DNA from: Thermococcus sp. 18S1
Lineage (GTDB): Archaea > Methanobacteriota_B > Thermococci > Thermococcales > Thermococcaceae
Direction: 5' to 3'
Assembly (NCBI RefSeq): GCF_012027645.1
Contig: NZ_SNUU01000001.1
Coordinates: 620,001-684,000, forward strand
DNA length: 64,000 nt
A model generated the notes under the pieces. That model had not been told where the DNA came from. It searched no databases and saw nothing but the letters and a program-made list of their open reading frames with translations. Positions 1 through 64,000 of this stretch are shown here, one piece after another; position 1 is the first letter of the stretch; every line of letters starts with the position of its first letter. The position numbers were made by a program, and so were the translations under genes.

Positions 1-240
1 CTCGAAGCGGATAAGATGGTCGGTGCTGGGGGCCTTGATGACGTCCTCGACATCAGTGAGAACGACCTTCCCGCTCTCGGAGTCGAAGGAGTAGACCTTA
101 ACGTCCCTCTTCGGCTTCTTTCTCACGTAAACCATGTTCTCGTAGCTCTCCTCCTCGAACAGTTCGTAGAGCTCGCGGAGCGTTATTCTGGCAGGTTTTC
201 CATCAATCTGGACGAGAATCCTTGTGTCTCCTGGGAAGCA
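1..240 (-). other. N-terminal part of an intein inside DP2
   Basis: The Cys codon at complement(238..240) is residue 963 of DP2. The preceding residues AAKRRN are the conserved DP2 extein just before CDGDEDA in intein-free homologues. The 80 residues that follow show intein block A (CFPGDTRILVQ, with nucleophile Cys1) and block B (APSTDHL, TxxH). The same insertion site carries the Pol II intein of Pyrococcus. The rest of the intein (any endonuclease part and the C-terminal HN/Q-Cys junction) is outside the window, so mini versus full intein cannot be told. Confidence 0.92.
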
Positions 241-3126
241 GTTCCTCCTCTTCGCGGCATGGTAATACGGGTGCGCGTAGCCGACCAGAACGTCGGAGAA
301 GCCTATTATCCTGCCTATGATTCCAGCCGAAGTGTGGGGAGCAAGGCCGATGACGAGGTGCCCGACGAGGTCCTCCATCTTCTCGGCGTTGTAGAATCTC
401 GGCAGACCGTAGAACTTCTCCAGGAGGTCGTCTATGAAGCGGGCCACCTTGAGGAGGTAGCGACCTGCCTCGTAGGGCAGTATGACGTCCTGAACGCGGA
501 GCTCGAGTATCTGGTCGTCCCGCTCCAGGGGCTTGCCCTCAAAGTCATGGGTGTAGCCGAGTTCGCGGAGCTTTTCAACGCTCGTGCCTATCTCCCTTGG
601 CTTGAAGTGGGTTATCGGGGCGTCGGTGGCGTCGAAACGAATGGTGCCGTCTTTAAAGACGTAGACGTCGTTTTTAGCCCTCAGGAGGCCCTTCTCAAGC
701 GGTTCTGCCATCTTGTAGCCCGAGGTCATACCCTGGACGCCCTTGAGCTTGTCGATACCGTAGACCTTGACGTTCTCCATCGCCGCGCGGAGAAGCTCCG
801 ATGGCTTTATGGTTCTCCTCGCGTAGGGCTTCAGCTCCATGCCGCACTTGGGACAGCGGAAGTCGAAGTTCTCGGCCTCGCTCTGCGAGTAATCAACGTT
901 GCACTTGGCGCAGTGCCAGAGGAGCTCCTTCCTCGTCCCACAGCGCGGGCAGATGTGCTCCGGCCCGGTGTGGCCGCACTCGGGGCACTTGAAGAAGGCT
1001 ATCTCCACGCTCGTTACCTTCCCTTCCTCGGCGGCCTTCTTGATGTCCCTGCTCGAGCCGCCAGCGAGGCCGATCGGGAAGAGAACCTGCACCGGCGGCT
1101 TCATCTTCCTCTCCTTGGCCTTCTCGGGCCTGCCCATTCTGGCTCCAATCCAGCTTATTCCCCTATCCCTGAGCTTTATCCGGTTGTTCTCGTTGATGAT
1201 GTCTATGACCGTGAAGAAGGGCTTAGCCCTGAACTCCCATTCGAGGTTCCCGAGGGGTGTAAGGAGCGCGGCGCTCCATGGGTAATCAACTACTATGACC
1301 TTCTTTCTCTCCTCGGTCCTCTCAAGCCTGTGGGGTAAACCGAGGAGTTCAAGGTAGCGCTTGATTTTGGGGTCGTTCTCCAGGACCACCTTCCTCGCGA
1401 ACTTGTTCTTCATGTGCTCGTCCCACTCGACTTGAGCCCCCAGCAAGGCCCTCTGGAGTTCCTCGACTTCCTCAGGTTTGAGAGTGTTCCAGTAGAGGGT
1501 GTAGTAGGGGTGGAACGGAACGTCCAGAACCTTTGAGAGGTGTACCGCAACCTCAACGCTCGGCCTCACGCGGAGGGGGTCTTTCAGCAGGTCTTCGAGA
1601 AAGTCCGGGTCGAGTTCGATGTACTCGGCCGCCTCCTCGATGGCCTCGCGCGGGTTGTCGGAGAACGGCTTAAGCTCGACCTCGTAGGTCTCGGCTATGG
1701 CCCCCACCAGCTCCTGAATCCACCATTCCTCCGAGTAGTTGGCGGGAAGGAGGGTCTGGTTGTTCTCCACGAAGTCTCCGAAGTTCACCAGAGCATCGCC
1801 GACGTAGAGTATCTCCTCCAGCCTGTCGCGGACCTTGATGGCGGTCTCGTAATCATCAACCCGTATAACGCTCCCGTCCTTGAGCTTGACTATTGGCCCC
1901 TCGACCGTCGTTGCCGGCGTCACGATACAGCCCTTGCCGGGCCTTTCCGTCTTCATCTGGGTTCCAATCGCTATGAACTCGTCGAGGAGGAGCATGGTGG
2001 CGGGGTTGACGCTCCAAGTGGCGAATCCACTGACGCGGGAGCGGCCGTAGCGCAGGCGGAAGCCGCCGTTCTCGGAGGGCTCGGCGAAGAGCGGCCTGCC
2101 CCCGATTATCTCCTTCGTGTACTTCTTGTTGGGGGCGATGTTGGCCTTGAACTTCTCGTAGAGCTCGTAGTAGAAGCCCTTCTCAACTTTCTCGGCAATT
2201 TCTTCCTTTGCCCCGGAATCCTCAGCCTTGGATTCGGAAGATTTGGAATCATCCGCCTTCTTGCCCTTTTCTTTGGCATCTACGAATTCCTTTATCCAGT
2301 CCCAGCCGTCAACTCCCATCTTGTCTATGTACTTGACGAGCTTCTTCGCCTTCTGGAGGACGCCCTCCGCTAAAACGAGAATCGCACCGCCGCGCAGGTG
2401 GTTGGTTTCAACGCCGGGAACGTCGCGGTGGCTGACTTCAACCTTATCGGTCTCTTCGCCGGTTATCTCGATGGGGATGTTCTTCATCGCCAGCCTTACC
2501 TCATCGGCCTCGGGATGGTACTGTAGCCTCGTAACCGCGCGGTGGTAGAGGTCTATCTCCTCGACCATCCTCTCTATGTGCTTCTCGCTCGGCTTGAAAC
2601 GGTCGAGGCCGAGCTTCTTCCTGACGTAGTCTCCGACGAGGACGCTGAGGGCCTGTGCGGTTCCTCCGGAGCTCCTTATCGGCCCCGCGTAGTAGAGGGC
2701 CAGGTATTCGGAATTGTCGTCCCACTCGTTCCTCTTGACCTTGACGTCGGCTATTCCCTCCAGAGGGGCGGAGACGATTCCCTCGGTGAGGATGGCAAGG
2801 GCGGTTCTAACGGCCTGCTCGGCATAGCGCTCCTTGCTCCCAAGGTCGCCGAACTTACCGTCTATAATCTCATCAACGACCTTTAGGGCGGCCAGTTCTT
2901 TACCGTACTCCTTAACAAGAACGCGTATCCTCTCGGCCACGCCCTTAGGGCCGACGAGGCTCTCAACACGGCCGGCCATGTCGGTCGCCTGGGGAACCTC
3001 AACCTCAAGGCTGGGGTCCTTTCCCTGTTCACGGGCCTTTCTCGCCACCTCGTAGGCCCGGTCTATCTCGCGCTGGAGCGATTCGAAGTAGGATTTCATC
3101 TCGGATGAGTAGAGCTCCTCGCCCAT
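1..3126 (-). CDS. polC: DNA polymerase II (PolD) large subunit DP2, intein-interrupted, partial
   Basis: Catalytic polymerase subunit of the archaeal family D replicative DNA polymerase, which works with DP1. Only about the first 1,040 codons are present; the 3' part, including the C-terminal extein, lies beyond the left edge. Visible: an N-terminal region typical of the family (AGPIRSSGGTAQ near residue 143), a charged low-complexity linker near residues 290-325, and a block of CxxC pairs (FKCPECG, HICPRCG, WHCAKCN, FRCPKCG) expected to bind zinc. At residue 963 the conserved extein ...HAAKRRN is followed by CFPGDTRI, the start of an intein. The ATG directly follows the DP1 stop (TGAATG), so translation is probably coupled. 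High confidence in identity. Confidence 0.97.
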   Translation of the reverse strand, partial: MGEELYSSEMKSYFESLQREIDRAYEVARKAREQGKDPSLEVEVPQATDMAGRVESLVGPKGVAERIRVLVKEYGKELAALKVVDEIIDGKFGDLGSKERYAEQAVRTALAILTEGIVSAPLEGIADVKVKRNEWDDNSEYLALYYAGPIRSSGGTAQALSVLVGDYVRKKLGLDRFKPSEKHIERMVEEIDLYHRAVTRLQYHPEADEVRLAMKNIPIEITGEETDKVEVSHRDVPGVETNHLRGGAILVLAEGVLQKAKKLVKYIDKMGVDGWDWIKEFVDAKEKGKKADDSKSSESKAEDSGAKEEIAEKVEKGFYYELYEKFKANIAPNKKYTKEIIGGRPLFAEPSENGGFRLRYGRSRVSGFATWSVNPATMLLLDEFIAIGTQMKTERPGKGCIVTPATTVEGPIVKLKDGSVIRVDDYETAIKVRDRLEEILYVGDALVNFGDFVENNQTLLPANYSEEWWIQELVGAIAETYEVELKPFSDNPREAIEEAAEYIELDPDFLEDLLKDPLRVRPSVEVAVHLSKVLDVPFHPYYTLYWNTLKPEEVEELQRALLGAQVEWDEHMKNKFARKVVLENDPKIKRYLELLGLPHRLERTEERKKVIVVDYPWSAALLTPLGNLEWEFRAKPFFTVIDIINENNRIKLRDRGISWIGARMGRPEKAKERKMKPPVQVLFPIGLAGGSSRDIKKAAEEGKVTSVEIAFFKCPECGHTGPEHICPRCGTRKELLWHCAKCNVDYSQSEAENFDFRCPKCGMELKPYARRTIKPSELLRAAMENVKVYGIDKLKGVQGMTSGYKMAEPLEKGLLRAKNDVYVFKDGTIRFDATDAPITHFKPREIGTSVEKLRELGYTHDFEGKPLERDDQILELRVQDVILPYEAGRYLLKVARFIDDLLEKFYGLPRFYNAEKMEDLVGHLVIGLAPHTSAGIIGRIIGFSDVLVGYAHPYYHAAKRRNCFPGDTRILVQIDGKPARITLRELYELFEEESYENMVYVRKKPKRDVKVYSFDSESGKVVLTDVEDVIKAPSTDHLIRFE

Positions 3127-5259
3127 TCAAACCCCCTCACAGTACTCGTCAAACCTCACAACGGCCCTCAGGCGGGCGGTTTCGACGTCTATTATGGGCA
3201 CCCTGGCGGGTGTCGGCATGATGTTTACCATCTTCTGGAACTCCGTCTGGGCCTGCCAAGTTCCGGTGTTTATCAGAAAAACGCCGTTGTACATCTTGTA
3301 CTCCATAACGTGGACGTGACCGGCCTGGAAGAGGTCGGGAACGGATTCTATAACGAGGGTATCCTCCGAATCCGGTGCGACTGGCACCTTCTCCCCGAAG
3401 GTCGGCGCAAGGTGGCGGAGTTTGAGCAGGTCGAGCATGGCCTCAGCGGGCCTGTGGTGGCTCCTGTTCGGGATAAAGCTGACGACGTCCTCTATGCCGC
3501 GCCCGTGGGCAATGAGAAAGTCGCGTCCGTGAAGCCTCACGACGGCCGGGTTGCTTATCATGACGGCGTTCTTGAGCTTTTTGAGGGGTCTGGCGTACTC
3601 ATCGTAGAATCCCGGCTGGGGGAGGGCGGTTCTGGCGGCGTCGTGGTTGCCCGGGCCGATGAACATGGTTATGTGGTCGGGCACGTTGCGGAGGAGGTTC
3701 GCCAGGGCCTCGTACTGGTCGAAGATGTCAGGAATCTCCAGCTCGTTGTACTGGCCGGGGTAGATACCGATTCCATCGACGACATCGCCGGCGATTATCA
3801 TGTACTTTATCCTGCTCACGAGCTCCTCCTCGGCGCGGTTGTTCACCTCACCGTTGAGCCACTCGAGGAAGCGTTCAAAGGCCTTCTCACAGAACTTGTT
3901 GCTCCCCACGTGAACGTCGCTTAGGAGGATGGCGTAAACCTTCTCCTCGAGCGGGGGCTTGTCTCGCTTGAACTTCGGAACGTCCGGGAGGTAGATTCTG
4001 TTGGCAAAGAATATGCCCCTCCCCGAGTAGCGGCCGCGGAAGGCTATAACGGAGTCGGGCATTATCTGGAAGAACTTCTTGCTCTCCTCGTTGTTGCGGT
4101 TTATGAAGACCTTGATTATCCCGGTGCTGTCCTCGACCTCAAACATGAAGCCCTTGGCAGTCTCGCGCTTGCTGTTGATGAGACCTATGATTGTTACCTC
4201 CTCGTCCCCCCCAACGTAGCCCAGCTTCCCTATGTCTATGACGCTGCCGAGCTCGGGATTCTCGCGGAGAATCCTGCGCATCTTCCTCAGCCGGCTCTTG
4301 AAGTAGTCCGAGTACACCTTGACTATTATCTCGCCCTCCTTGCTGGCGGCGCTCTTGACTTTGGGAGCCTCGAACTTCACGTTCTTGACGTCGAAGACGA
4401 GCTCCCAGTCATCCTTTATCTCCCTCGCGCGGTAGTGGAAGCCCTCCCTGGGCGATATAACAACATCCGCGTACGTCGAGTAGCTCTTCTCCTCGGAAAC
4501 CTCCTCACCGACGTAGGCTATCGGCACCCCGTAGTCACCGTAAACTATCTTGGGCTTCACACCGTTCCCGTTCTCGTCGGAGTAGTAGGACTCATCGTCG
4601 GCGTAGCCATTTCCGTTCTCCGGGAAAGCGGAGCCAGTATCCGCGGAGGGTTCCGACTGCAGCACAGCACCGTTCTCCACAGGAAACGTCTCGGGGGAAG
4701 CCTCCCCTCCAGGAGTCTCGGAGGACACGTTTTCCCCGACTGACGCCCCGCCATCACCATCGGGGGACGAAGTTCCAGTGGAAATGAAACTCTCCCCCCC
4801 AGAATAGTTGGGTTCCTCTTGCTCAGATTCACCGAAAGAAGCGGTTTCCACAGTGGATTCAGCAGGAGTTCCAGTGGAAATATAGGTTGATGACGCTTCT
4901 TCAGAAGAACTAACCGTCTCGCCGGATTCGGCAACAGGAGCCCCGTCAGAAGTATTCCCGACAAAATCGGATGACTCCTCCGACAGTTCGCCGGTTCCCC
5001 CAGATTTGAGGGGAATTTCCTCGGCAACCTCGCGGCGCTCGGGGGAACCCTCGCCGGCGGTGAGTTCCAGTGGAGCGGGGGCCTTCCCACTGAGGAACTC
5101 CTTCGCAATGGCGGAGTCTATGACAAACGTTCCCCTGGCACGGGCGAACTTTATCAGCTCAGCGAGGGTGAAGTCCTTCTTGTAGCTATCCACGAGAAGA
5201 TAGTAAGCCGAAGGGGTGATTAAATAGCGATTGGCCATTAAATCCTCTATCAAACCCAT
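3127..5259 (-). CDS. polB: DNA polymerase II (PolD) small subunit DP1, 3'-5' exonuclease
   Basis: Proofreading subunit of PolD, 710 residues. The C-terminal half is a calcineurin-like phosphodiesterase with the Mre11-like motifs SDVH (447-450), GDVVDG (491-496), GPGNHD (535-540), AHGR (584-587) and GHVH (647-650). An OB-type domain precedes it (about 340-425). The N-terminal about 55 residues form the helical domain, followed by a long Ser/Glu/Gly-rich linker (about 60-235) that should be disordered. The start ATG overlaps the cdc6 stop (TGATG), and the stop abuts the DP2 start, so cdc6-DP1-DP2 read as one operon. The linker DNA carries several ORB-like palindromes, described separately. Confidence 0.97.
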   Translation of the reverse strand: MGLIEDLMANRYLITPSAYYLLVDSYKKDFTLAELIKFARARGTFVIDSAIAKEFLSGKAPAPLELTAGEGSPERREVAEEIPLKSGGTGELSEESSDFVGNTSDGAPVAESGETVSSSEEASSTYISTGTPAESTVETASFGESEQEEPNYSGGESFISTGTSSPDGDGGASVGENVSSETPGGEASPETFPVENGAVLQSEPSADTGSAFPENGNGYADDESYYSDENGNGVKPKIVYGDYGVPIAYVGEEVSEEKSYSTYADVVISPREGFHYRAREIKDDWELVFDVKNVKFEAPKVKSAASKEGEIIVKVYSDYFKSRLRKMRRILRENPELGSVIDIGKLGYVGGDEEVTIIGLINSKRETAKGFMFEVEDSTGIIKVFINRNNEESKKFFQIMPDSVIAFRGRYSGRGIFFANRIYLPDVPKFKRDKPPLEEKVYAILLSDVHVGSNKFCEKAFERFLEWLNGEVNNRAEEELVSRIKYMIIAGDVVDGIGIYPGQYNELEIPDIFDQYEALANLLRNVPDHITMFIGPGNHDAARTALPQPGFYDEYARPLKKLKNAVMISNPAVVRLHGRDFLIAHGRGIEDVVSFIPNRSHHRPAEAMLDLLKLRHLAPTFGEKVPVAPDSEDTLVIESVPDLFQAGHVHVMEYKMYNGVFLINTGTWQAQTEFQKMVNIMPTPARVPIIDVETARLRAVVRFDEYCEGV
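4673..5075. promoter_or_regulatory. Cluster of ORB-like/mini-ORB motifs inside the DP1 linker
   Basis: Within 400 bp of coding sequence are: an ORB-like element at 4673-4697 (TTCTCCACAGGAAACG followed after a few bases by GGGGG); a site at 4772-4793 identical over 22 nt to the right-hand oriC ORB at 8824-8845; a full TTCCAGTGGAAA at 4869-4880; a partial TTCCAGTGGAG at 5065-5075; and a degenerate TTTCCACAGTGG at 4845-4856. They are potential Orc1/Cdc6 binding sites about 3.5 kb from oriC. In protein they encode the repeated ISTGT peptides of the linker, so peptide repetition could also explain part of the pattern. Confidence 0.55.
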
Positions 5260-6506
5260 CAGAGCAGCCTCCTCTGGCGGGACATGCTCACCGTCAGCAT
5301 GGTCTGAAGCTGGGAATCGTGTCTGTATATGTTCTTGACTTTATAAGGTGTTACGTTGAGCCGTATCTCCTTCGTCCTGCCGTAGCGGCCCTTGCTGACG
5401 ACCTTGGCGTTGATGATGCCGAGCATGTCGAGCTCGTTTATCAGGTCGCTCACGCGCCTCTGGGTGAGGGGTTCGAGGTCGATGTGGTCGCAGAGGGACA
5501 TGTAAACCGAGTAAACGTCGCCCGTGTTCGCGGGCAGTTCACCGTTCTCGTCCAGGAGGACTATGGCGTAGAGCAGAACCTTCGAGTGGAGAGGAAGGGT
5601 CTTTATAACCTCCTCCATCGTGTCCTGTTCTATCTTCTCCTGGGCCTTCCACACGTGCCTCTCCGTGACCTTGCTCGCACCCTCGCGCTCGGCTATCTCA
5701 CCGGCAACACGGAGCAGGTCAAGGGCCCTCCTCGCGTCGCCGTGCTCCCTCGCGGCCAGGGCGGCACACAGGGGCACGACGCCGTCGTCGAGAACACCCT
5801 CGTTGAACGCGTCGCCGGCACGCTGCATCAGAATATCCCTGAGCTGGTTGGCGTCGTACGGGGGAAAGACGACCTCCTCCTCGCTCAGGCTCGAGAGAAC
5901 GCGGGCATCGAGGTACTCCTTGAATTTGAGGTCGTTTGAGATGCCTATGATGCTCACCTTCGCGAGGCCCAGTTCGGTGTTTATCCTCGTGAGGGAGTAG
6001 AGTATATCATCGCCGCTCTTTTTGATTAGCTTGTCGATCTCGTCCAGAACTATTATAACGAAGCGCTCACGGGCGTCGATTACCTCCTTAAGCCGTGCGT
6101 AAACCTCATCGGTGGGCCAGCCAACGAGGGGGACCTCAACGCCGCTCTCGTTCTTAAAGTGGTTCACGATGTTCGCCAGAACACGGTACTGGGTGTCCAC
6201 TATCTCGCAATTGATGTAGATGACGTCCACGGGAATCTCATACTTATCGGAGATCCTCTTCAGCTCATCGGTAACGAATTTTATGGTAACCGTCTTACCA
6301 GTTCCCGTCTTTCCGTACACAAAAACGTTCGAAGGCGTCTCGCCGCGGAGGACGGGAACCAAGATATGTGCCAGCTCCTCAATCTGCTCGCGCCTGTGGG
6401 GGAGCTCCTTGGGGGTATAACTATGCCTGAGGACCTCTTTATTCTTGAATATCTTCTTGGCATGAAGGTACTTCTCGAAGATTGAATCAAGGTAATTGTC
6501 GTCCAT
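5259..6506 (-). CDS. cdc6: Orc1/Cdc6 replication initiator
   Basis: Origin recognition and helicase-loading AAA+ ATPase that binds ORB repeats at oriC. Visible: Walker A GKTGTGKT (65-72), Walker B LDEID (154-158), sensor region GISNDLKF, and a C-terminal winged helix. At 415 residues it has the family's usual length. An in-frame GTG lies three codons upstream, but the GGTGGTG ribosome binding site in front of the ATG at 6506 favours the ATG. It is first in the operon cdc6-DP1-DP2. A palindrome matching the mini-ORB core (TTCCAATGGAA) lies immediately upstream of the ribosome binding site, so autoregulation is possible. Confidence 0.96.
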   Translation of the reverse strand: MDDNYLDSIFEKYLHAKKIFKNKEVLRHSYTPKELPHRREQIEELAHILVPVLRGETPSNVFVYGKTGTGKTVTIKFVTDELKRISDKYEIPVDVIYINCEIVDTQYRVLANIVNHFKNESGVEVPLVGWPTDEVYARLKEVIDARERFVIIVLDEIDKLIKKSGDDILYSLTRINTELGLAKVSIIGISNDLKFKEYLDARVLSSLSEEEVVFPPYDANQLRDILMQRAGDAFNEGVLDDGVVPLCAALAAREHGDARRALDLLRVAGEIAEREGASKVTERHVWKAQEKIEQDTMEEVIKTLPLHSKVLLYAIVLLDENGELPANTGDVYSVYMSLCDHIDLEPLTQRRVSDLINELDMLGIINAKVVSKGRYGRTKEIRLNVTPYKVKNIYRHDSQLQTMLTVSMSRQRRLL

Positions 6507-6518
6507 GCTCACCACCTA

Positions 6519-6531
6519 TTCCAATGGAAAT
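6519..6531. promoter_or_regulatory. Mini-ORB-like palindrome in the cdc6 leader
   Basis: TTCCAATGGAAAT sits directly before the AGGTGGTG ribosome binding site of cdc6 (read on the minus strand). It matches the mini-ORB core TTCCASTGGAAA except at the central base. The rest of the 280-bp intergenic region (6507-6786) is AT-rich, with a TATA-like CTTAAAAC on the minus strand near 6590 and a weak ORB-like CTCCAGAGGAAGC at 6655-6667. No gene was seen there. Confidence 0.45.
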
Positions 6532-6786
6532 CCAGGCCGGTTGCAGATTATTGTACAAACCTAATCACATGATTTTGCCAATAAGACAGTTTTAAGGGAT
6601 TATTGTTGGCTATTTTCCTAGAGCATTATTTATGTTTTGAGCATCAGACACTCGCTCCAGAGGAAGCACTGGATGCAGAGGAAAGCATAGATATTCGAGG
6701 TCAAGGGTTTATATGCGTTGTTGAACAGGGGGATGTAAAAAGAATGCAAGAAAATAGGGGAGATAATCAAAGAAAATAAGCCAGGA

Positions 6787-7398
6787 TCATGCCCCTTCCG
6801 GCCCAGATTTTCCTTGAGTGGCTTCAAGAACAGAATCCAGAAGTCTTCTTGCCCCAGCTTCGTCGAGTCCAACTTTGACAGTCAGGAACTCCATGAGCTG
6901 CTCGTAGGTGTACCCCTTCTCTATCCTCTCGAGGAGCATGTAGAGTATGCGGTCAAAGACCCGCTCCACGAATTCCTCCTCAAGACCCAGCGCCTCCACA
7001 CCGGACAGAAGTCCTATCGCCAGGGCAGTTAGGGCGTCGTTGAATTCTTCCTTTCCAAGGGTCTTCTTGTCCAAGTCAACGCGGATGTTGACGACGTCGT
7101 TGGGCCTTCCCAGGCTGAACTTCATCATGTGAATCCTATCGTTAAGCTCCAGAAGCGTGTGGTACACATAGAGCTTGTCAGCCTCGTCCATGCCGTACGT
7201 CTCAAGGCTGGTGGGGATCACGAGATGAACGAACTCATCAGAGAACGCGACCACAAGGGTAAACGGCATCTTGGGGTGTTCCGCCACGTAGGTGGCCTCA
7301 CCAATCTCGCTTACGTTCCACGGAAGATCCACGATATCTTCAGCGTCCTCACTACCGGACCTAAGCCACTCAAGAACCTGGGCTTCTATATCATCCAT
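6787..7398 (-). CDS. YbjN-like domain protein, copy A
   Basis: A 203-residue soluble, acidic protein, paralogous to the neighbour at 7633-8256. The first about 120 residues look like a YbjN / type III secretion chaperone-like alpha-beta fold (strands YVAEHPKMPFTLVVAF and VNIRVDLDKKTL); the remainder is helical. The family assignment is by overall look and is tentative. No catalytic motif is seen. A GAGGTGATC ribosome binding site supports the ATG at 7398. It lies between cdc6 and oriC, transcribed towards cdc6, which makes a link with replication or cell-cycle control worth considering but unproven. Confidence 0.75.
   Translation of the reverse strand: MDDIEAQVLEWLRSGSEDAEDIVDLPWNVSEIGEATYVAEHPKMPFTLVVAFSDEFVHLVIPTSLETYGMDEADKLYVYHTLLELNDRIHMMKFSLGRPNDVVNIRVDLDKKTLGKEEFNDALTALAIGLLSGVEALGLEEEFVERVFDRILYMLLERIEKGYTYEQLMEFLTVKVGLDEAGARRLLDSVLEATQGKSGPEGA
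7025..7085. repeat. 61-nt exact repeat shared by the two YbjN-like genes, copy 1
   Basis: Identical over 61 nt to 7883-7943, at the same place in the paralogous gene. It encodes the segment from RVDLDKK to FNDALTA. The flanking sequence is clearly more diverged, which suggests gene conversion or strong local constraint. Confidence 0.9.
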
Positions 7399-7632
7399 AA
7401 CAGATCACCTCAGTGAGATTAAACTCGAAGGTGTTAATAAGGGTTTCTACCCAGAACTTTCAAACAAAGATGTCGAACCCACTATGTTCAAAAAGCGCAC
7501 AGATGAATACATTCCAGGGAGAATCCATTCGAACACATTACGACGCAACCGTAAGTGACGTCAGAAAAAGGAACTGGTCCCAGGTATGCCCTAAAAAGAA
7601 TGAGATCCAAAAGAAAAAGTAAAACCTGCGGC

Positions 7633-8256
7633 TCAGAAGTACCCGACGTCCTTTTCGTGACCCTCAAGGGAGCGCTTCGCAGCAAAAACCTCGTCCAGGA
7701 GGTTTTTCGCATCCTCAACGGTCATGCCAACCTTAACCGTTAAGAACTTCATCAGCTCCTCCCTGCTGGCACCCTTATCAACCCTGTCCACGACCATGCC
7801 CACTATACGATCAAATATCTCTTGGGCGAACGCCTCCTCGAGACCCAACGCGGAAACGGAGGAGAGAAGCCCTATCAGGAGTGCAGTTAGGGCGTCGTTG
7901 AATTCTTCCTTTCCAAGGGTCTTCTTGTCCAAGTCAACGCGGAGGTACACATCGTCGTTCATTCCAGACAGGGTGAACTTCATCATGTTCACCTGGTCGT
8001 TGAGGCGGAGGAGGGTGTGGTAGATCTTGAGCTTATCGTCGTTTGTCATCGAGAATGTCTCGAGCCCCAGCGGGACCAGGAGATGAATGAAACCCTCGGA
8101 GAAGACCACCAGAAGCGAGAAGGGCATCCTTGGGTGTTCAGCCACGTAGGTGTTGGGCTGGATTTCCTTAACGGACCAGGGGAGATCCACTATGTCTTCC
8201 GCGGTATCATCACCAGCTTTCAGCCACCCGAGAACTCGGGCCTCCATATCATCCAT
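7633..8256 (-). CDS. YbjN-like domain protein, copy B
   Basis: Paralogue of the gene at 6787-7398 (207 residues, same N-terminal MDDxEAxVLxWL and same domain order). The start is set at the ATG at 8256, preceded by GGTGATC; an in-frame GTG three codons earlier overlaps that ribosome binding site. It is the gene nearest to the left edge of oriC and is transcribed away from it. The 234-bp gap to copy A holds a TATA-like sequence (CCTTATTAAC on the minus strand near 7430), so each copy probably has its own promoter. Function unknown; the tandem pair points to duplication. Confidence 0.75.
   Translation of the reverse strand: MDDMEARVLGWLKAGDDTAEDIVDLPWSVKEIQPNTYVAEHPRMPFSLLVVFSEGFIHLLVPLGLETFSMTNDDKLKIYHTLLRLNDQVNMMKFTLSGMNDDVYLRVDLDKKTLGKEEFNDALTALLIGLLSSVSALGLEEAFAQEIFDRIVGMVVDRVDKGASREELMKFLTVKVGMTVEDAKNLLDEVFAAKRSLEGHEKDVGYF
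7883..7943. repeat. 61-nt exact repeat shared by the two YbjN-like genes, copy 2
   Basis: Second copy of the exact 61-nt tract at 7025-7085, in the paralogous gene. Confidence 0.9.
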
Positions 8257-8338
8257 AGAGATCACCGAATATAGTATACGTGACTTAGGTTAATTAATCT
8301 TACAGTGGAAATGGACGTGTTACACTGGAACCAGCGCC

Positions 8339-8360
8339 CTCCACAGGAAGCGAAGGGGGT
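8339..8360 (+). promoter_or_regulatory. ORB element with G-string
   Basis: CTCCACAGGAAGCGAAGG followed by GGGT matches the general archaeal ORB layout: dyad core CTCCACAGGAAAC followed by a G-rich tail. It points rightwards. Two degenerate mini-ORB cores (ACAGTGGAAAT and ACACTGGAAC) lie within 40 bp to its left. Confidence 0.8.
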
Positions 8361-8442
8361 GGATGAACAGCAATGTTCTCCAGAACTTTAAGTTTGTAAA
8401 TGGCCAGATGTATTCAAATGAGTACTTCCACTGAAAGGTGAA

Positions 8443-8710
8443 TGCACATAAATGCGCACAAAAAGCAGTACATCAATGAGCATAAAACGACAGCATGGGT
8501 TAACGACAGCGCTTAACAAATATCAAAAATTTAACAGTATCATACCCCCAGGGAGTTTCGTTTCCTGTGGAACCCAGTTCTGGCTACTCCCGGTTTTCTT
8601 TTTTGAAACGGTGAAAACTCTCCCGCTCTCTTTTCAATTTCTGGTATTTATAGGTTTTCATGAACAATGTTCATAAAAAACTGCAGATATAAAATAGTAA
8701 TGAACATAAA
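8443..8710 (+). repeat. Repeated 10-mer TGNNCATAAA in oriC
   Basis: Four exact matches on the plus strand at 8443-8452, 8477-8486, 8668-8677 and 8701-8710, plus one near match (TGCGCACAAA, 8453-8462) directly abutting the first. The third overlaps a perfect TGAACA-A-TGTTCA palindrome (8661-8673). The motif is unrelated to ORB. I know of no name for it. Confidence 0.5.
8543..8583 (-). promoter_or_regulatory. Long ORB element, left arm of the inverted pair
   Basis: Read on the minus strand it is AACTGGGTTCCACAGGAAAC, then GAAACTCC, then a G-run and T. It aligns with 8814-8853 over about 40 nt with few mismatches and one gap. Orientation is inverted relative to the right arm, with about 230 bp between them. 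Confidence 0.85.
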
Positions 8711-8813
8711 TCCATATTATCCCTGAGTCGGTTTAAAACATGGTGATTTCACATTTGTAATGTGGTTTATAAGCTCATCTTTTCGTAATTCCTGCCAGGA
8801 AAACCGTCCATCT
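8584..8813. other. AT-rich putative unwinding element between inverted ORBs
   Basis: The interval between the two long ORBs is visibly AT-rich (TTTTCTTTTTTG, TATTTATAGG, ATAAAATAG, CATATTAT) and has no convincing coding frame. By analogy with other archaeal origins this is where Orc1-induced melting would start. Assigned from composition and position only. Confidence 0.6.
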
Positions 8814-8853
8814 CCAAAACTGGGTTCCAGTGGAAATGAAACTCTGGGGGGTC
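8814..8853 (+). promoter_or_regulatory. Long ORB element, right arm of the inverted pair
   Basis: AACTGGGTTCCAGTGGAAAT, then GAAACTCT and a GGGGGG tail. It is the mirror partner of 8543-8583. A mini-ORB TTTCCACTGGAAA follows at 8882-8894. Confidence 0.85.
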
Positions 8854-8967
8854 TTTCAGATGGCTATCGAAAAAGACCTTTGTTTCCACTGGAAAAAATG
8901 CTCCATCCGTGGACTTCCAAGGGCAGTGATGATAGTTTTTTAAAACCTCCCTGCTTTAGCTTATACC

Positions 8968-9984
8968 ATGATCCCAGTACCGCTCGTGCGAAGGCTTCTC
9001 AGGATGAAGGTCAAGGTCAGCAGGAACAGACTCCTCCAAATAGCGGCGCTCGTGCTCCTACTGGCGATTATTTTTGCTTTCCTGTTCATGTACTTTGAGA
9101 ACGTGGGCTTTTACACGGCTTTTTACTGGGCGGTCATAACGATGGCCACAATCGGATACGGTGATATAACTCCCCAAACCGAGGCCGGCCGCGCCGTGGC
9201 GATGGTGGCTGCCGTTGCCGGAATCTCGACTTTTACGGCCCTTGTTTCAATTCTGGCCGAATACTTCATTTCATCGTCTCTAAGGAGGATGATGGGCATG
9301 CACAGCGTTAGATATTCCGGACACTACGTGATAATCGGCCGCGGGAGCAGCATCCCAAGCTGCGTGGATGAGCTCATGTCCGCGATTTCCAGTGGAGAGA
9401 TAGAGATGCGGCCCATAGTGGTGGTCTTTCCCGACGAGAGCGAGCGGAAGAAGGTTGAGCTTCCAGAGGAAGTGGAGGTCCTCATAGGTGACCCCACGAA
9501 TCCGGAAACGCTGGAACGTGCCCACGTGAGGGAAGCATCCTATGTCATCCTCGCCTTGGAAGACGACTCGAAGTCCGTCTTCACGACCCTCATGGTGAAG
9601 CGCATGTCTAAAGCGAAGGTCTTCGTCGAGGCCCTCCGCGGGGAGAGCCTGGAGCTCCTCAAGGGGGCCGGGGCCGACAGGGTGATACTCAGCAGGAGTC
9701 TCGCCGGAAGGCTCCTCGCAAGCTCCGTTTTCGAGCCGGAGGTTGTGGACGTCATAGACGACCTTACCACGGCCGCTGGCGGCTACGACATCTCCGTTCT
9801 GGAGCGGAGGGACCTGTGGGGCGTCCCCTACGTCGAGGCCATGAAGCGCCTCCACGAGGATGGCTACTTCCTTCTCGGTTATTACAAGGAAAAGCCCGTC
9901 CTCAACCCGGCACTGGAAGAGAAGATTCCCGAAGGGTCCAAACTGATCGTCATAAAGCCCGGCTCTTCCAGTGGAAAAATGTGA
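8968..9984 (+). CDS. Potassium channel with TrkA-N/RCK domain (MthK-like)
   Basis: A 338-residue two-transmembrane K+ channel. TM1 spans about residues 20-42, the pore helix and selectivity filter are ATIGYGD (about 63-69), TM2 spans about 78-98, and a cytosolic RCK/TrkA-N Rossmann domain follows (VIIGRGSS near 114, then GDPTNPETL) with a TrkA-C-like end. The first TATA box (TTTTTTAAAACC near 8940) lies about 28 nt before the ATG and no ribosome binding site is present, so a leaderless message is likely. Mini-ORB-type palindromes occur inside the gene (9386-9397) and at its 3' end (9966-9977). Confidence 0.92.
   Translation: MIPVPLVRRLLRMKVKVSRNRLLQIAALVLLLAIIFAFLFMYFENVGFYTAFYWAVITMATIGYGDITPQTEAGRAVAMVAAVAGISTFTALVSILAEYFISSSLRRMMGMHSVRYSGHYVIIGRGSSIPSCVDELMSAISSGEIEMRPIVVVFPDESERKKVELPEEVEVLIGDPTNPETLERAHVREASYVILALEDDSKSVFTTLMVKRMSKAKVFVEALRGESLELLKGAGADRVILSRSLAGRLLASSVFEPEVVDVIDDLTTAAGGYDISVLERRDLWGVPYVEAMKRLHEDGYFLLGYYKEKPVLNPALEEKIPEGSKLIVIKPGSSSGKM
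9386..9397. promoter_or_regulatory. Mini-ORB-like core inside the channel gene
   Basis: TTTCCAGTGGAG: 11 of 12 bases of the mini-ORB core. It lies within coding sequence, about 0.5 kb right of oriC. Confidence 0.35.
9966..9977. promoter_or_regulatory. Mini-ORB core at the 3' end of the channel gene
   Basis: Exact TTCCAGTGGAAA palindrome across the last codons of the channel gene (Ser-Ser-Gly-Lys). Confidence 0.45.
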
Positions 9985-10097
9985 TTATGTTGCCCCACTG
10001 TCCTTGTCGGCGGGATGTGGGTTTGATTCCAGCTAAAACTGCCCCACAAGGGTGCGAATTTGCAGTATCTCACGATATCCGGCACCTTTATCCTCCG

Positions 10098-10124
10098 CTC
10101 CACTGGAAAGAAAAGTATATAACC
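10098..10124 (+). promoter_or_regulatory. radA promoter with mini-ORB abutting the TATA box
   Basis: TATA box GTATATAAC at about 10115-10123. The mini-ORB palindrome CTCCACTGGAAAG (10098-10110) lies where the BRE and upstream activator contacts would be. Expected transcription start is near 10145, giving a leader of about 27 nt with a GGTGA ribosome binding site. Confidence 0.6.
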
Positions 10125-10171
10125 CTTCGGCTTTTTACCCCTATGAAAGGTAGTTGTAGTGGGTGAGTGAG

Positions 10172-11236
10172 ATGCCAAGGAAGAAGAAGGCTGAGGATGA
10201 AATAAAAGAGCTCGAGGAGTTTGAGGAGCTCGATGTCGTTGAGGAGTCCCCGTCAAGCTCAACCAAGAAAAAGAAGGAGAAAGAGATAAAGACTCTTGAA
10301 GACCTCCCAGGCGTTGGTCCCGCCACTGCCGAAAAGCTTCGCGAGGCCGGTTACGACAGCATCGAGGCCATAGCCGTCGCCTCTCCAATGGAGCTCAAGG
10401 AGATAGCGGGAATCAGCGAGGGCGCGGCGCTCAAGATAATCCAGGCCGCCAGAGAGGCCGCCAACATAGGAACCTTCATGCGCGCTGACGAGTACATGGA
10501 GAGGAGGAGTACCATCGGCAGGATTTCCACCGGAAGCAAGAGCCTCGACAAGCTCGTTGGCGGCGGTGTTGAGACCCAGGCGATAACCGAGGTCTTCGGT
10601 GAGTTCGGTTCCGGAAAGACCCAGCTGGCTCACACCCTTGCGGTGATGGTTCAGCTCCCCGAGGAGGAGGGCGGCCTTCACGGCTCTGTCGTTTGGATAG
10701 ACACCGAGAACACCTTCAGGCCGGAGAGAATAAGACAGATAGCCGAGGCCAGGGGCCTCGACCCCGACGAGACGCTCAAGAACATCTACGTCGCGAGGGC
10801 GTTCAACAGCAACCACCAGATGCTCCTTGTCGAGAGGGCCGAGGAGATAATCAAGGAGAAGGCCGAGACGGACAGGCCGGTGAAGCTTCTCGTCGTTGAT
10901 TCCCTCATGGCCCACTTCAGGAGCGAGTACGTCGGCAGGGGAACCCTCGCCGAGAGGCAGCAGAAGCTGGCCAAGCACCTCGCCGATCTCCACAGAATAG
11001 CGGACCTCTACGATATAGCTGTCTTCGTCACCAACCAGGTGCAGGCGAAGCCGGATGCCTTCTTCGGCGACCCGACGAGGCCAGTCGGTGGCCACATCCT
11101 CGCCCACAGCGCGACCCTGAGAATCTACCTGAGGAAGGGCAAGGCCGGCAAGCGCGTCGCCAGGCTCATAGACAGCCCTCACCTTCCCGAGGGCGAGGCG
11201 ATCTTCAGGATAACCGACAAGGGCGCCGAGGACTGA
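10172..11236 (+). CDS. radA: DNA repair and recombination protein RadA
   Basis: Archaeal RecA/Rad51 recombinase that forms filaments on single-stranded DNA and drives strand exchange. 354 residues: a charged Lys/Glu/Ser N-terminal tail (1-40), a helix-hairpin-helix domain (about 41-95, [12 protein letters not shown]), the polymerisation motif GTFMRADEY (100-108), Walker A GEFGSGKT (143-150), Walker [12 protein letters not shown], and the ATP-cap and DNA-binding loops further on. The ATG at 10172 follows GGTGA with normal spacing; a GTG three codons earlier lies inside that site. It is next to oriC and upstream of nucS. Confidence 0.97.
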
Positions 11237-11271
11237 GTTAGTTTTTTAACCCCTCTTCTTTACCTCACTCC

Positions 11272-12024
11272 ATGTCAAAGGTTGAGGCAGTTCAGAACCC
11301 CTCCCGCGATGAACTCATGAGGATAGTCGACTCCGCTCTGTCGTCTGAGGCAATACTGACGATATTTGCCCGCTGCAGGGTGCACTACGATGGTCGGGCG
11401 AAGAGCGAGCTCGGCCCCGGCGACAGGGTGATAATAATCAAGCCGGATGGTGCTTTTCTCATCCACCAGAGCAAGAAGAGGGAACCCGTTAACTGGCAGC
11501 CACCGGGGAGTTTCGTGACGGTTGAGGAGCGCGATGATATGGTCATCCTTCGCTCCGTGAGGCGGAAGCCAAAGGAGATACTCGAGGTCGAGCTTGAGGA
11601 GGTCTATCTGGTCTCCCTGTTCAAGGCCGAGGACTACGAGGAGCTTGCTTTGACCGGCAGCGAGGCCGAGATGGCGGAGATGATATTTGGAAACCCCGAA
11701 CTCATCGAGCCTGGCTTCAAGCCCCTCTTCCGGGAAAAGCAGATCGGCCACGGTATAGTGGACATCCTCGGACGCGATAGGGACGGTAACCTCGTCGTTC
11801 TTGAGCTGAAGCGCAGGAAGGCCGACCTGCATGCCGTCAGCCAGCTTAAGCGCTACGTTGAGGCCCTGAGCAAGGAGCATGAGGGTGTTAGGGGAATACT
11901 GGTCGCACCGTCCCTGACATCCGGCGCAAAGAAACTCCTCGAAAAGGAGGGCCTTGAGTTCAGAAAGGTTCAGCCGCCGAAGAGGGAAAAGCTCGGAAAA
12001 GGCAGGCAGAAAACCCTGTTTTAG
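11272..12024 (+). CDS. nucS: Endonuclease NucS/EndoMS (mismatch-specific)
   Basis: A 250-residue nuclease that cuts both strands at mismatched bases (EndoMS) or acts on branched single-stranded ends. N-terminal DNA-binding beta domain (1-115) followed by a RecB-like nuclease domain with D164, E178 and K180 (GIVDIL and LELKRRK). The last residues RQKTLF resemble a PCNA-interacting PIP box, as in known homologues. There is no ribosome binding site; a GTTTTTTAAC box about 30 nt upstream suggests a leaderless start at this ATG. Its stop overlaps that of the convergent gene by 4 nt. Confidence 0.95.
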   Translation: MSKVEAVQNPSRDELMRIVDSALSSEAILTIFARCRVHYDGRAKSELGPGDRVIIIKPDGAFLIHQSKKREPVNWQPPGSFVTVEERDDMVILRSVRRKPKEILEVELEEVYLVSLFKAEDYEELALTGSEAEMAEMIFGNPELIEPGFKPLFREKQIGHGIVDILGRDRDGNLVVLELKRRKADLHAVSQLKRYVEALSKEHEGVRGILVAPSLTSGAKKLLEKEGLEFRKVQPPKREKLGKGRQKTLF

Positions 12025-12401
12025 CCTATGTCCATCTCCTGCGGCAGCATCTCGCGAACCCTGACCACCAGCACCGTGTTTCTCTTCCTCACTTCGACTA
12101 TTCTGCCGAGGCCGAGGAGCCTCACCTGCGCCCTGCACACGGTCACTTCCCTCTCGTCGCTCTCCTCCCATGGAATCCTCTGCTCCATGCTCTCCAGGCG
12201 GAGTATCTCCGCGAGAAGCCCCTCCGTGCCCACAGTGACATCCTGGAAGGTCTCGTAGGTTAGGAAGACCCTCCTAAGCTCGCGGGCCCTTTCGAGCGCG
12301 ATAACGTTCCTCGCGCCCCTTATCTCGAGGGTCTTGTACGGGCTCTTCAAAAGCTCATCGAGAACCCGTCTCGCGATTCCGGCCAGGGTTATCGCCTCCA
12401 T
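12021..12401 (-). CDS. Conserved Thermococcales protein of unknown function
   Basis: 126 residues, basic and soluble, with an N-terminal helical half (ARRVLDELLKSP) and a beta-rich C-terminal half (VRLLGLGRIVEVRKRNTVLVVRVREML). I do not recognise the family. The ATG follows GGTGAGAGC. It lies 9 nt downstream of the PAC2-family gene on the same strand, so the two are probably co-transcribed. It converges on nucS with a 4-nt overlap. Confidence 0.8.
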   Translation of the reverse strand: MEAITLAGIARRVLDELLKSPYKTLEIRGARNVIALERARELRRVFLTYETFQDVTVGTEGLLAEILRLESMEQRIPWEESDEREVTVCRAQVRLLGLGRIVEVRKRNTVLVVRVREMLPQEMDIG

Positions 12402-12410
12402 GCTCTCACC

Positions 12411-13139
12411 TCACAGGTAGATGCTCTCGTACTGCTTCTCGGCCTTTCTCCTGGCCTGCTCCATCTGCTCGTGCATCTTCCTCAGCTGGGCCTCTATCAT
12501 CTCCGCCTCCTTGAGCAGGGGCTCTGTTGAGACCTCTATTGGTGTCAGCTTCTTCAGAACCTCTATGACGTTCGCAGCGGCCCTAGGGTCGGGTCTATCT
12601 CCGAAAGTCTCCCCCAACAGCACGTAGGCGTCGAGTTTTTCCTTGCTCGCCTCCCAGAGGAGCTTTCCGCTCATTCCCATTATCGAGCCGTACTGGAGGA
12701 TTTTCACGCCCAGATTCTCAAGCTCCTTGTTCAGCTCTTCCTTGGCCCCAACCCCCCAGACGTCCATTTTCTCCTTGAAGAGGCCTATGCCTATACCTCC
12801 AAGGGATATGATCTTGTCTGCCTTCATATCCCTGAGGTACCTAACGAGCTCCCGGGCTATCTCGCTCACGAGGGTTGGGGGCACGTAGATGTCCGCCACG
12901 GCGAGTATTATGTTGTCCTTTCCATAGAACCTGAGCGGGGGGTTGGGCTTTCCGTTAAGGATCAGCGCCATGGGCGGGATGAACGGGCTCTCCACGTAAC
13001 CTATCATCTCCATTCCAAGCTCCTTGGCCAGGAAGTTCCCGGCTATGTGGCCGACTAGGCCTATTCCGGGATAGCCCTCTATCAGTATCGGATTCTTTAT
13101 CTCCGGGAGCACTATCTTGACGGGACTCCCGTTTTCCAC
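12411..13139 (-). CDS. PAC2-family (proteasome assembly chaperone-like) protein
   Basis: 242 residues. The N-terminal half has the PAC2 pattern (NPILIEGYPGIGLVGHIAG near the start, then a second GGIGIG turn), and there is a charged coiled-coil tail (LLKEAEMIEAQLRKMHEQMEQ). Archaeal members of this family are relatives of proteasome assembly chaperones; the exact role is not known. The start is placed at the GTG at 13139, after GGGGGTGAT; a longer reading from a TTG at 13169 would run through this ribosome binding site. TATA-like TTTAATAACC lies near 13175 on the minus strand. First gene of a two-gene operon. Confidence 0.88.
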   Translation of the reverse strand: MENGSPVKIVLPEIKNPILIEGYPGIGLVGHIAGNFLAKELGMEMIGYVESPFIPPMALILNGKPNPPLRFYGKDNIILAVADIYVPPTLVSEIARELVRYLRDMKADKIISLGGIGIGLFKEKMDVWGVGAKEELNKELENLGVKILQYGSIMGMSGKLLWEASKEKLDAYVLLGETFGDRPDPRAAANVIEVLKKLTPIEVSTEPLLKEAEMIEAQLRKMHEQMEQARRKAEKQYESIYL

Positions 13140-13163
13140 GGTATCACCCCCGGAGAAATTTAG

Positions 13164-13613
13164 TTCCAAAAGGTTATTAAATTTTCGGATTCTTTCATTT
13201 CCGGAGAGATTATTGGAACTAGAGTCGATGTTACCTGCTCAGGAAGGTCATTAGATCCTTACACGGGTATTCAATGTGGAATTCTAACCCCCGAGCAGAG
13301 GGAGCAGTTGAAGTACCTTCTCATAAGCGACTACATCTCCCATCTTTACCAGAAGAGCTTTTATCCAAAGAACGCAAAAACTCTCGTGGTGAAGCCCATT
13401 AAAGTTGCCTCCATTAGGGATAACGGCAAGGTTTATGATTACTACTACGCTCCGATGAGCTCTCCAATACCTACCCAATCCATTGGTGGGTTCAAGTTAA
13501 GGTTGATATTAACGGAGGAACGTTACGTTAGCAACACCTGGAATCATCTCATGAACACAATAGATACCAACCCTGATATGGCGAAGGACTGGCATTATTA
13601 TTCGTGGGGGTAG
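13164..13613 (+). pseudogene. 5'-truncated gene remnant (or gene with a cryptic start)
   Basis: An open frame of 150 codons runs from 13164 to a TAG at 13611, but its only usable initiation codon is a TTG at 13308, which lacks a clear ribosome binding site. The residues translated upstream of it (IIGTRVDVTCSGRSLDPY, then GILTPEQREQL) look coding, and this 5' part runs back into the promoter of the divergent PAC2-family gene. A likely reading is a gene that lost its 5' end at a junction near 13200. The protein ends ...DMAKDWHYYSWG. Family not recognised. Base composition is more A+T-rich than its neighbours. Confidence 0.45.
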
Positions 13614-13619
13614 TGGGAT

Positions 13620-14015
13620 ATGAGGTACTCTCTTCGTTTCCTAATCTTTTTGAGGCTTTTTCTACGTGTTTTCGCCTTTGCTTACCCGCTCTTTCTAACA
13701 GTTATGTACAACTTCTGGATTTTTGAAAAACTACCCGCCGTCGCGTGGTGGGGGTACATAGCCTTTGTGGCCGCGTGGGAGCTTCTGATGGGCGTTGCTG
13801 TTGACCGTCTGCCGTTAAAGCCCCTCCTAACGACCTATGTGGCTATTGCCCTCGCTCTTGAATTCCCAAGCGTTTTCTTGGGTGGGGTTTACCTTCACAC
13901 GGCACTTGTCTTCCTGCCGTGGCTTGTCCTCTGGTACGGGTCACTACTGCTGTTGAGCCTGCTCTCAATTCTCCTCTGGAGTAATGAGGGTGGAGTGGAC
14001 TATAAAAGGAGCTAA
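13620..14015 (+). CDS. Small integral membrane protein, unknown
   Basis: 131 residues with about four hydrophobic segments (FLRLFLRVFAFAYPLFL; VAWWGYIAFVAAWELLM; LLTTYVAIALALEF; ALVFLPWLVLWYGSLLLLSLL). The ATG follows GTGGGAT and begins 6 nt after the stop of the truncated gene upstream, suggesting co-transcription. Family not recognised. It may be a passenger on the same inserted or remodelled segment. Confidence 0.65.
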   Translation: MRYSLRFLIFLRLFLRVFAFAYPLFLTVMYNFWIFEKLPAVAWWGYIAFVAAWELLMGVAVDRLPLKPLLTTYVAIALALEFPSVFLGGVYLHTALVFLPWLVLWYGSLLLLSLLSILLWSNEGGVDYKRS

Positions 14016-14033
14016 TTCGTTGTTGGGGTTATG

Positions 14034-14060
14034 TTTCCACTGGAACGGCAATCCTTATAT
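14034..14060 (+). promoter_or_regulatory. mtnP promoter with mini-ORB/ORB-like palindrome
   Basis: Palindrome TTTCCACTGGAAC at 14034-14046. Read on the other strand it is GTTCCAGTGGAAACATAACC followed by CC, which resembles a longer ORB. TATA box CCTTATATG at about 14053-14061. A second core (TCCAGTGGAAA) lies inside the gene at 14191-14201. Confidence 0.5.
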
Positions 14061-14092
14061 GAGTGGAGCGACCATTTAACATGGTGATGACC

Positions 14093-14866
14093 ATGCCGAG
14101 GATAGGTATTATAGGTGGTTCGGGCGTTTACGGCGTCTTCGAGCCGAAAGAAACCGTGAAGGTCCACACTCCCTACGGCAGGCCTTCGGCTCCAGTGGAA
14201 ATAGGCGAAATCGAGGGTGTTGAGGTCGCCTTCATACCCAGGCACGGCAAGCACCACGAGTTCCCGCCGCACGAGGTTCCCTACCGGGCCAACATCTGGG
14301 CGCTCAAGGAGCTTGGCGTCGAGAGGGTTATCGGCGTTACTGCCGTCGGCTCGCTCCGCGAGGAGTACAAGCCCGGTGACATAGTCATAACCGACCAGTT
14401 CATCGACTTCACAAAGAAAAGGGACTACACCTTCTACAACGGCCCGCGCGTGGCCCACGTCTCGATGGCCGATCCCTTCTGCCCCGAGATGAGGAAAATC
14501 TTCTACGAGACCGCCAAGGAGCTCGGCTTCCCGGTTCACGAGAAGGGCACCTACGTCTGTATCGAGGGGCCGAGGTTCTCAACGCGCGCTGAGAGCTTCA
14601 TGTTCAGGCAGTACGCCCACATAATCGGCATGACTCTCGTTCCGGAGATAAACCTCGCGCGCGAGCTGGGCATGTGCTACGCGAACATTGCAACTGTTAC
14701 CGACTACGACGTCTGGGCTGAGGAGCCAGTTGACGCCCAGGAAGTTCTCAAGGTCATGGCCGAGAACAACTACAAGGTCCAGGAACTGCTCAAGAAGGCC
14801 ATCCCACGCATCCCTGAGGAGAGGAAGTGCGGCTGCGCCGACGTGTTGAAGAGCATGTTTGTGTGA
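14093..14866 (+). CDS. mtnP: S-methyl-5'-thioadenosine phosphorylase
   Basis: Cleaves methylthioadenosine with phosphate to adenine and methylthioribose-1-phosphate, in purine and methionine salvage. 257 residues, the size of the characterised Pyrococcus enzyme. It opens with [13 protein letters not shown] (phosphate loop) and carries [40 protein letters not shown] and [12 protein letters not shown], all family signatures, with a Cys pair near the end (KCGCAD). The start is at the ATG after GGTGATGACC. The MTA/SAH deaminase-like gene 3 kb downstream acts on the same substrate pool. Confidence 0.93.
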
Positions 14867-14973
14867 TTCTGTTCTTCTTTCTCCTAACTCTATTACTGTC
14901 TCCTGTAGGTAGATCCTTATACTGGATAATCTTTCCATGTCGTTATTCTGTTAAACTTAGAGTAATCCTTTTT

Positions 14974-14996
14974 TTGTTTTGTATTAACAAAAACAA
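14974..14996. terminator. Inverted repeat after mtnP
   Basis: TTGTTTTG (14974-14981) pairs with CAAAAACAA (14988-14996) around a six-base loop, and a run of T's precedes it. It could be the mtnP terminator or an operator for the secreted protein gene downstream, whose TATA box (TTTAAATATG) follows at about 15020. Confidence 0.35.
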
Positions 14997-15059
14997 TTTG
15001 GCTGTAATAGTGCGTAACATTTAAATATGACTTTTGCTTCATCAATACTGGTGATGCCC

Positions 15060-15824
15060 ATGAAGCGCCTCGTAGGCCTTGTGCTTGTCTTTCTGGTGCT
15101 TGGTCTGACTGCCAGCTCCGCCATGGCGGCGTCCGATGTAGTGCCAAAATCAACGCGGGGCATTCCTCAAACCGTTGAATGCCCCTGTTGCTCTGGGAAC
15201 GTGAGCCTGCTGACGGATCTCAGGGTGCAGGAACTGAAGGGTCCGGTGGCTTACTTTAAGGCACTTGAAGTATTTAATTCGAAGGACTCAGCACGATTAC
15301 TAGCACAGCTGAACAACACTACGCTACTTCCAGAGTATCGCAATGCCCGAGTTTTTCTGATTTGGTACGACAATGTTACGATTGAAGTCGTAGAAATCCC
15401 CCTGACTGGGAGTAATGAAGGTGAACTAGTTCTAATTAAGGAACCCTCTGGGGAGAGTCTTGCAGTGGGTATAAATACCGGAAAGAGTGTCACTATCATC
15501 TCTTTGGAGAATGGCACTGTCGTTAAGAGGACTGTTAGAGTACTAAAAACAGGAGATATTACTCCTGCGGGTTACAAGCTCCGTATCCCCCATGATAAGT
15601 TCATGAAGGCGTGTAAGTGGGTTGCGTCCCATCTGTGTGAAGAAGGCCTGCCCGGATGCCTTGCTTCTTGTATTTTTGCACCGGGATTTGTTGGTAAGAG
15701 TGTCTGCGTGATTCTATGCTGGGCGATTAAGGATCTGCTCAAAATCGAGCAAAATATCTGTGAACGGGGTGTTGAGCAGTTGTGTCGTAAACTACTTGAA
15801 CTCGGGATAATCGTAATAGAGTGA
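15060..15824 (+). CDS. Secreted Cys-rich protein resembling a halocin C8-type precursor
   Basis: 254 residues. N-terminal signal peptide (MKRLVGLVLVFLVLGL, cleavage near SAMA-A). A middle domain of about 170 residues contains CPCCSG and a beta-rich stretch. The last about 70 residues are hydrophobic with eight Cys. Order, spacing and residues around them (CKWVASHLC, then CLASC) resemble the mature halocin C8 peptide (CKYAAGQVC, C-x3-C), which is also carried at the C-terminus of a larger secreted precursor. The ATG follows GGTGATG. The membrane protein and lipoprotein genes downstream may belong with it. An antimicrobial role is inferred from shape, not shown. Confidence 0.6.
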   Translation: MKRLVGLVLVFLVLGLTASSAMAASDVVPKSTRGIPQTVECPCCSGNVSLLTDLRVQELKGPVAYFKALEVFNSKDSARLLAQLNNTTLLPEYRNARVFLIWYDNVTIEVVEIPLTGSNEGELVLIKEPSGESLAVGINTGKSVTIISLENGTVVKRTVRVLKTGDITPAGYKLRIPHDKFMKACKWVASHLCEEGLPGCLASCIFAPGFVGKSVCVILCWAIKDLLKIEQNICERGVEQLCRKLLELGIIVIE

Positions 15825-15834
15825 GGGGGACGAC

Positions 15835-16350
15835 ATGGGTTTGGAAGAGCTCTTGGTTTATGCAGTTTTCTTTTTCATAATCCCTGCATTGGCAACGTGG
15901 AAAATTAAGAATACTAACAGACGTGACCAGTTAATACTTCTGTCCTCTCTTTTTGGACTGCTTTATGCAGCGGCTAAAGGGGGTTCTTTTATCTATGTAG
16001 CTGGTGTAGTCATTGTTGCAGTGTTCTTAATGTTTGTAATGTTTCTCCCGGAGGAACCTAAGCGCAGGCTTAATTGGATTGTTGTTATCATTTCAACCCT
16101 ATTTCTGAACTTGTATCTTCTTCACGGCCGCCTCGTTCCAATGGGCTCCCTCTACCTCATCTCCGGTCTCACGGTTTTCTTAGTGTGGGCGCTGGGAGTT
16201 CTCAGAATGAGCCTTATATGCCTTGTAACCTCTGTAGTCCTCTCCGGTTTGATATTCTACGGGCTTCCTTTTATTTCCTTGGTGTTTGGAGTTTTCATAT
16301 TGCTCCTGTGCCGAGAGAAGATAACGAGACACGGGGGGATTAAGAATTAG
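15835..16350 (+). CDS. Multi-spanning membrane protein, unknown (possible immunity/transport partner)
   Basis: 171 residues with about five or six hydrophobic segments and short basic loops. It begins 10 nt after the Cys-rich secreted protein, with a GAGGGGG ribosome binding site, so it is almost surely in the same operon. I do not recognise a family. Small membrane proteins beside bacteriocin-type genes often give immunity; here that is only a hypothesis. Codon use is A+T-richer than in housekeeping neighbours. Confidence 0.65.
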   Translation: MGLEELLVYAVFFFIIPALATWKIKNTNRRDQLILLSSLFGLLYAAAKGGSFIYVAGVVIVAVFLMFVMFLPEEPKRRLNWIVVIISTLFLNLYLLHGRLVPMGSLYLISGLTVFLVWALGVLRMSLICLVTSVVLSGLIFYGLPFISLVFGVFILLLCREKITRHGGIKN

Positions 16351-16392
16351 TTATCACGCCCTTGTACATTTGGAGACATGGGGGGATGGGAT

Positions 16393-16905
16393 ATGAGAAA
16401 GGCATGGTTGTCTGTCATTCTGATGGTTTTTGCGGGTGGTTGCCTATCTACCTACCACTCAACAGAAGATGTTCTCTCCTACTGGCACTCCATTGACTCT
16501 TTCACGGCCCATGAGGTGGTTAAAATTGGCAATCAAACCTTTGAGAGTTATGTAACCTTCATAAAGCCTGACAAAATCGCCCGAGCTGATTATATAAACG
16601 GATCACTGGTTCAGAAGGTTGTTATTGAAAACAACACTCAGAAAGTCATAACGGCGAACGGGACGTTTTTCTTAAACGCCACACTTGATGACGTCAACGC
16701 CCTTGACCCCTTCGTTGCGATACTGAACAACCTTGACTCCTTCAACGTCACGTGGGAAGGAGACACCCTGTTTCTCAAACCAAAGGCTGAAGGAGAGCCA
16801 ACCTATGAGGTTGAACTCAACGGAAAACTGCCTGAGAGAATCACAATAAAGCAAGCTGGACTGGCGATTGTGGTGGAGTACAAGACGATTGAGGTGGCAA
16901 AATAG
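16393..16905 (+). CDS. Lipoprotein with LolA-like appearance, unknown role
   Basis: 170 residues. A lipobox at the end of the signal sequence (VFAGGCLS) predicts lipid attachment at the Cys. The mature part is beta-rich (SFTAHEVVKIGNQTFES; GLAIVVEYKTIEVAK) with many Asn glycosylation sites, and resembles the LolA/LppX-like half-barrel seen in archaeal surface lipoproteins (tentative). The start is the ATG at 16393 after GGGGGGATGG; an earlier in-frame ATG at 16378 overlaps this site. It lies 42 nt after the membrane protein, likely in the same operon as the halocin-like gene. Confidence 0.65.
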   Translation: MRKAWLSVILMVFAGGCLSTYHSTEDVLSYWHSIDSFTAHEVVKIGNQTFESYVTFIKPDKIARADYINGSLVQKVVIENNTQKVITANGTFFLNATLDDVNALDPFVAILNNLDSFNVTWEGDTLFLKPKAEGEPTYEVELNGKLPERITIKQAGLAIVVEYKTIEVAK

Positions 16906-17065
16906 CGTAAACGTTTATTTCCATGGTCCTTTCTCTTCATATGGGTCATGTTTGTTTTTGGCGATAGAGCGTTTGGTTCTTACTGGGGTATGCATCTATG
17001 TTTCTTGGGAAGTTGTGGGATAAAGATTTTATATCTGGTCTTTTAATGACCTGTGGTGGCCTTTG

Positions 17066-17527
17066 ATGGATAAGAAAGTATTTTTGGTGGCAATGGTACT
17101 CTTGATGGGTTCAGCACTAAGTTTTACCAGCGCCTACGAGTTCCAGGCCTACGGCTACGTCACCAAGGTCGTCGATGGCGACACCGTGTGGTTCCACTCC
17201 TACTACGGCTACAGGGCTGGGGAAACCTTCAAAGTCCGCTTCGCCGACATAAACGCACCTGAGATATACACCGACGAGGGCAAGGAATCGAAGGCCGCCC
17301 TGGAGTGGCTCTTTGACACGTACGGCTACTATGTCTACCTCGACGTCGATGACGTCTACGAAACCGACCGTTACGGCAGGGTCGTTGCCGTCGTCTATCT
17401 CCCGTTCTGGTACTACGGCTACGCACTCAACGTCAATGAGTGGCTTGTCGAGAGCGGCTACGCGAGCATCTGGGACCACTACAACGAGTTCAACCCGTAC
17501 TCCTGGAGCCTCTGGGTTCCAATTTGA
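17066..17527 (+). CDS. Secreted thermonuclease (SNase-like)
   Basis: 153 residues. Signal peptide 1-24 (ending SFTSA), then one staphylococcal nuclease domain: YVTKVVDGDTVWF, KVRFADINAPEIYTDEGKES and DRYGRVVAVVYL hold the catalytic Arg-Asp-Glu-Arg set, and NEWLVESGYAS closes the fold. It should degrade DNA or RNA outside the cell. The mature protein is unusually rich in Tyr. GTGGTGG precedes the ATG. Own TATA box (TTTTATATC near 17027). The 160 bp before it hold nothing else recognisable. Confidence 0.88.
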   Translation: MDKKVFLVAMVLLMGSALSFTSAYEFQAYGYVTKVVDGDTVWFHSYYGYRAGETFKVRFADINAPEIYTDEGKESKAALEWLFDTYGYYVYLDVDDVYETDRYGRVVAVVYLPFWYYGYALNVNEWLVESGYASIWDHYNEFNPYSWSLWVPI

Positions 17528-17596
17528 GGTTTTTCTCTTCTCCGACACCTTTTTAACTTCCAGGGGAAACACACCCCTTTAAAAGAGGTGGTGATC

Positions 17597-18871
17597 ATGA
17601 GCATTCTCATCAAAAACGGCCGCGTTATCTACGGGGATGGCTTTGAGGTCGTTGAGGCTGACGTTCTCATCGAAGAAAACCGCATCGTTAAAGTGGCCAA
17701 GAACATTACCGAGGCCGCGGATACCGTCATAGACGCAAAAGGGAAGGTTGTTTCTCCGGGCTTCGTGAACCTGCATACCCACTCCCCGATGGGCCTCTTC
17801 CGCGGGCTGGCCGACGATCTGCCTCTCATGGACTGGCTCCAGAACCACATATGGCCAAGGGAGGCGAAGCTCACGAGGGGGTACACCAAGGTTGGGGCCT
17901 ACCTCGGCGCGCTGGAGATGATAAAGACCGGAACGACGGCTTTTCTCGACATGTATTTCTTCATGGACGCCGTTGCCGAAGTCGTGGAGGAATCCGGCCT
18001 CCGGGGCTACCTCTCCTACGGAATGATAGACCTCGGCGACCCCGAGAAGACTGAGAAGGAGATAAAAGAGGCCCTCCGTACGATGGAGTTCATCGATAAG
18101 CTCGGCTCCGACAGGGTTCACTTCGTCTTCGGGCCCCACGCGCCCTACACCTGCTCGATAGCCCTGCTCAAGGAGGTCAGGAAGCTGGCGAACGAGCACG
18201 GGAAGATGATAACGATCCACGTCAGCGAGACGATGGCAGAGATAGGCCAGATAACCGAGCGCTACGGCAAGAGTCCGGTTGTTCTGCTCGACGAGATTGG
18301 CTTCCTGGGGAGGGACGTCATCATAGCCCACGGAGTCTGGCTCGACAGCAGGGACATACAGATACTCGCGAGGAACGGCGTCACTGTCGCCCACAACCCC
18401 GGCTCAAACATGAAGCTCGCGAGCGGTGTGATGCCGTTGCAGAGGCTCATCAACGCCGGTGTAAACGTTGGCCTCGGAACGGACGGCAGTGCTAGCAACA
18501 ACAACCTCGACATGCTCGACGAGATGAAGCTGGCCGCTCTGCTCCACAAGGTCCACAACCTCGACCCGACGGTGGCGGATGCGATGACCGTCTTCAAGAT
18601 GGCCACAGTAAACGGTGCCCGAGCCCTTCGCCTTAACGCCGGCGTCATAAAGGAGGGCTACCTGGCGGATGTAGTAATCATCGACTTTAACCAGCCCCAC
18701 CTCCGCCCCGTGAACAACGTGGTTAGCCACCTCGTCTACTCGGCCAGCGGAAACGACGTTGAGACAACGATAGTGGACGGAAAAATCCTCATGCTCGACC
18801 GCGAGGTCCTCACGCTCGACGAGGAAAGAATCCTAGATGAGGCTGAAAAAACGATAGGAAAGCTGGCTTAG
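17597..18871 (+). CDS. mtaD: Amidohydrolase, 5'-methylthioadenosine/S-adenosylhomocysteine deaminase type
   Basis: 424-residue metal-dependent hydrolase of the ATZ/TRZ (MtaD) family, predicted to deaminate MTA, SAH or adenosine. Metal ligands: HTH (H60, H62) in NLHTHSPMG, HVSE, and the Asp in GTDGSASNNNLDM; GPHAPYTCS is the substrate-binding motif of the group. The start is at the ATG after GAGGTGGTGATC. Together with mtnP 3 kb upstream it covers purine salvage from polyamine and SAM metabolism. The family also contains enzymes with other substrates, so the exact substrate is uncertain. Confidence 0.85.
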   Translation: MSILIKNGRVIYGDGFEVVEADVLIEENRIVKVAKNITEAADTVIDAKGKVVSPGFVNLHTHSPMGLFRGLADDLPLMDWLQNHIWPREAKLTRGYTKVGAYLGALEMIKTGTTAFLDMYFFMDAVAEVVEESGLRGYLSYGMIDLGDPEKTEKEIKEALRTMEFIDKLGSDRVHFVFGPHAPYTCSIALLKEVRKLANEHGKMITIHVSETMAEIGQITERYGKSPVVLLDEIGFLGRDVIIAHGVWLDSRDIQILARNGVTVAHNPGSNMKLASGVMPLQRLINAGVNVGLGTDGSASNNNLDMLDEMKLAALLHKVHNLDPTVADAMTVFKMATVNGARALRLNAGVIKEGYLADVVIIDFNQPHLRPVNNVVSHLVYSASGNDVETTIVDGKILMLDREVLTLDEERILDEAEKTIGKLA

Positions 18872-18872
18872 C

Positions 18873-19685
18873 TCAGAGGCTGGCCAGCCAGTCCGGGTCG
18901 AGGTTTACCCTCTTTTCCCTCCATGTCCTGAGCGCCCTGTACATCGCCGCCCCAGCGATGGCTGAGAGAACGCTCGCGAGGCCGGTTGTGAGACCGTCAA
19001 TCAGGCCCGCCAGCAGGGCCCCAGTGAAGCCTCTGGCAACGAGGGAGGTCATGAAAACAAGCCCTCCGGCCGCGGCCCCGATGCCGATGATAATGGCCCC
19101 CATAAGTGCTCCGAAGACGAAAACCTCTCTCGCATTGTCCAGGGCGGTTCCGATGATTCCCAGCCCTTCCCCGAAATCCTTGGTCCATATGTACGCTGGA
19201 ATCATCATGGTGATTATCCCCATCAGGAAGATCGCAGGGGGCAGTCCAAGCAGCGCCGCTATCACGTACTTCGTTGTTCCGGAGAGGGCGTAGTACGCCA
19301 GTATCGCGGGGAAGAGCATGAGGCCGCCGACTATGAGGATGACGATTCCGTAAACCATGCCCACCAGGAGGACCATTATCCCCCCTGTCACGGACTCCCT
19401 TATGAGGGCCGGCTCCTCGAAGGGTATGCCCTTTTTGTGATGGTAGAATGCCCTGGTAGGGTAGTAGAGGACTGTGAGTCTGATGAGCAGGGCTATAAGG
19501 GCGAGTAGAACCGCGATGCCGATGCTGAAATCGGGACTGTATGCTACCAGCTCCACATTTGAATCGAGTCCGGAGATGGCCATGAGCGCACCGGCTATCC
19601 CCGACGCCGCAACGGGGTACCTCCATAGCTTTTTGTCCTCGGAAATGGATGTAATGGCTTCCGTCAGTGCCTCGAATGCCCTCAT
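18873..19685 (-). CDS. Conserved polytopic membrane protein, unknown
   Basis: 270 residues, about six transmembrane segments very rich in Gly/Ala/Ile (IAVLLALIALLIRLTVLYY; GIMVLLVGMVYGIVILIVGGL; FGALMGAIIIGIGAAAGGLV). It begins MRAFEALTEAIT after GGTGGTGGG, so the 32 in-frame residues upstream are not used. The short cytosolic N-terminus and the pattern of paired helices recall archaeal DUF4013-type proteins, but this is weak. It converges on the amidohydrolase gene with a 1-nt gap. Confidence 0.75.
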   Translation of the reverse strand: MRAFEALTEAITSISEDKKLWRYPVAASGIAGALMAISGLDSNVELVAYSPDFSIGIAVLLALIALLIRLTVLYYPTRAFYHHKKGIPFEEPALIRESVTGGIMVLLVGMVYGIVILIVGGLMLFPAILAYYALSGTTKYVIAALLGLPPAIFLMGIITMMIPAYIWTKDFGEGLGIIGTALDNAREVFVFGALMGAIIIGIGAAAGGLVFMTSLVARGFTGALLAGLIDGLTTGLASVLSAIAGAAMYRALRTWREKRVNLDPDWLASL

Positions 19686-19824
19686 CCCACCACCACTGTT
19701 CCTGGGGGCCCCATCGTATTTAACGTTTACTGTTTTAAGTTGTATGTTGTGAAATGAGATGTTGAGTAACAACCCGCGCAACTGTTAAAATCGGTCGTGA
19801 GTAATCGGTAAAACGGTGATTGGG

Positions 19825-20370
19825 GTGCCGTCCTTTGAGATAGTCCGTGGGGACATAACCCGCTTTCCGGCAGAGGTCATAGTGAACGCCGCCAATAAGT
19901 ACCTGGAACACGGCGGTGGCGTCGCCTACGCCATAGCTAAAGCCGCCGCTGGAAACGCCCGCGAGTACATCAGAATAAGCAAGGAGGCGATGAGGGAGCA
20001 GCTCGGAAAGGATTCCATCGATCACGGCGAGGTAGTCGTGACCCCCGCGATGAGGCTTGAGGAACACGGAATCAGGTACGTCATCCACACGGTCGGGCCC
20101 TACTGCGGCGGCGTCTGGGACGGGGATAAGAAGGAGAAGCTCCGAAAGGCAATTATGGGGGCGCTGAGGAAGGCCGACGAGCTCGGTATCAAAACGATAG
20201 CATTTCCTGCCATAAGCGCCGGAATCTACGGCTGTCCGCTGGAGGAGGTCGTGAGGACTTTCAAAGAAACCGTTGAGGAGTTCTCGAGGGAAGCGAGGAG
20301 CGTGGAAAGGGTTTATCTGGTGCTGTATTCGAGGGACGCATACCGGACTGCGTTAAGTGTTTTGGGTTGA
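19825..20370 (+). CDS. Macro domain protein (ADP-ribose binding or hydrolase)
   Basis: 181 residues, a single macro domain: IVRGDITRFPAEVIVNAANKYLEHGGGVA holds the ADP-ribose-binding Asp, Asn-Ala-Ala-Asn and Gly-rich loop, and FPAISAGIYGCP forms the phosphate-binding turn. Proteins of this type remove ADP-ribose from proteins or hydrolyse O-acetyl-ADP-ribose and ADP-ribose-1''-phosphate. The GTG at 19825 follows GGTGAT. It is a single gene transcribed away from the membrane protein to the left. Confidence 0.92.
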   Translation: MPSFEIVRGDITRFPAEVIVNAANKYLEHGGGVAYAIAKAAAGNAREYIRISKEAMREQLGKDSIDHGEVVVTPAMRLEEHGIRYVIHTVGPYCGGVWDGDKKEKLRKAIMGALRKADELGIKTIAFPAISAGIYGCPLEEVVRTFKETVEEFSREARSVERVYLVLYSRDAYRTALSVLG

Positions 20371-20427
20371 ATCGAATGTCAAAAATGTTATAAGTTTCTG
20401 AATTTATCATTTATCTTGGGGGTAATA

Positions 20428-20751
20428 GTGGCCTCCTCCTGTGAAGGAACCGTCAAGCGGATTGCAGTCGGTTTGATACTGCTGTATCTGACGGGCTTTT
20501 TAATCCTCTATTATGCCATCAGGAAGCTGATATGTCTATCTGCGGATTGCAGCGGTTACTCTGGACCCTTCGCTTCAATGAGCCCTGTTTACGGGCTGGA
20601 CATGGCGGTGGCGGTTTTTGTAGTTGGAACTCTGTTTCTACTTGTGATGCTATACCTGAGCTTCGGTTTTGATGGGGCTCCCTCTGAGAACGAAATGGAT
20701 GAAGATGAGAAAACATCCGCTGTGGAAGACCGTTCAGATTTGGAAGGGTGA
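20428..20751 (+). CDS. Small two-TM membrane protein, unknown
   Basis: 107 residues: TM1 IAVGLILLYLTGFLILYYAI, a short external loop with two Cys (CLSADCS), TM2 MAVAVFVVGTLFLLVMLYL, and an acidic tail (NEMDEDEKTSAVEDRSDLEG). The GTG follows GGGGGTAAT; TATA-like TTATAAG lies near 20390. Family not recognised. The 147 bp that follow contain a possible 40-codon frame (20758-20880, GGGTGA upstream) of doubtful value. Confidence 0.6.
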   Translation: MASSCEGTVKRIAVGLILLYLTGFLILYYAIRKLICLSADCSGYSGPFASMSPVYGLDMAVAVFVVGTLFLLVMLYLSFGFDGAPSENEMDEDEKTSAVEDRSDLEG

Positions 20752-20898
20752 AATTGAATGTCTTTGGAACTTGGAGCCTATGCTATTTGGTTCTTTTTTG
20801 AGTTTACCCCCCGTTTCTCCTCTCGGTGTTGCTGGTTATTGGGGGCAATAACTGAAAACGATTTAACATGTTGGACCTAAGCACTCACGGTGGTGCCG

Positions 20899-22341
20899 AT
20901 GCGAATTGAGGACGTTTACATCTGGGACATCAACGCCAAGTGGCTCGGTATAACCCCTTACCAGCTCATGGAGAACGCGGGAGCAGGCGTCGCAAAAACG
21001 GTTGAGGAGCGCTTTGGGAAGGGCCTCAAGATAGCCGTCTTCTCCGGCACCGGAAACAATGGCGGAGACGGCTTCGTCGTTGCCAGACACCTGAGCTTCG
21101 AGAACGATGTCACGCTCTTCCTTGTCGGGGATGAGGCGAAGATAAGGAGCGAGGAGGCAAAACACAACTGGGAAATCCTGAAGGGCCTTGACTTCGTGAA
21201 AATCCGGGTTCTCAAGGATTCTGCCTACATAAAGGGGCTTGACCTGAGCGGTTACGACGTCATCGTAGACGCCCTCCTCGGTGCAGGCACAAGGGGCGAG
21301 CCGCGCGAACCGATACGCTCGGCCATCGGGAAGATAAACGAATATGTGGGGAGGGCGAAGATAGTTAGCGTTGACCTGCCGAGCGGTTATCCGAGCGATG
21401 TCCGCATCAAGGCCGACTTCGCGGTGACCTTCCAGTGGGACAAGGAGGAGTATGAGGGCTTCGAGCGCGTTGTGGTCAAGATAGGCTATCCAAAGGAGCT
21501 CTACCACCTCGTTGGTCCCGGCGATGCAAAGTTTGCTTTAAGGAAGAAGGGCGAGCACAAGGGCCAGAACGGCAAACTGCTCATCATCGGCGGCAGTGGG
21601 GACTACTACGGCGCGCCCTATCTGGCTTCCAAAGGAGCAAGCTACATCGTTGACCTCGTTTACCTCGCGATGCCCTCCGAGCCGGCGAAGAGGATAAACG
21701 ACCCCGATTTGATTCTAAGGCCCTTCCCGGGCGAGAACTTCTTGACCGAGCACCTTGATGGCCTGCTCGAGCTGGCCGAAAAAGCGGACGCCGTCGTCAT
21801 CGGCCCCGGAATTGGCCTCGCAGGGGAAACTGGGGAGTTCGTGAGGGAATTCATCAAGCGTTGCGAAAAGCCGATGGTCATAGATGCTGACGGATTAAAG
21901 GCAGTGGCCGAGGATTTGAGCGTTCTCAACGGCAAGACCTTCATCCTGACGCCCCATGCGGGTGAGTTCGCGGTTCTCTTCGGCGTGAAGCCCGGGGGCT
22001 CGCTCGTGGAGAAGGCCGAGGTAGTGACGGAGAAGGCCGGCGAGGTCGGCGGCGTTGTCCTTCTCAAAGGTGCCTACGACATCATCAGTGACGGAAAGAC
22101 CTGGAAGTACAACAGGACTGGGAACAGGGGCATGACGACCGGTGGGACCGGCGATGTCCTGGCGGGTCTCGTTGGTGCACTCCTCGCGCTCGGCAACGAA
22201 CCGCTGAGGGCCGCTTCCGCTGGAGCCTTCCTCAACGGCCTCGCCGGGGATATGGTGAAGGAAGAGCTCGGCGAGAACTTCACCGCTTTGGAGGTTGCGA
22301 AGAAGGTGCCGCACGCGGTTAGGTGGGTGATGGAGTTCTGA
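20899..22341 (+). CDS. nnr: Bifunctional NAD(P)H-hydrate epimerase / ADP-dependent dehydratase
   Basis: Repairs hydrated NAD(P)H. 480 residues. The N-terminal epimerase domain (about 1-212) has GTGNNGGDGFVVARHL and VDALLGAGTRG. The C-terminal kinase-like dehydratase domain (about 215-480) has GKLLIIGGSGDYYGAP, VVIGPGIGL, LTPHAGEF and GMTTGGTGDVLAGLV (anion hole and catalytic Asp). This is the usual fused archaeal form. The start is at the ATG after GGTGGTGCCG. The protein is followed 9 nt later by a membrane-anchored protein gene. Confidence 0.95.
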   Translation: MRIEDVYIWDINAKWLGITPYQLMENAGAGVAKTVEERFGKGLKIAVFSGTGNNGGDGFVVARHLSFENDVTLFLVGDEAKIRSEEAKHNWEILKGLDFVKIRVLKDSAYIKGLDLSGYDVIVDALLGAGTRGEPREPIRSAIGKINEYVGRAKIVSVDLPSGYPSDVRIKADFAVTFQWDKEEYEGFERVVVKIGYPKELYHLVGPGDAKFALRKKGEHKGQNGKLLIIGGSGDYYGAPYLASKGASYIVDLVYLAMPSEPAKRINDPDLILRPFPGENFLTEHLDGLLELAEKADAVVIGPGIGLAGETGEFVREFIKRCEKPMVIDADGLKAVAEDLSVLNGKTFILTPHAGEFAVLFGVKPGGSLVEKAEVVTEKAGEVGGVVLLKGAYDIISDGKTWKYNRTGNRGMTTGGTGDVLAGLVGALLALGNEPLRAASAGAFLNGLAGDMVKEELGENFTALEVAKKVPHAVRWVMEF

Positions 22342-22350
22342 GGTGGTACG

Positions 22351-22986
22351 ATGGGACGTTTTTTGAAGGCCTTCCTTTTTCTTGCCGTTGCCTCCCTGGT
22401 CATGGTTTCCGTTCTTGTCCTCTCTCCGGGGGAGAAGTACCGGGTGGATGTCGAGGCCCACTTCGGCTCTCCCCTTGAGTTCGAGGGCGCGGAGCTTATG
22501 GCCGGCTATCCCAACGAGGTTACCCACGTGGCGCTTTTCAGGTTCAGGCGCTCCGGCGGGGGTGAGGGGGACTTCCGGCTCGTGAGAGCCTTTGACCTTC
22601 CCATCGATTACGTGGTGGCTGAGATACGCGACGGAGACGTGCTCTACTGCAGGGCGGTCTTTGAGGGCGGACGCTTCGTCCTCGACGACGGGCACTGTTT
22701 CCCGACCCTTGAAGACGCCCTCAGGAGGAGGGTAACCCTGAGTTCCTGCATCAACGGCACCTACCTCGGCTACAAAATTGAAAGGGACTCCATCGTTTAC
22801 TTTCTCTTCCAGGCCTCAAACGAGACGACCTGCGTGAACGAGAGCGTTGAGGTCCTTGGAAGAACGTGGGGGATTTTCGTGGAGATAACCGGGACGAACG
22901 GGACCCTCATTTGCCCGGTGGAGGTCATCAACGGGACGTATCTCACCGACGAGGTCGTGGCTGTGGACGAAGGGCTGTGCGGGTGA
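22351..22986 (+). CDS. Membrane-anchored extracytoplasmic protein, unknown
   Basis: 211 residues. One N-terminal hydrophobic anchor (FLKAFLFLAVASLVMVSVLVL), then a secreted domain with several Asn-X-Thr/Ser glycosylation sites and six Cys (for example DVLYCR, GHCFP, SSCINGT, TTCVNES, LICPVE, GLCG) that could form disulfides. Family not recognised. GAGGTGG precedes the ATG. Its stop overlaps the next gene's first possible start (TGATG), so the two are co-translated. Confidence 0.7.
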   Translation: MGRFLKAFLFLAVASLVMVSVLVLSPGEKYRVDVEAHFGSPLEFEGAELMAGYPNEVTHVALFRFRRSGGGEGDFRLVRAFDLPIDYVVAEIRDGDVLYCRAVFEGGRFVLDDGHCFPTLEDALRRRVTLSSCINGTYLGYKIERDSIVYFLFQASNETTCVNESVEVLGRTWGIFVEITGTNGTLICPVEVINGTYLTDEVVAVDEGLCG

Positions 22987-22991
22987 TGAAA

Positions 22992-23366
22992 ATGGCCTCC
23001 GAAAACACGGTTCGGGTGCTCATGTCGGTTCTGGCCGTTATCCTTGCGGTCGCCGTCCTCGCGGTTAGGGGGCTTTCCCCTGAGACGATGCTCGTTCTGG
23101 TCCTTCTCTGGGTTGCGGGTGCCCTCCTCCCCCGCGCCTGGGAGTTCCGGAACGGGAAACTGGAGGGGGCCTTTTTACTCAGGAACGTCCTTCTGTATAC
23201 CGCTTTGGTGGTTCTCTGTGGGGCGGAGTACCTGCTCCTTGAGGGGACTGTTTACGGCATCTCGAAAGAGATGGCGATGTTCCTCACGGCCTGGCTTCTC
23301 AGTGGGGTTTTTGAGTTCCTCTGGCCCGGATTCGCGAGAAAGGGAGCCAATCAAGTGTCGTCGTAA
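22992..23366 (+). CDS. Small multi-spanning membrane protein, unknown
   Basis: 124 residues with four hydrophobic stretches (VRVLMSVLAVILAVAVLAV; ETMLVLVLLWVAGALL; LLRNVLLYTALVVLCGAEYLL; MFLTAWLLSGVFEFL). Start chosen at the ATG after GGGTGATGAAA; an ATG two codons earlier (22986) overlaps the previous stop and is possible. It forms a pair with the preceding anchored protein. Function unknown. Confidence 0.65.
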   Translation: MASENTVRVLMSVLAVILAVAVLAVRGLSPETMLVLVLLWVAGALLPRAWEFRNGKLEGAFLLRNVLLYTALVVLCGAEYLLLEGTVYGISKEMAMFLTAWLLSGVFEFLWPGFARKGANQVSS

Positions 23367-23405
23367 ACAGAAACGAGAAGAATGGAAACAACTGGGTGGG
23401 AGACC

Positions 23406-24779
23406 TCAGCCCACCCCACAGTAGCTCCAGACGGAGTATCCGTACTGGCCGTTGGCCGGGTCGTGGGCTGGGGCCTCGAGGTAGACCCAGCCGCTGGAGG
23501 AGACGTACTTGTCAATCCAGCCGCCGAGGTTGCCGGTGTACTCGTGTATGCAGGAGCCTGTGAACTTCGGAACGTAGACCCACCTTCCGGTCTTGCTCGA
23601 GCCTAGGTTGATGTATGTTATAAGCCCCGGCTTGCTTCCGTAGCCGTTTCTCACGAATATCAGCTCGTCGCTGTCGTAGTAGACTATGTCGGTGCTTCCA
23701 CCGGCGAGGTGGTCGTGTATCCAGATGAGGTTCTTGAGCCTGTCCTTGTTGAGCCACTCCTCGTAGTCGCGGTAGAATATTGTTGGCTGTCCCTCGTAGG
23801 TGAGAATGAAGGCGTATGCCGGGTACTTGTTCCAGATTATGTCGGTGTCGTGGTTGGCGACGAAGGTCACCGCCTTGAAGGGGTCGCGGCTGACGACGGT
23901 GCCGCCGTTCTTGAGGGCGTCGACGAGGGCAGGTATGTTGTTGTTATCGAAGGCCTCGTCCATCTTGTAGTAGAGCGGGAAGTCGAAGACCTTGGCGTTG
24001 CTGTCGTAGGCCCAGCCCAGGAGCGCATCGACGTTGGTGTCCCAGTACTCTCCAACTGCCCAGCCGCCCCACCAGTTCAGCCAGTCCTTGACGACCCACG
24101 CTCCATAGCCCTTGACGTAGTCGAAGCGCCAGGCGTCGATGCCGATGCTCCGGAGGTAGGCCGCGTAGCTCTCCTGGCTGGCCCAGAGCCAGTACTGGTC
24201 CCAGCTCTTGTCGTGGCATATGTCGGGATAGCCACCGAAGGTTCCGGAGTCACAGCAGTGGAGCTCGTTCGGGTGGAAGTCGAGGTAGTTGGCCGTGTAT
24301 TTGCCCGACGCGACCTTCGAGAAGTCGGTCCAGGTGTAGTCGTTCACGAAGGGGTTCCACTCCAGGTCGCCGCCGGCGCGGTGGTTGATGACTATATCGG
24401 CTATCACCTTCATGTTGTAGGCGTGGGCGGTGTTTATCATGTTTATGAGCTCCTGCTTTGAGCCGAAGCGGGTCTCGACGGTTCCCTTCTGGTAGTACTC
24501 GCCGAGGTCGAAGTAGTCGTAGGGGTCGTAGCCCATCGAGTAGCCGCCGCTCATGCCCTTGCTCGCGGGGGGAATCCATATCGCCGAAATCCCCGCGCTC
24601 GCCCAGTCGGGTATCTTCTGGGCTATCGTGTCCCACCAGATTCCCCCGCCAGGGACGTCCCAGTAGAAGGCCTGCATTATAACGCCGCCGTTCTCGAGCG
24701 TCTCCGCCTTCGCGGGAACCGCGGAAACGCTGAGAACTACCAGAAGTACGAGAAGTGCAACCAACGCTTTCCTGGCCAT
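23406..24779 (-). CDS. Extracellular alpha-amylase, GH13
   Basis: Endo-acting alpha-1,4-glucan hydrolase for starch outside the cell. 457 residues: signal peptide 1-25 (ending PAKA), TIM-barrel with DIVINH (128-133), [12 protein letters not shown] (nucleophile D220), GEYW (acid/base E244) and FVANHDTD (H310, D311), then a C-terminal beta-sandwich. HCCDSG and CHD are part of the Ca/Zn and disulfide region of the thermococcal enzymes. The ATG follows GGTGGTGATTGCC. A TrmBL1-type operator next to the TATA box implies repression when maltodextrins are absent. Confidence 0.96.
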
Positions 24780-24806
24780 GGCAATCACCACCGGATGGTC
24801 AGGATA

Positions 24807-24831
24807 TATCACCGATGGTGAAATATTTAAA
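24807..24831 (-). promoter_or_regulatory. Amylase promoter with Thermococcales glycolytic motif (TrmBL1/Tgr operator)
   Basis: TATCAC-CGATG-GTGAAA (24807-24823) matches the consensus TATCAC-N5-GTGATA at 11 of 12 fixed positions. The TATA box (TTTAAATATT on the minus strand) is at 24822-24831, so the operator lies just downstream of it towards the gene, the position at which the regulator represses. The remaining 140 bp up to 24974 hold nothing recognisable. Confidence 0.8.
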
Positions 24832-24974
24832 CTTTGCCACTATTGTTCATTGTGGAACGTAAAAGAACACCGAACTGATTATCAGAAATGAAACATCCCG
24901 TTTCAACGCTGGGTTTTCTCTCCTAGAACTGGCCTTTTGGAGTCGGTTGAAAAGAAAGGGTGGGATAACAAGGC

Positions 24975-25535
24975 TCAGTCGTCTTCAATCATCCCTCGGG
25001 CCTCTTGGGCCTTTCCGCACAGTTCGCAGCTCTGCATGAAGACGAGCATGTTGAGGAGGTGGAAGAGCTCTATCTCCGTGAGTTCCACTCCCGCCTGGGA
25101 TATTCTCTTGAGAACTGGCTGAGAGTTGATCTCCACTTCATCCAGGACCTTTTTGGCTAGCTTTACCAGCTCTGCCCTGTTTTTTATCCTGAAACCCGCT
25201 TTCTCTAGGATCTGCACGAGTTTTTCGGCCTCCACCTGGAGGTACGCCTGTCTGAATTTCTCTATGCTCTCGTCTGGGTCTGCCTTGATGAGGAACAGCC
25301 TGGCGGCCCTGGAGTAGACCCTCTCGTTTCCGTGGGCCTCTAGTTCCTCAACGAGTCCCGCTTTCTCCAGGGTCTTGATATGGCGGTAGACCGTTGTCCT
25401 GTCCTTTTCCAGAGCGTCACTCAGTTCGTTTATGGTCATGGGTCTCTGTCTGAGGAGCTGGAGAATCCTGAAGCGTGTCTCTTCTGAGAGCACCTTCACC
25501 TTCTCGGGTTCGGTGATTATCAAAACTTCCCTCAC
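24975..25535 (-). CDS. ArsR-type winged-helix transcription regulator
   Basis: 186 residues. N-terminal winged helix (about 14-80): EETRFRILQLLRQRPMTINE, then ALEKDRTTVYRHIKTLEKAG as the recognition helix. A helical C-terminal half ends with a CxxC pair (SCELCGKAQ) that might bind metal or sense redox. GTG start immediately after the DUF211 stop (TGAGTG). Last gene of a three-gene operon. Target genes unknown; the other HTH gene two positions upstream is of the same broad type. Confidence 0.85.
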   Translation of the reverse strand: MREVLIITEPEKVKVLSEETRFRILQLLRQRPMTINELSDALEKDRTTVYRHIKTLEKAGLVEELEAHGNERVYSRAARLFLIKADPDESIEKFRQAYLQVEAEKLVQILEKAGFRIKNRAELVKLAKKVLDEVEINSQPVLKRISQAGVELTEIELFHLLNMLVFMQSCELCGKAQEARGMIEDD

Positions 25536-25841
25536 TCAGTACTCCTCCAGCTTGTCCTGGGGGGTTTCTCCCTCCTCAACGATCTTCCTACCCGCCGCAA
25601 CCATGTCTATGCTGTGCACCACGCCGCCGAACTCCTCTATCGTCCTGACTATCTCGTCGTAGTCGAGGTTGTCGCCGGCCATCGTTATCTTGACGTTCTC
25701 CGTCTCCTTGTCTATCTCGACGAGGGTTATGTTGACCCCATCGACCCCATCGAGCTCGCTGAGTCCGAGCGCCAGCTCCGTCACCATCGGCTGGTGCGGT
25801 TTAAGCACGTCCAGAACCAGTAACCTTATCCCCTTTGCCAT
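25536..25841 (-). CDS. DUF211 family protein
   Basis: 101 residues of the small archaeal DUF211 family: GIRLLVLDVLKPHQP at the start, then two beta-alpha-beta units of a ferredoxin-like fold (VNITLVEIDKETENVKITMAG; GGVVHSIDMVAAG). Structural members form ring-like oligomers; the function is not established. It sits between two HTH regulators on the same strand, 26 nt after the first and directly abutting the second. Confidence 0.88.
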   Translation of the reverse strand: MAKGIRLLVLDVLKPHQPMVTELALGLSELDGVDGVNITLVEIDKETENVKITMAGDNLDYDEIVRTIEEFGGVVHSIDMVAAGRKIVEEGETPQDKLEEY

Positions 25842-25867
25842 ATCCCATCGCTTCCCCTTTCTGGGAG

Positions 25868-26443
25868 TTATTTTTTAAGTATTTCTCCCAGCTTTTTCAA
25901 AAGCGCCAGGGTCTCCTCGTCGCGACCCATCCTGGCCATGGCCAGCCACTCGATGGCGTGGATGATGTCCTCGTTGGAGAAGTCCTTAAGTGCCTCTTCG
26001 TTGGCCTCGATCTCCTTGGAGATGTCCGTTTTGTACTCGTGCTCTTTCTTGAGGAGCTCATCCATCGTGTTGAGCAGCTCGTCGTCATCAAACTCATAGC
26101 CAAGGGCTTTGAATATCTCCAGCTTTATCTTGAGCCTTGAGCGGGCGAAGTAGCGGAGCTCCTCGTCTCCGAGGTACATGTTGATGTAGAAGGCATCGGC
26201 CGTTCTTCCGTAGTACTTCTCCACCAGGTTGCCCTTCATCTCGGTCCTCTTGACCTCAACCAGACCGGCCTCCTTGAGCTTCTCGATGTGGTGGTATATC
26301 GTCTGGGGCGTCTTGCCCAGTATCTCGCTCAGCTGGGAGATGGTCATCTCCTTGTTGCGGAGCAGTCCGAGTATCTTCCTTCTCGTGTCCTCGAGCATCA
26401 GCTTTATGACCTCTGGGTCAGTTATGACCTTCACTTTCGCCAT
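25868..26443 (-). CDS. HTH (ArsR-type) transcription regulator
   Basis: 191 residues. An N-terminal winged helix (about 8-75) starts with VITDPEVIKLMLEDTRRKIL and has recognition helix KTPQTIYHHIEKLKEAG. A long helical, Glu/Lys-rich C-terminal part probably dimerises. The ATG follows GGTGGTGGAA; the 32 residues that could be read upstream run through the promoter and are not used. It is divergent from acdA, with two dyad sequences between them, and heads the operon with DUF211 and the second HTH gene. Confidence 0.87.
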   Translation of the reverse strand: MAKVKVITDPEVIKLMLEDTRRKILGLLRNKEMTISQLSEILGKTPQTIYHHIEKLKEAGLVEVKRTEMKGNLVEKYYGRTADAFYINMYLGDEELRYFARSRLKIKLEIFKALGYEFDDDELLNTMDELLKKEHEYKTDISKEIEANEEALKDFSNEDIIHAIEWLAMARMGRDEETLALLKKLGEILKK

Positions 26444-26539
26444 TTCCACCACCCAATTTAAACGTTCTAATGCTTCTTTTAACGTTATGGCATATAACCC
26501 TTTTGCTTTCCCCGGTAGCTTTATATATGTAAAGGGCAC

Positions 26540-26616
26540 GGTTCATTAAGAACCATGGCTGGACAAAATATCCACTTCCCCGGATGTACCCATCTGGGGA
26601 GGAAGGCTTAAATATG
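26540..26616. promoter_or_regulatory. Divergent regulator/acdA promoter region with two dyads
   Basis: Perfect inverted repeat GGTTC-ATTAA-GAACC (26540-26554). A second dyad CCCCGGATG (26578-26586) / CATCTGGGG (26591-26599), 8 of 9 positions paired, lies just before the acdA TATA box GGCTTAAATATGG (26605-26617). A TATA box for the leftward HTH gene lies at 26519-26529. The first dyad is placed to be an autoregulatory operator. Confidence 0.5.
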
Positions 26617-26647
26617 GGCTCCCGAAAAACCTTCGGAGGTGGACAAG

Positions 26648-28057
26648 ATGGAGGCTCCAAAGCTCGATTTCCTGTTTTATCCAAAGAGCGTCGCGGTCAT
26701 CGGGGCGTCAAACGTCCCCGGAAAGATAGGAAACTCGATAATGCGCTCGATAACGCTCAAATTCGACGGAAAGGTCTACGCCGTCAACGTCAAGGGCGGC
26801 GAGGTCGAGGTCAACGGGAAGAAGTTCCAGGTCTACAGGAGCATTAAGGAGATACCGGACGATGTTGACGTCGCGGTCATAGCGGTTCCCGCGAAGTTCG
26901 TTCCCGACGTCATAGACGAGTGCGGCGAGAAGGGGGTTAAGAGCGCCGTCGTCATCTCAGCTGGTTTCAAGGAGGCCGGAAGGGCCGAGCTTGAGGAGGA
27001 GCTTGTTAAGCGCGCCAGGAAGTGGGGAATAAGGCTCGTCGGTCCGAACTGTCTCGGCGTCACCAACCTCGAGAACGGCTTCGACTGCAACTTCAATCCG
27101 CCGGAGAGGCAGGCCAGGCCGCCCTTTGGAAAGGTCGCCTTCATGAGCCAGAGCGGTGCCTTCGGCGCTGCAATCCTCGACTGGGCCGCCAGCCACAAGA
27201 TAGGCATGAGCAAGTTCATCAGCCTCGGCAACATGGCCGACCTGGACGAGAGCGACTTCATAGCATACCTCGGCGAGGACGAGAAGACCGGCGTCATCAC
27301 CGGCTACATCGAGGGTGTCAAGGACGGAAGGAAGTTCTTCAACGTCGCCAAGGAGGTCACGCTCAAGAAGCCCATCATCATCCTCAAGGCTGGAAGAACC
27401 GAGGCCGGTGCCAAGGCCGCCGCGAGCCACACCGGTTCACTCGCCGGTTCCTTCAAGATATATGAGGCCGCCTTTGAGCAGACCGGCGTCCTGAGCGCCA
27501 AGAGCATGCGCCAGCTCTTCAACTACGCCAAAGCTTTGGCCATGCAGAAGCCGGCGAAGGGCAACAGGGTCGCCATAGTCACCAACGGCGGTGGAGCCGG
27601 AGTCATGATGAGCGACGGCCTGCTCGAGAAGGGAATGAAGCTCGCCGAGCTGAGCGATGAGACCAACAGGAAGTTCAGGGAGGCCATAGATAGGGGTGAG
27701 CTTCCGGAGCACATGAGCTACAAGAACCCCATCGACATTATTGGCGACGCCCCGTCGAGCAGGTACGAGATAGCCATGCGCTACGCGCTGGAGGATGAAA
27801 ACGTTGACGTCCTCGTCGTCATAGCGCTCTTCCAGAGCCCGGCCCTCGACGAGGGAATCGTCGAGGCGATGGCCAGGATGCGGGAGTACGGCAAGCCGAT
27901 AGTCTTCGTGGCCCCCGGTGGAGACTACCCGCACAAGATGGCCAGGAACATCGAGCTCAAGGGCGTTCCCGTCTACGAGACCGTCGAGGACGGCGTCGAT
28001 GCGGTCTATGCCCTCGTCAAGTACGGCGAGTGGCTGAAGGAGAACGGAAGGCTCTGA
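26648..28057 (+). CDS. acdA: Acetate-CoA ligase (ADP-forming) alpha subunit
   Basis: Energy-conserving conversion of an acyl-CoA, ADP and phosphate to the acid, CoA and ATP at the end of peptide and sugar fermentation. 469 residues: CoA-binding Rossmann domain (SVAVIGASNVPGKIGNS near 14-30), then two ligase-CoA domains with FMSQSGAFGAA and SHTGSLAGS; the His of the latter (about 261) is the phosphorylated residue of the family. The beta (ATP-grasp) subunit is not adjacent, as is common in Thermococcales. The ATG follows GGAGGTGGACAAG. Several paralogues with different acyl ranges exist, so the substrate is open. Confidence 0.93.
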   Translation: MEAPKLDFLFYPKSVAVIGASNVPGKIGNSIMRSITLKFDGKVYAVNVKGGEVEVNGKKFQVYRSIKEIPDDVDVAVIAVPAKFVPDVIDECGEKGVKSAVVISAGFKEAGRAELEEELVKRARKWGIRLVGPNCLGVTNLENGFDCNFNPPERQARPPFGKVAFMSQSGAFGAAILDWAASHKIGMSKFISLGNMADLDESDFIAYLGEDEKTGVITGYIEGVKDGRKFFNVAKEVTLKKPIIILKAGRTEAGAKAAASHTGSLAGSFKIYEAAFEQTGVLSAKSMRQLFNYAKALAMQKPAKGNRVAIVTNGGGAGVMMSDGLLEKGMKLAELSDETNRKFREAIDRGELPEHMSYKNPIDIIGDAPSSRYEIAMRYALEDENVDVLVVIALFQSPALDEGIVEAMARMREYGKPIVFVAPGGDYPHKMARNIELKGVPVYETVEDGVDAVYALVKYGEWLKENGRL

Positions 28058-28179
28058 ACCTTCCGGTATTTCTCTCATTTTCGCCATCTTCTGGTGCCAT
28101 TATCATTTGTGGAAGTTCCTGGCCTCACCATTCGAAAGATTAATTAACATCATTTCTTCGAGTTACTATGGGTGGTTCG

Positions 28180-29193
28180 ATGAGGGTACTTCCTTTGGTA
28201 CTCGTGTCGTTGCTTCTGATCCCGCTGGCCGGTGCAGGGCTGTATTACGATGGAGAAAGCTTCAAGTACTCCACCAGCTTCATTTTGGAGAACGTTTCCG
28301 CTGTTACACTCCCGGGAGGAGCTGCATGGGTGGAGGACAAACACATCCGTGTTTTTGAGGTACGAATCATCCCCGAGAACCAGAGCCAGCTCATAGGTCT
28401 TGCCATGAACCTGTCGTCCTCGGGGAGGATCTACGGGGTTGAGTGCATCGTGAGCCAAGCGGCGGGGAACTACACATCACCGGCGATTCTGTACCGCACT
28501 TCCGGGGGTTACATGGCCTCGTGCGACTTCGGTAGTGTGTGGGGTGAACTGACCGAGATTTTTCCAGTTGACCAGTCCTACCTTCGTTTCTTCGAGGGGA
28601 ATGGGTTTAACGTTTCCCTGAAATTCATTGTGGGTGAAAACGCCTCAGTTCGCGTGGAGGGACTTAAAGCCTTCCTGTACCGCTCGAAGGAGCCGACGAA
28701 TTTCGTTGTACTGGAAACCCCCGACGGCTACGAGCTGAAAATTGAGCCCGTTAAGTTCTCGTCCTTTGTCATTCGGGCTTCCTTCAGAGAAGATGCCATC
28801 CTGAGTTTTCTTGGAAGCAACGACGACTCAGACAGCATGAACCTCACGTTCCAGCGCTGCAACTGGAGCGACTACGGCGGTGTTACCGTACAGTTCATCT
28901 CCGATGATCCGCGCTTTCATTACAAAGGCCGCCATTTACTGGTTGATACCTTTGATTGTCCGGGGATTGTTCAATCTCAGATTCCGGATTTCAAGCGAAG
29001 ATGGGCGGTCTTTGATGGAATACACGTTCGGAAACTGGATGATGTCAGAAGTGTGTTCTTCGCGGGCACCCTTTACGATCCACCGACCGGAAGGGAGGAA
29101 CTGAGGTACTGGGGTGTTTGGCTTGGCCTTTTCCTGGTCATAGGGCTTGCGATAGGCATCGGCGTTGGATGGGTTCTCTGGAAAAGGCGGTGA
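28180..29193 (+). CDS. Membrane-anchored secreted protein, unknown
   Basis: 337 residues. N-terminal signal peptide (MRVLPLVLVSLLLIPLAGAG), a large external domain with many Asn-glycosylation sites and scattered Cys, and one C-terminal membrane anchor (GLFLVIGLAIGIGVGWVLW) followed by KRR. The start is placed at the ATG after GGGTGGTTCG; an ATG four codons earlier is less likely. Family not recognised. Single gene; the 120 bp upstream contain a TTAATTAAC TATA-like box. Confidence 0.72.
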   Translation: MRVLPLVLVSLLLIPLAGAGLYYDGESFKYSTSFILENVSAVTLPGGAAWVEDKHIRVFEVRIIPENQSQLIGLAMNLSSSGRIYGVECIVSQAAGNYTSPAILYRTSGGYMASCDFGSVWGELTEIFPVDQSYLRFFEGNGFNVSLKFIVGENASVRVEGLKAFLYRSKEPTNFVVLETPDGYELKIEPVKFSSFVIRASFREDAILSFLGSNDDSDSMNLTFQRCNWSDYGGVTVQFISDDPRFHYKGRHLLVDTFDCPGIVQSQIPDFKRRWAVFDGIHVRKLDDVRSVFFAGTLYDPPTGREELRYWGVWLGLFLVIGLAIGIGVGWVLWKRR

Positions 29194-29218
29194 TTTCGTG
29201 GCTGTTTGGCGTAGATTT

Positions 29219-30580
29219 TCAAGATTCTGGGCTTTTGAGGGTGTTCTCAAAATCCCTCAAGTCGAAGGCCAGCTCAAGGTTTTCTTTCTCCTCGATCTTT
29301 TTCGCGATTATTCCGAAATGCTTCTCGTACTCTTCAAGTCCAACGAGTTCGCTCTTTTTCTCAAGGCGTTTCAGTACCTTCTCAGCCTTTCTTGCCGTTA
29401 AATCGCTCCACTTGACCTCGACAAAAAGGGCTTTTTTTGAGTCTTCATTTAGGGCTACCCAATCTATTTCCTCTCCCCTGTGCCACCACCTGCCCAGTTT
29501 GCTGAACCGGAACGGTAGCCGGTTTCTGCGGTTGGCTTCAATCAGAAACTCCCTCGCGATTCCTTCGAATGGCTTTCCGAGGAATGTGTTGAAGTTTCTG
29601 CCAAAATCCTCGATTGCCGCCTCGACGAAGTTTCCCTCAATTTCCTCGTAGTAGGGGTTCACGAATCTTGACCAGAAGAGGAAGTAGTTGTCGGCTATCT
29701 CGTAAATTCCCCTCTTTCCGAACAGGGGCGTTACTTTCCTCACTATCCCGAGCTCGCCGAGAACCCTCAGGTACGGCACGACCTGGTTTTCCTTCATGTA
29801 GCAGAAGTTCGCTATCTGGGTGACCTTTGTGTTCCCCCTTGCAATGGCCTCCAGTATTGCCAGATACGTGGATAGCTCCCTCAGCTCCTCGCTTAAAAGG
29901 GCCCTCGCCTCCCTGAAGAGGAAAGCGGACGGGTTGAAGAAGTTGCCCCTTATCTCCTCCTCGACGTTCCTTCCGCTGAAGAATTCGAGGTATTTTGGAG
30001 TTCCGCTGGTTACAGAGTATATTTTCACAAGGTCTTCGGTACTCGCGTCGAACCACTCGAAGAGGTGCTTGAATTGAAGGGGCCGGACTTTGATGTTTGC
30101 ATCGCTTCTCCCGTATATTGGGCTGGAATAGCTGAAGAACTCACGCTCCAGCAGGGAGACGTAGGAGCCGGATACAATCACGAGTGCGTTTAGGTCGCGG
30201 TTCTCCTCGATGGCCCTTGAAAGCTCGCTGAGAATTCCCCCGTCCTTTTTGATCAGGTAAGAGAACTCGTCCAGAATCAACAGTATCCGCTCACGGCTTA
30301 GTCCCTTTAAAAGGGCAAACAGCGATGGAAAATCCCTCACCTCAACGTTGAAGCCCACGAACTCAGAGACCCTCCTTGAGAGGAGTTTGAAGTTGTATTC
30401 CCTCGGCTTGTCCTCAAAGATCACGAAAATCCTTTTTTTGCCTCGTGAGAACTCCTCAAGAAGTCTCGTCTTTCCGACCCTCCTCCTGCCGTAAACGAGA
30501 ACCAGTGTCAATCCTTCTCCGCTCCACAGCTCCTCGAGGGTTTTAAGCTCAACCTTCCTGTTGACGAATTCTCTAAGCAT
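29219..30580 (-). CDS. Archaeal AAA-type ATPase with DUF234 C-terminal domain
   Basis: 453 residues. N-terminal ATPase domain of the PF01637 type: Walker A VYGRRRVGKTRLLEEF (about 29-44), Walker B ILLILDEFSYL, then a winged helix (ARGNTKVTQIANFCYMKEN). The C-terminal DUF234 domain carries a PD-(D/E)xK-like set (EIDWVALN, then FVEVKW), so nuclease activity is possible. These proteins are abundant and mobile in Thermococcales; the role is unknown. No ribosome binding site; TTAAAAA about 25 nt upstream fits a leaderless start, although a TATATAA also sits just before the ATG. Confidence 0.9.
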   Translation of the reverse strand: MLREFVNRKVELKTLEELWSGEGLTLVLVYGRRRVGKTRLLEEFSRGKKRIFVIFEDKPREYNFKLLSRRVSEFVGFNVEVRDFPSLFALLKGLSRERILLILDEFSYLIKKDGGILSELSRAIEENRDLNALVIVSGSYVSLLEREFFSYSSPIYGRSDANIKVRPLQFKHLFEWFDASTEDLVKIYSVTSGTPKYLEFFSGRNVEEEIRGNFFNPSAFLFREARALLSEELRELSTYLAILEAIARGNTKVTQIANFCYMKENQVVPYLRVLGELGIVRKVTPLFGKRGIYEIADNYFLFWSRFVNPYYEEIEGNFVEAAIEDFGRNFNTFLGKPFEGIAREFLIEANRRNRLPFRFSKLGRWWHRGEEIDWVALNEDSKKALFVEVKWSDLTARKAEKVLKRLEKKSELVGLEEYEKHFGIIAKKIEEKENLELAFDLRDFENTLKSPES

Positions 30581-30737
30581 GATTATATAAACGTGATTAG
30601 AGTTTTTAAGAATTTCGGGTTATGAGCTTTACGTTTCTACCTTTTGGTCAGGCTGTGATTTGGGTCATCTTACGTTTCCCCAGTATATTACCCTTCGGGA
30701 GAAGGGAAAGATATAAATACCCGGAGGGAGAAGGGAA

Positions 30738-31325
30738 ATGTCTAGAAAGCTTGTGATTTTTGGGATTGTGTTGTTCTTGGTGGTAACTCTGTACTCGAAT
30801 GCAGTTTCGTTAGTGACTGCTTCTTCGTCAGATGAGCCTATTGTAAATCAGATTGATATGGTATGTGTTGGAAAGCTAAAACATGGTGAGGTAGATTTTT
30901 ACAAGTCCAAATGTGTATTACTTGAGAGGAGACCTCTTAATCAGGTTCTTGAAGAACTCGAGAAGTCAGAGTGTAGTGATGATAAAATAATATATTTCTT
31001 CCGCAATGGAGGCTCTCGTCCTTATAAGGTTTCTAGTGTTTATGACTCTAATGGAGTTTCTGTCGGAGTTGTTTATTTTGATCTTATATATGGTGATAAC
31101 ACTAAACACACCAAGTATAATAATAATGGAGTTAAATGCCCAGACAGAAGCCGTCCTGGCTACTGGACCATTGTTTTTGAGGATGGCTCAAAAGTAACCT
31201 TCTACGTTCCACCTAAAGAACACAAGGCCTTCAGCGTCCAAGCAATCTGTGGTCCAGCGTCAATAGCTGGACTGGCCCTTCTTCCGCTGGGGATATTGGG
31301 GGTCAGAAGAAGGAGGAACCGCTGA
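30738..31325 (+). CDS. Surface protein with CGP-CTERM anchor
   Basis: 195 residues. N-terminal hydrophobic signal (LVIFGIVLFLVVTLYSNAV), an external domain with Cys pairs, then the Thermococcales-specific sorting signal: CGP at residues 171-173, a hydrophobic segment and a terminal RRRR cluster. Such proteins are thought to be processed and lipid-linked at the Cys. GGAGGGAG precedes the ATG. The promoter (GATATAAATAC, about 30707-30717) lies between two copies of GGGAGAAGGGAAA. It overlaps the next gene by TGATG, so the pair is coupled. Composition is clearly A+T-richer than the surroundings. Confidence 0.85.
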   Translation: MSRKLVIFGIVLFLVVTLYSNAVSLVTASSSDEPIVNQIDMVCVGKLKHGEVDFYKSKCVLLERRPLNQVLEELEKSECSDDKIIYFFRNGGSRPYKVSSVYDSNGVSVGVVYFDLIYGDNTKHTKYNNNGVKCPDRSRPGYWTIVFEDGSKVTFYVPPKEHKAFSVQAICGPASIAGLALLPLGILGVRRRRNR

Positions 31326-31507
31326 TGGTATGGGCTGTTTGGGGCCGCTCCGAACTTCCCAGAGGTAGGAATTCATGTCCAGTATGTGGTAAGCCCCTGG
31401 AGTATGAGGGGACGATAGAAGGCTCTAAGGGCTGGGATTATGCCCTCTATCGTTGCACCTATTGTGGCAGAAGGTACTATCAGAAAGTTCCCCAGTCATG
31501 GTTTTAG
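31325..31507 (+). CDS. Small zinc-ribbon protein
   Basis: 60 residues with two CxxC knuckles: SCPVCGKPLEY and YRCTYCGRRYY, spaced as in a rubredoxin-type zinc ribbon. It could be an adaptor or nucleic-acid-binding protein. The ATG overlaps the stop of the CGP-CTERM gene (TGATG), so it is translated from the same message, an unusual pairing of a cytosolic zinc ribbon with a surface protein. Function unknown. Confidence 0.72.
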   Translation: MVWAVWGRSELPRGRNSCPVCGKPLEYEGTIEGSKGWDYALYRCTYCGRRYYQKVPQSWF

Positions 31508-31520
31508 TGATTTCCAAAAA

Positions 31521-31646
31521 CTTTAAATCCTCTTCCTTCCTTTCTCTTCCCATGCCCGGTGATTGCTTTTGGCCTTGGTGAAGTCCTGCTCTTCTGCCCC
31601 GGCTTAGCCTTGGGTTTCGTTTCCACTGGAAATGGAGGTGTTTTGA
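31521..31646 (+). promoter_or_regulatory. trpS promoter and leader with possible Trp-containing leader peptide
   Basis: TATA box CTTTAAATCC at 31521-31530. About 25 nt later an ATG (31552) opens a nine-codon frame, MPGDCFWPW then TGA (31579-31581), with two Trp codons among the last three. After it come two possible hairpins: GGC-TTA-GCC nested in CCC...GGG (about 31597-31614), and a 9-bp stem (two G-U pairs) with left arm 31616-31624, loop ACT, right arm 31628-31636, whose right arm overlaps the GGAGGTG ribosome binding site (31634-31640). The second stem is also a mini-ORB-type palindrome. Confidence 0.5.
31552..31581 (+). CDS. Putative trpS leader peptide (9 codons, two Trp)
   Basis: Sequence MPGDCFWPW. 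The ATG lies where a leaderless transcript from the TATA box at 31521-31530 would begin. If translated, its progress would depend on charged tRNA-Trp, the product of the next gene. Its position, its Trp content and its distance to trpS (65 nt) are the only evidence. A chance frame cannot be excluded. Confidence 0.35.
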   Translation: MPGDCFWPW

Positions 31647-32804
31647 ATGGACGACGCGTTTAAGGTCACCCCATGGGACGTTGAGGGAATGGTGGACTAC
31701 GCGAAGCTGATAGAAGAGTTCGGAACAAGCCCGCTGACGGATGAACTGCTTGAGAAAACTGCCAGACTGACCAGGAGCGAGCTGCCCATCTACTTCAGGA
31801 GGAGGTTCTTCTTCTCCCACAGGGACTACGACAAGGTTCTGGCGGATTATGAGAACGGTAAGGGCTTCTTTCTCTACACAGGGAGAGGTCCGAGCGGCCC
31901 GATGCACATAGGCCACATCATTCCGTTCTTCGCCACCAAGTGGCTCCAGGAAAAGTTCGGCGTCAACCTGTACGTCCAGATAACCGACGACGAGAAGTTC
32001 CTCTTCAAGGAGAGGCTCACCTTCGACGACACCAAGAGATGGGCCTACGACAACATCCTCGACATCATAGCCGTCGGCTTCGACCCGGACAAGACCTTCA
32101 TCTTCCAGGACAGCGAGTTCACGAAGATATACGAGATGGCGATACCGATAGCGAAGAAGATAAACTACTCGATGGCCAAAGCGGTCTTCGGCTTCACCGA
32201 GCAGAGCAAGATTGGAATGATTTTCTACCCGGCGATTCAGGCAGCCCCGACATTCTTCGAGAGGAAGCGCTGTCTCATTCCCGCTGCAATTGATCAGGAC
32301 CCATACTGGAGGCTCCAGAGGGACTTTGCAGAGAGCCTCGGCTATTACAAGACGGCCGCAATTCACTCCAAGTTCGTGCCAGGGCTCATGGGCCTTGAGG
32401 GCAAGATGAGCGCCTCAAAGCCAGAGACTGCCGTCTACCTCACCGACGACCCGGAGGAGGCCGGCAAGAAGATATGGAAGTACGCCCTCACCGGTGGGAG
32501 GGCCACCGCGAAGGAGCAGCGCGAGAAGGGTGGAAACCCTGAGAAGTGCGTCGTATTCAAGTGGTTCGAGATATTCTTCGAGCCCGACGACAAGAAGCTC
32601 ATGGAGCGCTACCACGCCTGCAAGAGCGGCGAGCTGCTCTGCGGCCAGTGCAAGCGCGAGCTGATCGAGCGCGTTCAGGCCTTCCTGAAGGAGCACCAGA
32701 AGAAGCGCAAGGAGGCCGAGAAGAAGGTCGAGAAGTTCAAGTACACGGGTGAGCTGGCGAGGGAGCAGTGGGATAAGTCCATTCCGGAGCCGCTGAGGGG
32801 CTGA
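31647..32804 (+). CDS. trpS: Tryptophanyl-tRNA synthetase
   Basis: Class I aminoacyl-tRNA synthetase that charges tRNA-Trp. 385 residues, archaeal/eukaryotic type: the HIGH motif appears as PMHIGH (85-90), the KMSKS motif as KMSAS (253-257), with QITDDEKFLF and AAIDQDPYWRLQRD forming the Trp and adenylate pocket. The charged C-terminus (FLKEHQKKRKEAEKKVEKF) is the anticodon-binding helical part. The ribosome binding site GGAGGTG at 31634-31640 gives normal spacing to this ATG. The leader shows features that could regulate it by Trp supply. Confidence 0.96.
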   Translation: MDDAFKVTPWDVEGMVDYAKLIEEFGTSPLTDELLEKTARLTRSELPIYFRRRFFFSHRDYDKVLADYENGKGFFLYTGRGPSGPMHIGHIIPFFATKWLQEKFGVNLYVQITDDEKFLFKERLTFDDTKRWAYDNILDIIAVGFDPDKTFIFQDSEFTKIYEMAIPIAKKINYSMAKAVFGFTEQSKIGMIFYPAIQAAPTFFERKRCLIPAAIDQDPYWRLQRDFAESLGYYKTAAIHSKFVPGLMGLEGKMSASKPETAVYLTDDPEEAGKKIWKYALTGGRATAKEQREKGGNPEKCVVFKWFEIFFEPDDKKLMERYHACKSGELLCGQCKRELIERVQAFLKEHQKKRKEAEKKVEKFKYTGELAREQWDKSIPEPLRG

Positions 32805-32876
32805 GCTGGATTTTTAGTTCGTTCCCTCAAAACTTTTTTATACTTCCCGATGTTAACTTTTACCGGTGAGTTAAAG

Positions 32877-34625
32877 GTGAGGAATGCACTTCTCGCCGCC
32901 CTGCTTGCCCTCGTGATTTTAATGAGCGGCTGTCTCGGGGCCACCTCCCAGACGAGCACGGCATCTTCAGGTTCATTGACGACCGGAACTCCAACAGGAT
33001 CCCCGGATTTCTCTATAATCTACCCCGAAAACCCGGTCATAGAAAACCTGAGCATGGACGAGAGCAGTCCGCTCTTGGAGAACATCTACTCCCCCACAGC
33101 GATCCAATGGGGGAACCTCACCATCGAGTACGACGGAAGCAGGATCAGGGGCCGCTACGACTTCCTTCTCTCAAACGTCTCGGGGAACGTCATCTATCTC
33201 GCCCTCACCGGCGTTCCCGATGATCCTGACGTCCTGAGGCTCAACCTGACGATTGAGGGCGTCCCCGTTGACCTCTCCCGCCTCAGCGGGGGCAGGATTC
33301 TCTTTGAAGAGGCTCTTGGCCGCCCTATAACGCGGAGCTATCTGACGGTTTATGAGATACGCTTCAACTCATCGAGGAAAAACCTCCGTGGGGAGATAAC
33401 GTACTCTCTGAGATACCCGGTCTTCCTCGATATGCCCGATCAATACGCGGGTTCGCCCCTCACATGGTGGGGGATGGGGGCCGAGCCGGTGGGCCTCAAC
33501 ATGACCTACTCCCTGCCCGAGGGCTACACCCTCGTGGTGCCCGGCTTTGGGGCTTTCAACGGTTCCGGGACGCTGAGCGGTGAAAAGCTCCTTCAGCTTC
33601 TCTTAGGATCCTTCATAAACGACGGCCCGGTGGTCGTTAAGAACGTCCCCGCGGCGGGCATCAACGTGACGGTTTATGTCCCTTGGAAGCAATACAATCC
33701 GCTCCACTGGGCGGACTTGGAGCGGATCGTGAAATTATCCGTTGAAACCTACGTCAATACCACCGGGCTCAGACCCCTTAACGACATCCACCTTGTCATT
33801 AACCCCGACTTCACGGGCTCCTTTATGATCGACGGCACCAACTCGGCCGTCATAGGTGAAAGGCGTGGCATCGAGCTCATCGTCCGCAGGAGAACCGGCT
33901 CCATACCGCACGAGCTCGCCCACATCTGGTTTGCCGGCTACGCGGATTTCAAGTATTTCAACGAAGGTTTTGCCACCTACCTGCAGTCCCTCGCCCTGAA
34001 GCGTATCGTACCGGCTCGCTTTAGTATGTACCTGGAGCTGAATGAAAAGTCCATCGTCGAATACGGGAGGTCGATCTCGATTCACGACGCCATGTCAGAG
34101 AACCTGCTGGACCTGAGGAAGCTCAACGTCTCCACTGTGCTGTACACTAAGGGGGCATTCACCCTCCGTTCCCTTCAGTTCGTCCTCGGAGACGAAACGT
34201 TCTACAGGGGACTCCACGAGGCCTTGGTACGGTGTCATGGGGCAAAGTGCGGCTTGGCCGACATTGAGGGGATTTTTGAGGACGTTTCAGGGGAGGACCT
34301 CGACTGGTTCTTCGGCGAGTGGTTCAACTCAACGCTGCTGCCGGACTACACCGTCGAGAATCTCACGGTAACCAACGAAAGCGATGGATACCGTCTGAGG
34401 TTTAGGCTTGTGGACCGGAGCAACTTCACAATGCCCGTTCAGGTTAGGGTTGTCACGGAGGATGCAAAATTCGTGGACACGACCGTTGTGGTGGAGAATG
34501 GCCTTGGGAGCGTCAACATGACCCTGGAGGCGAAGCCGACGATGATAGTGATTGACCCCGGCGAGTGGATGGCGAACATAAACCGGAAGTTCGAGGTTGA
34601 GGGGATAGGGGTGGATGTGAATTGA
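32877..34625 (+). CDS. Lipoprotein zinc metallopeptidase, peptidase MA/gluzincin type
   Basis: 582 residues. Lipobox LILMSGCLG predicts an externally anchored lipoprotein, followed by a Ser/Thr-rich spacer. The N-terminal about 300 residues are beta-rich. The catalytic part has HELAHIWFAGYA (zinc His 345 and 349, Glu 346) and NEGFATY (third ligand Glu 363). The 13-residue gap between His and Glu is shorter than the 18 of true M1 aminopeptidases and fits the peptidase-MA-like group better. C-terminal immunoglobulin-like domain. The GTG at 32877 follows GGTGA. Its stop overlaps the TTG start of the next gene, a predicted C25-type peptidase. Confidence 0.83.
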   Translation: MRNALLAALLALVILMSGCLGATSQTSTASSGSLTTGTPTGSPDFSIIYPENPVIENLSMDESSPLLENIYSPTAIQWGNLTIEYDGSRIRGRYDFLLSNVSGNVIYLALTGVPDDPDVLRLNLTIEGVPVDLSRLSGGRILFEEALGRPITRSYLTVYEIRFNSSRKNLRGEITYSLRYPVFLDMPDQYAGSPLTWWGMGAEPVGLNMTYSLPEGYTLVVPGFGAFNGSGTLSGEKLLQLLLGSFINDGPVVVKNVPAAGINVTVYVPWKQYNPLHWADLERIVKLSVETYVNTTGLRPLNDIHLVINPDFTGSFMIDGTNSAVIGERRGIELIVRRRTGSIPHELAHIWFAGYADFKYFNEGFATYLQSLALKRIVPARFSMYLELNEKSIVEYGRSISIHDAMSENLLDLRKLNVSTVLYTKGAFTLRSLQFVLGDETFYRGLHEALVRCHGAKCGLADIEGIFEDVSGEDLDWFFGEWFNSTLLPDYTVENLTVTNESDGYRLRFRLVDRSNFTMPVQVRVVTEDAKFVDTTVVVENGLGSVNMTLEAKPTMIVIDPGEWMANINRKFEVEGIGVDVN

Positions 34626-35977
34626 AGCGGGCTCTCGCGTTCCTTTTCCTTCTTCTCCTCTTTGTCCCTGCCGCTTCGGCCCGTTACTACGTTGTTCTCG
34701 ATGAAAGGCTCGCAGGGCTGTACCCCTATGCCAGTGAGGTTGCAAATCTCCATAACGGGACGGTGGTTGTTTCCAACTTCTCGGATTTCAGCTTTCTCGA
34801 ACCGGATGACTATGTCCTTTTTGTCGTGAACTCCTCACGGTTCGATAGGGATTTTGTATATTCAACCTACCGCTGGCTCGACCGCAATGGAGATGGCATT
34901 TACGACCCGGTAGTTGGATTTTATCCCGTTGAGAGGGAAGGGGATTTTATCTATTGGACAAAAGCTCTTAGGAGTTTTAGGCCCGGGAAAGCGCTCTTCG
35001 TGGAGGCAGGACGCATTGAATACGGGGAGTACGTGGGGGCCGCTGAAAACGCCTCCCTTGTGTGGGTTGGGGGCCACGGAAGCCCTTCGGGAGTGGATAT
35101 GGTACTGTGGAGGTTCGACGAGGAGCACATGGGCAATCCTGCTGGAAAGGCGTTTGTCTTTGAGTCATGCGATGTTGGGGAGGTGTGGAAGTCCAATGCC
35201 TCCCTCGTCCTTGCCCTTCTCCGGAGGGGTTCGCCGGCCGTTGTAGCATCGGTGGAGATGGGTGGCGTCTCATATCTCTCGAGCGGTTTCTGGGCCTCTG
35301 GTTATCCGTTGGGAAAGCTCGTCCAGATCAGCAACGCATACTTCCGGAAGGTTGGAATTCACCCCAAGGCCGTTCTCTTTGGAGACCCTGCACTCCTCCC
35401 GGTGAGCTTCCCCGAGTACTCTGTTTCCAAAAAGCCGGCATCAGGTATTTATGCAATGATGTTCCCTCCCGTGAACGGGGAGGTTTACATGCCCGGCGGT
35501 TCTTTGCCCGTTTCTCTGTTCAGGGCCTACGGACATATATTTAACCCCCTAGACCTCTGGAGGAGCCTCGTGACGCTTGAGGGGATAGGTCCCATCGTCC
35601 CCATATTGGGGGCTGTCTTGCTCTTACGGCAGAAAAAACCCGGCCGGAAGGAAGCCTGCTGGGCGGTTGCGTCTTCAGCGATACTCCTCCTGTTCCTCGG
35701 CATTCTCTGGGGATATCCCTCGGTAGGCGCGTCGCTGCTTGTGCTCTTGACGTGGGCCGTGGCTCTGCTCCTCTCACGTCTCAACCTGAAGCGGGGGTTT
35801 CTCTTTCTGTTTCTGCCGCCCTCGTTGGTTGTCTCCCTGGCACTCTTGGCTGGCTATGCAACCTTATCATACTGGGTCTTCACGCTCTTTGTGTCTCTTT
35901 TAGTATCTTTGTTCATATTGGGGCTCCTGCTGGGCATGTATAGGGCGTTTCAAATGGTATCTGCCGCTTTCAGGTGA
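34622..35977 (+). CDS. Membrane-bound gingipain-like (C25/clan CD) peptidase homologue
   Basis: 451 residues. Signal peptide (about 1-20), an external domain (21-335), and about five transmembrane segments at the C-terminus. The external part contains GGHGSPSG (His152) and FVFESCDVGE (Cys183), followed by a Gly-rich strand (SPAVVASVEMG) and FGDPALL (253-259); this order (GHG, xxC, GDPaL) is that of C25 gingipain-type cysteine peptidases. TTG start overlapping the previous stop, with GGGGTGG upstream. Proteolysis is inferred; a CHAT-like or inactive relative cannot be ruled out. It converges on the next gene with an 8-nt overlap. Confidence 0.68.
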   Translation: MKRALAFLFLLLLFVPAASARYYVVLDERLAGLYPYASEVANLHNGTVVVSNFSDFSFLEPDDYVLFVVNSSRFDRDFVYSTYRWLDRNGDGIYDPVVGFYPVEREGDFIYWTKALRSFRPGKALFVEAGRIEYGEYVGAAENASLVWVGGHGSPSGVDMVLWRFDEEHMGNPAGKAFVFESCDVGEVWKSNASLVLALLRRGSPAVVASVEMGGVSYLSSGFWASGYPLGKLVQISNAYFRKVGIHPKAVLFGDPALLPVSFPEYSVSKKPASGIYAMMFPPVNGEVYMPGGSLPVSLFRAYGHIFNPLDLWRSLVTLEGIGPIVPILGAVLLLRQKKPGRKEACWAVASSAILLLFLGILWGYPSVGASLLVLLTWAVALLLSRLNLKRGFLFLFLPPSLVVSLALLAGYATLSYWVFTLFVSLLVSLFILGLLLGMYRAFQMVSAAFR

Positions 35978-36935
35978 ACCCCCACTCCTCCTCGAATTCA
36001 TTTTCCTCGCTTTTCTCGGCTTCCTCCATCTCCAGCTCAACGACGAACGGCTCTTCGGCTTTGACGTCCGGCCTCAGCCTTATGTCGAGGATGGCACGCA
36101 GTGTGAATTCACCGTGCCCCATAACGAGGGTTCCGCCTCCGAGGCTGCCCGCCAGGCTCTTCGGGCTGACCGTTTTGTAGTTTCCGACGACCACCGTGCT
36201 CTCCTCTGGCAGCATGAGGGCGCTGAACTCGAAGGACGTTCCGGTTCCCAGAATCTTTTCGAAGCTGAAGCCCTCCGTCGTAAGCGCCACCTTTACCCGC
36301 CTCGCCTTCGTGAGGGTCGAGTACACGCTCCCCCTGATGAGTTTTCCGTCGCCCCTGAAGCTCACCTGGGCGGAGTCCTCCTGCGTTGAGACCGTCACCG
36401 TGCCCTCGCCTTCCACACGTCCTTTGCTGGTCAGGAAGAGGAGCACCACGTCCCTGTACGGCTCGCTCAGCACCCTGACCGCCGGCGCCCTGATGAATCC
36501 GGTGCCGTCCGAGTAGACCGCGGCCTTGAACTCTCCATCGATGAACGGAATCCGCGAGCCCCGGGACATCCTCTCGGCCGTGAACTTTCTGCTCACGTGG
36601 TATGTCCTGTTCTTTCCTCCGCTCCACCAGCCCCTCATCTCCAGAACACCAACCTCGAAGTCCATCTCGCCCGGAAGGGAAACTGCCGAGTCCGAGAACT
36701 CTGCGGCCGAGAAGAACGCTTCCGCTTTCTTTGATGCGGAGCGAACCCGGATTACGCCGTAGAGCCCACCCCCGAATATCAGGAGTGCGAACGCGATGAA
36801 GAGAACCAAAAACAGCGTTCCCCCGGCAGCGCTCAGGAACATGTAGACCAGGGGCGCCATGAACGCCGCCATGAAGATTAGTATGAACACCACCGCCAGG
36901 GTGCTTCCCCTGTCCCTGAGAACGACGACTTTCAT
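35970..36935 (-). CDS. Membrane protein with large soluble domain, unknown
   Basis: 321 residues. Two adjacent hydrophobic helices near the N-terminus (TLAVVFILIFMAAFMAPLVYMFL and GGTLFLVLFIAFALLIFGGGLYGVI) form a hairpin; the rest (about 65-300) is beta-rich and soluble, ending in an acidic tail (EMEEAEKSEENEFEEEWGFT). No known family recognised. The ATG at 36935 follows GGTGGACATC. The domain has repeated strand pairs such as VEGEGTVTVSTQEDSAQVSFRG, suggesting a beta-sandwich. Confidence 0.72.
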   Translation of the reverse strand: MKVVVLRDRGSTLAVVFILIFMAAFMAPLVYMFLSAAGGTLFLVLFIAFALLIFGGGLYGVIRVRSASKKAEAFFSAAEFSDSAVSLPGEMDFEVGVLEMRGWWSGGKNRTYHVSRKFTAERMSRGSRIPFIDGEFKAAVYSDGTGFIRAPAVRVLSEPYRDVVLLFLTSKGRVEGEGTVTVSTQEDSAQVSFRGDGKLIRGSVYSTLTKARRVKVALTTEGFSFEKILGTGTSFEFSALMLPEESTVVVGNYKTVSPKSLAGSLGGGTLVMGHGEFTLRAILDIRLRPDVKAEEPFVVELEMEEAEKSEENEFEEEWGFT

Positions 36936-37028
36936 GATGTCCACCGATGGTGTTTCGGCGGGGTTGTTTATTACCCTTCCCGCGAGCGGTTTATAACCCC
37001 CGCCCCGAATTTATACCGGTGCTGCATC

Positions 37029-37706
37029 ATGGTGCGCCTCCCCTTCCGTGACACGTACTACGAAATCAGGCCGAGCAAGATAGTGGCCCTTGCCAAGAAC
37101 TACGCCGAGCACGCCAGGGAGATGGAGAGCGACGTTCCAGAGAAGCCTGTCTTCTTCCTCAAGCCACCTTCAGCGCTCATCGGCCCCGGCGAGCCGATAA
37201 TACTGCCGAGGATGAGCAAGCGGGTTGACCACGAGGTAGAGCTGGCGGTGATAATCGGGAAGAGGGCCAGGCGCGTGCCGGCCGAGAAGGCCATGGACTA
37301 TGTGCTGGGCTACACGATACTGCTTGACATTACAGCGAGAGACCTTCAGGCCGAAGCGAGGGGGAAGGGCTTCCCCTGGACGATCGCGAAGGGCTTCGAC
37401 ACCTTCGCCCCCGTCGGGCCGAGGGTCGTCGATAAACGCGAGTTAAACATAGACGACCTTGAAATCGGCCTGAAGGTGAACGGCCAGCTCAGACAGCTCG
37501 GGCGGACGAGCGAGATGGTCTTCAAGGTTCCCGAACTGATAGAGTACATAAGCTCCGTCATGACGCTTGAGCCCGGAGACATAATAGCGACGGGGACGCC
37601 GGCAGGGATAGGCCCGCTGAGGCACGGCGACAGGGTTGAGGCGTGGATAGAGGGCATAGGCAGGGTCGAGTTTGATGTTCTGGCCGAGGGTTCGATACTC
37701 TGCTGA
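37029..37706 (+). CDS. Fumarylacetoacetate hydrolase family protein
   Basis: 225 residues, FAH-fold enzyme acting on 2-oxo acids or acylpyruvates (hydrolysis, decarboxylation or hydration). Family signatures: KIVALAKNYAEHA, PVFFLKPPSALIG, DHEVELAVIIGK (metal Glu pair), the Asp of LLDITARDLQ, and DIIATGTPAGIG. The archaeal short form lacks the N-terminal domain of mammalian FAH. No ribosome binding site; GGTTTATAAC about 38 nt upstream suggests a leaderless or very short leader transcript. Real substrate unknown. Confidence 0.9.
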   Translation: MVRLPFRDTYYEIRPSKIVALAKNYAEHAREMESDVPEKPVFFLKPPSALIGPGEPIILPRMSKRVDHEVELAVIIGKRARRVPAEKAMDYVLGYTILLDITARDLQAEARGKGFPWTIAKGFDTFAPVGPRVVDKRELNIDDLEIGLKVNGQLRQLGRTSEMVFKVPELIEYISSVMTLEPGDIIATGTPAGIGPLRHGDRVEAWIEGIGRVEFDVLAEGSILC

Positions 37707-37751
37707 AAAACTTTTTTAAGTTTTTAATCTTTAACTGTCTCTGGTGGTGTC

Positions 37752-38090
37752 ATGAGGCCCGTTCGCTGGCTGGTGGTCGTCGTCATTGCCCTCTCGATTC
37801 TGATCGCGGGCTGTCTCGACAACAACTTCGTCTACGCCAGGGGAAAGAGCGTTCCGGCCGGGGAGAGCAGGGAGTGGCCCTTCCGGGGTCCGGCGAACCT
37901 GACTGTTGAGATAAGCTCCAGCGTCCCCGTTGAGGTGAAGGTTGTCTCCTCCGACGGAACCGTGCTGAAGGATTTTGGAACCGTCAGGGAAGTGAATGCG
38001 GTCGTTGAACTTCCGAAGGGCAGGTGGAAGGTCGTGGTGAGGAACCCCGGCAAAGAGACCGCGGTCATTGACGTGACCATTAAGGCCTGA
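37752..38090 (+). CDS. Small lipoprotein, unknown
   Basis: 112 residues. Signal sequence with lipobox SILIAGCLD; the mature 90 residues form a compact beta-sandwich-like domain (NLTVEISSSVPVEVKVVSSDGTV, GRWKVVVRNPGKETAVIDVTI), similar in look to emp24/PPC-like or COX2-type small binding domains. GGTGGTGTC before the ATG; TATA-like TTTTTTAAG lies at about 37710. Function unknown, probably an extracellular structural or binding module. Confidence 0.75.
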   Translation: MRPVRWLVVVVIALSILIAGCLDNNFVYARGKSVPAGESREWPFRGPANLTVEISSSVPVEVKVVSSDGTVLKDFGTVREVNAVVELPKGRWKVVVRNPGKETAVIDVTIKA

Positions 38091-38431
38091 GCCTTCGTTT
38101 TTCTCTGGACTTTTCCTAAATCGCTTCAGCATTTTTAAGTTTCAACTAACCATCGTTCGGCAGATTAAACGACACATTAAACGCCCTTCGAGCCTCTAAT
38201 GTCGTAATGTGCGTTGGTGTCCACTTGTCCATCTTCTTGATGAATTTTTATTCATGCTGAGACTAAAAACGGCATAAAAGTCTGTTTTGACTCGTTTTTG
38301 GTTTTAAATCCGCGTTCTTGGCTTTTACAGGGCTGAAAAACTTTATATTTTGGAACGGAGCGATATCTAAGGATTGCACGTCCCGTAGACATGTGGACAT
38401 GAATGCTCATAACTGTGCAGGAGGTTGGGAG
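38091..38431. promoter_or_regulatory. Intergenic region upstream of the OPT transporter
   Basis: 341 bp without a convincing gene. It holds a perfect dyad ATGAAT-TTTT-ATTCAT (about 38239-38254), a looser dyad ACGACACATTA...TAATGTCGT (38170-38205), and the transporter TATA box CTTTATATTTTGG (about 38340-38352). The expected leader is about 60 nt, ending in GGAGGTTGGGAG. A three-codon frame ATG-TGG-ACA-TGA lies in the leader; nothing supports a role for it. Confidence 0.45.
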
Positions 38432-40183
38432 ATGGCGGACGCCAACTGGAAAGTTGGAGAAGCGAGCTGGAAGCGTAAGGATTCGGACGAGACCTACCGC
38501 GAAGTGACGCCCGCCGCTATAATACTGGGTGTCATCTGGGGCGCCTTCATGGCGGCCAGCTTCACCTACGCGGGAATGATAATGGGCTTCACCTCCGGCG
38601 GCTCAGCTATAGCTGCCATCGTCGGATGGGGAGTCCTCAGGGGAATCCTTAAGAAGGGAACCGTCGTCGAGAACAACATCGTCCAGACCATAGCCTCTGC
38701 CGTCAACATCTCCGTCTCTGGAGTCATCTTCACCATCCCGGCGCTCTACATCATGGGACTCCACGAGGAGATAAACACCACGTACTTCTTCCTCGCCACC
38801 GCGGCCGGAGCGATACTGGGAATCACCTTCATAATCCCGCTGAGGAAGCAGATGATCGAGATAGACCGCCTCCGCTTCCCGACCGGAACTGCAGTTGCCA
38901 CTGTCCTCAAGACCCCGGGAAGCGGAATCGAGAAGGCCAGGCTGCTCTTCCTCGGCATGGCCGTCAGCGCGGCCGTCTATCTGGTTCAGCAGTTCCCGGT
39001 GCTCGGCCTCCCGGAGATAATCCCCGAGTACATTGACCTCGGTGCCATACTCCACCTCCCCGAGTGGGTCAGCCTTGCCATGGCCCTCTCGCTGATGGTC
39101 TTTGGAATGGGCCTCATCACCGGAAGGAACGGTCTCATAGTCCTCGCCGGTGGAATACTCTCCTACTACATCATCACCCCCATAGTCAAGGCCCTCGGCT
39201 GGCTCCCGAGCGACGTCACCGGCGGCGCGGTTAGCGGCTTCGTCTACGCCAACATGACCAGGCCGCTCGGTATCGGAATGCTCCTCGGCGGCTCGATAGC
39301 GGGCCTCATACTCTCGATGCCCGTCATCATAGTCGCCCTCAAGAGCATAGCCAACGCGAGCAAGCTCGGAACCGGCAGGAACGAGGAGCTCCCGATAAAG
39401 TACCTCTACGCCGGAATAACCCTCGCGTTCCTCCTCCTGCTGATAACCACCTACCAGCTGGGTAACCTCGGCATCGGCAGGAGCCTGCTCACTGCCCTCG
39501 TCGGCGTCGCCTGGATATTCGTGGCGGCCCTGCTCGTCGCCATGTCCACCGGAATGACCGACTGGAGCCCGGTTTCGGGTCTCTCCCTCGTGTCGGTCAT
39601 GATACTCCTCTACCTCACCGGCAAGCAGGTTCCGCTAACCATACTCCTCGGAGCCACCGTCGGTGTCGCCATCTCAGGTGCAGCCGACATGATGCAGGAC
39701 CTCAAGACCGGCCACCTCGTCGGTGGTATTCCCTCCAGGCAGCAGAAGGTCGAGCTCCTCACCGCCTGGATAGGCCCGATAATAGCCCTCACCGTCGTCG
39801 GGCTCATATGGAAGGCCTACGGCATCGGAAACGAGATGGTTCCTGCCCCGCAGGCCATGGCCCTCAAGTCCATGGTCGACGCTATCCTCGGCGGCAACGT
39901 CCCGGTGGACAAGTTCATCGCGGGAGGAATCCTCGGCTTCGCACTCTCCATGAGCGGAATACCAGGACTCGGAGTCCTTGTCGGTCTGTCGATGTACCTG
40001 CCGATGCTCTACATCCTGCCCTACGGACTCGGCTGTATCGTCCACGAGATAGCCAAGAGGAAGAAGGGCAACGAGTTCATAACCGAGAAGATGCTCCCGG
40101 TCGCGGCCGGATTGATGGTCGGAGAGGCGGCTATGACCCTCCTCTTCGCGGTCCTGACCGTCATGGGAGTACTCCACCCGTGA
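38432..40183 (+). CDS. OPT family oligopeptide transporter
   Basis: 583 residues with about 14-16 transmembrane segments, proton-coupled uptake of oligopeptides (or metal chelates, as in YSL relatives). Family signatures: GVIWGAFMAASFTYAGMIMG near the N-terminus, ENNIVQTIASAVNISVSG, and DMMQDLKTGHLVGGIPSRQQ. The ATG at 38432 follows GGAGGTTGGGAG; an in-frame ATG at 38399 would add 11 residues. Adjacent to a small membrane-anchored helical protein (40194-40706). It fits a peptide-fermenting life. Confidence 0.92.
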   Translation: MADANWKVGEASWKRKDSDETYREVTPAAIILGVIWGAFMAASFTYAGMIMGFTSGGSAIAAIVGWGVLRGILKKGTVVENNIVQTIASAVNISVSGVIFTIPALYIMGLHEEINTTYFFLATAAGAILGITFIIPLRKQMIEIDRLRFPTGTAVATVLKTPGSGIEKARLLFLGMAVSAAVYLVQQFPVLGLPEIIPEYIDLGAILHLPEWVSLAMALSLMVFGMGLITGRNGLIVLAGGILSYYIITPIVKALGWLPSDVTGGAVSGFVYANMTRPLGIGMLLGGSIAGLILSMPVIIVALKSIANASKLGTGRNEELPIKYLYAGITLAFLLLLITTYQLGNLGIGRSLLTALVGVAWIFVAALLVAMSTGMTDWSPVSGLSLVSVMILLYLTGKQVPLTILLGATVGVAISGAADMMQDLKTGHLVGGIPSRQQKVELLTAWIGPIIALTVVGLIWKAYGIGNEMVPAPQAMALKSMVDAILGGNVPVDKFIAGGILGFALSMSGIPGLGVLVGLSMYLPMLYILPYGLGCIVHEIAKRKKGNEFITEKMLPVAAGLMVGEAAMTLLFAVLTVMGVLHP

Positions 40184-40193
40184 GGTGATGGAG

Positions 40194-40706
40194 ATGAAGA
40201 AGCTCGTTGGAAACGTCCTGCTCACGGTAGGCCTCGTTGCCGGCGCGATAACCGCCGCAAGGATACCGCCCATGTGGGGCGGCTTGGCCGCTTCCCTGGC
40301 CGTCATGGGGGCGGGCATCTTCCTCAGGCGCCAGGGTGCGAAGGAGGAGCTCCACAGGGCGGCCCAGAGCGGAACCGGCGGCGTTAAGGAACTCGAGAGG
40401 CTCCTCGCCGATGCCCTCGGCAGGATCGAGAAGATAATGGACGCCCCGCGCGAGAAGGCCGTTGAGGAGCTCACCGGAATCCTCGAGGAGCTCGACGAGT
40501 TCGCCGAGAAGGCGCAGCCCCTTAGGATAGAGGGCCTCATGACCTACGGAACCATCATGAGCGTCTTCAGCAGGGGCGAGAGGGCCCTCAACAGGGCCTG
40601 GAGCGCCTTTGCGGACGGCTATGAAAACGAGGGAAGGAGATACCTCCGCTACGGCTACGAGGACCTTAAGGAGACCCTCAGCGCGGTCAAGGCGCTGAAG
40701 GTCTGA
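40194..40706 (+). CDS. Membrane-anchored helical protein, unknown
   Basis: 170 residues: one or two N-terminal hydrophobic segments (LVGNVLLTVGLVAGAITAA; GLAASLAVMGAGIFLRR), then a strongly charged helical cytosolic part (EELHRAAQS... VKELERLLADALGRIEKIMD...). The ATG follows GAGGTGATGGAG, 10 nt after the OPT transporter stop, so it is co-transcribed and may be an accessory factor for that transporter. Family not recognised. Confidence 0.75.
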   Translation: MKKLVGNVLLTVGLVAGAITAARIPPMWGGLAASLAVMGAGIFLRRQGAKEELHRAAQSGTGGVKELERLLADALGRIEKIMDAPREKAVEELTGILEELDEFAEKAQPLRIEGLMTYGTIMSVFSRGERALNRAWSAFADGYENEGRRYLRYGYEDLKETLSAVKALKV

Positions 40707-40728
40707 GCCCCTTTCTTTTCTTCTCTGG

Positions 40729-42976
<2,248 letters not shown>

Positions 42977-42977
42977 A

Positions 42978-44228
42978 ATGGTAAGGAAAGCCGGGGTGGC
43001 GATACTCCTAATCTTCGCGCTCTTCGTGGCCCTCTCGAACGCGAGTGTGAGCGACGAGGACATGGCCAACTGGGAGAACCTTAACTACTGGAAGGACAAC
43101 CCGAGAATGGCCTACCCATCGTGGTTCTCCCTCCTCGGCGACAGAACCCCCACCGTCTTTCTCGAGCCTTCCGCCGTTGAAGGGAACGGCTCCAGGGTTT
43201 ACAGGTTCACCTACGAGCACACCTACCGCGACAAGCCGAGCGACGTCAGGTTCTACGGCCTCCCCTACGGCGAGGAGGTCGAGATAAGCGTTCTGAGGCC
43301 GGACGGGATAAGGGTGCCGCTTTACAGGGGCATAGCAACGTCGAGCAACCTAAGCCTCAACACCAACATGCGCTCCGGCGTTGTCTCCTCGCTTTCCGAC
43401 GTCCTCAACCTGAGCGAGGCCGGATACGTCCTCTTCTCCGCCACCCAGCTTCTGTTCTCCCGCGACGGGAGTATGGCGACCCTCAACGGGGAGTACGTCT
43501 TCGAGGTTCGCCTGGCTGGAAACTCCACGCCCTCCGTGGAAATCCTCGGGACCTGCTACGGCCTCCTCGGCACGGACTCCTACGGCAGGGACATGTGGGT
43601 GGGCTTCGTCAAGGGAATGAACAACACCCTCTACCTGGCCTTCTTCACCACGGTCATAATAGTCGTCCTGGGCGTTCTGATAGGCCTCGTCTCCGGCTAC
43701 GTTGGCGGGACGCTGGGGGAGGTCATAACCTTCCTCCTTGAGGTTCTCGTAGCCCTTCCGATGCTCCCGATTCTGGTCGTTCTGGTGTGGCTCTTCTCGA
43801 CCCAGGGCTACGGCCAGCAGGTCAGGATAAACCCCGTCCTCTTCATGTTCTTCGTCGCCCTCCTCACCCTCGGGAAGTTCGCCAAGACTATCAGAATGAT
43901 GACGATAAAGGAGAAGGTGAACGAGTACGTCAGGGCCGCGGTGAGCATGGGTGCCGGCACGCTCTGGGTTCTGAGGAAGCACATCCTGCCGCCGGTCGGG
44001 GAGTTCTCGCTGAGGTACTCCACCATACTCCTGGCCAGGATAGTGGCCCTCGTTTCTGTCTTCGGGTTCTTCGGCCTGATTCCGGGCACGAACTGGGGAT
44101 CGTTCATGATAGAGGCCATGAACCAGGGGGCGCTCTACGGGGGCTACTGGTGGTGGATAGTGGCTCCCGGCCTCGCCATGGCCGTCCTGAGCGCGGGGCT
44201 GGCCTTTGTCTCCTCCGGCTCGCGTTAG
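42978..44228 (+). CDS. ABC transporter permease, DppC/OppC-like
   Basis: 416 residues, partner of the preceding permease. A long extracytoplasmic insert (about 35-200) ends with LLGTDSYGRDMWVGFVKGMN, the DppC signature, followed by the permease domain with EAA-like loop EYVRAAVSMGAGTLWVLRKHILP. The ATG starts 1 nt after the previous stop. The insert is longer than in typical DppC proteins. The operon ends here, against the convergent GTPase gene (stops adjacent). Confidence 0.88.
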   Translation: MVRKAGVAILLIFALFVALSNASVSDEDMANWENLNYWKDNPRMAYPSWFSLLGDRTPTVFLEPSAVEGNGSRVYRFTYEHTYRDKPSDVRFYGLPYGEEVEISVLRPDGIRVPLYRGIATSSNLSLNTNMRSGVVSSLSDVLNLSEAGYVLFSATQLLFSRDGSMATLNGEYVFEVRLAGNSTPSVEILGTCYGLLGTDSYGRDMWVGFVKGMNNTLYLAFFTTVIIVVLGVLIGLVSGYVGGTLGEVITFLLEVLVALPMLPILVVLVWLFSTQGYGQQVRINPVLFMFFVALLTLGKFAKTIRMMTIKEKVNEYVRAAVSMGAGTLWVLRKHILPPVGEFSLRYSTILLARIVALVSVFGFFGLIPGTNWGSFMIEAMNQGALYGGYWWWIVAPGLAMAVLSAGLAFVSSGSR

Positions 44229-45302
44229 CTACTCCAGTATCGCTATAACTCCCTTCCACTTCTTTCCGAAGCACTCGCTCGCCAGGACGTGCTTACCGGT
44301 GAGCCGCTCCAGGAGCTTGGTTCCGCCGTCGCACTTCTTGAAGCCCGTGGCTATCCCCACGGTAAAGCCCTCTATCTCCCTTATCCCGATCCTCTTTCTG
44401 TTGTCGAGCTTCTCCCTAAGCTCGTCACTGTACTTCCAGAGTATCCTCCTTGGGTCCAGGAGGAGTTCCCGCTCAACCCCGTCGAGAACGTCCTCGAAGT
44501 CCCACGTGAAATCTTCCTCAGTTTTCTTCTCCCTGCCGAAGAGGGTGAACCTGCCGGTCTGCCACTCCCGGAGGAACCACCTCGCCGCCTCCTCCAGGTC
44601 AACCTCACCACCGGCCTTTATGAGGCCCCTCTTCTCCCCTATCCGTCTGAGGATTTCCTCCTCGCTCTCGAACTCCTCGATGCCGAATTTCTCGGTTAGG
44701 GCTTCTTTTCTGGTGTCCAGAATGCGCCGGATGAGTTTGAGCGCCGGTTTGACGGGCTCGTCTATCTTGTCCGCGGGGAAGCCGCCCTTGATGACCAGCT
44801 CGTCGAAGTCGTCTATCGGGATGACGCCGGGACTGTCGAGGAGCCATAGCTTTTTGCTCAGCTTTATCAGCTGTTTGCCCTTTGTGTAGCCAGGAATCGG
44901 GGCTGTTCCAACCGCTTTCTTTCCCTTCAACGTGTTGATTATCGTGCTCTTGCCGACGTTGGGGTAGCCGATGAGGGCCACCTTGACCTTCTCCCTCTCA
45001 TCCAGAAGCGGCCTGGCGAGCCGCTTTATCTCCCTCCTCAGGATTCCCGTTCCCTTCCTCTCGCGGGCGGAGATGAAAACCACGGGTATCTCGCTCTTTC
45101 GCTTGTACTCCTCGGCCCACTCCTTTGGTACCAAATCCGCCTTGTTCATGACGATGAGGAGCGGTTTTTCCTCCTCCAGGATGAGCCTTTCGAGCTTTCG
45201 GTTCCTGGTTCCTATGGGGTCGCGGGCATCGACGACCTCGACGATAACGTCGGCCTCGTCAACTACCTCCCTCACAACTCTCCACGCCTTTCTCGCCTTC
45301 AT
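44229..45302 (-). CDS. Circularly permuted GTPase, YlqF/YawG family
   Basis: 357 residues. Motif order is G4 (MNKADL) - G5 (SARERK) - G1 (GYPNVGKSTI) - G2 - G3 (DSPGVIP), the hallmark of circularly permuted GTPases that assist ribosome assembly. The C-terminal about 150 residues form a charged helical domain. GGTGGTGAGAG precedes the ATG at 45302. The start lies 44 nt inside the upstream TIGR04076-type gene, so the two are translationally linked by a long overlap. Confidence 0.92.
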   Translation of the reverse strand: MKARKAWRVVREVVDEADVIVEVVDARDPIGTRNRKLERLILEEEKPLLIVMNKADLVPKEWAEEYKRKSEIPVVFISARERKGTGILRREIKRLARPLLDEREKVKVALIGYPNVGKSTIINTLKGKKAVGTAPIPGYTKGKQLIKLSKKLWLLDSPGVIPIDDFDELVIKGGFPADKIDEPVKPALKLIRRILDTRKEALTEKFGIEEFESEEEILRRIGEKRGLIKAGGEVDLEEAARWFLREWQTGRFTLFGREKKTEEDFTWDFEDVLDGVERELLLDPRRILWKYSDELREKLDNRKRIGIREIEGFTVGIATGFKKCDGGTKLLERLTGKHVLASECFGKKWKGVIAILE

Positions 45303-45591
45303 CTCTCACCACCGTTATCTCGAAGATTGCTGTACCGCCGTCCGTGTACGGCGGCCCCGGGTCGAGACATTGGATATAAGCTTTCTCTCCCCTGCCCAGG
45401 CCTAGTTCACTCGGCTTAATACCCTTTCGCAGCGCAACTATGTACGGCAGCAGCGATGCGAATGCATGGGTGCATATTGCGTCCGTTTCGTCCAGGTTCA
45501 CCATGGGCCCCTCGACCACTATCCTGTCCCCAACATGAAAAACGGGACATTTTCCCCGGATTTCTATTACGCGAATCTCTAACCGCTCCAT
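45259..45591 (-). CDS. TIGR04076-type small protein
   Basis: 110 residues: ERLEIRVIEIRGKCPVFHVGDR, then VNLDETDAICTHAFASLLPYIVALRKG and an IQCLDPGPPYTDGGTAIFEI segment. This is the layout of the TIGR04076 family, with conserved Cys (KCP, ICTHA, QCLDPG), function unknown. The ATG follows GGTGAGTGT. Its last 44 nt overlap the 5' end of the GTPase gene in another frame. A longer reading upstream would collide with the divergent DUF515 gene and is rejected. Confidence 0.85.
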   Translation of the reverse strand: MERLEIRVIEIRGKCPVFHVGDRIVVEGPMVNLDETDAICTHAFASLLPYIVALRKGIKPSELGLGRGEKAYIQCLDPGPPYTDGGTAIFEITVVRDEGEKGVESCEGGS

Positions 45592-45682
45592 ACACTCACC
45601 GAAACCTAAATAAAGATTGAAGTTCAAAAAACTATTCGATATAAGAAGCCAGTTATGATAACGATTGATGGTGGTGCTCAAC

Positions 45683-47128
45683 GTGTCCGAGGATATCGAG
45701 GCGAAGATTCGCCGTTTGAGGGAGCTGGGTAAAGCCAGCGCGGAGCCCGAAGTCCCAAAAACTGCTGCCCCTCCTGTCAAAAAACCCCCCAAGAAGCCCC
45801 GCCCTGTGGGGAGCATTAGGGAGAGGGAGAGAAGGAAAAGAATTCTCACCGGCGCCGCGATAGTCATTATCGTCATTCTCATAATCTCCGTGGGTGCGTA
45901 TTTCTACATGCAGAACAGAGCCGCGGAACAGCTTGCCAATGAGAAGAACCAGAAGCTCAAAGAAGTATATACCTATTTCAAGGGAGACATCGTCAACCAG
46001 TCCAAGAACTGTACACAGAAGCCTATAGAGATACGGAGGGACCTCATCAATGCCATAAATTCGGCCCAGTCAGTTGATGAGCTCAATACCATTGACGTTA
46101 AGGGGGCCTACGATCAGGCCCTGAATGAGTACAACTCGTGCCTCCAGAGGATAGAGCGCCTGAAGTACGAGAGGATTCTTAACCAGACCAAGGCGGAGAA
46201 GATACGGGATATAGAGACCGAGTTCCAGGGCCTCCTTGCCATGCCGCTTCCCGACGATATAAGGGCCAACGTTATTGACTCCATGAAGAGCCTTGAGGCG
46301 CAGGTCGAGAGTGCGGAGACAGTGGAGCAGGTGAATTCCATCGACCCGTCCCCGTACCTCCTTGAGCTTTGGAGGGACTATTACTACTATAGGATTGACA
46401 TGATCCCAGGCCAGGAGGTCATCCTCGAGAGGGAATCTGTCAAGAGGATAGTTAGCAAAGCTGACGCCAAGGCAATCCTGGGCGGGATACTTGACTACAG
46501 GGAACTCATGCAGTACCAGGTGTACAAGGTCGAGTACGTGGATATAGCCCTTGTCCTCTCGAGGGATAGGATAAACGGTGCCTTCCTCTCACCCGGAGAC
46601 AAGATTATGGTCTTCGCCAAGAACGACACCAGCGCACAGTTCAAGGAGATAGCCAATGAGGGCTACGTCCAGCTGGTACTCCTGCCGACGGATGCGGGTA
46701 TTATCTCAGTCAACGAAGCCCAGAGCCAGAGCAGTTCATCCAGTACGTCCTCAAGCACCCAGTACAGTGAGGACCACTCCACCACCTACACCCCCGGTGA
46801 CACTACCATAAGCGATGGACAGACCACCAGCGACACCTACACCAACAGCCAGAGCGCCAGCCAGAGCGCTTCGGCGAGCTACAGCTACTCCGTTGACCTC
46901 ACCGAGATACTCAAGGCGATCGCCGCTGGCAAGATACAGGCCAGCGATGAGGTCAAGGAGCAGCTCAGGGCCTACGGCTGGGAGGTGGTTGACCTCGAGA
47001 AGGAGTCGGGAATGCTCGTGCTCGACCCGAACTCCCAGTTCCTCGTGGTCGTCAGGGTACCCTCGATATTCGTGCCCGACATACTCTCCAACCAGCAGTA
47101 CCTCTACATAGCTAAGATTGCAACATGA
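45683..47128 (+). CDS. DUF515 membrane protein of the pilus-like operon
   Basis: 481 residues. Cytosolic Pro/Lys-rich N-terminus, one TM (AAIVIIVILIISVGAYFYM), a coiled-coil external part (about 85-220), a beta domain, a Ser/Thr/Gln low-complexity linker (about 360-410, runs of SSSS and SQSAS), and a C-terminal domain. This matches DUF515, a Thermococcales protein found with archaeal type IV pilus-like genes. It may act as a scaffold or export guide. The GTG at 45683 follows GGTGGTG; an ATG at 45668 five codons earlier overlaps less well with any ribosome binding site. Confidence 0.82.
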   Translation: MSEDIEAKIRRLRELGKASAEPEVPKTAAPPVKKPPKKPRPVGSIRERERRKRILTGAAIVIIVILIISVGAYFYMQNRAAEQLANEKNQKLKEVYTYFKGDIVNQSKNCTQKPIEIRRDLINAINSAQSVDELNTIDVKGAYDQALNEYNSCLQRIERLKYERILNQTKAEKIRDIETEFQGLLAMPLPDDIRANVIDSMKSLEAQVESAETVEQVNSIDPSPYLLELWRDYYYYRIDMIPGQEVILERESVKRIVSKADAKAILGGILDYRELMQYQVYKVEYVDIALVLSRDRINGAFLSPGDKIMVFAKNDTSAQFKEIANEGYVQLVLLPTDAGIISVNEAQSQSSSSSTSSSTQYSEDHSTTYTPGDTTISDGQTTSDTYTNSQSASQSASASYSYSVDLTEILKAIAAGKIQASDEVKEQLRAYGWEVVDLEKESGMLVLDPNSQFLVVVRVPSIFVPDILSNQQYLYIAKIAT

Positions 47129-47138
47129 GGTGGTCGGC

Positions 47139-48146
47139 ATGAAGCGCCTCGTAGCGACCCTCTTTATTCTTTTGTTAGCTTCTTCTCTGGTTAGTGCGGA
47201 GACCTACAACCTCCCCGGCCAGACCCCGGACCAGAAGCCTTACAACAACATTGGAATCCTCGGGGAGGTCATGGTGGACCTCAACGTTACCCTTGTAAAC
47301 ACCGCTCCCTTCCCCAAGTTCGTGATAGTCAACCCCCGTTACGATTTTCATGTTCTCAGGCTCTCCCACGATGAGTATATGGTCTCCTTCCGCATTGGAA
47401 ACACAACCTATCACGCTCCCTCCCGTCTTGATAGAACGTCCCTGAACTACTATCTGGGCTTCTGGGTTATGCCCTATGAGACGGTGGTCGTCAACTTCAG
47501 GATACCCTATAACAATTCCTACCTCCTTCAGACCTCGGATTATCAGTCCCTCTGCGGCGACTCCGGTAAAATAACCAACGTTACCTATTACGTCATTGGA
47601 GGCAATCTGACCTACGGTGGTCACATAGAGGTTCCGAACGACATTTCCATGCTCAGCTGTGGGGTGGCGTATCCACAGCTGGTGAACACGCCAAAGGTTA
47701 TCTCAACGAGGAGCATGTTCCCGATGAACGACGGGCACATAAAGATCCTCAAATACGAGGGAACCGTCACATTCCGCCTCACCAACGCCCCGAACAGGGC
47801 AGGCGTATTCAACACATTCTTTGCCGCGGCGATACCGGTTATCTTCAAAGATGCCAGAGTGTACAACTTCACCCCCAACTACACAATGACCTACAGGGAG
47901 TACATGGACGAGTTTGTATGGAGGTACAAGGGACTGGAGCCTCCGAAGAGGAGGGAACCCCAGCAGCTCCCGAGCACGTCCAACATGTTCCAGCTCTCAG
48001 ACACCCTCCTGACGGGGGTCACGGTTGGTGCCCCAGAGGTTAAACCCCCGAGGGAAGCGGGTCTTGACTTCCCTGTCTGGATAATCTTCATGGGTAAGGG
48101 AGTTGACATAAAATACCGCGTGGAGTGGACTGCTGAGGGGCGGTGA
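47139..48146 (+). CDS. Secreted protein of the pilus-like operon, unknown
   Basis: 335 residues. Signal peptide MKRLVATLFILLLASSLVSA, then a beta-rich external protein with Asn-glycosylation sites and no further TM. No family recognised. The ATG follows AGGTGGTCGGC; the gene begins 10 nt after DUF515 and ends 6 nt before the ATPase gene, so it belongs to the same operon and is probably an extracellular part of the same machine. Confidence 0.78.
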   Translation: MKRLVATLFILLLASSLVSAETYNLPGQTPDQKPYNNIGILGEVMVDLNVTLVNTAPFPKFVIVNPRYDFHVLRLSHDEYMVSFRIGNTTYHAPSRLDRTSLNYYLGFWVMPYETVVVNFRIPYNNSYLLQTSDYQSLCGDSGKITNVTYYVIGGNLTYGGHIEVPNDISMLSCGVAYPQLVNTPKVISTRSMFPMNDGHIKILKYEGTVTFRLTNAPNRAGVFNTFFAAAIPVIFKDARVYNFTPNYTMTYREYMDEFVWRYKGLEPPKRREPQQLPSTSNMFQLSDTLLTGVTVGAPEVKPPREAGLDFPVWIIFMGKGVDIKYRVEWTAEGR

Positions 48147-48152
48147 GAGTCT

Positions 48153-50021
48153 GTGTTCGATGAGAAGAAAAAGAAGAAAGAAAGCCTCTCGTGGATCGAT
48201 GAGATACTCAATGGGGAAGATGACCTGCTTGAGAACATGCTGAAGGGGGATGAGAAGAAAGGGAAGGAAGACAAGGAAGAGGGTGTTCCCTTCGTCAAAG
48301 GAGGCGGCGGGGTAAACCTGGAGGACATTCTGAGCACCCCCACAACCCCTGAGGAGGCGGCGGAGAACAGACCTACCGGTGCCGATATCCTGGGGGAGAT
48401 ATTGGTTACGGAAGAGAAGCCCAAGGAGACACCGAAGCCGGCACCAAAGCCCAAGCCTCCATCCACCCTCCAGGATATCCTTGGTTCTTCCGTGCGCGTT
48501 GAAGAGACCGCCTACGCCGGAAGGGCTGAGGTTCTTGACGCGTACGGTAACGTGCGTATCCTGAGGGTCAAGGGAGAACCCGTCCCCCTGTATGAGATAC
48601 GCCTCCCCAAGCTCAGTCGCGAGGAAGAGGAGCTGTTTTTGAGGGTCAAGGACAGGGCCATAACCGAGCTTCAGATAGACCCCTCCGCGTTCCCCAACGC
48701 TGAGGAGCGTAGGAGGGTATTCATGAACGCGGTCAGAAGGATGATAAAGGACGAGGCTCCGCACTTCTCGGAGGGCAGGGTGGAGATACTCGCCGAGATG
48801 ATAGTCCAGTCAATGATAGGCTACGGCAAGCTGGACCCCCTCGTCCGCGACGACAACCTTGAGGAAGTCATGGTTATCGGGAACAACAGGCCGGTTTACG
48901 TCTGGCACAGGCGCTTCAACATGTGCAAGACCAACATCGTGTTCGATGAGGAGAAGGAGATACTGAACATCATCGAGCGCATAGCCAGGGAGGTCGGCAG
49001 GAGGATAGACCAGCAGAGCCCCCTCCTTGATGCCCGTCTTCCCGATGGAAGCCGTGTGAACGCTACCATACCGCCGATAAGCATTGATGGGCCGACCATA
49101 ACCATTCGTAAGTTCAAGAAGGACCCGCTCACCATCATAGACCTCATCAAGTACGGTACCATGAACACGGACATAGCGGCCCTTCTCTGGATCTTTGTCG
49201 ATGGACTCGGTGTCAAGCCCGCCAACGTCCTCGTCGCTGGAGGTACCGGTTCCGGTAAGACCACCACTCTCAACTCACTCGGAATGTTCATCCCGCCGAG
49301 CGAGCGTGTCATAACCATAGAGGACACCGCGGAGCTTCAGCTGCCAGTTGAGCACTGGATCAGGCTTGAGACCAGACCGCCGAACGTCGAGGGCAAGGGA
49401 GAGGTCACGATGGACGACCTCGTTAAGAACACCCTCCGTATGCGTCCTGACAGAATTATCGTCGGTGAGGTCCGTGGTCCGGAAGCGAGGACGATGTTTA
49501 CTGCGATGAACACCGGTCACGATGGATGTATGGGTACAATCCACGCCAACAGCGCCCGTGAGACGATAGTCCGTCTCGAGAGCCCCCCAATGTCCGTTCC
49601 CAGGATCATGATACCCGCACTTGATATCGTCATCATGCAGGTCAGATTCCACAGCAGAAAGAAGGGTACCATAAGGCGCATCACCGAGATAGCGGAGATA
49701 TCGGGCATCGAGGCCGAGAGCGTCCAGCTCAACAAGCTCTACAAGTACGACCCGGCGAAGGATGAGCTGGTTCCTACGGGTGTGCCGAGCAAGACACTGA
49801 ACACCCTCTCCCACCACACAGGTATGAGCATATCCGAGCTGGAGCTGGAGAAGGAAAAGAGGAAGATAATCCTCGATTGGATGGTCGAGCAGGGAATAAG
49901 GAGCATCGAGAAGGTGGGTCACTACATCAGACAGTTCTACATAGACGAGGAGTCACTGCTCAAGAAGATAGCCGCGGAGGGCAGTCTTGAGACTAGCAGA
50001 CAGATTAAGAATATAATCTAA
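48153..50021 (+). CDS. Type II/IV secretion (pilus assembly) ATPase
   Basis: 622 residues. A Lys/Glu-rich N-terminal extension (about 1-110), an N-terminal regulatory domain, then the VirB11/FlaI-type ATPase core: Walker [11 protein letters not shown] (about 361-370), Asp box [10 protein letters not shown], Walker [11 protein letters not shown], His box [14 protein letters not shown]. It powers assembly of pilin-like filaments with the two TadC-type proteins that follow. GTG start after GGTGAGAG. The long extension with a predicted disordered Pro/Lys stretch sets it apart from the archaellum FlaI. Confidence 0.93.
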
Positions 50022-50032
50022 GGGTGATAATC

Positions 50033-51097
50033 GTGGGCATCATTGGAGTCATCACGAACTTTTTGGAGCGCCTTGGCGGGAAGACGATAGAGGTAGCTGA
50101 GAAACCTGTGAGAAAGATTCCCCAGGGCAAGAGCGTTCAGGAAAGGCTCAGGGCGTTGAAGGAACTCCAGAAGGAGATCGAGGCGGAGAAGGCCGAGGTC
50201 GAGACCGAAAAGGAGATGGAGGAGATAATCGAATGGAGGAAGAAAGAGATACAGCGCCCGTTCTCTGACAGGCTCGCCGATACCATGTTGCGCTATTTCA
50301 GGGGCCCGATCGAGTCCATGACATCCTCGTTTAAGGGCCTCGACCAGGATCTCTACCGGGCAAGCATACTTACCCCTCCCGACAGGTACGTCGCCCTGAT
50401 ACTGGCCGTTGCTATATTTGCGGGGATATTCGGCTTCATCTTCGCATACCTCCTCTACATGCCCATTGAAACATCCGCCCTGATCGGGGTTCTGGGATTC
50501 ATTGGGGGCTTCTTCTACATGAGGCAGTATCCCAAGATGGTGTGGAAGCGCAGGGTTGCTGAGGTTGAGAGAAGCATGCCCTACGCCCTCCGACACATGG
50601 CTTCCCTCCTCAGTGCCGGCGTTGGTATATCTGAGGCAATGCTCTCCGTGGCCCGTGCGGACTACGGCGTTATATCCGAAGAGTTCGAGCTTGTGCTGAG
50701 GGACATGAGGACGGGTTCCTCCTTCGAGGATGCCCTCATGAAGTTTGACGAGAAGATGGGTTCTGAAAACGTTAGCAGGGTCGTCAAGCAGATACTGAGG
50801 GCTGTCAAATTCGGTGGAAATCTCTCCGAGATACTCTACAAACTGGCGGAGGACTTCGCCTTTGAGTACAGGATGAAGCTCGTGGAGTACGTCCAGAGGG
50901 TCAACGGTATAGCATTCATATACATGTTCCTCACAATCGTCATGCCCACCATGTTCGTGGTTGGAATCCTCGCCGGCTCTGTTATGGCAAGACAGCTGAT
51001 AATGCCCCCTGAGACACTGGCAGTAATCCTGCTGTTCGCGTTCCCCGCCATATCGATGATAATAATCAACATGATCAAGAAGGGAGAGCCGAGGTGA
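50033..51097 (+). CDS. TadC/GspF-type pilus assembly membrane protein 1
   Basis: 354 residues. A charged coiled-coil N-terminus (RLRALKELQKEIEAEKAEVE), then TM segments (ALILAVAIFAGIFGFIFAYLL; IGVLGFIGGFF) around a T2SSF cytosolic helical domain (LRHMASLLSAGVGISEAML, VKFGGNLSEIL) and C-terminal TMs. Platform protein that works with the secretion ATPase. GTG at 50033 follows GGTGAT. Its stop is followed closely by the second TadC-like gene. Confidence 0.88.
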   Translation: MGIIGVITNFLERLGGKTIEVAEKPVRKIPQGKSVQERLRALKELQKEIEAEKAEVETEKEMEEIIEWRKKEIQRPFSDRLADTMLRYFRGPIESMTSSFKGLDQDLYRASILTPPDRYVALILAVAIFAGIFGFIFAYLLYMPIETSALIGVLGFIGGFFYMRQYPKMVWKRRVAEVERSMPYALRHMASLLSAGVGISEAMLSVARADYGVISEEFELVLRDMRTGSSFEDALMKFDEKMGSENVSRVVKQILRAVKFGGNLSEILYKLAEDFAFEYRMKLVEYVQRVNGIAFIYMFLTIVMPTMFVVGILAGSVMARQLIMPPETLAVILLFAFPAISMIIINMIKKGEPR

Positions 51098-51102
51098 CTC
51101 TG

Positions 51103-52002
51103 ATGGCTGGACTTTCATCGGTGCTGGTATCGATCATCGAGAGGCTGGTTCCCTCCAAATGGATGAAACGTTACGAGGTCTTCATATACTCCGCGAATAT
51201 AAACTTCCTGGCGGCGGAGTACCTCGTTGTCTCCATTCTAATGGGAGTTATAGCAGGTCTCCTCGCTTACATTGCCTCCACGTGGATGTACTCTCTGGCG
51301 GCATTCCTGGCGGTGTTCCTGTTAATGGCCTTCGGCTATCCCTACTGGAGGGTCAGCAAGCGCACTGAAGAGATGGAGAGAATGCTGCCCGATGCGTTTT
51401 TCTACCTCGCGAGCTCTCTCAGGGCGGGTATATCCTTCTCTGAGGCCCTTGAGGAGCTGACCACGGCCAAGTTCGGACCGCTAACGGACGAGTTCAGAAA
51501 AACCGTTGCCGAGATAAAGAAGGGCCGCCCCACCGTTGACGCCCTCAAATCCTTCGCCATCAGGAACAGAAAGTCCACTGTCATATATCGCTCGATGATG
51601 ATCATCATCGAGGCTCTTGAGAGAGGTGCCCCGATGAGCGACGTTCTGGTCTTCGTTGGAAACGATGTCAGGGAGATACTGAGGATCAAGCAGGAGAGAA
51701 AGGCATCGACCGGAATGCAGGTGATGTTCTTCATAATCACGAGTGGCGTTATAGGTCCTCTGATCCTCGGTGTGGTCGCCCAAATCATGGCTTCGATGAA
51801 CGTCGGGGATATAAACCTCCCTGTGGAGACCGTGAAGAACATACTCCTCGGGTTTGTCGTTCTCCAGGCCATAGCATCGGGCCTTGGAATTGGGGTCATA
51901 AGAGAAGGAAAGTATTCAGCAGGACTGAAATACAGCCTGCTGCTTGCCATAATGGGGGTTATAGTTTACGAGGGTGCCTCAGGCGTCGGCCTCACTATCT
52001 GA
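51103..52002 (+). CDS. TadC/GspF-type pilus assembly membrane protein 2
   Basis: 299 residues, second platform protein with one T2SSF domain (FYLASSLRAGISFSEALEEL ... VIYRSMMIIIEALERGAPMSDVL) and about five TMs. ATG after GAGGTGACTCT, overlapping the end of the previous gene's ribosome binding region. Two TadC-like partners beside one ATPase is the arrangement of several archaeal pilus systems. No pilin or prepilin-peptidase gene is in the operon. It overlaps the convergent FKBP gene by 24 nt. Confidence 0.88.
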   Translation: MAGLSSVLVSIIERLVPSKWMKRYEVFIYSANINFLAAEYLVVSILMGVIAGLLAYIASTWMYSLAAFLAVFLLMAFGYPYWRVSKRTEEMERMLPDAFFYLASSLRAGISFSEALEELTTAKFGPLTDEFRKTVAEIKKGRPTVDALKSFAIRNRKSTVIYRSMMIIIEALERGAPMSDVLVFVGNDVREILRIKQERKASTGMQVMFFIITSGVIGPLILGVVAQIMASMNVGDINLPVETVKNILLGFVVLQAIASGLGIGVIREGKYSAGLKYSLLLAIMGVIVYEGASGVGLTI

Positions 52003-52476
52003 GGGCTCTTCTTCTTTTGCTTTCTCTATGTCCACTATCTCGACCTCGAACACGAGGGTCTTTCCTGCGAGCGGGTGGTTGAAGTCGAGACTGACGCTCT
52101 CTTCCCCGACTTTGGCTATCTTTGCTATCCCCGAGTCGGTCATGACGTACATGCCCTCGACCGGCTCCATGCCTATGTTGGTGAACTCGGTGAGGGGGAC
52201 GTCTATGACCAGCTCCGGGTTGGGCATGCCGTAGGCCTTCTCCGGCGGGATCGTGACGGTCTTCTTCTCGCCGATCTCCATCCCAATCAGCGCCTCGTCG
52301 AGGCCGGGAATTATCTCGCCGACACCGACATTGACGCCGAGCGGGCCGTACTCCCTCTCCTCGACGTATATCTCGTTTTCCCTGGCGATATCCTCGTAAC
52401 TCGTGTCAAAAACTTCACCGTTCTCAAACCTGCCTATGTAGTGAAACACCACAAAATCTCCAGCTTCAATCTTCAT
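51979..52476 (-). CDS. FKBP-type peptidyl-prolyl isomerase (SlyD-like)
   Basis: 165 residues. FKBP fold split by an insert-in-flap domain: GDFVVFHYIGRFENGEVFDTS at the start, VGVGEIIPGLDEALIGMEIGEKK and IPPEKAYG mark the active site, followed by the IF domain and PLAGKTLVFEVEIVDIEKA; an acidic tail ends the protein. Assists folding by proline isomerisation and chaperone action. The ATG at 52476 is taken because family proteins start at MKIEAGDFV; a TTG nine codons earlier is less likely. Confidence 0.92.
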   Translation of the reverse strand: MKIEAGDFVVFHYIGRFENGEVFDTSYEDIARENEIYVEEREYGPLGVNVGVGEIIPGLDEALIGMEIGEKKTVTIPPEKAYGMPNPELVIDVPLTEFTNIGMEPVEGMYVMTDSGIAKIAKVGEESVSLDFNHPLAGKTLVFEVEIVDIEKAKEEEPSDSEADA

Positions 52477-52603
52477 TTCCTTCAACTCCAAAACTGTCTT
52501 CAAGGGGGGGTTACTCCCGCGCCTTATAACGCTTTTGGTGTCTCCTTTCGGAAGGCACGACAGGTATATAAGGACGTTGTACTATATAATGCAGGTGATT
52601 GAC

Positions 52604-52900
52604 ATGGGATACCTTTCTGACATGCTGAGTAAGGAGTATGGAAACCTGGACGTTAGGGAAGTCTACTCCACGAAGCTGGGGGAGACGGACGTGGAGATAC
52701 TTGAAGCCTCGGTTGGGGGAGAGAAGTTCATCGCCATGTTCCAGAGCGTTCCGGTTAAGGAGAACCTCTACAAGTGGTCAATAATCATAACCAGCGCCCA
52801 CAACACCCGGACACTTAAGGGGATGGACACCCTGGATGGCATAAAGCTGGCCCTCAAGTCGAGCATTGAGGCCATGATGGCGGGGATGGGGAAGGGGTGA
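52604..52900 (+). CDS. Small conserved protein, unknown
   Basis: 98 residues, soluble: LSDMLSKEYGNLDVREVYSTKL followed by beta strands and a C-terminal helix (LALKSSIEAMMAGMG). No family recognised. The ATG follows CAGGTGATTGAC, with a TATA box GTATATAAGG at about 52564-52573; a second TATATAA at 52585 lies in the leader. It is divergent from the FKBP gene. Confidence 0.72.
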   Translation: MGYLSDMLSKEYGNLDVREVYSTKLGETDVEILEASVGGEKFIAMFQSVPVKENLYKWSIIITSAHNTRTLKGMDTLDGIKLALKSSIEAMMAGMGKG

Positions 52901-52905
52901 GCCCC

Positions 52906-53400
52906 TCACTCCTCCGGCAGAATGTAGTACACGTAGTGCGGCCTGTTGGTTATCTCGTCTATGAAGACGACGGTTCCAGTCTTCGGTGGCTTGAGGTAGT
53001 GGACTTCTCCTTTCTTCGTCGTCACCGCCGCGAAGGCGTCCCCTCTCCTCACGCGGTTGCCGACGTTGGCTATGATGGTCTTTGTATAGCCCTCCACGGG
53101 GAGGATGAGCAGCTCGTCGCCCTTCTTCAGGTATATCCTGGTTCTCCCGTCGGGGAGGATTAGTACCGCGTCGGCGAGCATCCTTCCCTCAGTTCCGTCC
53201 ACGTACATGTAAAAGCGGTCGTAGACCTCCTTCGCCAGGAACTTCGCTTTCTCCGCCTCCACGAAGTCGGGAACCCCTTCATCCTTTCTCAGCCAGACCT
53301 CAACGCTTCCCTGGATTATCACGCAGTCCCTGGTGACCTTTCCGTCTTTGATGCACTCCTCCGCGGGAGCCTCCACGTAGAGCCTCGGCATCTTCTCCAT
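52906..53400 (-). CDS. DUF2118 family protein
   Basis: 164 residues. The C-terminal half has a biotinyl/lipoyl-like beta fold (GNRVRRGDAFAAVTTKKGEV, PKTGTVVFIDEI) as in DUF2118; no Lys-attachment motif is seen. N-terminal PRLYVEAPAEECIKDGKVTRDC. Function unknown. The ATG at 53400 follows GGTGGTAGC. It converges on the small gene at 52604-52900 with a gap of a few nt. Confidence 0.86.
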   Translation of the reverse strand: MEKMPRLYVEAPAEECIKDGKVTRDCVIIQGSVEVWLRKDEGVPDFVEAEKAKFLAKEVYDRFYMYVDGTEGRMLADAVLILPDGRTRIYLKKGDELLILPVEGYTKTIIANVGNRVRRGDAFAAVTTKKGEVHYLKPPKTGTVVFIDEITNRPHYVYYILPEE

Positions 53401-53468
53401 GCTACCACCCAAGGTTTACCTCGGGGTAAAAGCTTTTAAACCTGCCCTTCGTACCACCCTTGATAAAA

Positions 53469-54320
53469 ATGTCCATCAGGGTAAAATTCGCGGCACTCTA
53501 CGCCCTGCTATTCACATTGATGACCCTTATGATGGGCTACAGCGTTAAAGACTCCGGACTTCAGAGGAGCGAGGCTTCATCCTTCGGCGTTCTGCTGCTC
53601 GCAATCGTTGCCGTTTCCCTGCTGGTCATCTTTCTCGTCCTCCTGAGCTGGAGGGACCTTTCGCCGGGCAAGAAAAAGTATCCCGTTAACGTCAGGTCTT
53701 ACCTCATGGCCTGGGCGTTCGCGATAGCGGGCACTCTGGGGATACTCTACTACCTGGAAAGAACCCGCGCGGTTGATGTCCCTTCCAACCTCACGTTCAA
53801 CCACTCCCTCAACAACACGACCGCCGGTGTTGCCACTCCCCCCGCCCCGGTTTACCACAACGACACAGTTTCAGCCGCCCCTCCCTCGGGGGTTCCCTCG
53901 AGCTACGTTCTCTACGGCGCGGCGCTTCTGTTCCTCGCCGGACTGTCCTACTTCGCCGTGATCTATTACCGCGAGGCCCTCAGGAGGAGGGAGCTTCGGG
54001 AGATGAGGCGCAGGGCCGAGCTTTTCGACAGGAAGGTGGAGGAACTCGGTCTGGAAATGTTCAGCGACCCGAGGGAGGCGGTTGTCGGGATATACAAGAA
54101 CGCCGTCCTCTGGCTCGAGATACTCGGCGTTCCGTATAAGGAAAGCTGGACCCACTGGGAGCACGCGGAGAGGGTTCAAATTTTCAGAGAGCCCTTCAGG
54201 GGCATAACGGAGCTCTTTGAGAAGGCAAAGTACGCCCCTGAGAAGGTCACGTGGGAGGATGCGGAGAAGGCGCTCGGGCTTTACAGGAAGATGAGGGGTG
54301 CTGTGGATGAGGTTTCATAA
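53469..54320 (+). CDS. DUF4129-type membrane protein of the MoxR operon
   Basis: 283 residues. Three TM segments (about 5-25, 38-58, 78-95), an external Asn-glycosylated loop, a further TM near 150, and a cytosolic C-terminal domain (DPREAVVGIYKNAVLWLEILGVPYKESWTHWEHAER...) that matches DUF4129. The operon order DUF4129 - small TM - MoxR - DUF58 - TM protein is common in archaea and is thought to build or activate a surface complex. ATG without ribosome binding site; AAAGCTTTTAAACC about 35 nt upstream indicates a nearly leaderless message. A TTG three codons upstream is possible. Confidence 0.85.
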   Translation: MSIRVKFAALYALLFTLMTLMMGYSVKDSGLQRSEASSFGVLLLAIVAVSLLVIFLVLLSWRDLSPGKKKYPVNVRSYLMAWAFAIAGTLGILYYLERTRAVDVPSNLTFNHSLNNTTAGVATPPAPVYHNDTVSAAPPSGVPSSYVLYGAALLFLAGLSYFAVIYYREALRRRELREMRRRAELFDRKVEELGLEMFSDPREAVVGIYKNAVLWLEILGVPYKESWTHWEHAERVQIFREPFRGITELFEKAKYAPEKVTWEDAEKALGLYRKMRGAVDEVS

Positions 54321-54759
54321 GGTCCTCCTCGTCATCGGCTCCGTCCTTGTGCTAACGGCCACACTGGCCGGCTCCTACATGGTCAGGTGGCTGGCCGTTC
54401 TCTTCCTGGGGGCAGTGATGGCGTTCTTTCTGTTCGGCGTCGAGATGAACGTGGCGAGGCGGAGGCGGGACCGCGAGCAGAGGGTTGAGAGGAAGACCGA
54501 CGTGGATAGAACCGTTTCCCTCCTCCGGAAGGCCAGAACCGGCAGGGTCGCCCGCTCACTGGTGGAGGAGAAGATAGCCGAAATCTACGCCACACTGTCC
54601 GATGACTACAACTCAACCTATCACTCACTCATCACTGACCCGAACGACGCTATAAGAACCCTCCGCTCGGAGGGGGATTTTCTCGACAACCTTGAGAAGG
54701 CCCTTAAGATTGTGGAGGCTGATCTGGATGAAAGTGGAGGAGATACACGAGAAAGGTAA
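54307..54759 (+). CDS. Small membrane protein of the MoxR operon
   Basis: 150 residues: two N-terminal TMs ([41 protein letters not shown]), then a basic and helical cytosolic part ([25 protein letters not shown]). The ATG overlaps the end of the DUF4129 gene by 14 nt, and the gene overlaps the MoxR start by 32 nt, so all three are tightly coupled. No known domain; probably a membrane link for the MoxR ATPase. Confidence 0.82.
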
Positions 54760-55681
54760 CGCCGTCCTTGGGGAGGTAAGGAAGGCGATAGTTGGAAAGG
54801 ACGAGGTGCTGAGGCTTATCCTGACCACGATACTCGCCGACGGCCACGTCCTGCTGGAGGACCTGCCGGGGCTTGCCAAGACCCTTATGGCCAAGAGCTT
54901 CGCAAAGGCCCTCGGCGTCCAGTTCACCCGCGTTCAGTTCACGCCGGACCTGCTCCCGAGCGACATACTCGGCGTTTCGGTCTTCAACCAGAAGACGCTC
55001 GAGTTCGAGTTCAGGAAGGGGCCGGTCTTCACGAACGTTCTCTTGGCGGACGAGATAAACCGCGCCCCGCCGAAGACGCAGTCCGCTCTGCTCGAGGCGA
55101 TGCAGGAGAGGCAGGCCACCATTGAGGGAAACACCTACTCACTGCCCAGGCCCTTCATAGTAATAGCCACGCAGAACCCGATAGAGCAGGAGGGAACCTA
55201 CCCCCTCCCAGAGGCCCAGCTCGACCGCTTCCTCGTCCGCCTCCGCGTCGGCTACCCTTCGAAGGCGGAGGAGATAGAGATACTCCGCAGGAGAATGGCC
55301 AGGAAGAAGGAGGAACCGGACGTCCAAACGGTCCTGAGCGCGGAGGAAGTGGTCGAGATGCAGAGGGCGGTCGAGGAGGTCTACGTCAGCGACGCCATAC
55401 TTGAGTACATAACCGACATCGTCACCGCCACGAGGGAGGACAAGAGGGAGATAGAGATAGGTGCCTCCCCTAGGGGAAGCCTGGCCCTGCTCAAGCTCTC
55501 CCGGGCCTACGCCGCCCTCAATGGAAGGGATTACGTGATTCCCGACGATGTGAAGGCCGTGGCAGTCCCGGCACTGAGCCACAGGCTCATCCTCAAGCGC
55601 GAGCTGTGGTACACCAAGGTGAGCCAGGAGAGCATAATGGGGAAGCTCCTCGAGCGCGTTCCGGTTCCTAAATTCGAGTGA
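54728..55681 (+). CDS. MoxR-family AAA ATPase
   Basis: 317 residues. Walker A in the MoxR form [16 protein letters not shown], Walker [23 protein letters not shown], sensor 1 [19 protein letters not shown], Arg finger DRF, and a lid domain ([18 protein letters not shown]). MoxR ATPases are chaperones that mature vWA proteins, here the DUF58 protein encoded next. The ATG at 54728 lies inside the preceding gene and gives the standard N-terminus ([13 protein letters not shown]). Confidence 0.94.
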
Positions 55682-55690
55682 GGTGAAACG

Positions 55691-56995
55691 GTGCAGCCGG
55701 TTCCAAGAACCCCAACGCCCGTTGAACTTGGGAAGGAATCCACCGGGGACGCCGGGCCAGAGGGGAGAATGGTCCCAACGGAGAAGGCCGAGGAGCTTTT
55801 CCTGGCCCTCTGGCTCCTTGTCCTCCTCGCTTTCCTACTGCTCCGCTGGGAGCTGGTTTACCTCCTCCTTCCGGCCCTGTGGCTCGTCTTCGTTGCGGTG
55901 TTCTTCTTCAAGCCCAAGATGGACGTCGAGCTGGAGAGGGTGATTCCCCACAACCGCTTCCTTGAGGGGACTGAGCTGGAGATAGTGCTCAAAATACGGG
56001 CCGGCGAGAGGATTCCAAGCCTGAAGGTGAGGGAGGACCTTCCCGAGGGGCTTGAGCTGGTGGACGGGAGAACCGAGTGGGTGCTGTCGCTCAGAAAGGG
56101 CGAGCTGAAGGAACTTCGCTACCGCGTCCGGGTTAAGCGCGGAATCCACGAGTTCAACTGGGTCGAGCTGAGCTACCGTGACCCCTTCGGCTTCTTCCAC
56201 TTCACCAAGAAGTTCGACCTCTACACCGAGCTCATAGGCGTTCCCATAATAGAGGACGTCCCCACGCCCTACTCCACGAGGGGAACCAAGATAACCGTCG
56301 GCTCCCTGCCCAGTCCAAGGGTCGGCGAGGGCGTCGAGTTCCACGCCATCAGGGAGTACCAGCCCGGGGACCCGCTCAAGATAATCAACTGGAAGGCCAC
56401 CGCCAGGACCGGCAGGATAATGGCCAACGAGTACGAGAGCGAGCGCAAGGTGGACGTTATCTTCATAGTCGATGCCTCCTACACCGGGGAGCTGGTCTTT
56501 GACAACCTCATTCGAGCGGCCGCCTCGCTGATGCTCAACGCCCTCAACAGCGGAACCAGCTTCGGCCTGCTCCTGGCGGAGGAGGTGCCCCTCTGGGTCC
56601 GCCCGGACTACGGCAAGAGGCACTTCTTCAAGTGCATAGACTTCCTCAGCACGGCCAGGCCCGACAGGAACAACATGATAGCCTACCAGGTCGAGCACCT
56701 GATACGCTCCCACTTCCCGCCGAGGGCACAGCTGGTTTACTTCTCCCCCCTCCTCACGGAGGAGAGCAGGGAGGCGCTCAGGGTGATGTCTTCCTTCGGC
56801 TACAACGTCGTCGTTATAAGCCCCGATCCATACACCGCAGTTGAGCCAAAGAGCCGCGAGGAGGAGCTGGCGCTGAGGCTCCTGAGTCTCCGGAGAAGGG
56901 CGATACTGCGGAAGATGGCGGGCTATGGGAGGATAATAGACTGGGACGTCAGGAGACCGCTGAAGGCTGCCGTGGCGGAGGTGGCTGTGGTATGA
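55691..56995 (+). CDS. DUF58 (vWA-type) membrane protein
   Basis: 434 residues. Two close TMs (about 37-75), a beta-rich external domain, then the DUF58 core EFHAIREYQPGDPLKIINWKA and a vWA-like domain (VDVIFIVDASYTGELVFDNL with partial MIDAS DAS). Substrate or partner of the MoxR ATPase encoded just upstream. GTG after GAGGTGAAAC. An N-terminal acidic, Pro-rich extension (about 30 residues) is extra. The end overlaps the next gene by 4 nt (ATGA). Confidence 0.92.
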   Translation: MQPVPRTPTPVELGKESTGDAGPEGRMVPTEKAEELFLALWLLVLLAFLLLRWELVYLLLPALWLVFVAVFFFKPKMDVELERVIPHNRFLEGTELEIVLKIRAGERIPSLKVREDLPEGLELVDGRTEWVLSLRKGELKELRYRVRVKRGIHEFNWVELSYRDPFGFFHFTKKFDLYTELIGVPIIEDVPTPYSTRGTKITVGSLPSPRVGEGVEFHAIREYQPGDPLKIINWKATARTGRIMANEYESERKVDVIFIVDASYTGELVFDNLIRAAASLMLNALNSGTSFGLLLAEEVPLWVRPDYGKRHFFKCIDFLSTARPDRNNMIAYQVEHLIRSHFPPRAQLVYFSPLLTEESREALRVMSSFGYNVVVISPDPYTAVEPKSREEELALRLLSLRRRAILRKMAGYGRIIDWDVRRPLKAAVAEVAVV

Positions 56996-57414
56996 GGATA
57001 AAAAGGAGGCTCTACTCACTTGCGCCGCTGGTTCCGCTCTTCCTCCTGCTGGCCCTGATAGACCGCCGCACCCTCCTCCTGCTCCCCCTGGCCCTCATGG
57101 GCATCCAGTGGTACTTCATCGGCTCCCTCTTTTTCATCTCCGTGGGGGCCTTCCTGATCTACACCCGGACCGGCGGTTTCTACGGCCTGGCGGTTATGGC
57201 CCTTGCCCTCCTGGCCATAGAGATGGCCCACCTCGACAGGGAACGGGCACCTCTGGAGCACTACGCAGTCCTTCTGGCGGCGATAGCTCTCGCCTTCCCC
57301 ACGTACCTGCTGATGTTTTCCCTGTCGCCCCTCCTGCCGAGGCTTGAGGTCACAGCTTTGGCCGCTTTCCTGCTGGTTGTGCTCTACGTCTTCGTCAGGC
57401 TGGCGACGGATTAG
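56992..57414 (+). CDS. Membrane protein, last gene of the MoxR operon
   Basis: 140 residues, four or five TMs (LAPLVPLFLLLALIDRRTLL; GSLFFISVGAFLIYT; GLAVMALALLAIEMA; LLAAIALAFPTYLLMF; LAAFLLVVLYVFVRL). Coupled to DUF58 by an ATGA overlap. No family recognised; expected to be part of the same membrane complex. Its stop overlaps that of the convergent kinase gene by 4 nt. Confidence 0.8.
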   Translation: MRIKRRLYSLAPLVPLFLLLALIDRRTLLLLPLALMGIQWYFIGSLFFISVGAFLIYTRTGGFYGLAVMALALLAIEMAHLDRERAPLEHYAVLLAAIALAFPTYLLMFSLSPLLPRLEVTALAAFLLVVLYVFVRLATD

Positions 57415-58244
57415 ACGCTCCAGCTCCCCTTTTTCTTCAGAACTTCCCTCGCCCGCTCCAGTCCGAGTTTTACGCAGGTCTCCAGGGGCTCTCCCCCGGC
57501 ATAGCCGGCCAGAAAACCGCCGGCAAAGGCGTCCCCGGCGCCCGTGGGGTCCACGATTTCGTTTTCATTTATTGGGAGCGCCGGAAACTCCCTGAACTCC
57601 CCGTCGTAGATGAGAACCCCCCTCTCGCCGCGGGTTACTACCACGATTTCGGCGCCCCATTCGTGGAGGACCGCCGCGGCCTCCTCGACACTCTCCGCGC
57701 GGGTCATGACGAGCGCTTCTCTCTCGTTTGGGAAGACCACCTCGGCGCGCGAGACAACTTCCCTCATGAGGTCCGTTTTCTCCCGGTAGTCGGCCATGTA
57801 CGTCGGGTTAAAGTCCAGGCTCGTCCTCTTCCCTTCGAGCCTTTTGAGGGCTTTAAGCTGCTCCTCCGGGGGAATGGGTGCGATGTGGAACAGCTCCGCC
57901 CCCATGTATTCCTCTGGAATCGGGGTCTCGCCCATCCTCCGGGCGACGCCCATCTCCACGGGGGCGTCCACGCTCCCGTCCTCGTGGTAAATCATGTAGA
58001 TGTGGATGGTCTTCCCAGGCAACACCTGGACACCCTGCACGTCGAGGATGGAGGCCAGCTTTTTCATCCATTCCTCAGGGAAATCCTCCCCAACCCTGGT
58101 CACGAGGCCCACCTTTGCGCCGGCCAAGGCGGCGGAGGTGGCAACGGCAGCGGCCGCCCCCCCGGGCAGGAGTATCTCATCCCTTCCGGGGAATATGATG
58201 TGGTCAATGGAAACGTGTCCCAGGACAACCAGGTCGAGCTTCAT
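57411..58244 (-). CDS. PfkB-family carbohydrate/nucleoside kinase
   Basis: 277 residues, ribokinase-like fold: VVLGHVSIDHI at the N-terminus, LLPGGAAAAVATSAALAGA (substrate site), VFPNEREAL, VVVTRGERGVLIY, and DPTGAGDAFAGGFLAGYAGG (anion hole and catalytic Asp). It phosphorylates a sugar, nucleoside or inositol; archaeal relatives include cytidine/nucleoside kinases. The exact substrate cannot be read from sequence. The ATG at 58244 follows GGTGATGAAG; an ATG two codons earlier overlaps the ribosome binding site. It is divergent from the carboxypeptidase. Confidence 0.87.
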   Translation of the reverse strand: MKLDLVVLGHVSIDHIIFPGRDEILLPGGAAAAVATSAALAGAKVGLVTRVGEDFPEEWMKKLASILDVQGVQVLPGKTIHIYMIYHEDGSVDAPVEMGVARRMGETPIPEEYMGAELFHIAPIPPEEQLKALKRLEGKRTSLDFNPTYMADYREKTDLMREVVSRAEVVFPNEREALVMTRAESVEEAAAVLHEWGAEIVVVTRGERGVLIYDGEFREFPALPINENEIVDPTGAGDAFAGGFLAGYAGGEPLETCVKLGLERAREVLKKKGSWSV

Positions 58245-58400
58245 CTTCATCACCGATGGTTTGTTTTTCACTGACTACGGCCATCCCTTTAAGCGGTTTC
58301 CGGTCGTAGTAATCGACTTCTACCCCCTCGTTTAGATGAGCGTCGAAAAGATTAAAAGAACTGCCTTCGAAAATTCTTCAAGTGGTATGGGGTGATTGCC

Positions 58401-59900
58401 ATGGAGAGCGTCTTCCAGAACGAGACGGTAAAGGAGATTCTCGGCAAGTACCGCAGGATATGGGCGATAGGCCACGCCCAGAGCGTTCTTGGATGGGACA
58501 TGGAGGTAAACATGCCCGGTGAGGGAATCCTCGAGCGCTCCGTCGCCCAGGGCGAGCTGTCGGTGCTTTCTCAGGAGTTCCTCCTCAAGCCGGACTTCGT
58601 CGAGCTCGTTGAGAAGGCCAAAGGCCTGGAGGACCTCAACGAGTATGAGCGCGGCGTCGTTCGCGTTCTGGACAGGAACATACGGATAAGCCGCTCCTTC
58701 CCGCCCGAGTTCCTCAGGGAGATGAGCGAGGTCACGAGCCAGGCCACCAAGGCCTGGGAGGAGGCCAAGAAGAAGGATGACTACTCCAAGTTCGAGCCCT
58801 GGCTGGACAGGATTATAGACCTCGCCAAGCGCGCCGCCGACTACCTCGGCTATGAGAACGAGCCCTACGATGCACTGCTCGACCTCTTCGAGGAGGGAAC
58901 CACCACCAAGGACGTCGAGCGCATGTTCGACAGGCTGGAGAAGGAGCTGAAACCGCTCGTTGAGAAGATAATGGAGGAGGGCAGGGTTCCGAGGGAGCAC
59001 CCGCTTGAAAAGGAGAAGTACGAAAAGGCCCAGATGGAGAGGGTCAACCTCTGGATCCTCGAGAAGTTCGGCTTCCCGCTCGGCGTCCGCTCCAGGCTTG
59101 ACGTCTCTGCCCACCCGTTCACGACCGAGTTTGGAATCAGGGACGTCAGGATAACCACCCGCTACGAGGGCTACGACTTCAGAAGGACGATTCTGAGCAC
59201 CGTCCACGAGTTCGGTCACGCCCTCTACGAGCTCCAGCAGGACGAGAGGTTCATGTTCAGCCCGATAGTCGGTGGAGTTTCCCTTGGAATCCACGAGAGC
59301 CAGAGCCGCTTCTGGGAGAACATCATCGGCCGCTCAAGGGAGTTCGCGGGACTCATCTACCCGGTCCTGAGGGAGAACCTGCCCTTCATGGCAAACTACA
59401 CTCCGGAGGACGTTTACCTGTACTTCAACCTGGTTAGGCCGGACTTCATAAGGACCGAGGCTGATGTGGTCACCTACAACTTCCACATACTCCTCCGCTT
59501 CAAACTCGAGCGCATGATGCTCAACGAGGGCGTTAAAGCCAGGGACCTCCCCGAGCTCTGGAACGACGAGATGGAGAACCTCCTCGGCATAAGGCCCAAG
59601 ACCTACGCCGAGGGAATACTCCAGGACATCCACTGGGCCCACGGTACGGTCGGCTACTTCCCGACCTACAGCATAGGAACGCTCCTCTCGGCGCAGATAT
59701 ACTACCACATGAAGCGCGACATCCCGGACTTCGAGGAGAAGGTGGCCAACGCGGAGTTCGAGCCGATAAAGGCCTGGCTCCGCGAGAGAATCCACAGGCA
59801 CGGAAGCATCTACCCGCCGAAGGAGCTCCTGAAGAAGGCCATCGGCGAGGAGCTGAACCCGGACTACTTCGTAAGGTGGGTGAAGGAGAGGTATCTGTGA
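58401..59900 (+). CDS. Thermostable carboxypeptidase (M32 family)
   Basis: Zinc metallocarboxypeptidase that removes C-terminal residues, broad specificity except Pro, 499 residues as in the characterised Pyrococcus enzyme. All-helical fold. Zinc site TVHEFGHALYE (H269, E270, H273) with E299 in GIHESQSRFWEN; HPF near 238 and RTEADVVTYNFHILLRF are further M32 signatures. ATG after GGTGATTGCC. Cytosolic, part of peptide degradation, in line with the OPT and ABC peptide transport genes nearby. Confidence 0.95.
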   Translation: MESVFQNETVKEILGKYRRIWAIGHAQSVLGWDMEVNMPGEGILERSVAQGELSVLSQEFLLKPDFVELVEKAKGLEDLNEYERGVVRVLDRNIRISRSFPPEFLREMSEVTSQATKAWEEAKKKDDYSKFEPWLDRIIDLAKRAADYLGYENEPYDALLDLFEEGTTTKDVERMFDRLEKELKPLVEKIMEEGRVPREHPLEKEKYEKAQMERVNLWILEKFGFPLGVRSRLDVSAHPFTTEFGIRDVRITTRYEGYDFRRTILSTVHEFGHALYELQQDERFMFSPIVGGVSLGIHESQSRFWENIIGRSREFAGLIYPVLRENLPFMANYTPEDVYLYFNLVRPDFIRTEADVVTYNFHILLRFKLERMMLNEGVKARDLPELWNDEMENLLGIRPKTYAEGILQDIHWAHGTVGYFPTYSIGTLLSAQIYYHMKRDIPDFEEKVANAEFEPIKAWLRERIHRHGSIYPPKELLKKAIGEELNPDYFVRWVKERYL

Positions 59901-59952
59901 TTTCTTTCTTTTAACCTTCAAGAAGGGCGTTATTCTTTCTGGGGTGACAGGC

Positions 59953-60090
59953 TTGGAAAGCAACGTTTGGGCTCTTGAAAAAATCCGTGGAATCCTGAGC
60001 GGGGATGAGTATAAAGCCACTCTGGAGGTCCTTGAAGATATCGAAAGGAGCTTTGAGGAGTGGGAGCGCAGGCTCAGGAACTCATCCTAA
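59953..60090 (+). CDS. Small helical protein, 45 residues
   Basis: TTG start after GGGGTGACAGGC (ribosome binding site GGGGTGA at 59941-59947), stop TAA at 60088. The product starts MESNVWALEKIRGILS and continues with an amphipathic, Glu-rich helical part (EVLEDIERSFEEWERRLRNSS), which looks like a real small protein rather than noise. It lies 52 nt after the carboxypeptidase and overlaps the convergent ASCH gene by 9 nt. Function unknown; it could be a small coiled-coil partner protein. Confidence 0.5.
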   Translation: MESNVWALEKIRGILSGDEYKATLEVLEDIERSFEEWERRLRNSS

Positions 60091-60432
60091 AGGCTCCCCA
60101 ACCCACGCCACCGGCTCGACCTCTATCGCCGCCACCCCGTACTTCCTCTCCTTCTCCTCAGAGTAGAAGCGGCGGTACACCCTAACACCGTCCTCGACGC
60201 TCCCCACTCCGGGGAGGACGTTCTCAAGGCCCTCCTTCTCCAGCATCTCCCTGAACGAGGAGTAAACCCTCACGTCCTTCACGACGCACACCAGCTTGTT
60301 CTCGAAGATTATCTCGTCCCCGGGCCTGATTCCCTGCCTCTTCTCGTCGTAAAGCCTGCCCTCAATCCTCTTCCTTCCCTCGGCTATCGCCTTCAGGTAC
60401 TCCTCCTGGAGCCCCATTCTCCACGTAGCCAC
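60082..60432 (-). CDS. ASCH domain protein
   Basis: 116 residues, ASCH/PUA-like beta-barrel for RNA or nucleotide binding: GLQEEYLKAIAEGRKRIEGRLYDEKR with the G-x-K-x-x-E-x-R motif typical of ASCH (some are nucleases or amidohydrolases on modified cytidine), then PGDEIIFEN and VKDVRVYSSFREMLEKEGLENVLPG. GTG start after GAGGTGAAAG. 12 nt after the flavoprotein gene on the same strand. Confidence 0.88.
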   Translation of the reverse strand: MATWRMGLQEEYLKAIAEGRKRIEGRLYDEKRQGIRPGDEIIFENKLVCVVKDVRVYSSFREMLEKEGLENVLPGVGSVEDGVRVYRRFYSEEKERKYGVAAIEVEPVAWVGEPLG

Positions 60433-60444
60433 CCTTTCACCTCC

Positions 60445-61557
60445 TCAGACGAGGTAGCGAACGATGCTCGGGCTTATCCTTATTAGCTTTGCGAGGAGTT
60501 TCGGCCTCCTGAGTATCGCCTTCGCGGTCTTCACGTGGTCGTCAAAGTCTGCCTGCCCTTCTATGACCTCCTTTGCCTCCGCGCTCCCGAGAACCTCAAA
60601 GACGCGCTCGATGTTCTCCTGGCTCATTCCCCTGAATATCTTCCTGAAGCGCAGTCCGAAGCTTATCTGATTCCGTATTTCCCGGCAGAGCCTCTCGTAC
60701 TCGTCCAGCTTCCCCACCATCAGGGCTTCCCTGAGGGCGCGTGCGCAGAGCATCCCGAAGACGATTCCCCCGGCGGTGGTCGGCTTTATCTGCAGCGCCG
60801 CGTCCCCGAGCAGTGCCACGTTGCCCCTCACCCACGGCTTTCTCCAGCCGAAGCCAACCGAACCCGCCTTGAACTCGACTATGGATGTGGGTTTGAGCAT
60901 CCTCACCCTGAGGAAGCGGTTGAGGGCCTCGATGCTCCCGAGGGTTCCGACCCTCGCCAGCCCCTCGTTCACCGGCGCCACCCACATGAAGAAGTCCTCG
61001 TTCATGTCCTTGTTCACCCAGACCTCAACGAAATCCTTCCTGAACTCCCCAACGACCTCCACCTCATAGCCGCTCAGGAACTCCGCGTCCGTCCTGGCCC
61101 CAATGGCTTTGGCAACGGCGCTGTTAACGCCGTCCGCCCCAACATAGACGTTTGCCTCAACTTCGAGGGTCTCCCCCAGGTGCTGGAGTACCGCCTTCCC
61201 GTTTCTGAATCCCTTGAAAGTCGTGGCCATGTAGTAATCCACGCCTCTCCGGGCGGCCCTTTCGGCCAGGCTCTTCTCCAAGGCTTTCCTGTCCACCAGG
61301 TATGCCTGGGGGGTCTTCCTCTCTATTTCAAAGCTCTGGATGCGTGAGTAGAATGCCGCACCGCGGAGCTCGTTTAGTACAGCCTCCTCAGGGAGGCCAA
61401 GCCTCTCGTAGTTCGCCGCCCCGATGATGCCCGTGCAGGCTTTACCTCCAAACGCACCCTTCTTTTCGACTACGGCAACGCTGAAGTCCCTGGCGAGCAG
61501 GTTCGCAAGGTAGTTGCCCGCGGGCCCGCCACCAATGATGAGAACATCGTACTTCAT
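60445..61557 (-). CDS. FAD-dependent oxidoreductase, geranylgeranyl reductase family
   Basis: 370 residues. N-terminal FAD-binding Rossmann fold (DVLIIGGGPAGNYLANLLA, residues 4-22), CTGIIG near 42, YVGADGVNSAVAKAIG, and the second FAD contact NVALLGDAALQIKPTTAGGI. This is the group that saturates isoprenoid chains of archaeal membrane lipids. The ATG at 61557 starts the Rossmann fold; 84 residues that could be read upstream overlap the divergent pcp gene and are not used. Archaea have several paralogues, so lipid reduction is likely but not certain. Confidence 0.88.
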   Translation of the reverse strand: MKYDVLIIGGGPAGNYLANLLARDFSVAVVEKKGAFGGKACTGIIGAANYERLGLPEEAVLNELRGAAFYSRIQSFEIERKTPQAYLVDRKALEKSLAERAARRGVDYYMATTFKGFRNGKAVLQHLGETLEVEANVYVGADGVNSAVAKAIGARTDAEFLSGYEVEVVGEFRKDFVEVWVNKDMNEDFFMWVAPVNEGLARVGTLGSIEALNRFLRVRMLKPTSIVEFKAGSVGFGWRKPWVRGNVALLGDAALQIKPTTAGGIVFGMLCARALREALMVGKLDEYERLCREIRNQISFGLRFRKIFRGMSQENIERVFEVLGSAEAKEVIEGQADFDDHVKTAKAILRRPKLLAKLIRISPSIVRYLV

Positions 61558-61618
61558 CCTCACCCCTCGTTCGAAGTAGTTTTTAAACCCTAAAAACCTA
61601 ACCTTCCCGGTGATTGGG

Positions 61619-62221
61619 ATGAAGGTTCTCATAACCGGTTTTGAGCCCTTTGGGGGAGAGGAGATAAACCCGTCGTGGGAGGCGGTTGAACGGCTTCCTG
61701 AGAGCATAGGAGGGGCGAGTCTGATAAAACACAGGCTACCGGTGACCTTCAGGGGCGTCAGGGAGATTCTGCCGAGGCTCATCGTGGAGGAGCGCCCCGA
61801 CGTGGTCATCCTGACGGGTCAGGCGGGGGGACGGCCCAACGTGACCGTTGAAAGGGTCGCGATAAACGTGATGGACAGCAAGATGCCGGACAACGAGGGC
61901 TTTGCCCCCGAGGATGAACCGGTCTTTGAGGGCGCTCCTGCCGCGTACTTTGCGACCCTCCCGGTGAAGGCTATCGTTGCTGCCCTTAGGAGGGAGAACA
62001 TACCTGCGGCGGTCTCCAACACTGCAGGAACGTACGTCTGCAATACAGCTATGTTCACGGCGCTCCACACGATAGCCGTTGCGGGGATGGAAACTAAAGC
62101 TGGCTTTATCCACGTGCCCTTTATCCACGAGCAGGCCCTGGAAAAGCCGAGGCCCTCTATGGCCCTGGAAACCATAACGCGGGCATTTGAGGTCGCCGTT
62201 AGGACCTCGCTTGGGGTCTGA
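61619..62221 (+). CDS. pcp: Pyrrolidone-carboxylate peptidase
   Basis: Cysteine peptidase (C15) that removes N-terminal pyroglutamate. 200 residues, usual length. Catalytic triad: E78 (VTVERVAINV), C141 (SNTAGTYVCN) and H165 (GFIHVPFIH). Starts MKVLITGFEPFGG after GGTGATTGGG. Single gene divergent from the flavoprotein; TATA-like GTTTTTAAACC at about 61579-61589. Confidence 0.96.
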   Translation: MKVLITGFEPFGGEEINPSWEAVERLPESIGGASLIKHRLPVTFRGVREILPRLIVEERPDVVILTGQAGGRPNVTVERVAINVMDSKMPDNEGFAPEDEPVFEGAPAAYFATLPVKAIVAALRRENIPAAVSNTAGTYVCNTAMFTALHTIAVAGMETKAGFIHVPFIHEQALEKPRPSMALETITRAFEVAVRTSLGV

Positions 62222-62260
62222 AACCTTTTTAAATCCTCTTTCCTACCCCATACAAAGCCC

Positions 62261-64000
62261 ATGAGGGTGAGGCCTATTCTAATCCTCGGCATTGATGTGA
62301 TAAGTGAGAACCCGAAGAAGTTCGCGGTGGTGAGCTGGTTCAACGGCAGGCTGGAGAGAAAGGGTGAGTTCACACTCTACCGGCTGATTCGGTTCATCCA
62401 GTCGAAGCGGCCGGAGATGGTCGCCGTTGACAGCGTCACCGAGCTGGGCGAGGACCTGAGGAAGTTTCTCCGCGCCCTTCCATCCGGAACGAAGCTCGTT
62501 CAGGTGACCGGAAGGCCGGGAGAGCAGCGCTCTCTCCAGAGCCTCGCGAAGGAGCACGGCATAAGGGCCGGCGACCGCTTCGACCCCTACGAGGAGGCCA
62601 GGCTCTCCGCACTCCTCGCGAGCAGAGGGGTTGGCTACGAGGTTCTCGCCTTCGAGGACGAGGTTATAATCAAAGTCACCCGGGGAAGGAGCCATGGCAA
62701 AGGTGGATGGAGCCAGGACCGCTACAGAAAGCGCGTTCACAACCTCGTCAGGGATAAGGTTAGGGAGATAGAGGAGAGGCTCAGAAGGGCGGATATACCC
62801 TTCGACCTCGAAACGGAGGAGCGGGACTACGGCCTGGCCAGGGGGGAATTCAGGGTCTACGCGGCCAGGGAGGAGCTGGCTGGACTGATAAGGCCCGCGC
62901 GCGGCGGGGACGTTGAGGTGAGGATTCAGCCGGTTGAGAGGGCTGAGCTCGGCTTCGCCCCCCTGAAGGGGGAGGAGGCGATACGGGAGAGGAGGAGCAT
63001 CATAGTCGGTATAGACCCGGGAATAACGGTCGGCATAGCTGCCATAGACCTGAACGGGAGGATAGTGGCCCTCCACAGCCAGAGAAACATGCCCATCGGT
63101 GAGGTATTCCGCTTCATTAGCGACGTTGGCCACCCGGTCATCGTGGCCACCGACGTCTCCCCCGCCCCGGGCTTCGTGGAGAAGATAGCACGCTCCTTCA
63201 AGGCCAACCTGTTCGTTCCCAGGGAGAGCCTCCGCGTTCAGGACAAGAACGAACTGCTGAGGGATCTCGGGATAACCGTTGAGGATGACCACCAGCGCGA
63301 TGCCCTTGCAGCCGCCTACAAGGCCTACCTCCGGCTGAAGCCGAAGCTGGAACACGTGGATGCCAGACTGCGTGAGGCCGGCCTGATAAAGAAATCCGAC
63401 GAGGTGAAGGCCCTCGTTATACAGGGCTACAACCTCGGGGAAGCCATGCAGAAGGTAGCGCTCCGCGAGAGGCCGAGGGCGGAGGAGAAGACGGAGGAGA
63501 CCAGGAGGCAGGGCCCGGACGTTGAGCAGTACCTCAGGAGAATCCGCGAGCTTGAGAGGAGGATCGAGTTCCTGGAGAGGGAGAACCAGGAGCTGAAGGG
63601 AATTATCCGCGAGCAGAGGAAGACTATAGGCAGACTCGAGCGGAAGCTCGTCGATTACGATGAAGAAATCAGGCGGAAGGTTCTCAGGGAGCGCGAGCTG
63701 GAGGCTAAGGTTAAGCGCATAGAGATGCTTGAGAAACAACTGAGGGAGGCCAAATCCGTCATAGAGCGTCTGAGCAGGGACCTGGTGCAGGTAAAGCGCA
63801 TGAACGTTGTGGAGATACGGGGGAGCGCGGTCCCCCTCAAGGTCATGGAGGTTCTGAGCTGGCGCGAGCTTGAGAGGATAGAGCGCGAGGTCGGGATCAG
63901 GCGCGGGGATATACTCTTCGTGGTGAACCCGGCTGGGGCGGGAAAGGCGATCGCCGAGGAGCTGGTCGAGAAGGGCGTCAGGGCCCTCATAACGGAGAAA
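62261..64000 (+). CDS. DUF460 family RNase H-like protein, partial at right edge
   Basis: At least 580 residues, end not in the window. Contains an RNase H-like N-terminal part (GIDVISENPKKFAVVSW), a second RuvC/YqgF-like fold with VGIDPGITVGIAAIDLNG near residue 250 and DDHQRDALAAAYKAY, and a long coiled-coil (about 420-510, RRIRELERRIEFLEREN...), ending in a domain opening LKVMEVLSWRELERIE. This is the archaeal DUF460 (COG2433) family; its role is not established, but the fold suggests nucleic-acid processing. ATG without ribosome binding site; CTTTTTAAATCC about 35 nt upstream, so the message is probably near leaderless. Confidence 0.88.
   Translation, partial: MRVRPILILGIDVISENPKKFAVVSWFNGRLERKGEFTLYRLIRFIQSKRPEMVAVDSVTELGEDLRKFLRALPSGTKLVQVTGRPGEQRSLQSLAKEHGIRAGDRFDPYEEARLSALLASRGVGYEVLAFEDEVIIKVTRGRSHGKGGWSQDRYRKRVHNLVRDKVREIEERLRRADIPFDLETEERDYGLARGEFRVYAAREELAGLIRPARGGDVEVRIQPVERAELGFAPLKGEEAIRERRSIIVGIDPGITVGIAAIDLNGRIVALHSQRNMPIGEVFRFISDVGHPVIVATDVSPAPGFVEKIARSFKANLFVPRESLRVQDKNELLRDLGITVEDDHQRDALAAAYKAYLRLKPKLEHVDARLREAGLIKKSDEVKALVIQGYNLGEAMQKVALRERPRAEEKTEETRRQGPDVEQYLRRIRELERRIEFLERENQELKGIIREQRKTIGRLERKLVDYDEEIRRKVLRERELEAKVKRIEMLEKQLREAKSVIERLSRDLVQVKRMNVVEIRGSAVPLKVMEVLSWRELERIEREVGIRRGDILFVVNPAGAGKAIAEELVEKGVRALITEK

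Follow-up and report, generated by a model that had tools for sequence, protein, structure and literature searches.

A conserved Trp-codon mini-ORF ahead of trpS and trpC in Thermococcaceae and a proposed +1 frameshift responsive to Trp-tRNA supply

The trpS leader of Thermococcus sp. 18S1

The window, a stretch of 64,000 nucleotides from Thermococcus sp. 18S1, contains a tryptophanyl-tRNA synthetase gene (trpS) that is preceded by a TATA box and by a nine-codon mini-ORF ending Trp-Pro-Trp-stop (Table 1). The initial annotation had described these elements, as well as the 65 nt between the mini-ORF stop and the trpS ATG, and the sequence is exactly as it stated; its naming of the downstream gene as trpS was confirmed by a protein family match. 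Tryptophan accounts for 151 of 11752 codons in the window, and at that frequency two or more Trp among eight codons have a probability of P = 0.004. The initial annotation had put the chance of two Trp in a random nine-codon frame at about 1-2 percent.

The TATA box begins 30 nt ahead of the mini-ORF ATG. Because the median distance from TATA box to start site in T. kodakarensis is 23 bp (PMC4247193), the transcript probably begins at this ATG, which would place the 5’ end of trpS RNA at about 31550-31552 and render the mini-ORF leaderless. Rfam and tRNA searches of the leader returned no match to any known family. Directly upstream of the leader, an ORF of 60 aa (31325-31507) carries two Cys-x2-Cys motifs and likely encodes a zinc-ribbon protein; it had no NCBIfam match.

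Table 1. Positions of the trpS leader features in the window
Feature	Position	Strand	Remarks
TATA box of the trpS transcript, TTTAAA	31522..31527	+	A-rich BRE CCAAAAAC just before
Frame-0 mini-ORF, MPGDCFWPW stop	31552..31581	+	ATG CCC GGT GAT TGC TTT TGG CCT TGG TGA; ATG in frame in 81/81 Thermococcaceae leaders
GGTGA, candidate internal Shine-Dalgarno-like stimulator	31558..31562	+	Inside mini-ORF, 5 nt before slip run; putative role
Proposed shift site UUU_UGG	31567..31572	+	P-site Phe codon, then Trp codon; 79 TTT and 2 CTT among leaders
+1 frame, GGC CTT GGT GAA ... GTT TAA	31571..31663	+	Crosses trpS RBS, stops 17 nt inside trpS
Hairpin, 10 bp	31615..31637	+	3’ arm overlies start of trpS Shine-Dalgarno
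trpS Shine-Dalgarno GGAGGTG	31634..31640	+	Window sequence
trpS, tryptophanyl-tRNA synthetase	31647..32804	+	ATG at 31647; NCBIfam NF008924, 748 bits (cut-off 644)

The mini-ORF and its reading frames in Thermococcaceae

We compared the regions upstream of trpS across the family, obtaining a match in 86 of 94 genomes and a set of 81 distinct leaders. The initial annotation had proposed looking among relatives for a short frame with Trp codons, and such a frame was present in every leader: an in-frame ATG opens the pattern M-x-G-[D/G]-[C/R/G]-[F/L]-W in 81 of 81. Its reliance on two Trp codons held only for the first, which is fixed throughout, whereas the second is absent from 18 of the 81 leaders. 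Frame 0 invariably reaches a stop one to three codons after the first Trp. By parsimony on the leader tree, the columns of the ATG, the GGTG and the TTTGG underwent no inferred changes, compared with 5 to 20 in most of the variable columns near the motif, and in 80 of 81 leaders TTTAWA begins 29 or 30 nt before the ATG. Conservation of the mini-ORF goes far beyond chance.

The codon preceding the conserved TGG was TTT in all leaders except two with CTT, and never TTC or CTC. The leader TTT thus runs against codon preference, as the window favors TTC over TTT by 435:94. Reading onward from this candidate slip site, the +1 frame is free of stops as far as the trpS start in all 81 leaders, and frames 0 and +2 are so in none. 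In 80 of 81 leaders the stop of the +1 frame ends 0-29 nt beyond the trpS start point, and 10 of these have TGAATG, with the stop TGA abutting the trpS ATG. The distance from TGG to trpS takes 16 different values, and its length changes come in multiples of three in at least 18 of 25 cases (P = 9e-5). About 13 stop-creating changes would be expected in the +1 frame without constraint where none was seen, both counts being made on a tree derived from the leaders themselves. The 62-nt length class, which is not homologously aligned, was left out of the codon statistics.

The peptide encoded by the +1 frame of Thermococcaceae trpS leaders has no excess of synonymous changes and is not conserved as a protein, which argues that the act of translating into trpS is what is kept. 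A published report documents translational coupling through termination-reinitiation in archaea (PMC6728339). In three leaders from one genus (L153, L157 and L160) the frame relation between leader and trpS is unlike that of other Thermococcaceae; even so, their +1 frame meets a stop only a few nt inside trpS (TGGTAG), which keeps the coupling geometry.

The motif before trpS in other archaea and at trpC

Outside Thermococcales, a comparable mini-ORF precedes trpS at the L020-L028 group of loci and at L037, L047, L052, L060, L062/L068, L167, L168, L173 and L182. Pattern searches there demanded GGTG and TTTGG, and two leader scans did not demand GGTG. The frame-0 products, each closed by a stop, are MTGDLLWP, MPSGDVFW, MTSGDLLWP and MPGDFLWP in the L020-L028 group, MGEYLWL... 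at L037, L047 and L052, VSGGHFWI at L060, MAGGSLW... at L062/L068, MGGYLW at L167, MQGGSLWR at L173 and MQGGSLWQW at L182. The codon before UGG is CUU or UUU, and at all of these loci TrpRS itself is encoded in the +1 frame reached from YTT_TGG. At several of them the spacing of the Shine-Dalgarno suits the frame-0 ATG. The L168 ATG is placed five codons farther upstream without a change of frame, and the Shine-Dalgarno is about 22 nt from the GTG that would otherwise be called as the TrpRS start. A match at L171 was false, belonging to a different protein, and short Trp ORFs before trpS at L042, L051, L058, L063 and L072 were not counted, since no YTT codon precedes their TGG. The TrpRS proteins of several Thermoproteota MAGs (L020-L028) are 74-77% identical to the Thermococcus enzyme, which suggests that trpS was transferred together with its leader motif.

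A pattern search across the family recovered the motif again in four genomes where the +1 frame is TrpC, indole-3-glycerol-phosphate synthase; two of the four were read directly to place TrpC in that frame, and the other two through a survey of TrpC. TrpC is present in 16 of 94 genomes, one copy being a broken fragment, and 14 of the 15 complete Thermococcaceae trpC genes carry the device: M(T)G[D/E/G]xFW...stop from an ATG or GTG, with TrpC in the +1 frame (MTGDGFWPEQGN or VGDCFWIEQGY, for example, each followed by a stop). trpC is the first gene of the trp operon, and a trpD-like gene comes next after the motif-bearing trpC. In these 14 genes the Shine-Dalgarno lies 5-6 nt ahead of the frame-0 start, and the codon before TGG is UUU without variation. 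Immediately after TGG the TrpC frame varies as coding sequence does, with values of 0.15, 0.09 and 0.44 at codon positions 1, 2 and 3 and 929 synonymous against 140 nonsynonymous pairs. Upstream of the TTT, changes suit frame 0 better, GAT to GAG being D to E in frame 0 and M to R in the +1 frame.

The motif was missing from one complete Thermococcaceae trpC (L200) and from the trpC of three other archaea (L216-L218), and the window's own genome had no trpC match. Across the 94 genomes it heads only trpS and trpC; the other matches inspected (L206-L208, L210, L213 and L214) lie inside or antisense to other genes or are chance-like. It is difficult to account for the same out-of-frame Trp codon at two Trp genes other than by a Trp sensor.

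The trpC promoters (L186-L200) share TGTCCAAA just ahead of the TATA box, in some as the inverted repeat TGGACA...TGTCCA, a likely transcription factor operator. The corresponding regulator may be the product of a gene that L188 carries in divergent orientation (1941-2684).

A proposed frameshift, its alternatives and its precedents

We propose that ribosomes undergo a programmed +1 frameshift at (C/U)UU_UGG through which low Trp-tRNA would raise both TrpRS and tryptophan synthesis, and we consider this reading of the sequence comparisons probable. A ribosome would initiate at the mini-ORF ATG and arrive at YUU_UGG. With ample Trp-tRNA, UGG would be read, the stop would follow one to three codons on, and little trpS would be translated. 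With Trp-tRNA short, the ribosome would pause with an empty A site, probably aided by pairing of GGUG with the anti-Shine-Dalgarno of 16S rRNA, and the P-site tRNA would slip from YUU to the overlapping UUU and continue in the +1 frame. For Thermococcaceae trpS, translation in that frame would cross the RBS hairpin and end at or just past the start codon, leaving trpS accessible and coupled. Continuing in the +1 frame would instead yield TrpRS itself in several other archaea and TrpC in the case of Thermococcaceae trpC. The conserved mini-ORF, the conserved shift site and the frames that are open or coding are read directly from the aligned letters and amount to strong sequence evidence, and the direction of the proposed response is right for homeostasis. 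Counting against a frameshift, Thermococcaceae trpS has a strong Shine-Dalgarno of its own, and GGTG contains a GTG that is in the +1 frame (often as GTG ATG in trpC).

That GTG underlies the strongest rival, initiation at overlapping starts with no frameshift. The ATG would open a decoy uORF carrying the Trp codon. Four to seven bases later, the GTG (or GTG-ATG) would open the +1 frame, which would be a coupling ORF in Thermococcaceae and TrpRS or TrpC elsewhere, with ribosomes on the uORF modulating the second start. The GTG is there in every case, and at several loci the TrpRS frame has no other start. However, overlapping starts explain neither the Trp codon nor the use of TTT and never TTC before it in about 100 trpS leaders and 14 trpC genes, and the Shine-Dalgarno positions at trpC and at L168 are spaced for frame 0 and remote from the GTG, respectively. 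Moreover, a shortage of Trp-tRNA would then lower TrpRS, as ribosomes stalled at UGG would obstruct the GTG; this is the wrong direction. We regard this account as unlikely.

The initial annotation had suggested classical leader-peptide control, in which stalling on the two Trp codons refolds the downstream RNA and exposes the trpS RBS. Its broader proposal of a translated Trp-codon leader on trpS that answers Trp-tRNA shortage agrees with a mini-ORF conserved in all Thermococcaceae and is supported here; the stalling and refolding mechanism in its stated form is not, given that the first Trp alone is conserved and the hairpin is limited to one leader group. The RBS hairpin it noted is real in the 77/76/74/73-nt classes, where 41 of 42 leaders retain most of its pairing, but as such it is absent from other genera. 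Predicted stability comes close to zero at 85 C, and the window leader has no folding advantage over shuffled sequences (z = -1.15 and -0.36). No conserved mutually exclusive RNA folds were found, only the one hairpin in one leader group with z about -1, and we rejected RNA folding as the main mechanism because it is weak and not general. Refolding also gives no reason for the YTT before TGG, for the +1 frame being the sole open one, for indels in multiples of three, or for TrpRS and TrpC lying in the +1 frame elsewhere. These are the features that favor frameshifting at the Trp codon, and leader-peptide control in its classical form appears very improbable. More doubtful still is that the motif is a conserved DNA or RNA site bound by a protein, with ATG and TGG there by chance, or that the +1 frame encodes a functional small protein. 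Strong nucleotide conservation over the predicted transcription start would fit a binding site, but the distance from ATG to GGT varies in whole codons, and at trpC the coding register of the motif is again the same; the small protein was rejected on the lack of synonymous excess in trpS leaders.

The proposed frameshift has a close parallel in bacterial release factor control. The L047 site, GGUGAAUAUCUUUGGC, may be set beside the E. coli prfB site, AGGGGGUAUCUUUGAC. In bacterial prfB, a Shine-Dalgarno-like element, CTTT (TTTTTGA in some genomes) and a slow UGA together give RF2 autoregulation (PMC12421855). The archaeal site resembles the E. coli layout of Shine-Dalgarno-like element, 3 nt, CTTT and hungry codon, and in prfB a CUU or UUU precedes a U-initial codon that is slowed by shortage of the +1 product (PMC12421855), as would hold for the archaeal site. 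The spacing differs: the prfB element lies 3 nt before CUUU, whereas the invariant GGUG of Thermococcaceae ends 5 nt before YUUU. In the same register, the AGGGGG of prfB is about 4 nt closer to the slip site, a difference that counts against the frameshift. The archaeal slow codon would be the sense codon UGG, the sensed factor Trp-tRNA and the product TrpRS or TrpC, in place of UGA and RF2, and in Thermococcaceae trpS the shifted frame would couple to a separate downstream gene.

In yeast, +1 frameshifting of the Ty1 and ABP140 type occurs at CUU_AGG, where the tRNA is constitutively rare and no Shine-Dalgarno is involved. In that system, as in the proposed one, a CUU-decoding tRNA slips while a sense codon awaits a scarce tRNA; in the archaeal case, by contrast, charging would vary with the regulated enzyme and its amino acid. 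As proposed for the archaeal leaders, bacterial trp attenuation senses Trp-tRNA by means of a short leader that precedes Trp genes and contains Trp codons. It does so with tandem or repeated Trp codons, whereas the archaeal leaders conserve a single one, offer no conserved alternative fold and would act through the reading frame. The Firmicutes T-box puts synthetase and biosynthetic genes under the control of uncharged tRNA, as would be the case here, but it is a structured tRNA-binding RNA, and the archaeal leader has no Rfam counterpart.

Our literature search found no description of an archaeal trpS leader peptide or of a synthetase controlled by frameshifting. Portions of reviews of frameshifting and archaeal recoding (PMC5009743; PMC8211752) and of a large survey of frame transitions (PMC3711429) mention no such case, and regulatory frameshifting in archaea is described as almost undocumented (PMC8211752). 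A study of T. kodakarensis start sites states that attenuator or riboswitch regulation in archaea is without direct experimental support in vivo (PMC4247193). Autoregulatory +1 frameshifting that senses the charging of an amino acid’s own tRNA would possibly be the first of its sort. On balance, we are inclined to think that archaea sense an amino acid through the reading frame, with hungry-codon +1 frameshifting at UGG controlling TrpRS and the trp operon, that this is an old device of Thermococcales and several Thermoproteota lineages, and that it is the first instance in nature of frameshifting governed by the aminoacyl-tRNA supply of the product’s own amino acid.

If the proposal is correct, the annotated starts of TrpC and of some archaeal TrpRS may be wrong, since translation would give a trans-frame product. 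A genetically tractable family would then possess a conserved, translation-coupled sensor of Trp-tRNA serving two Trp genes, with predictions that extend to single bases.
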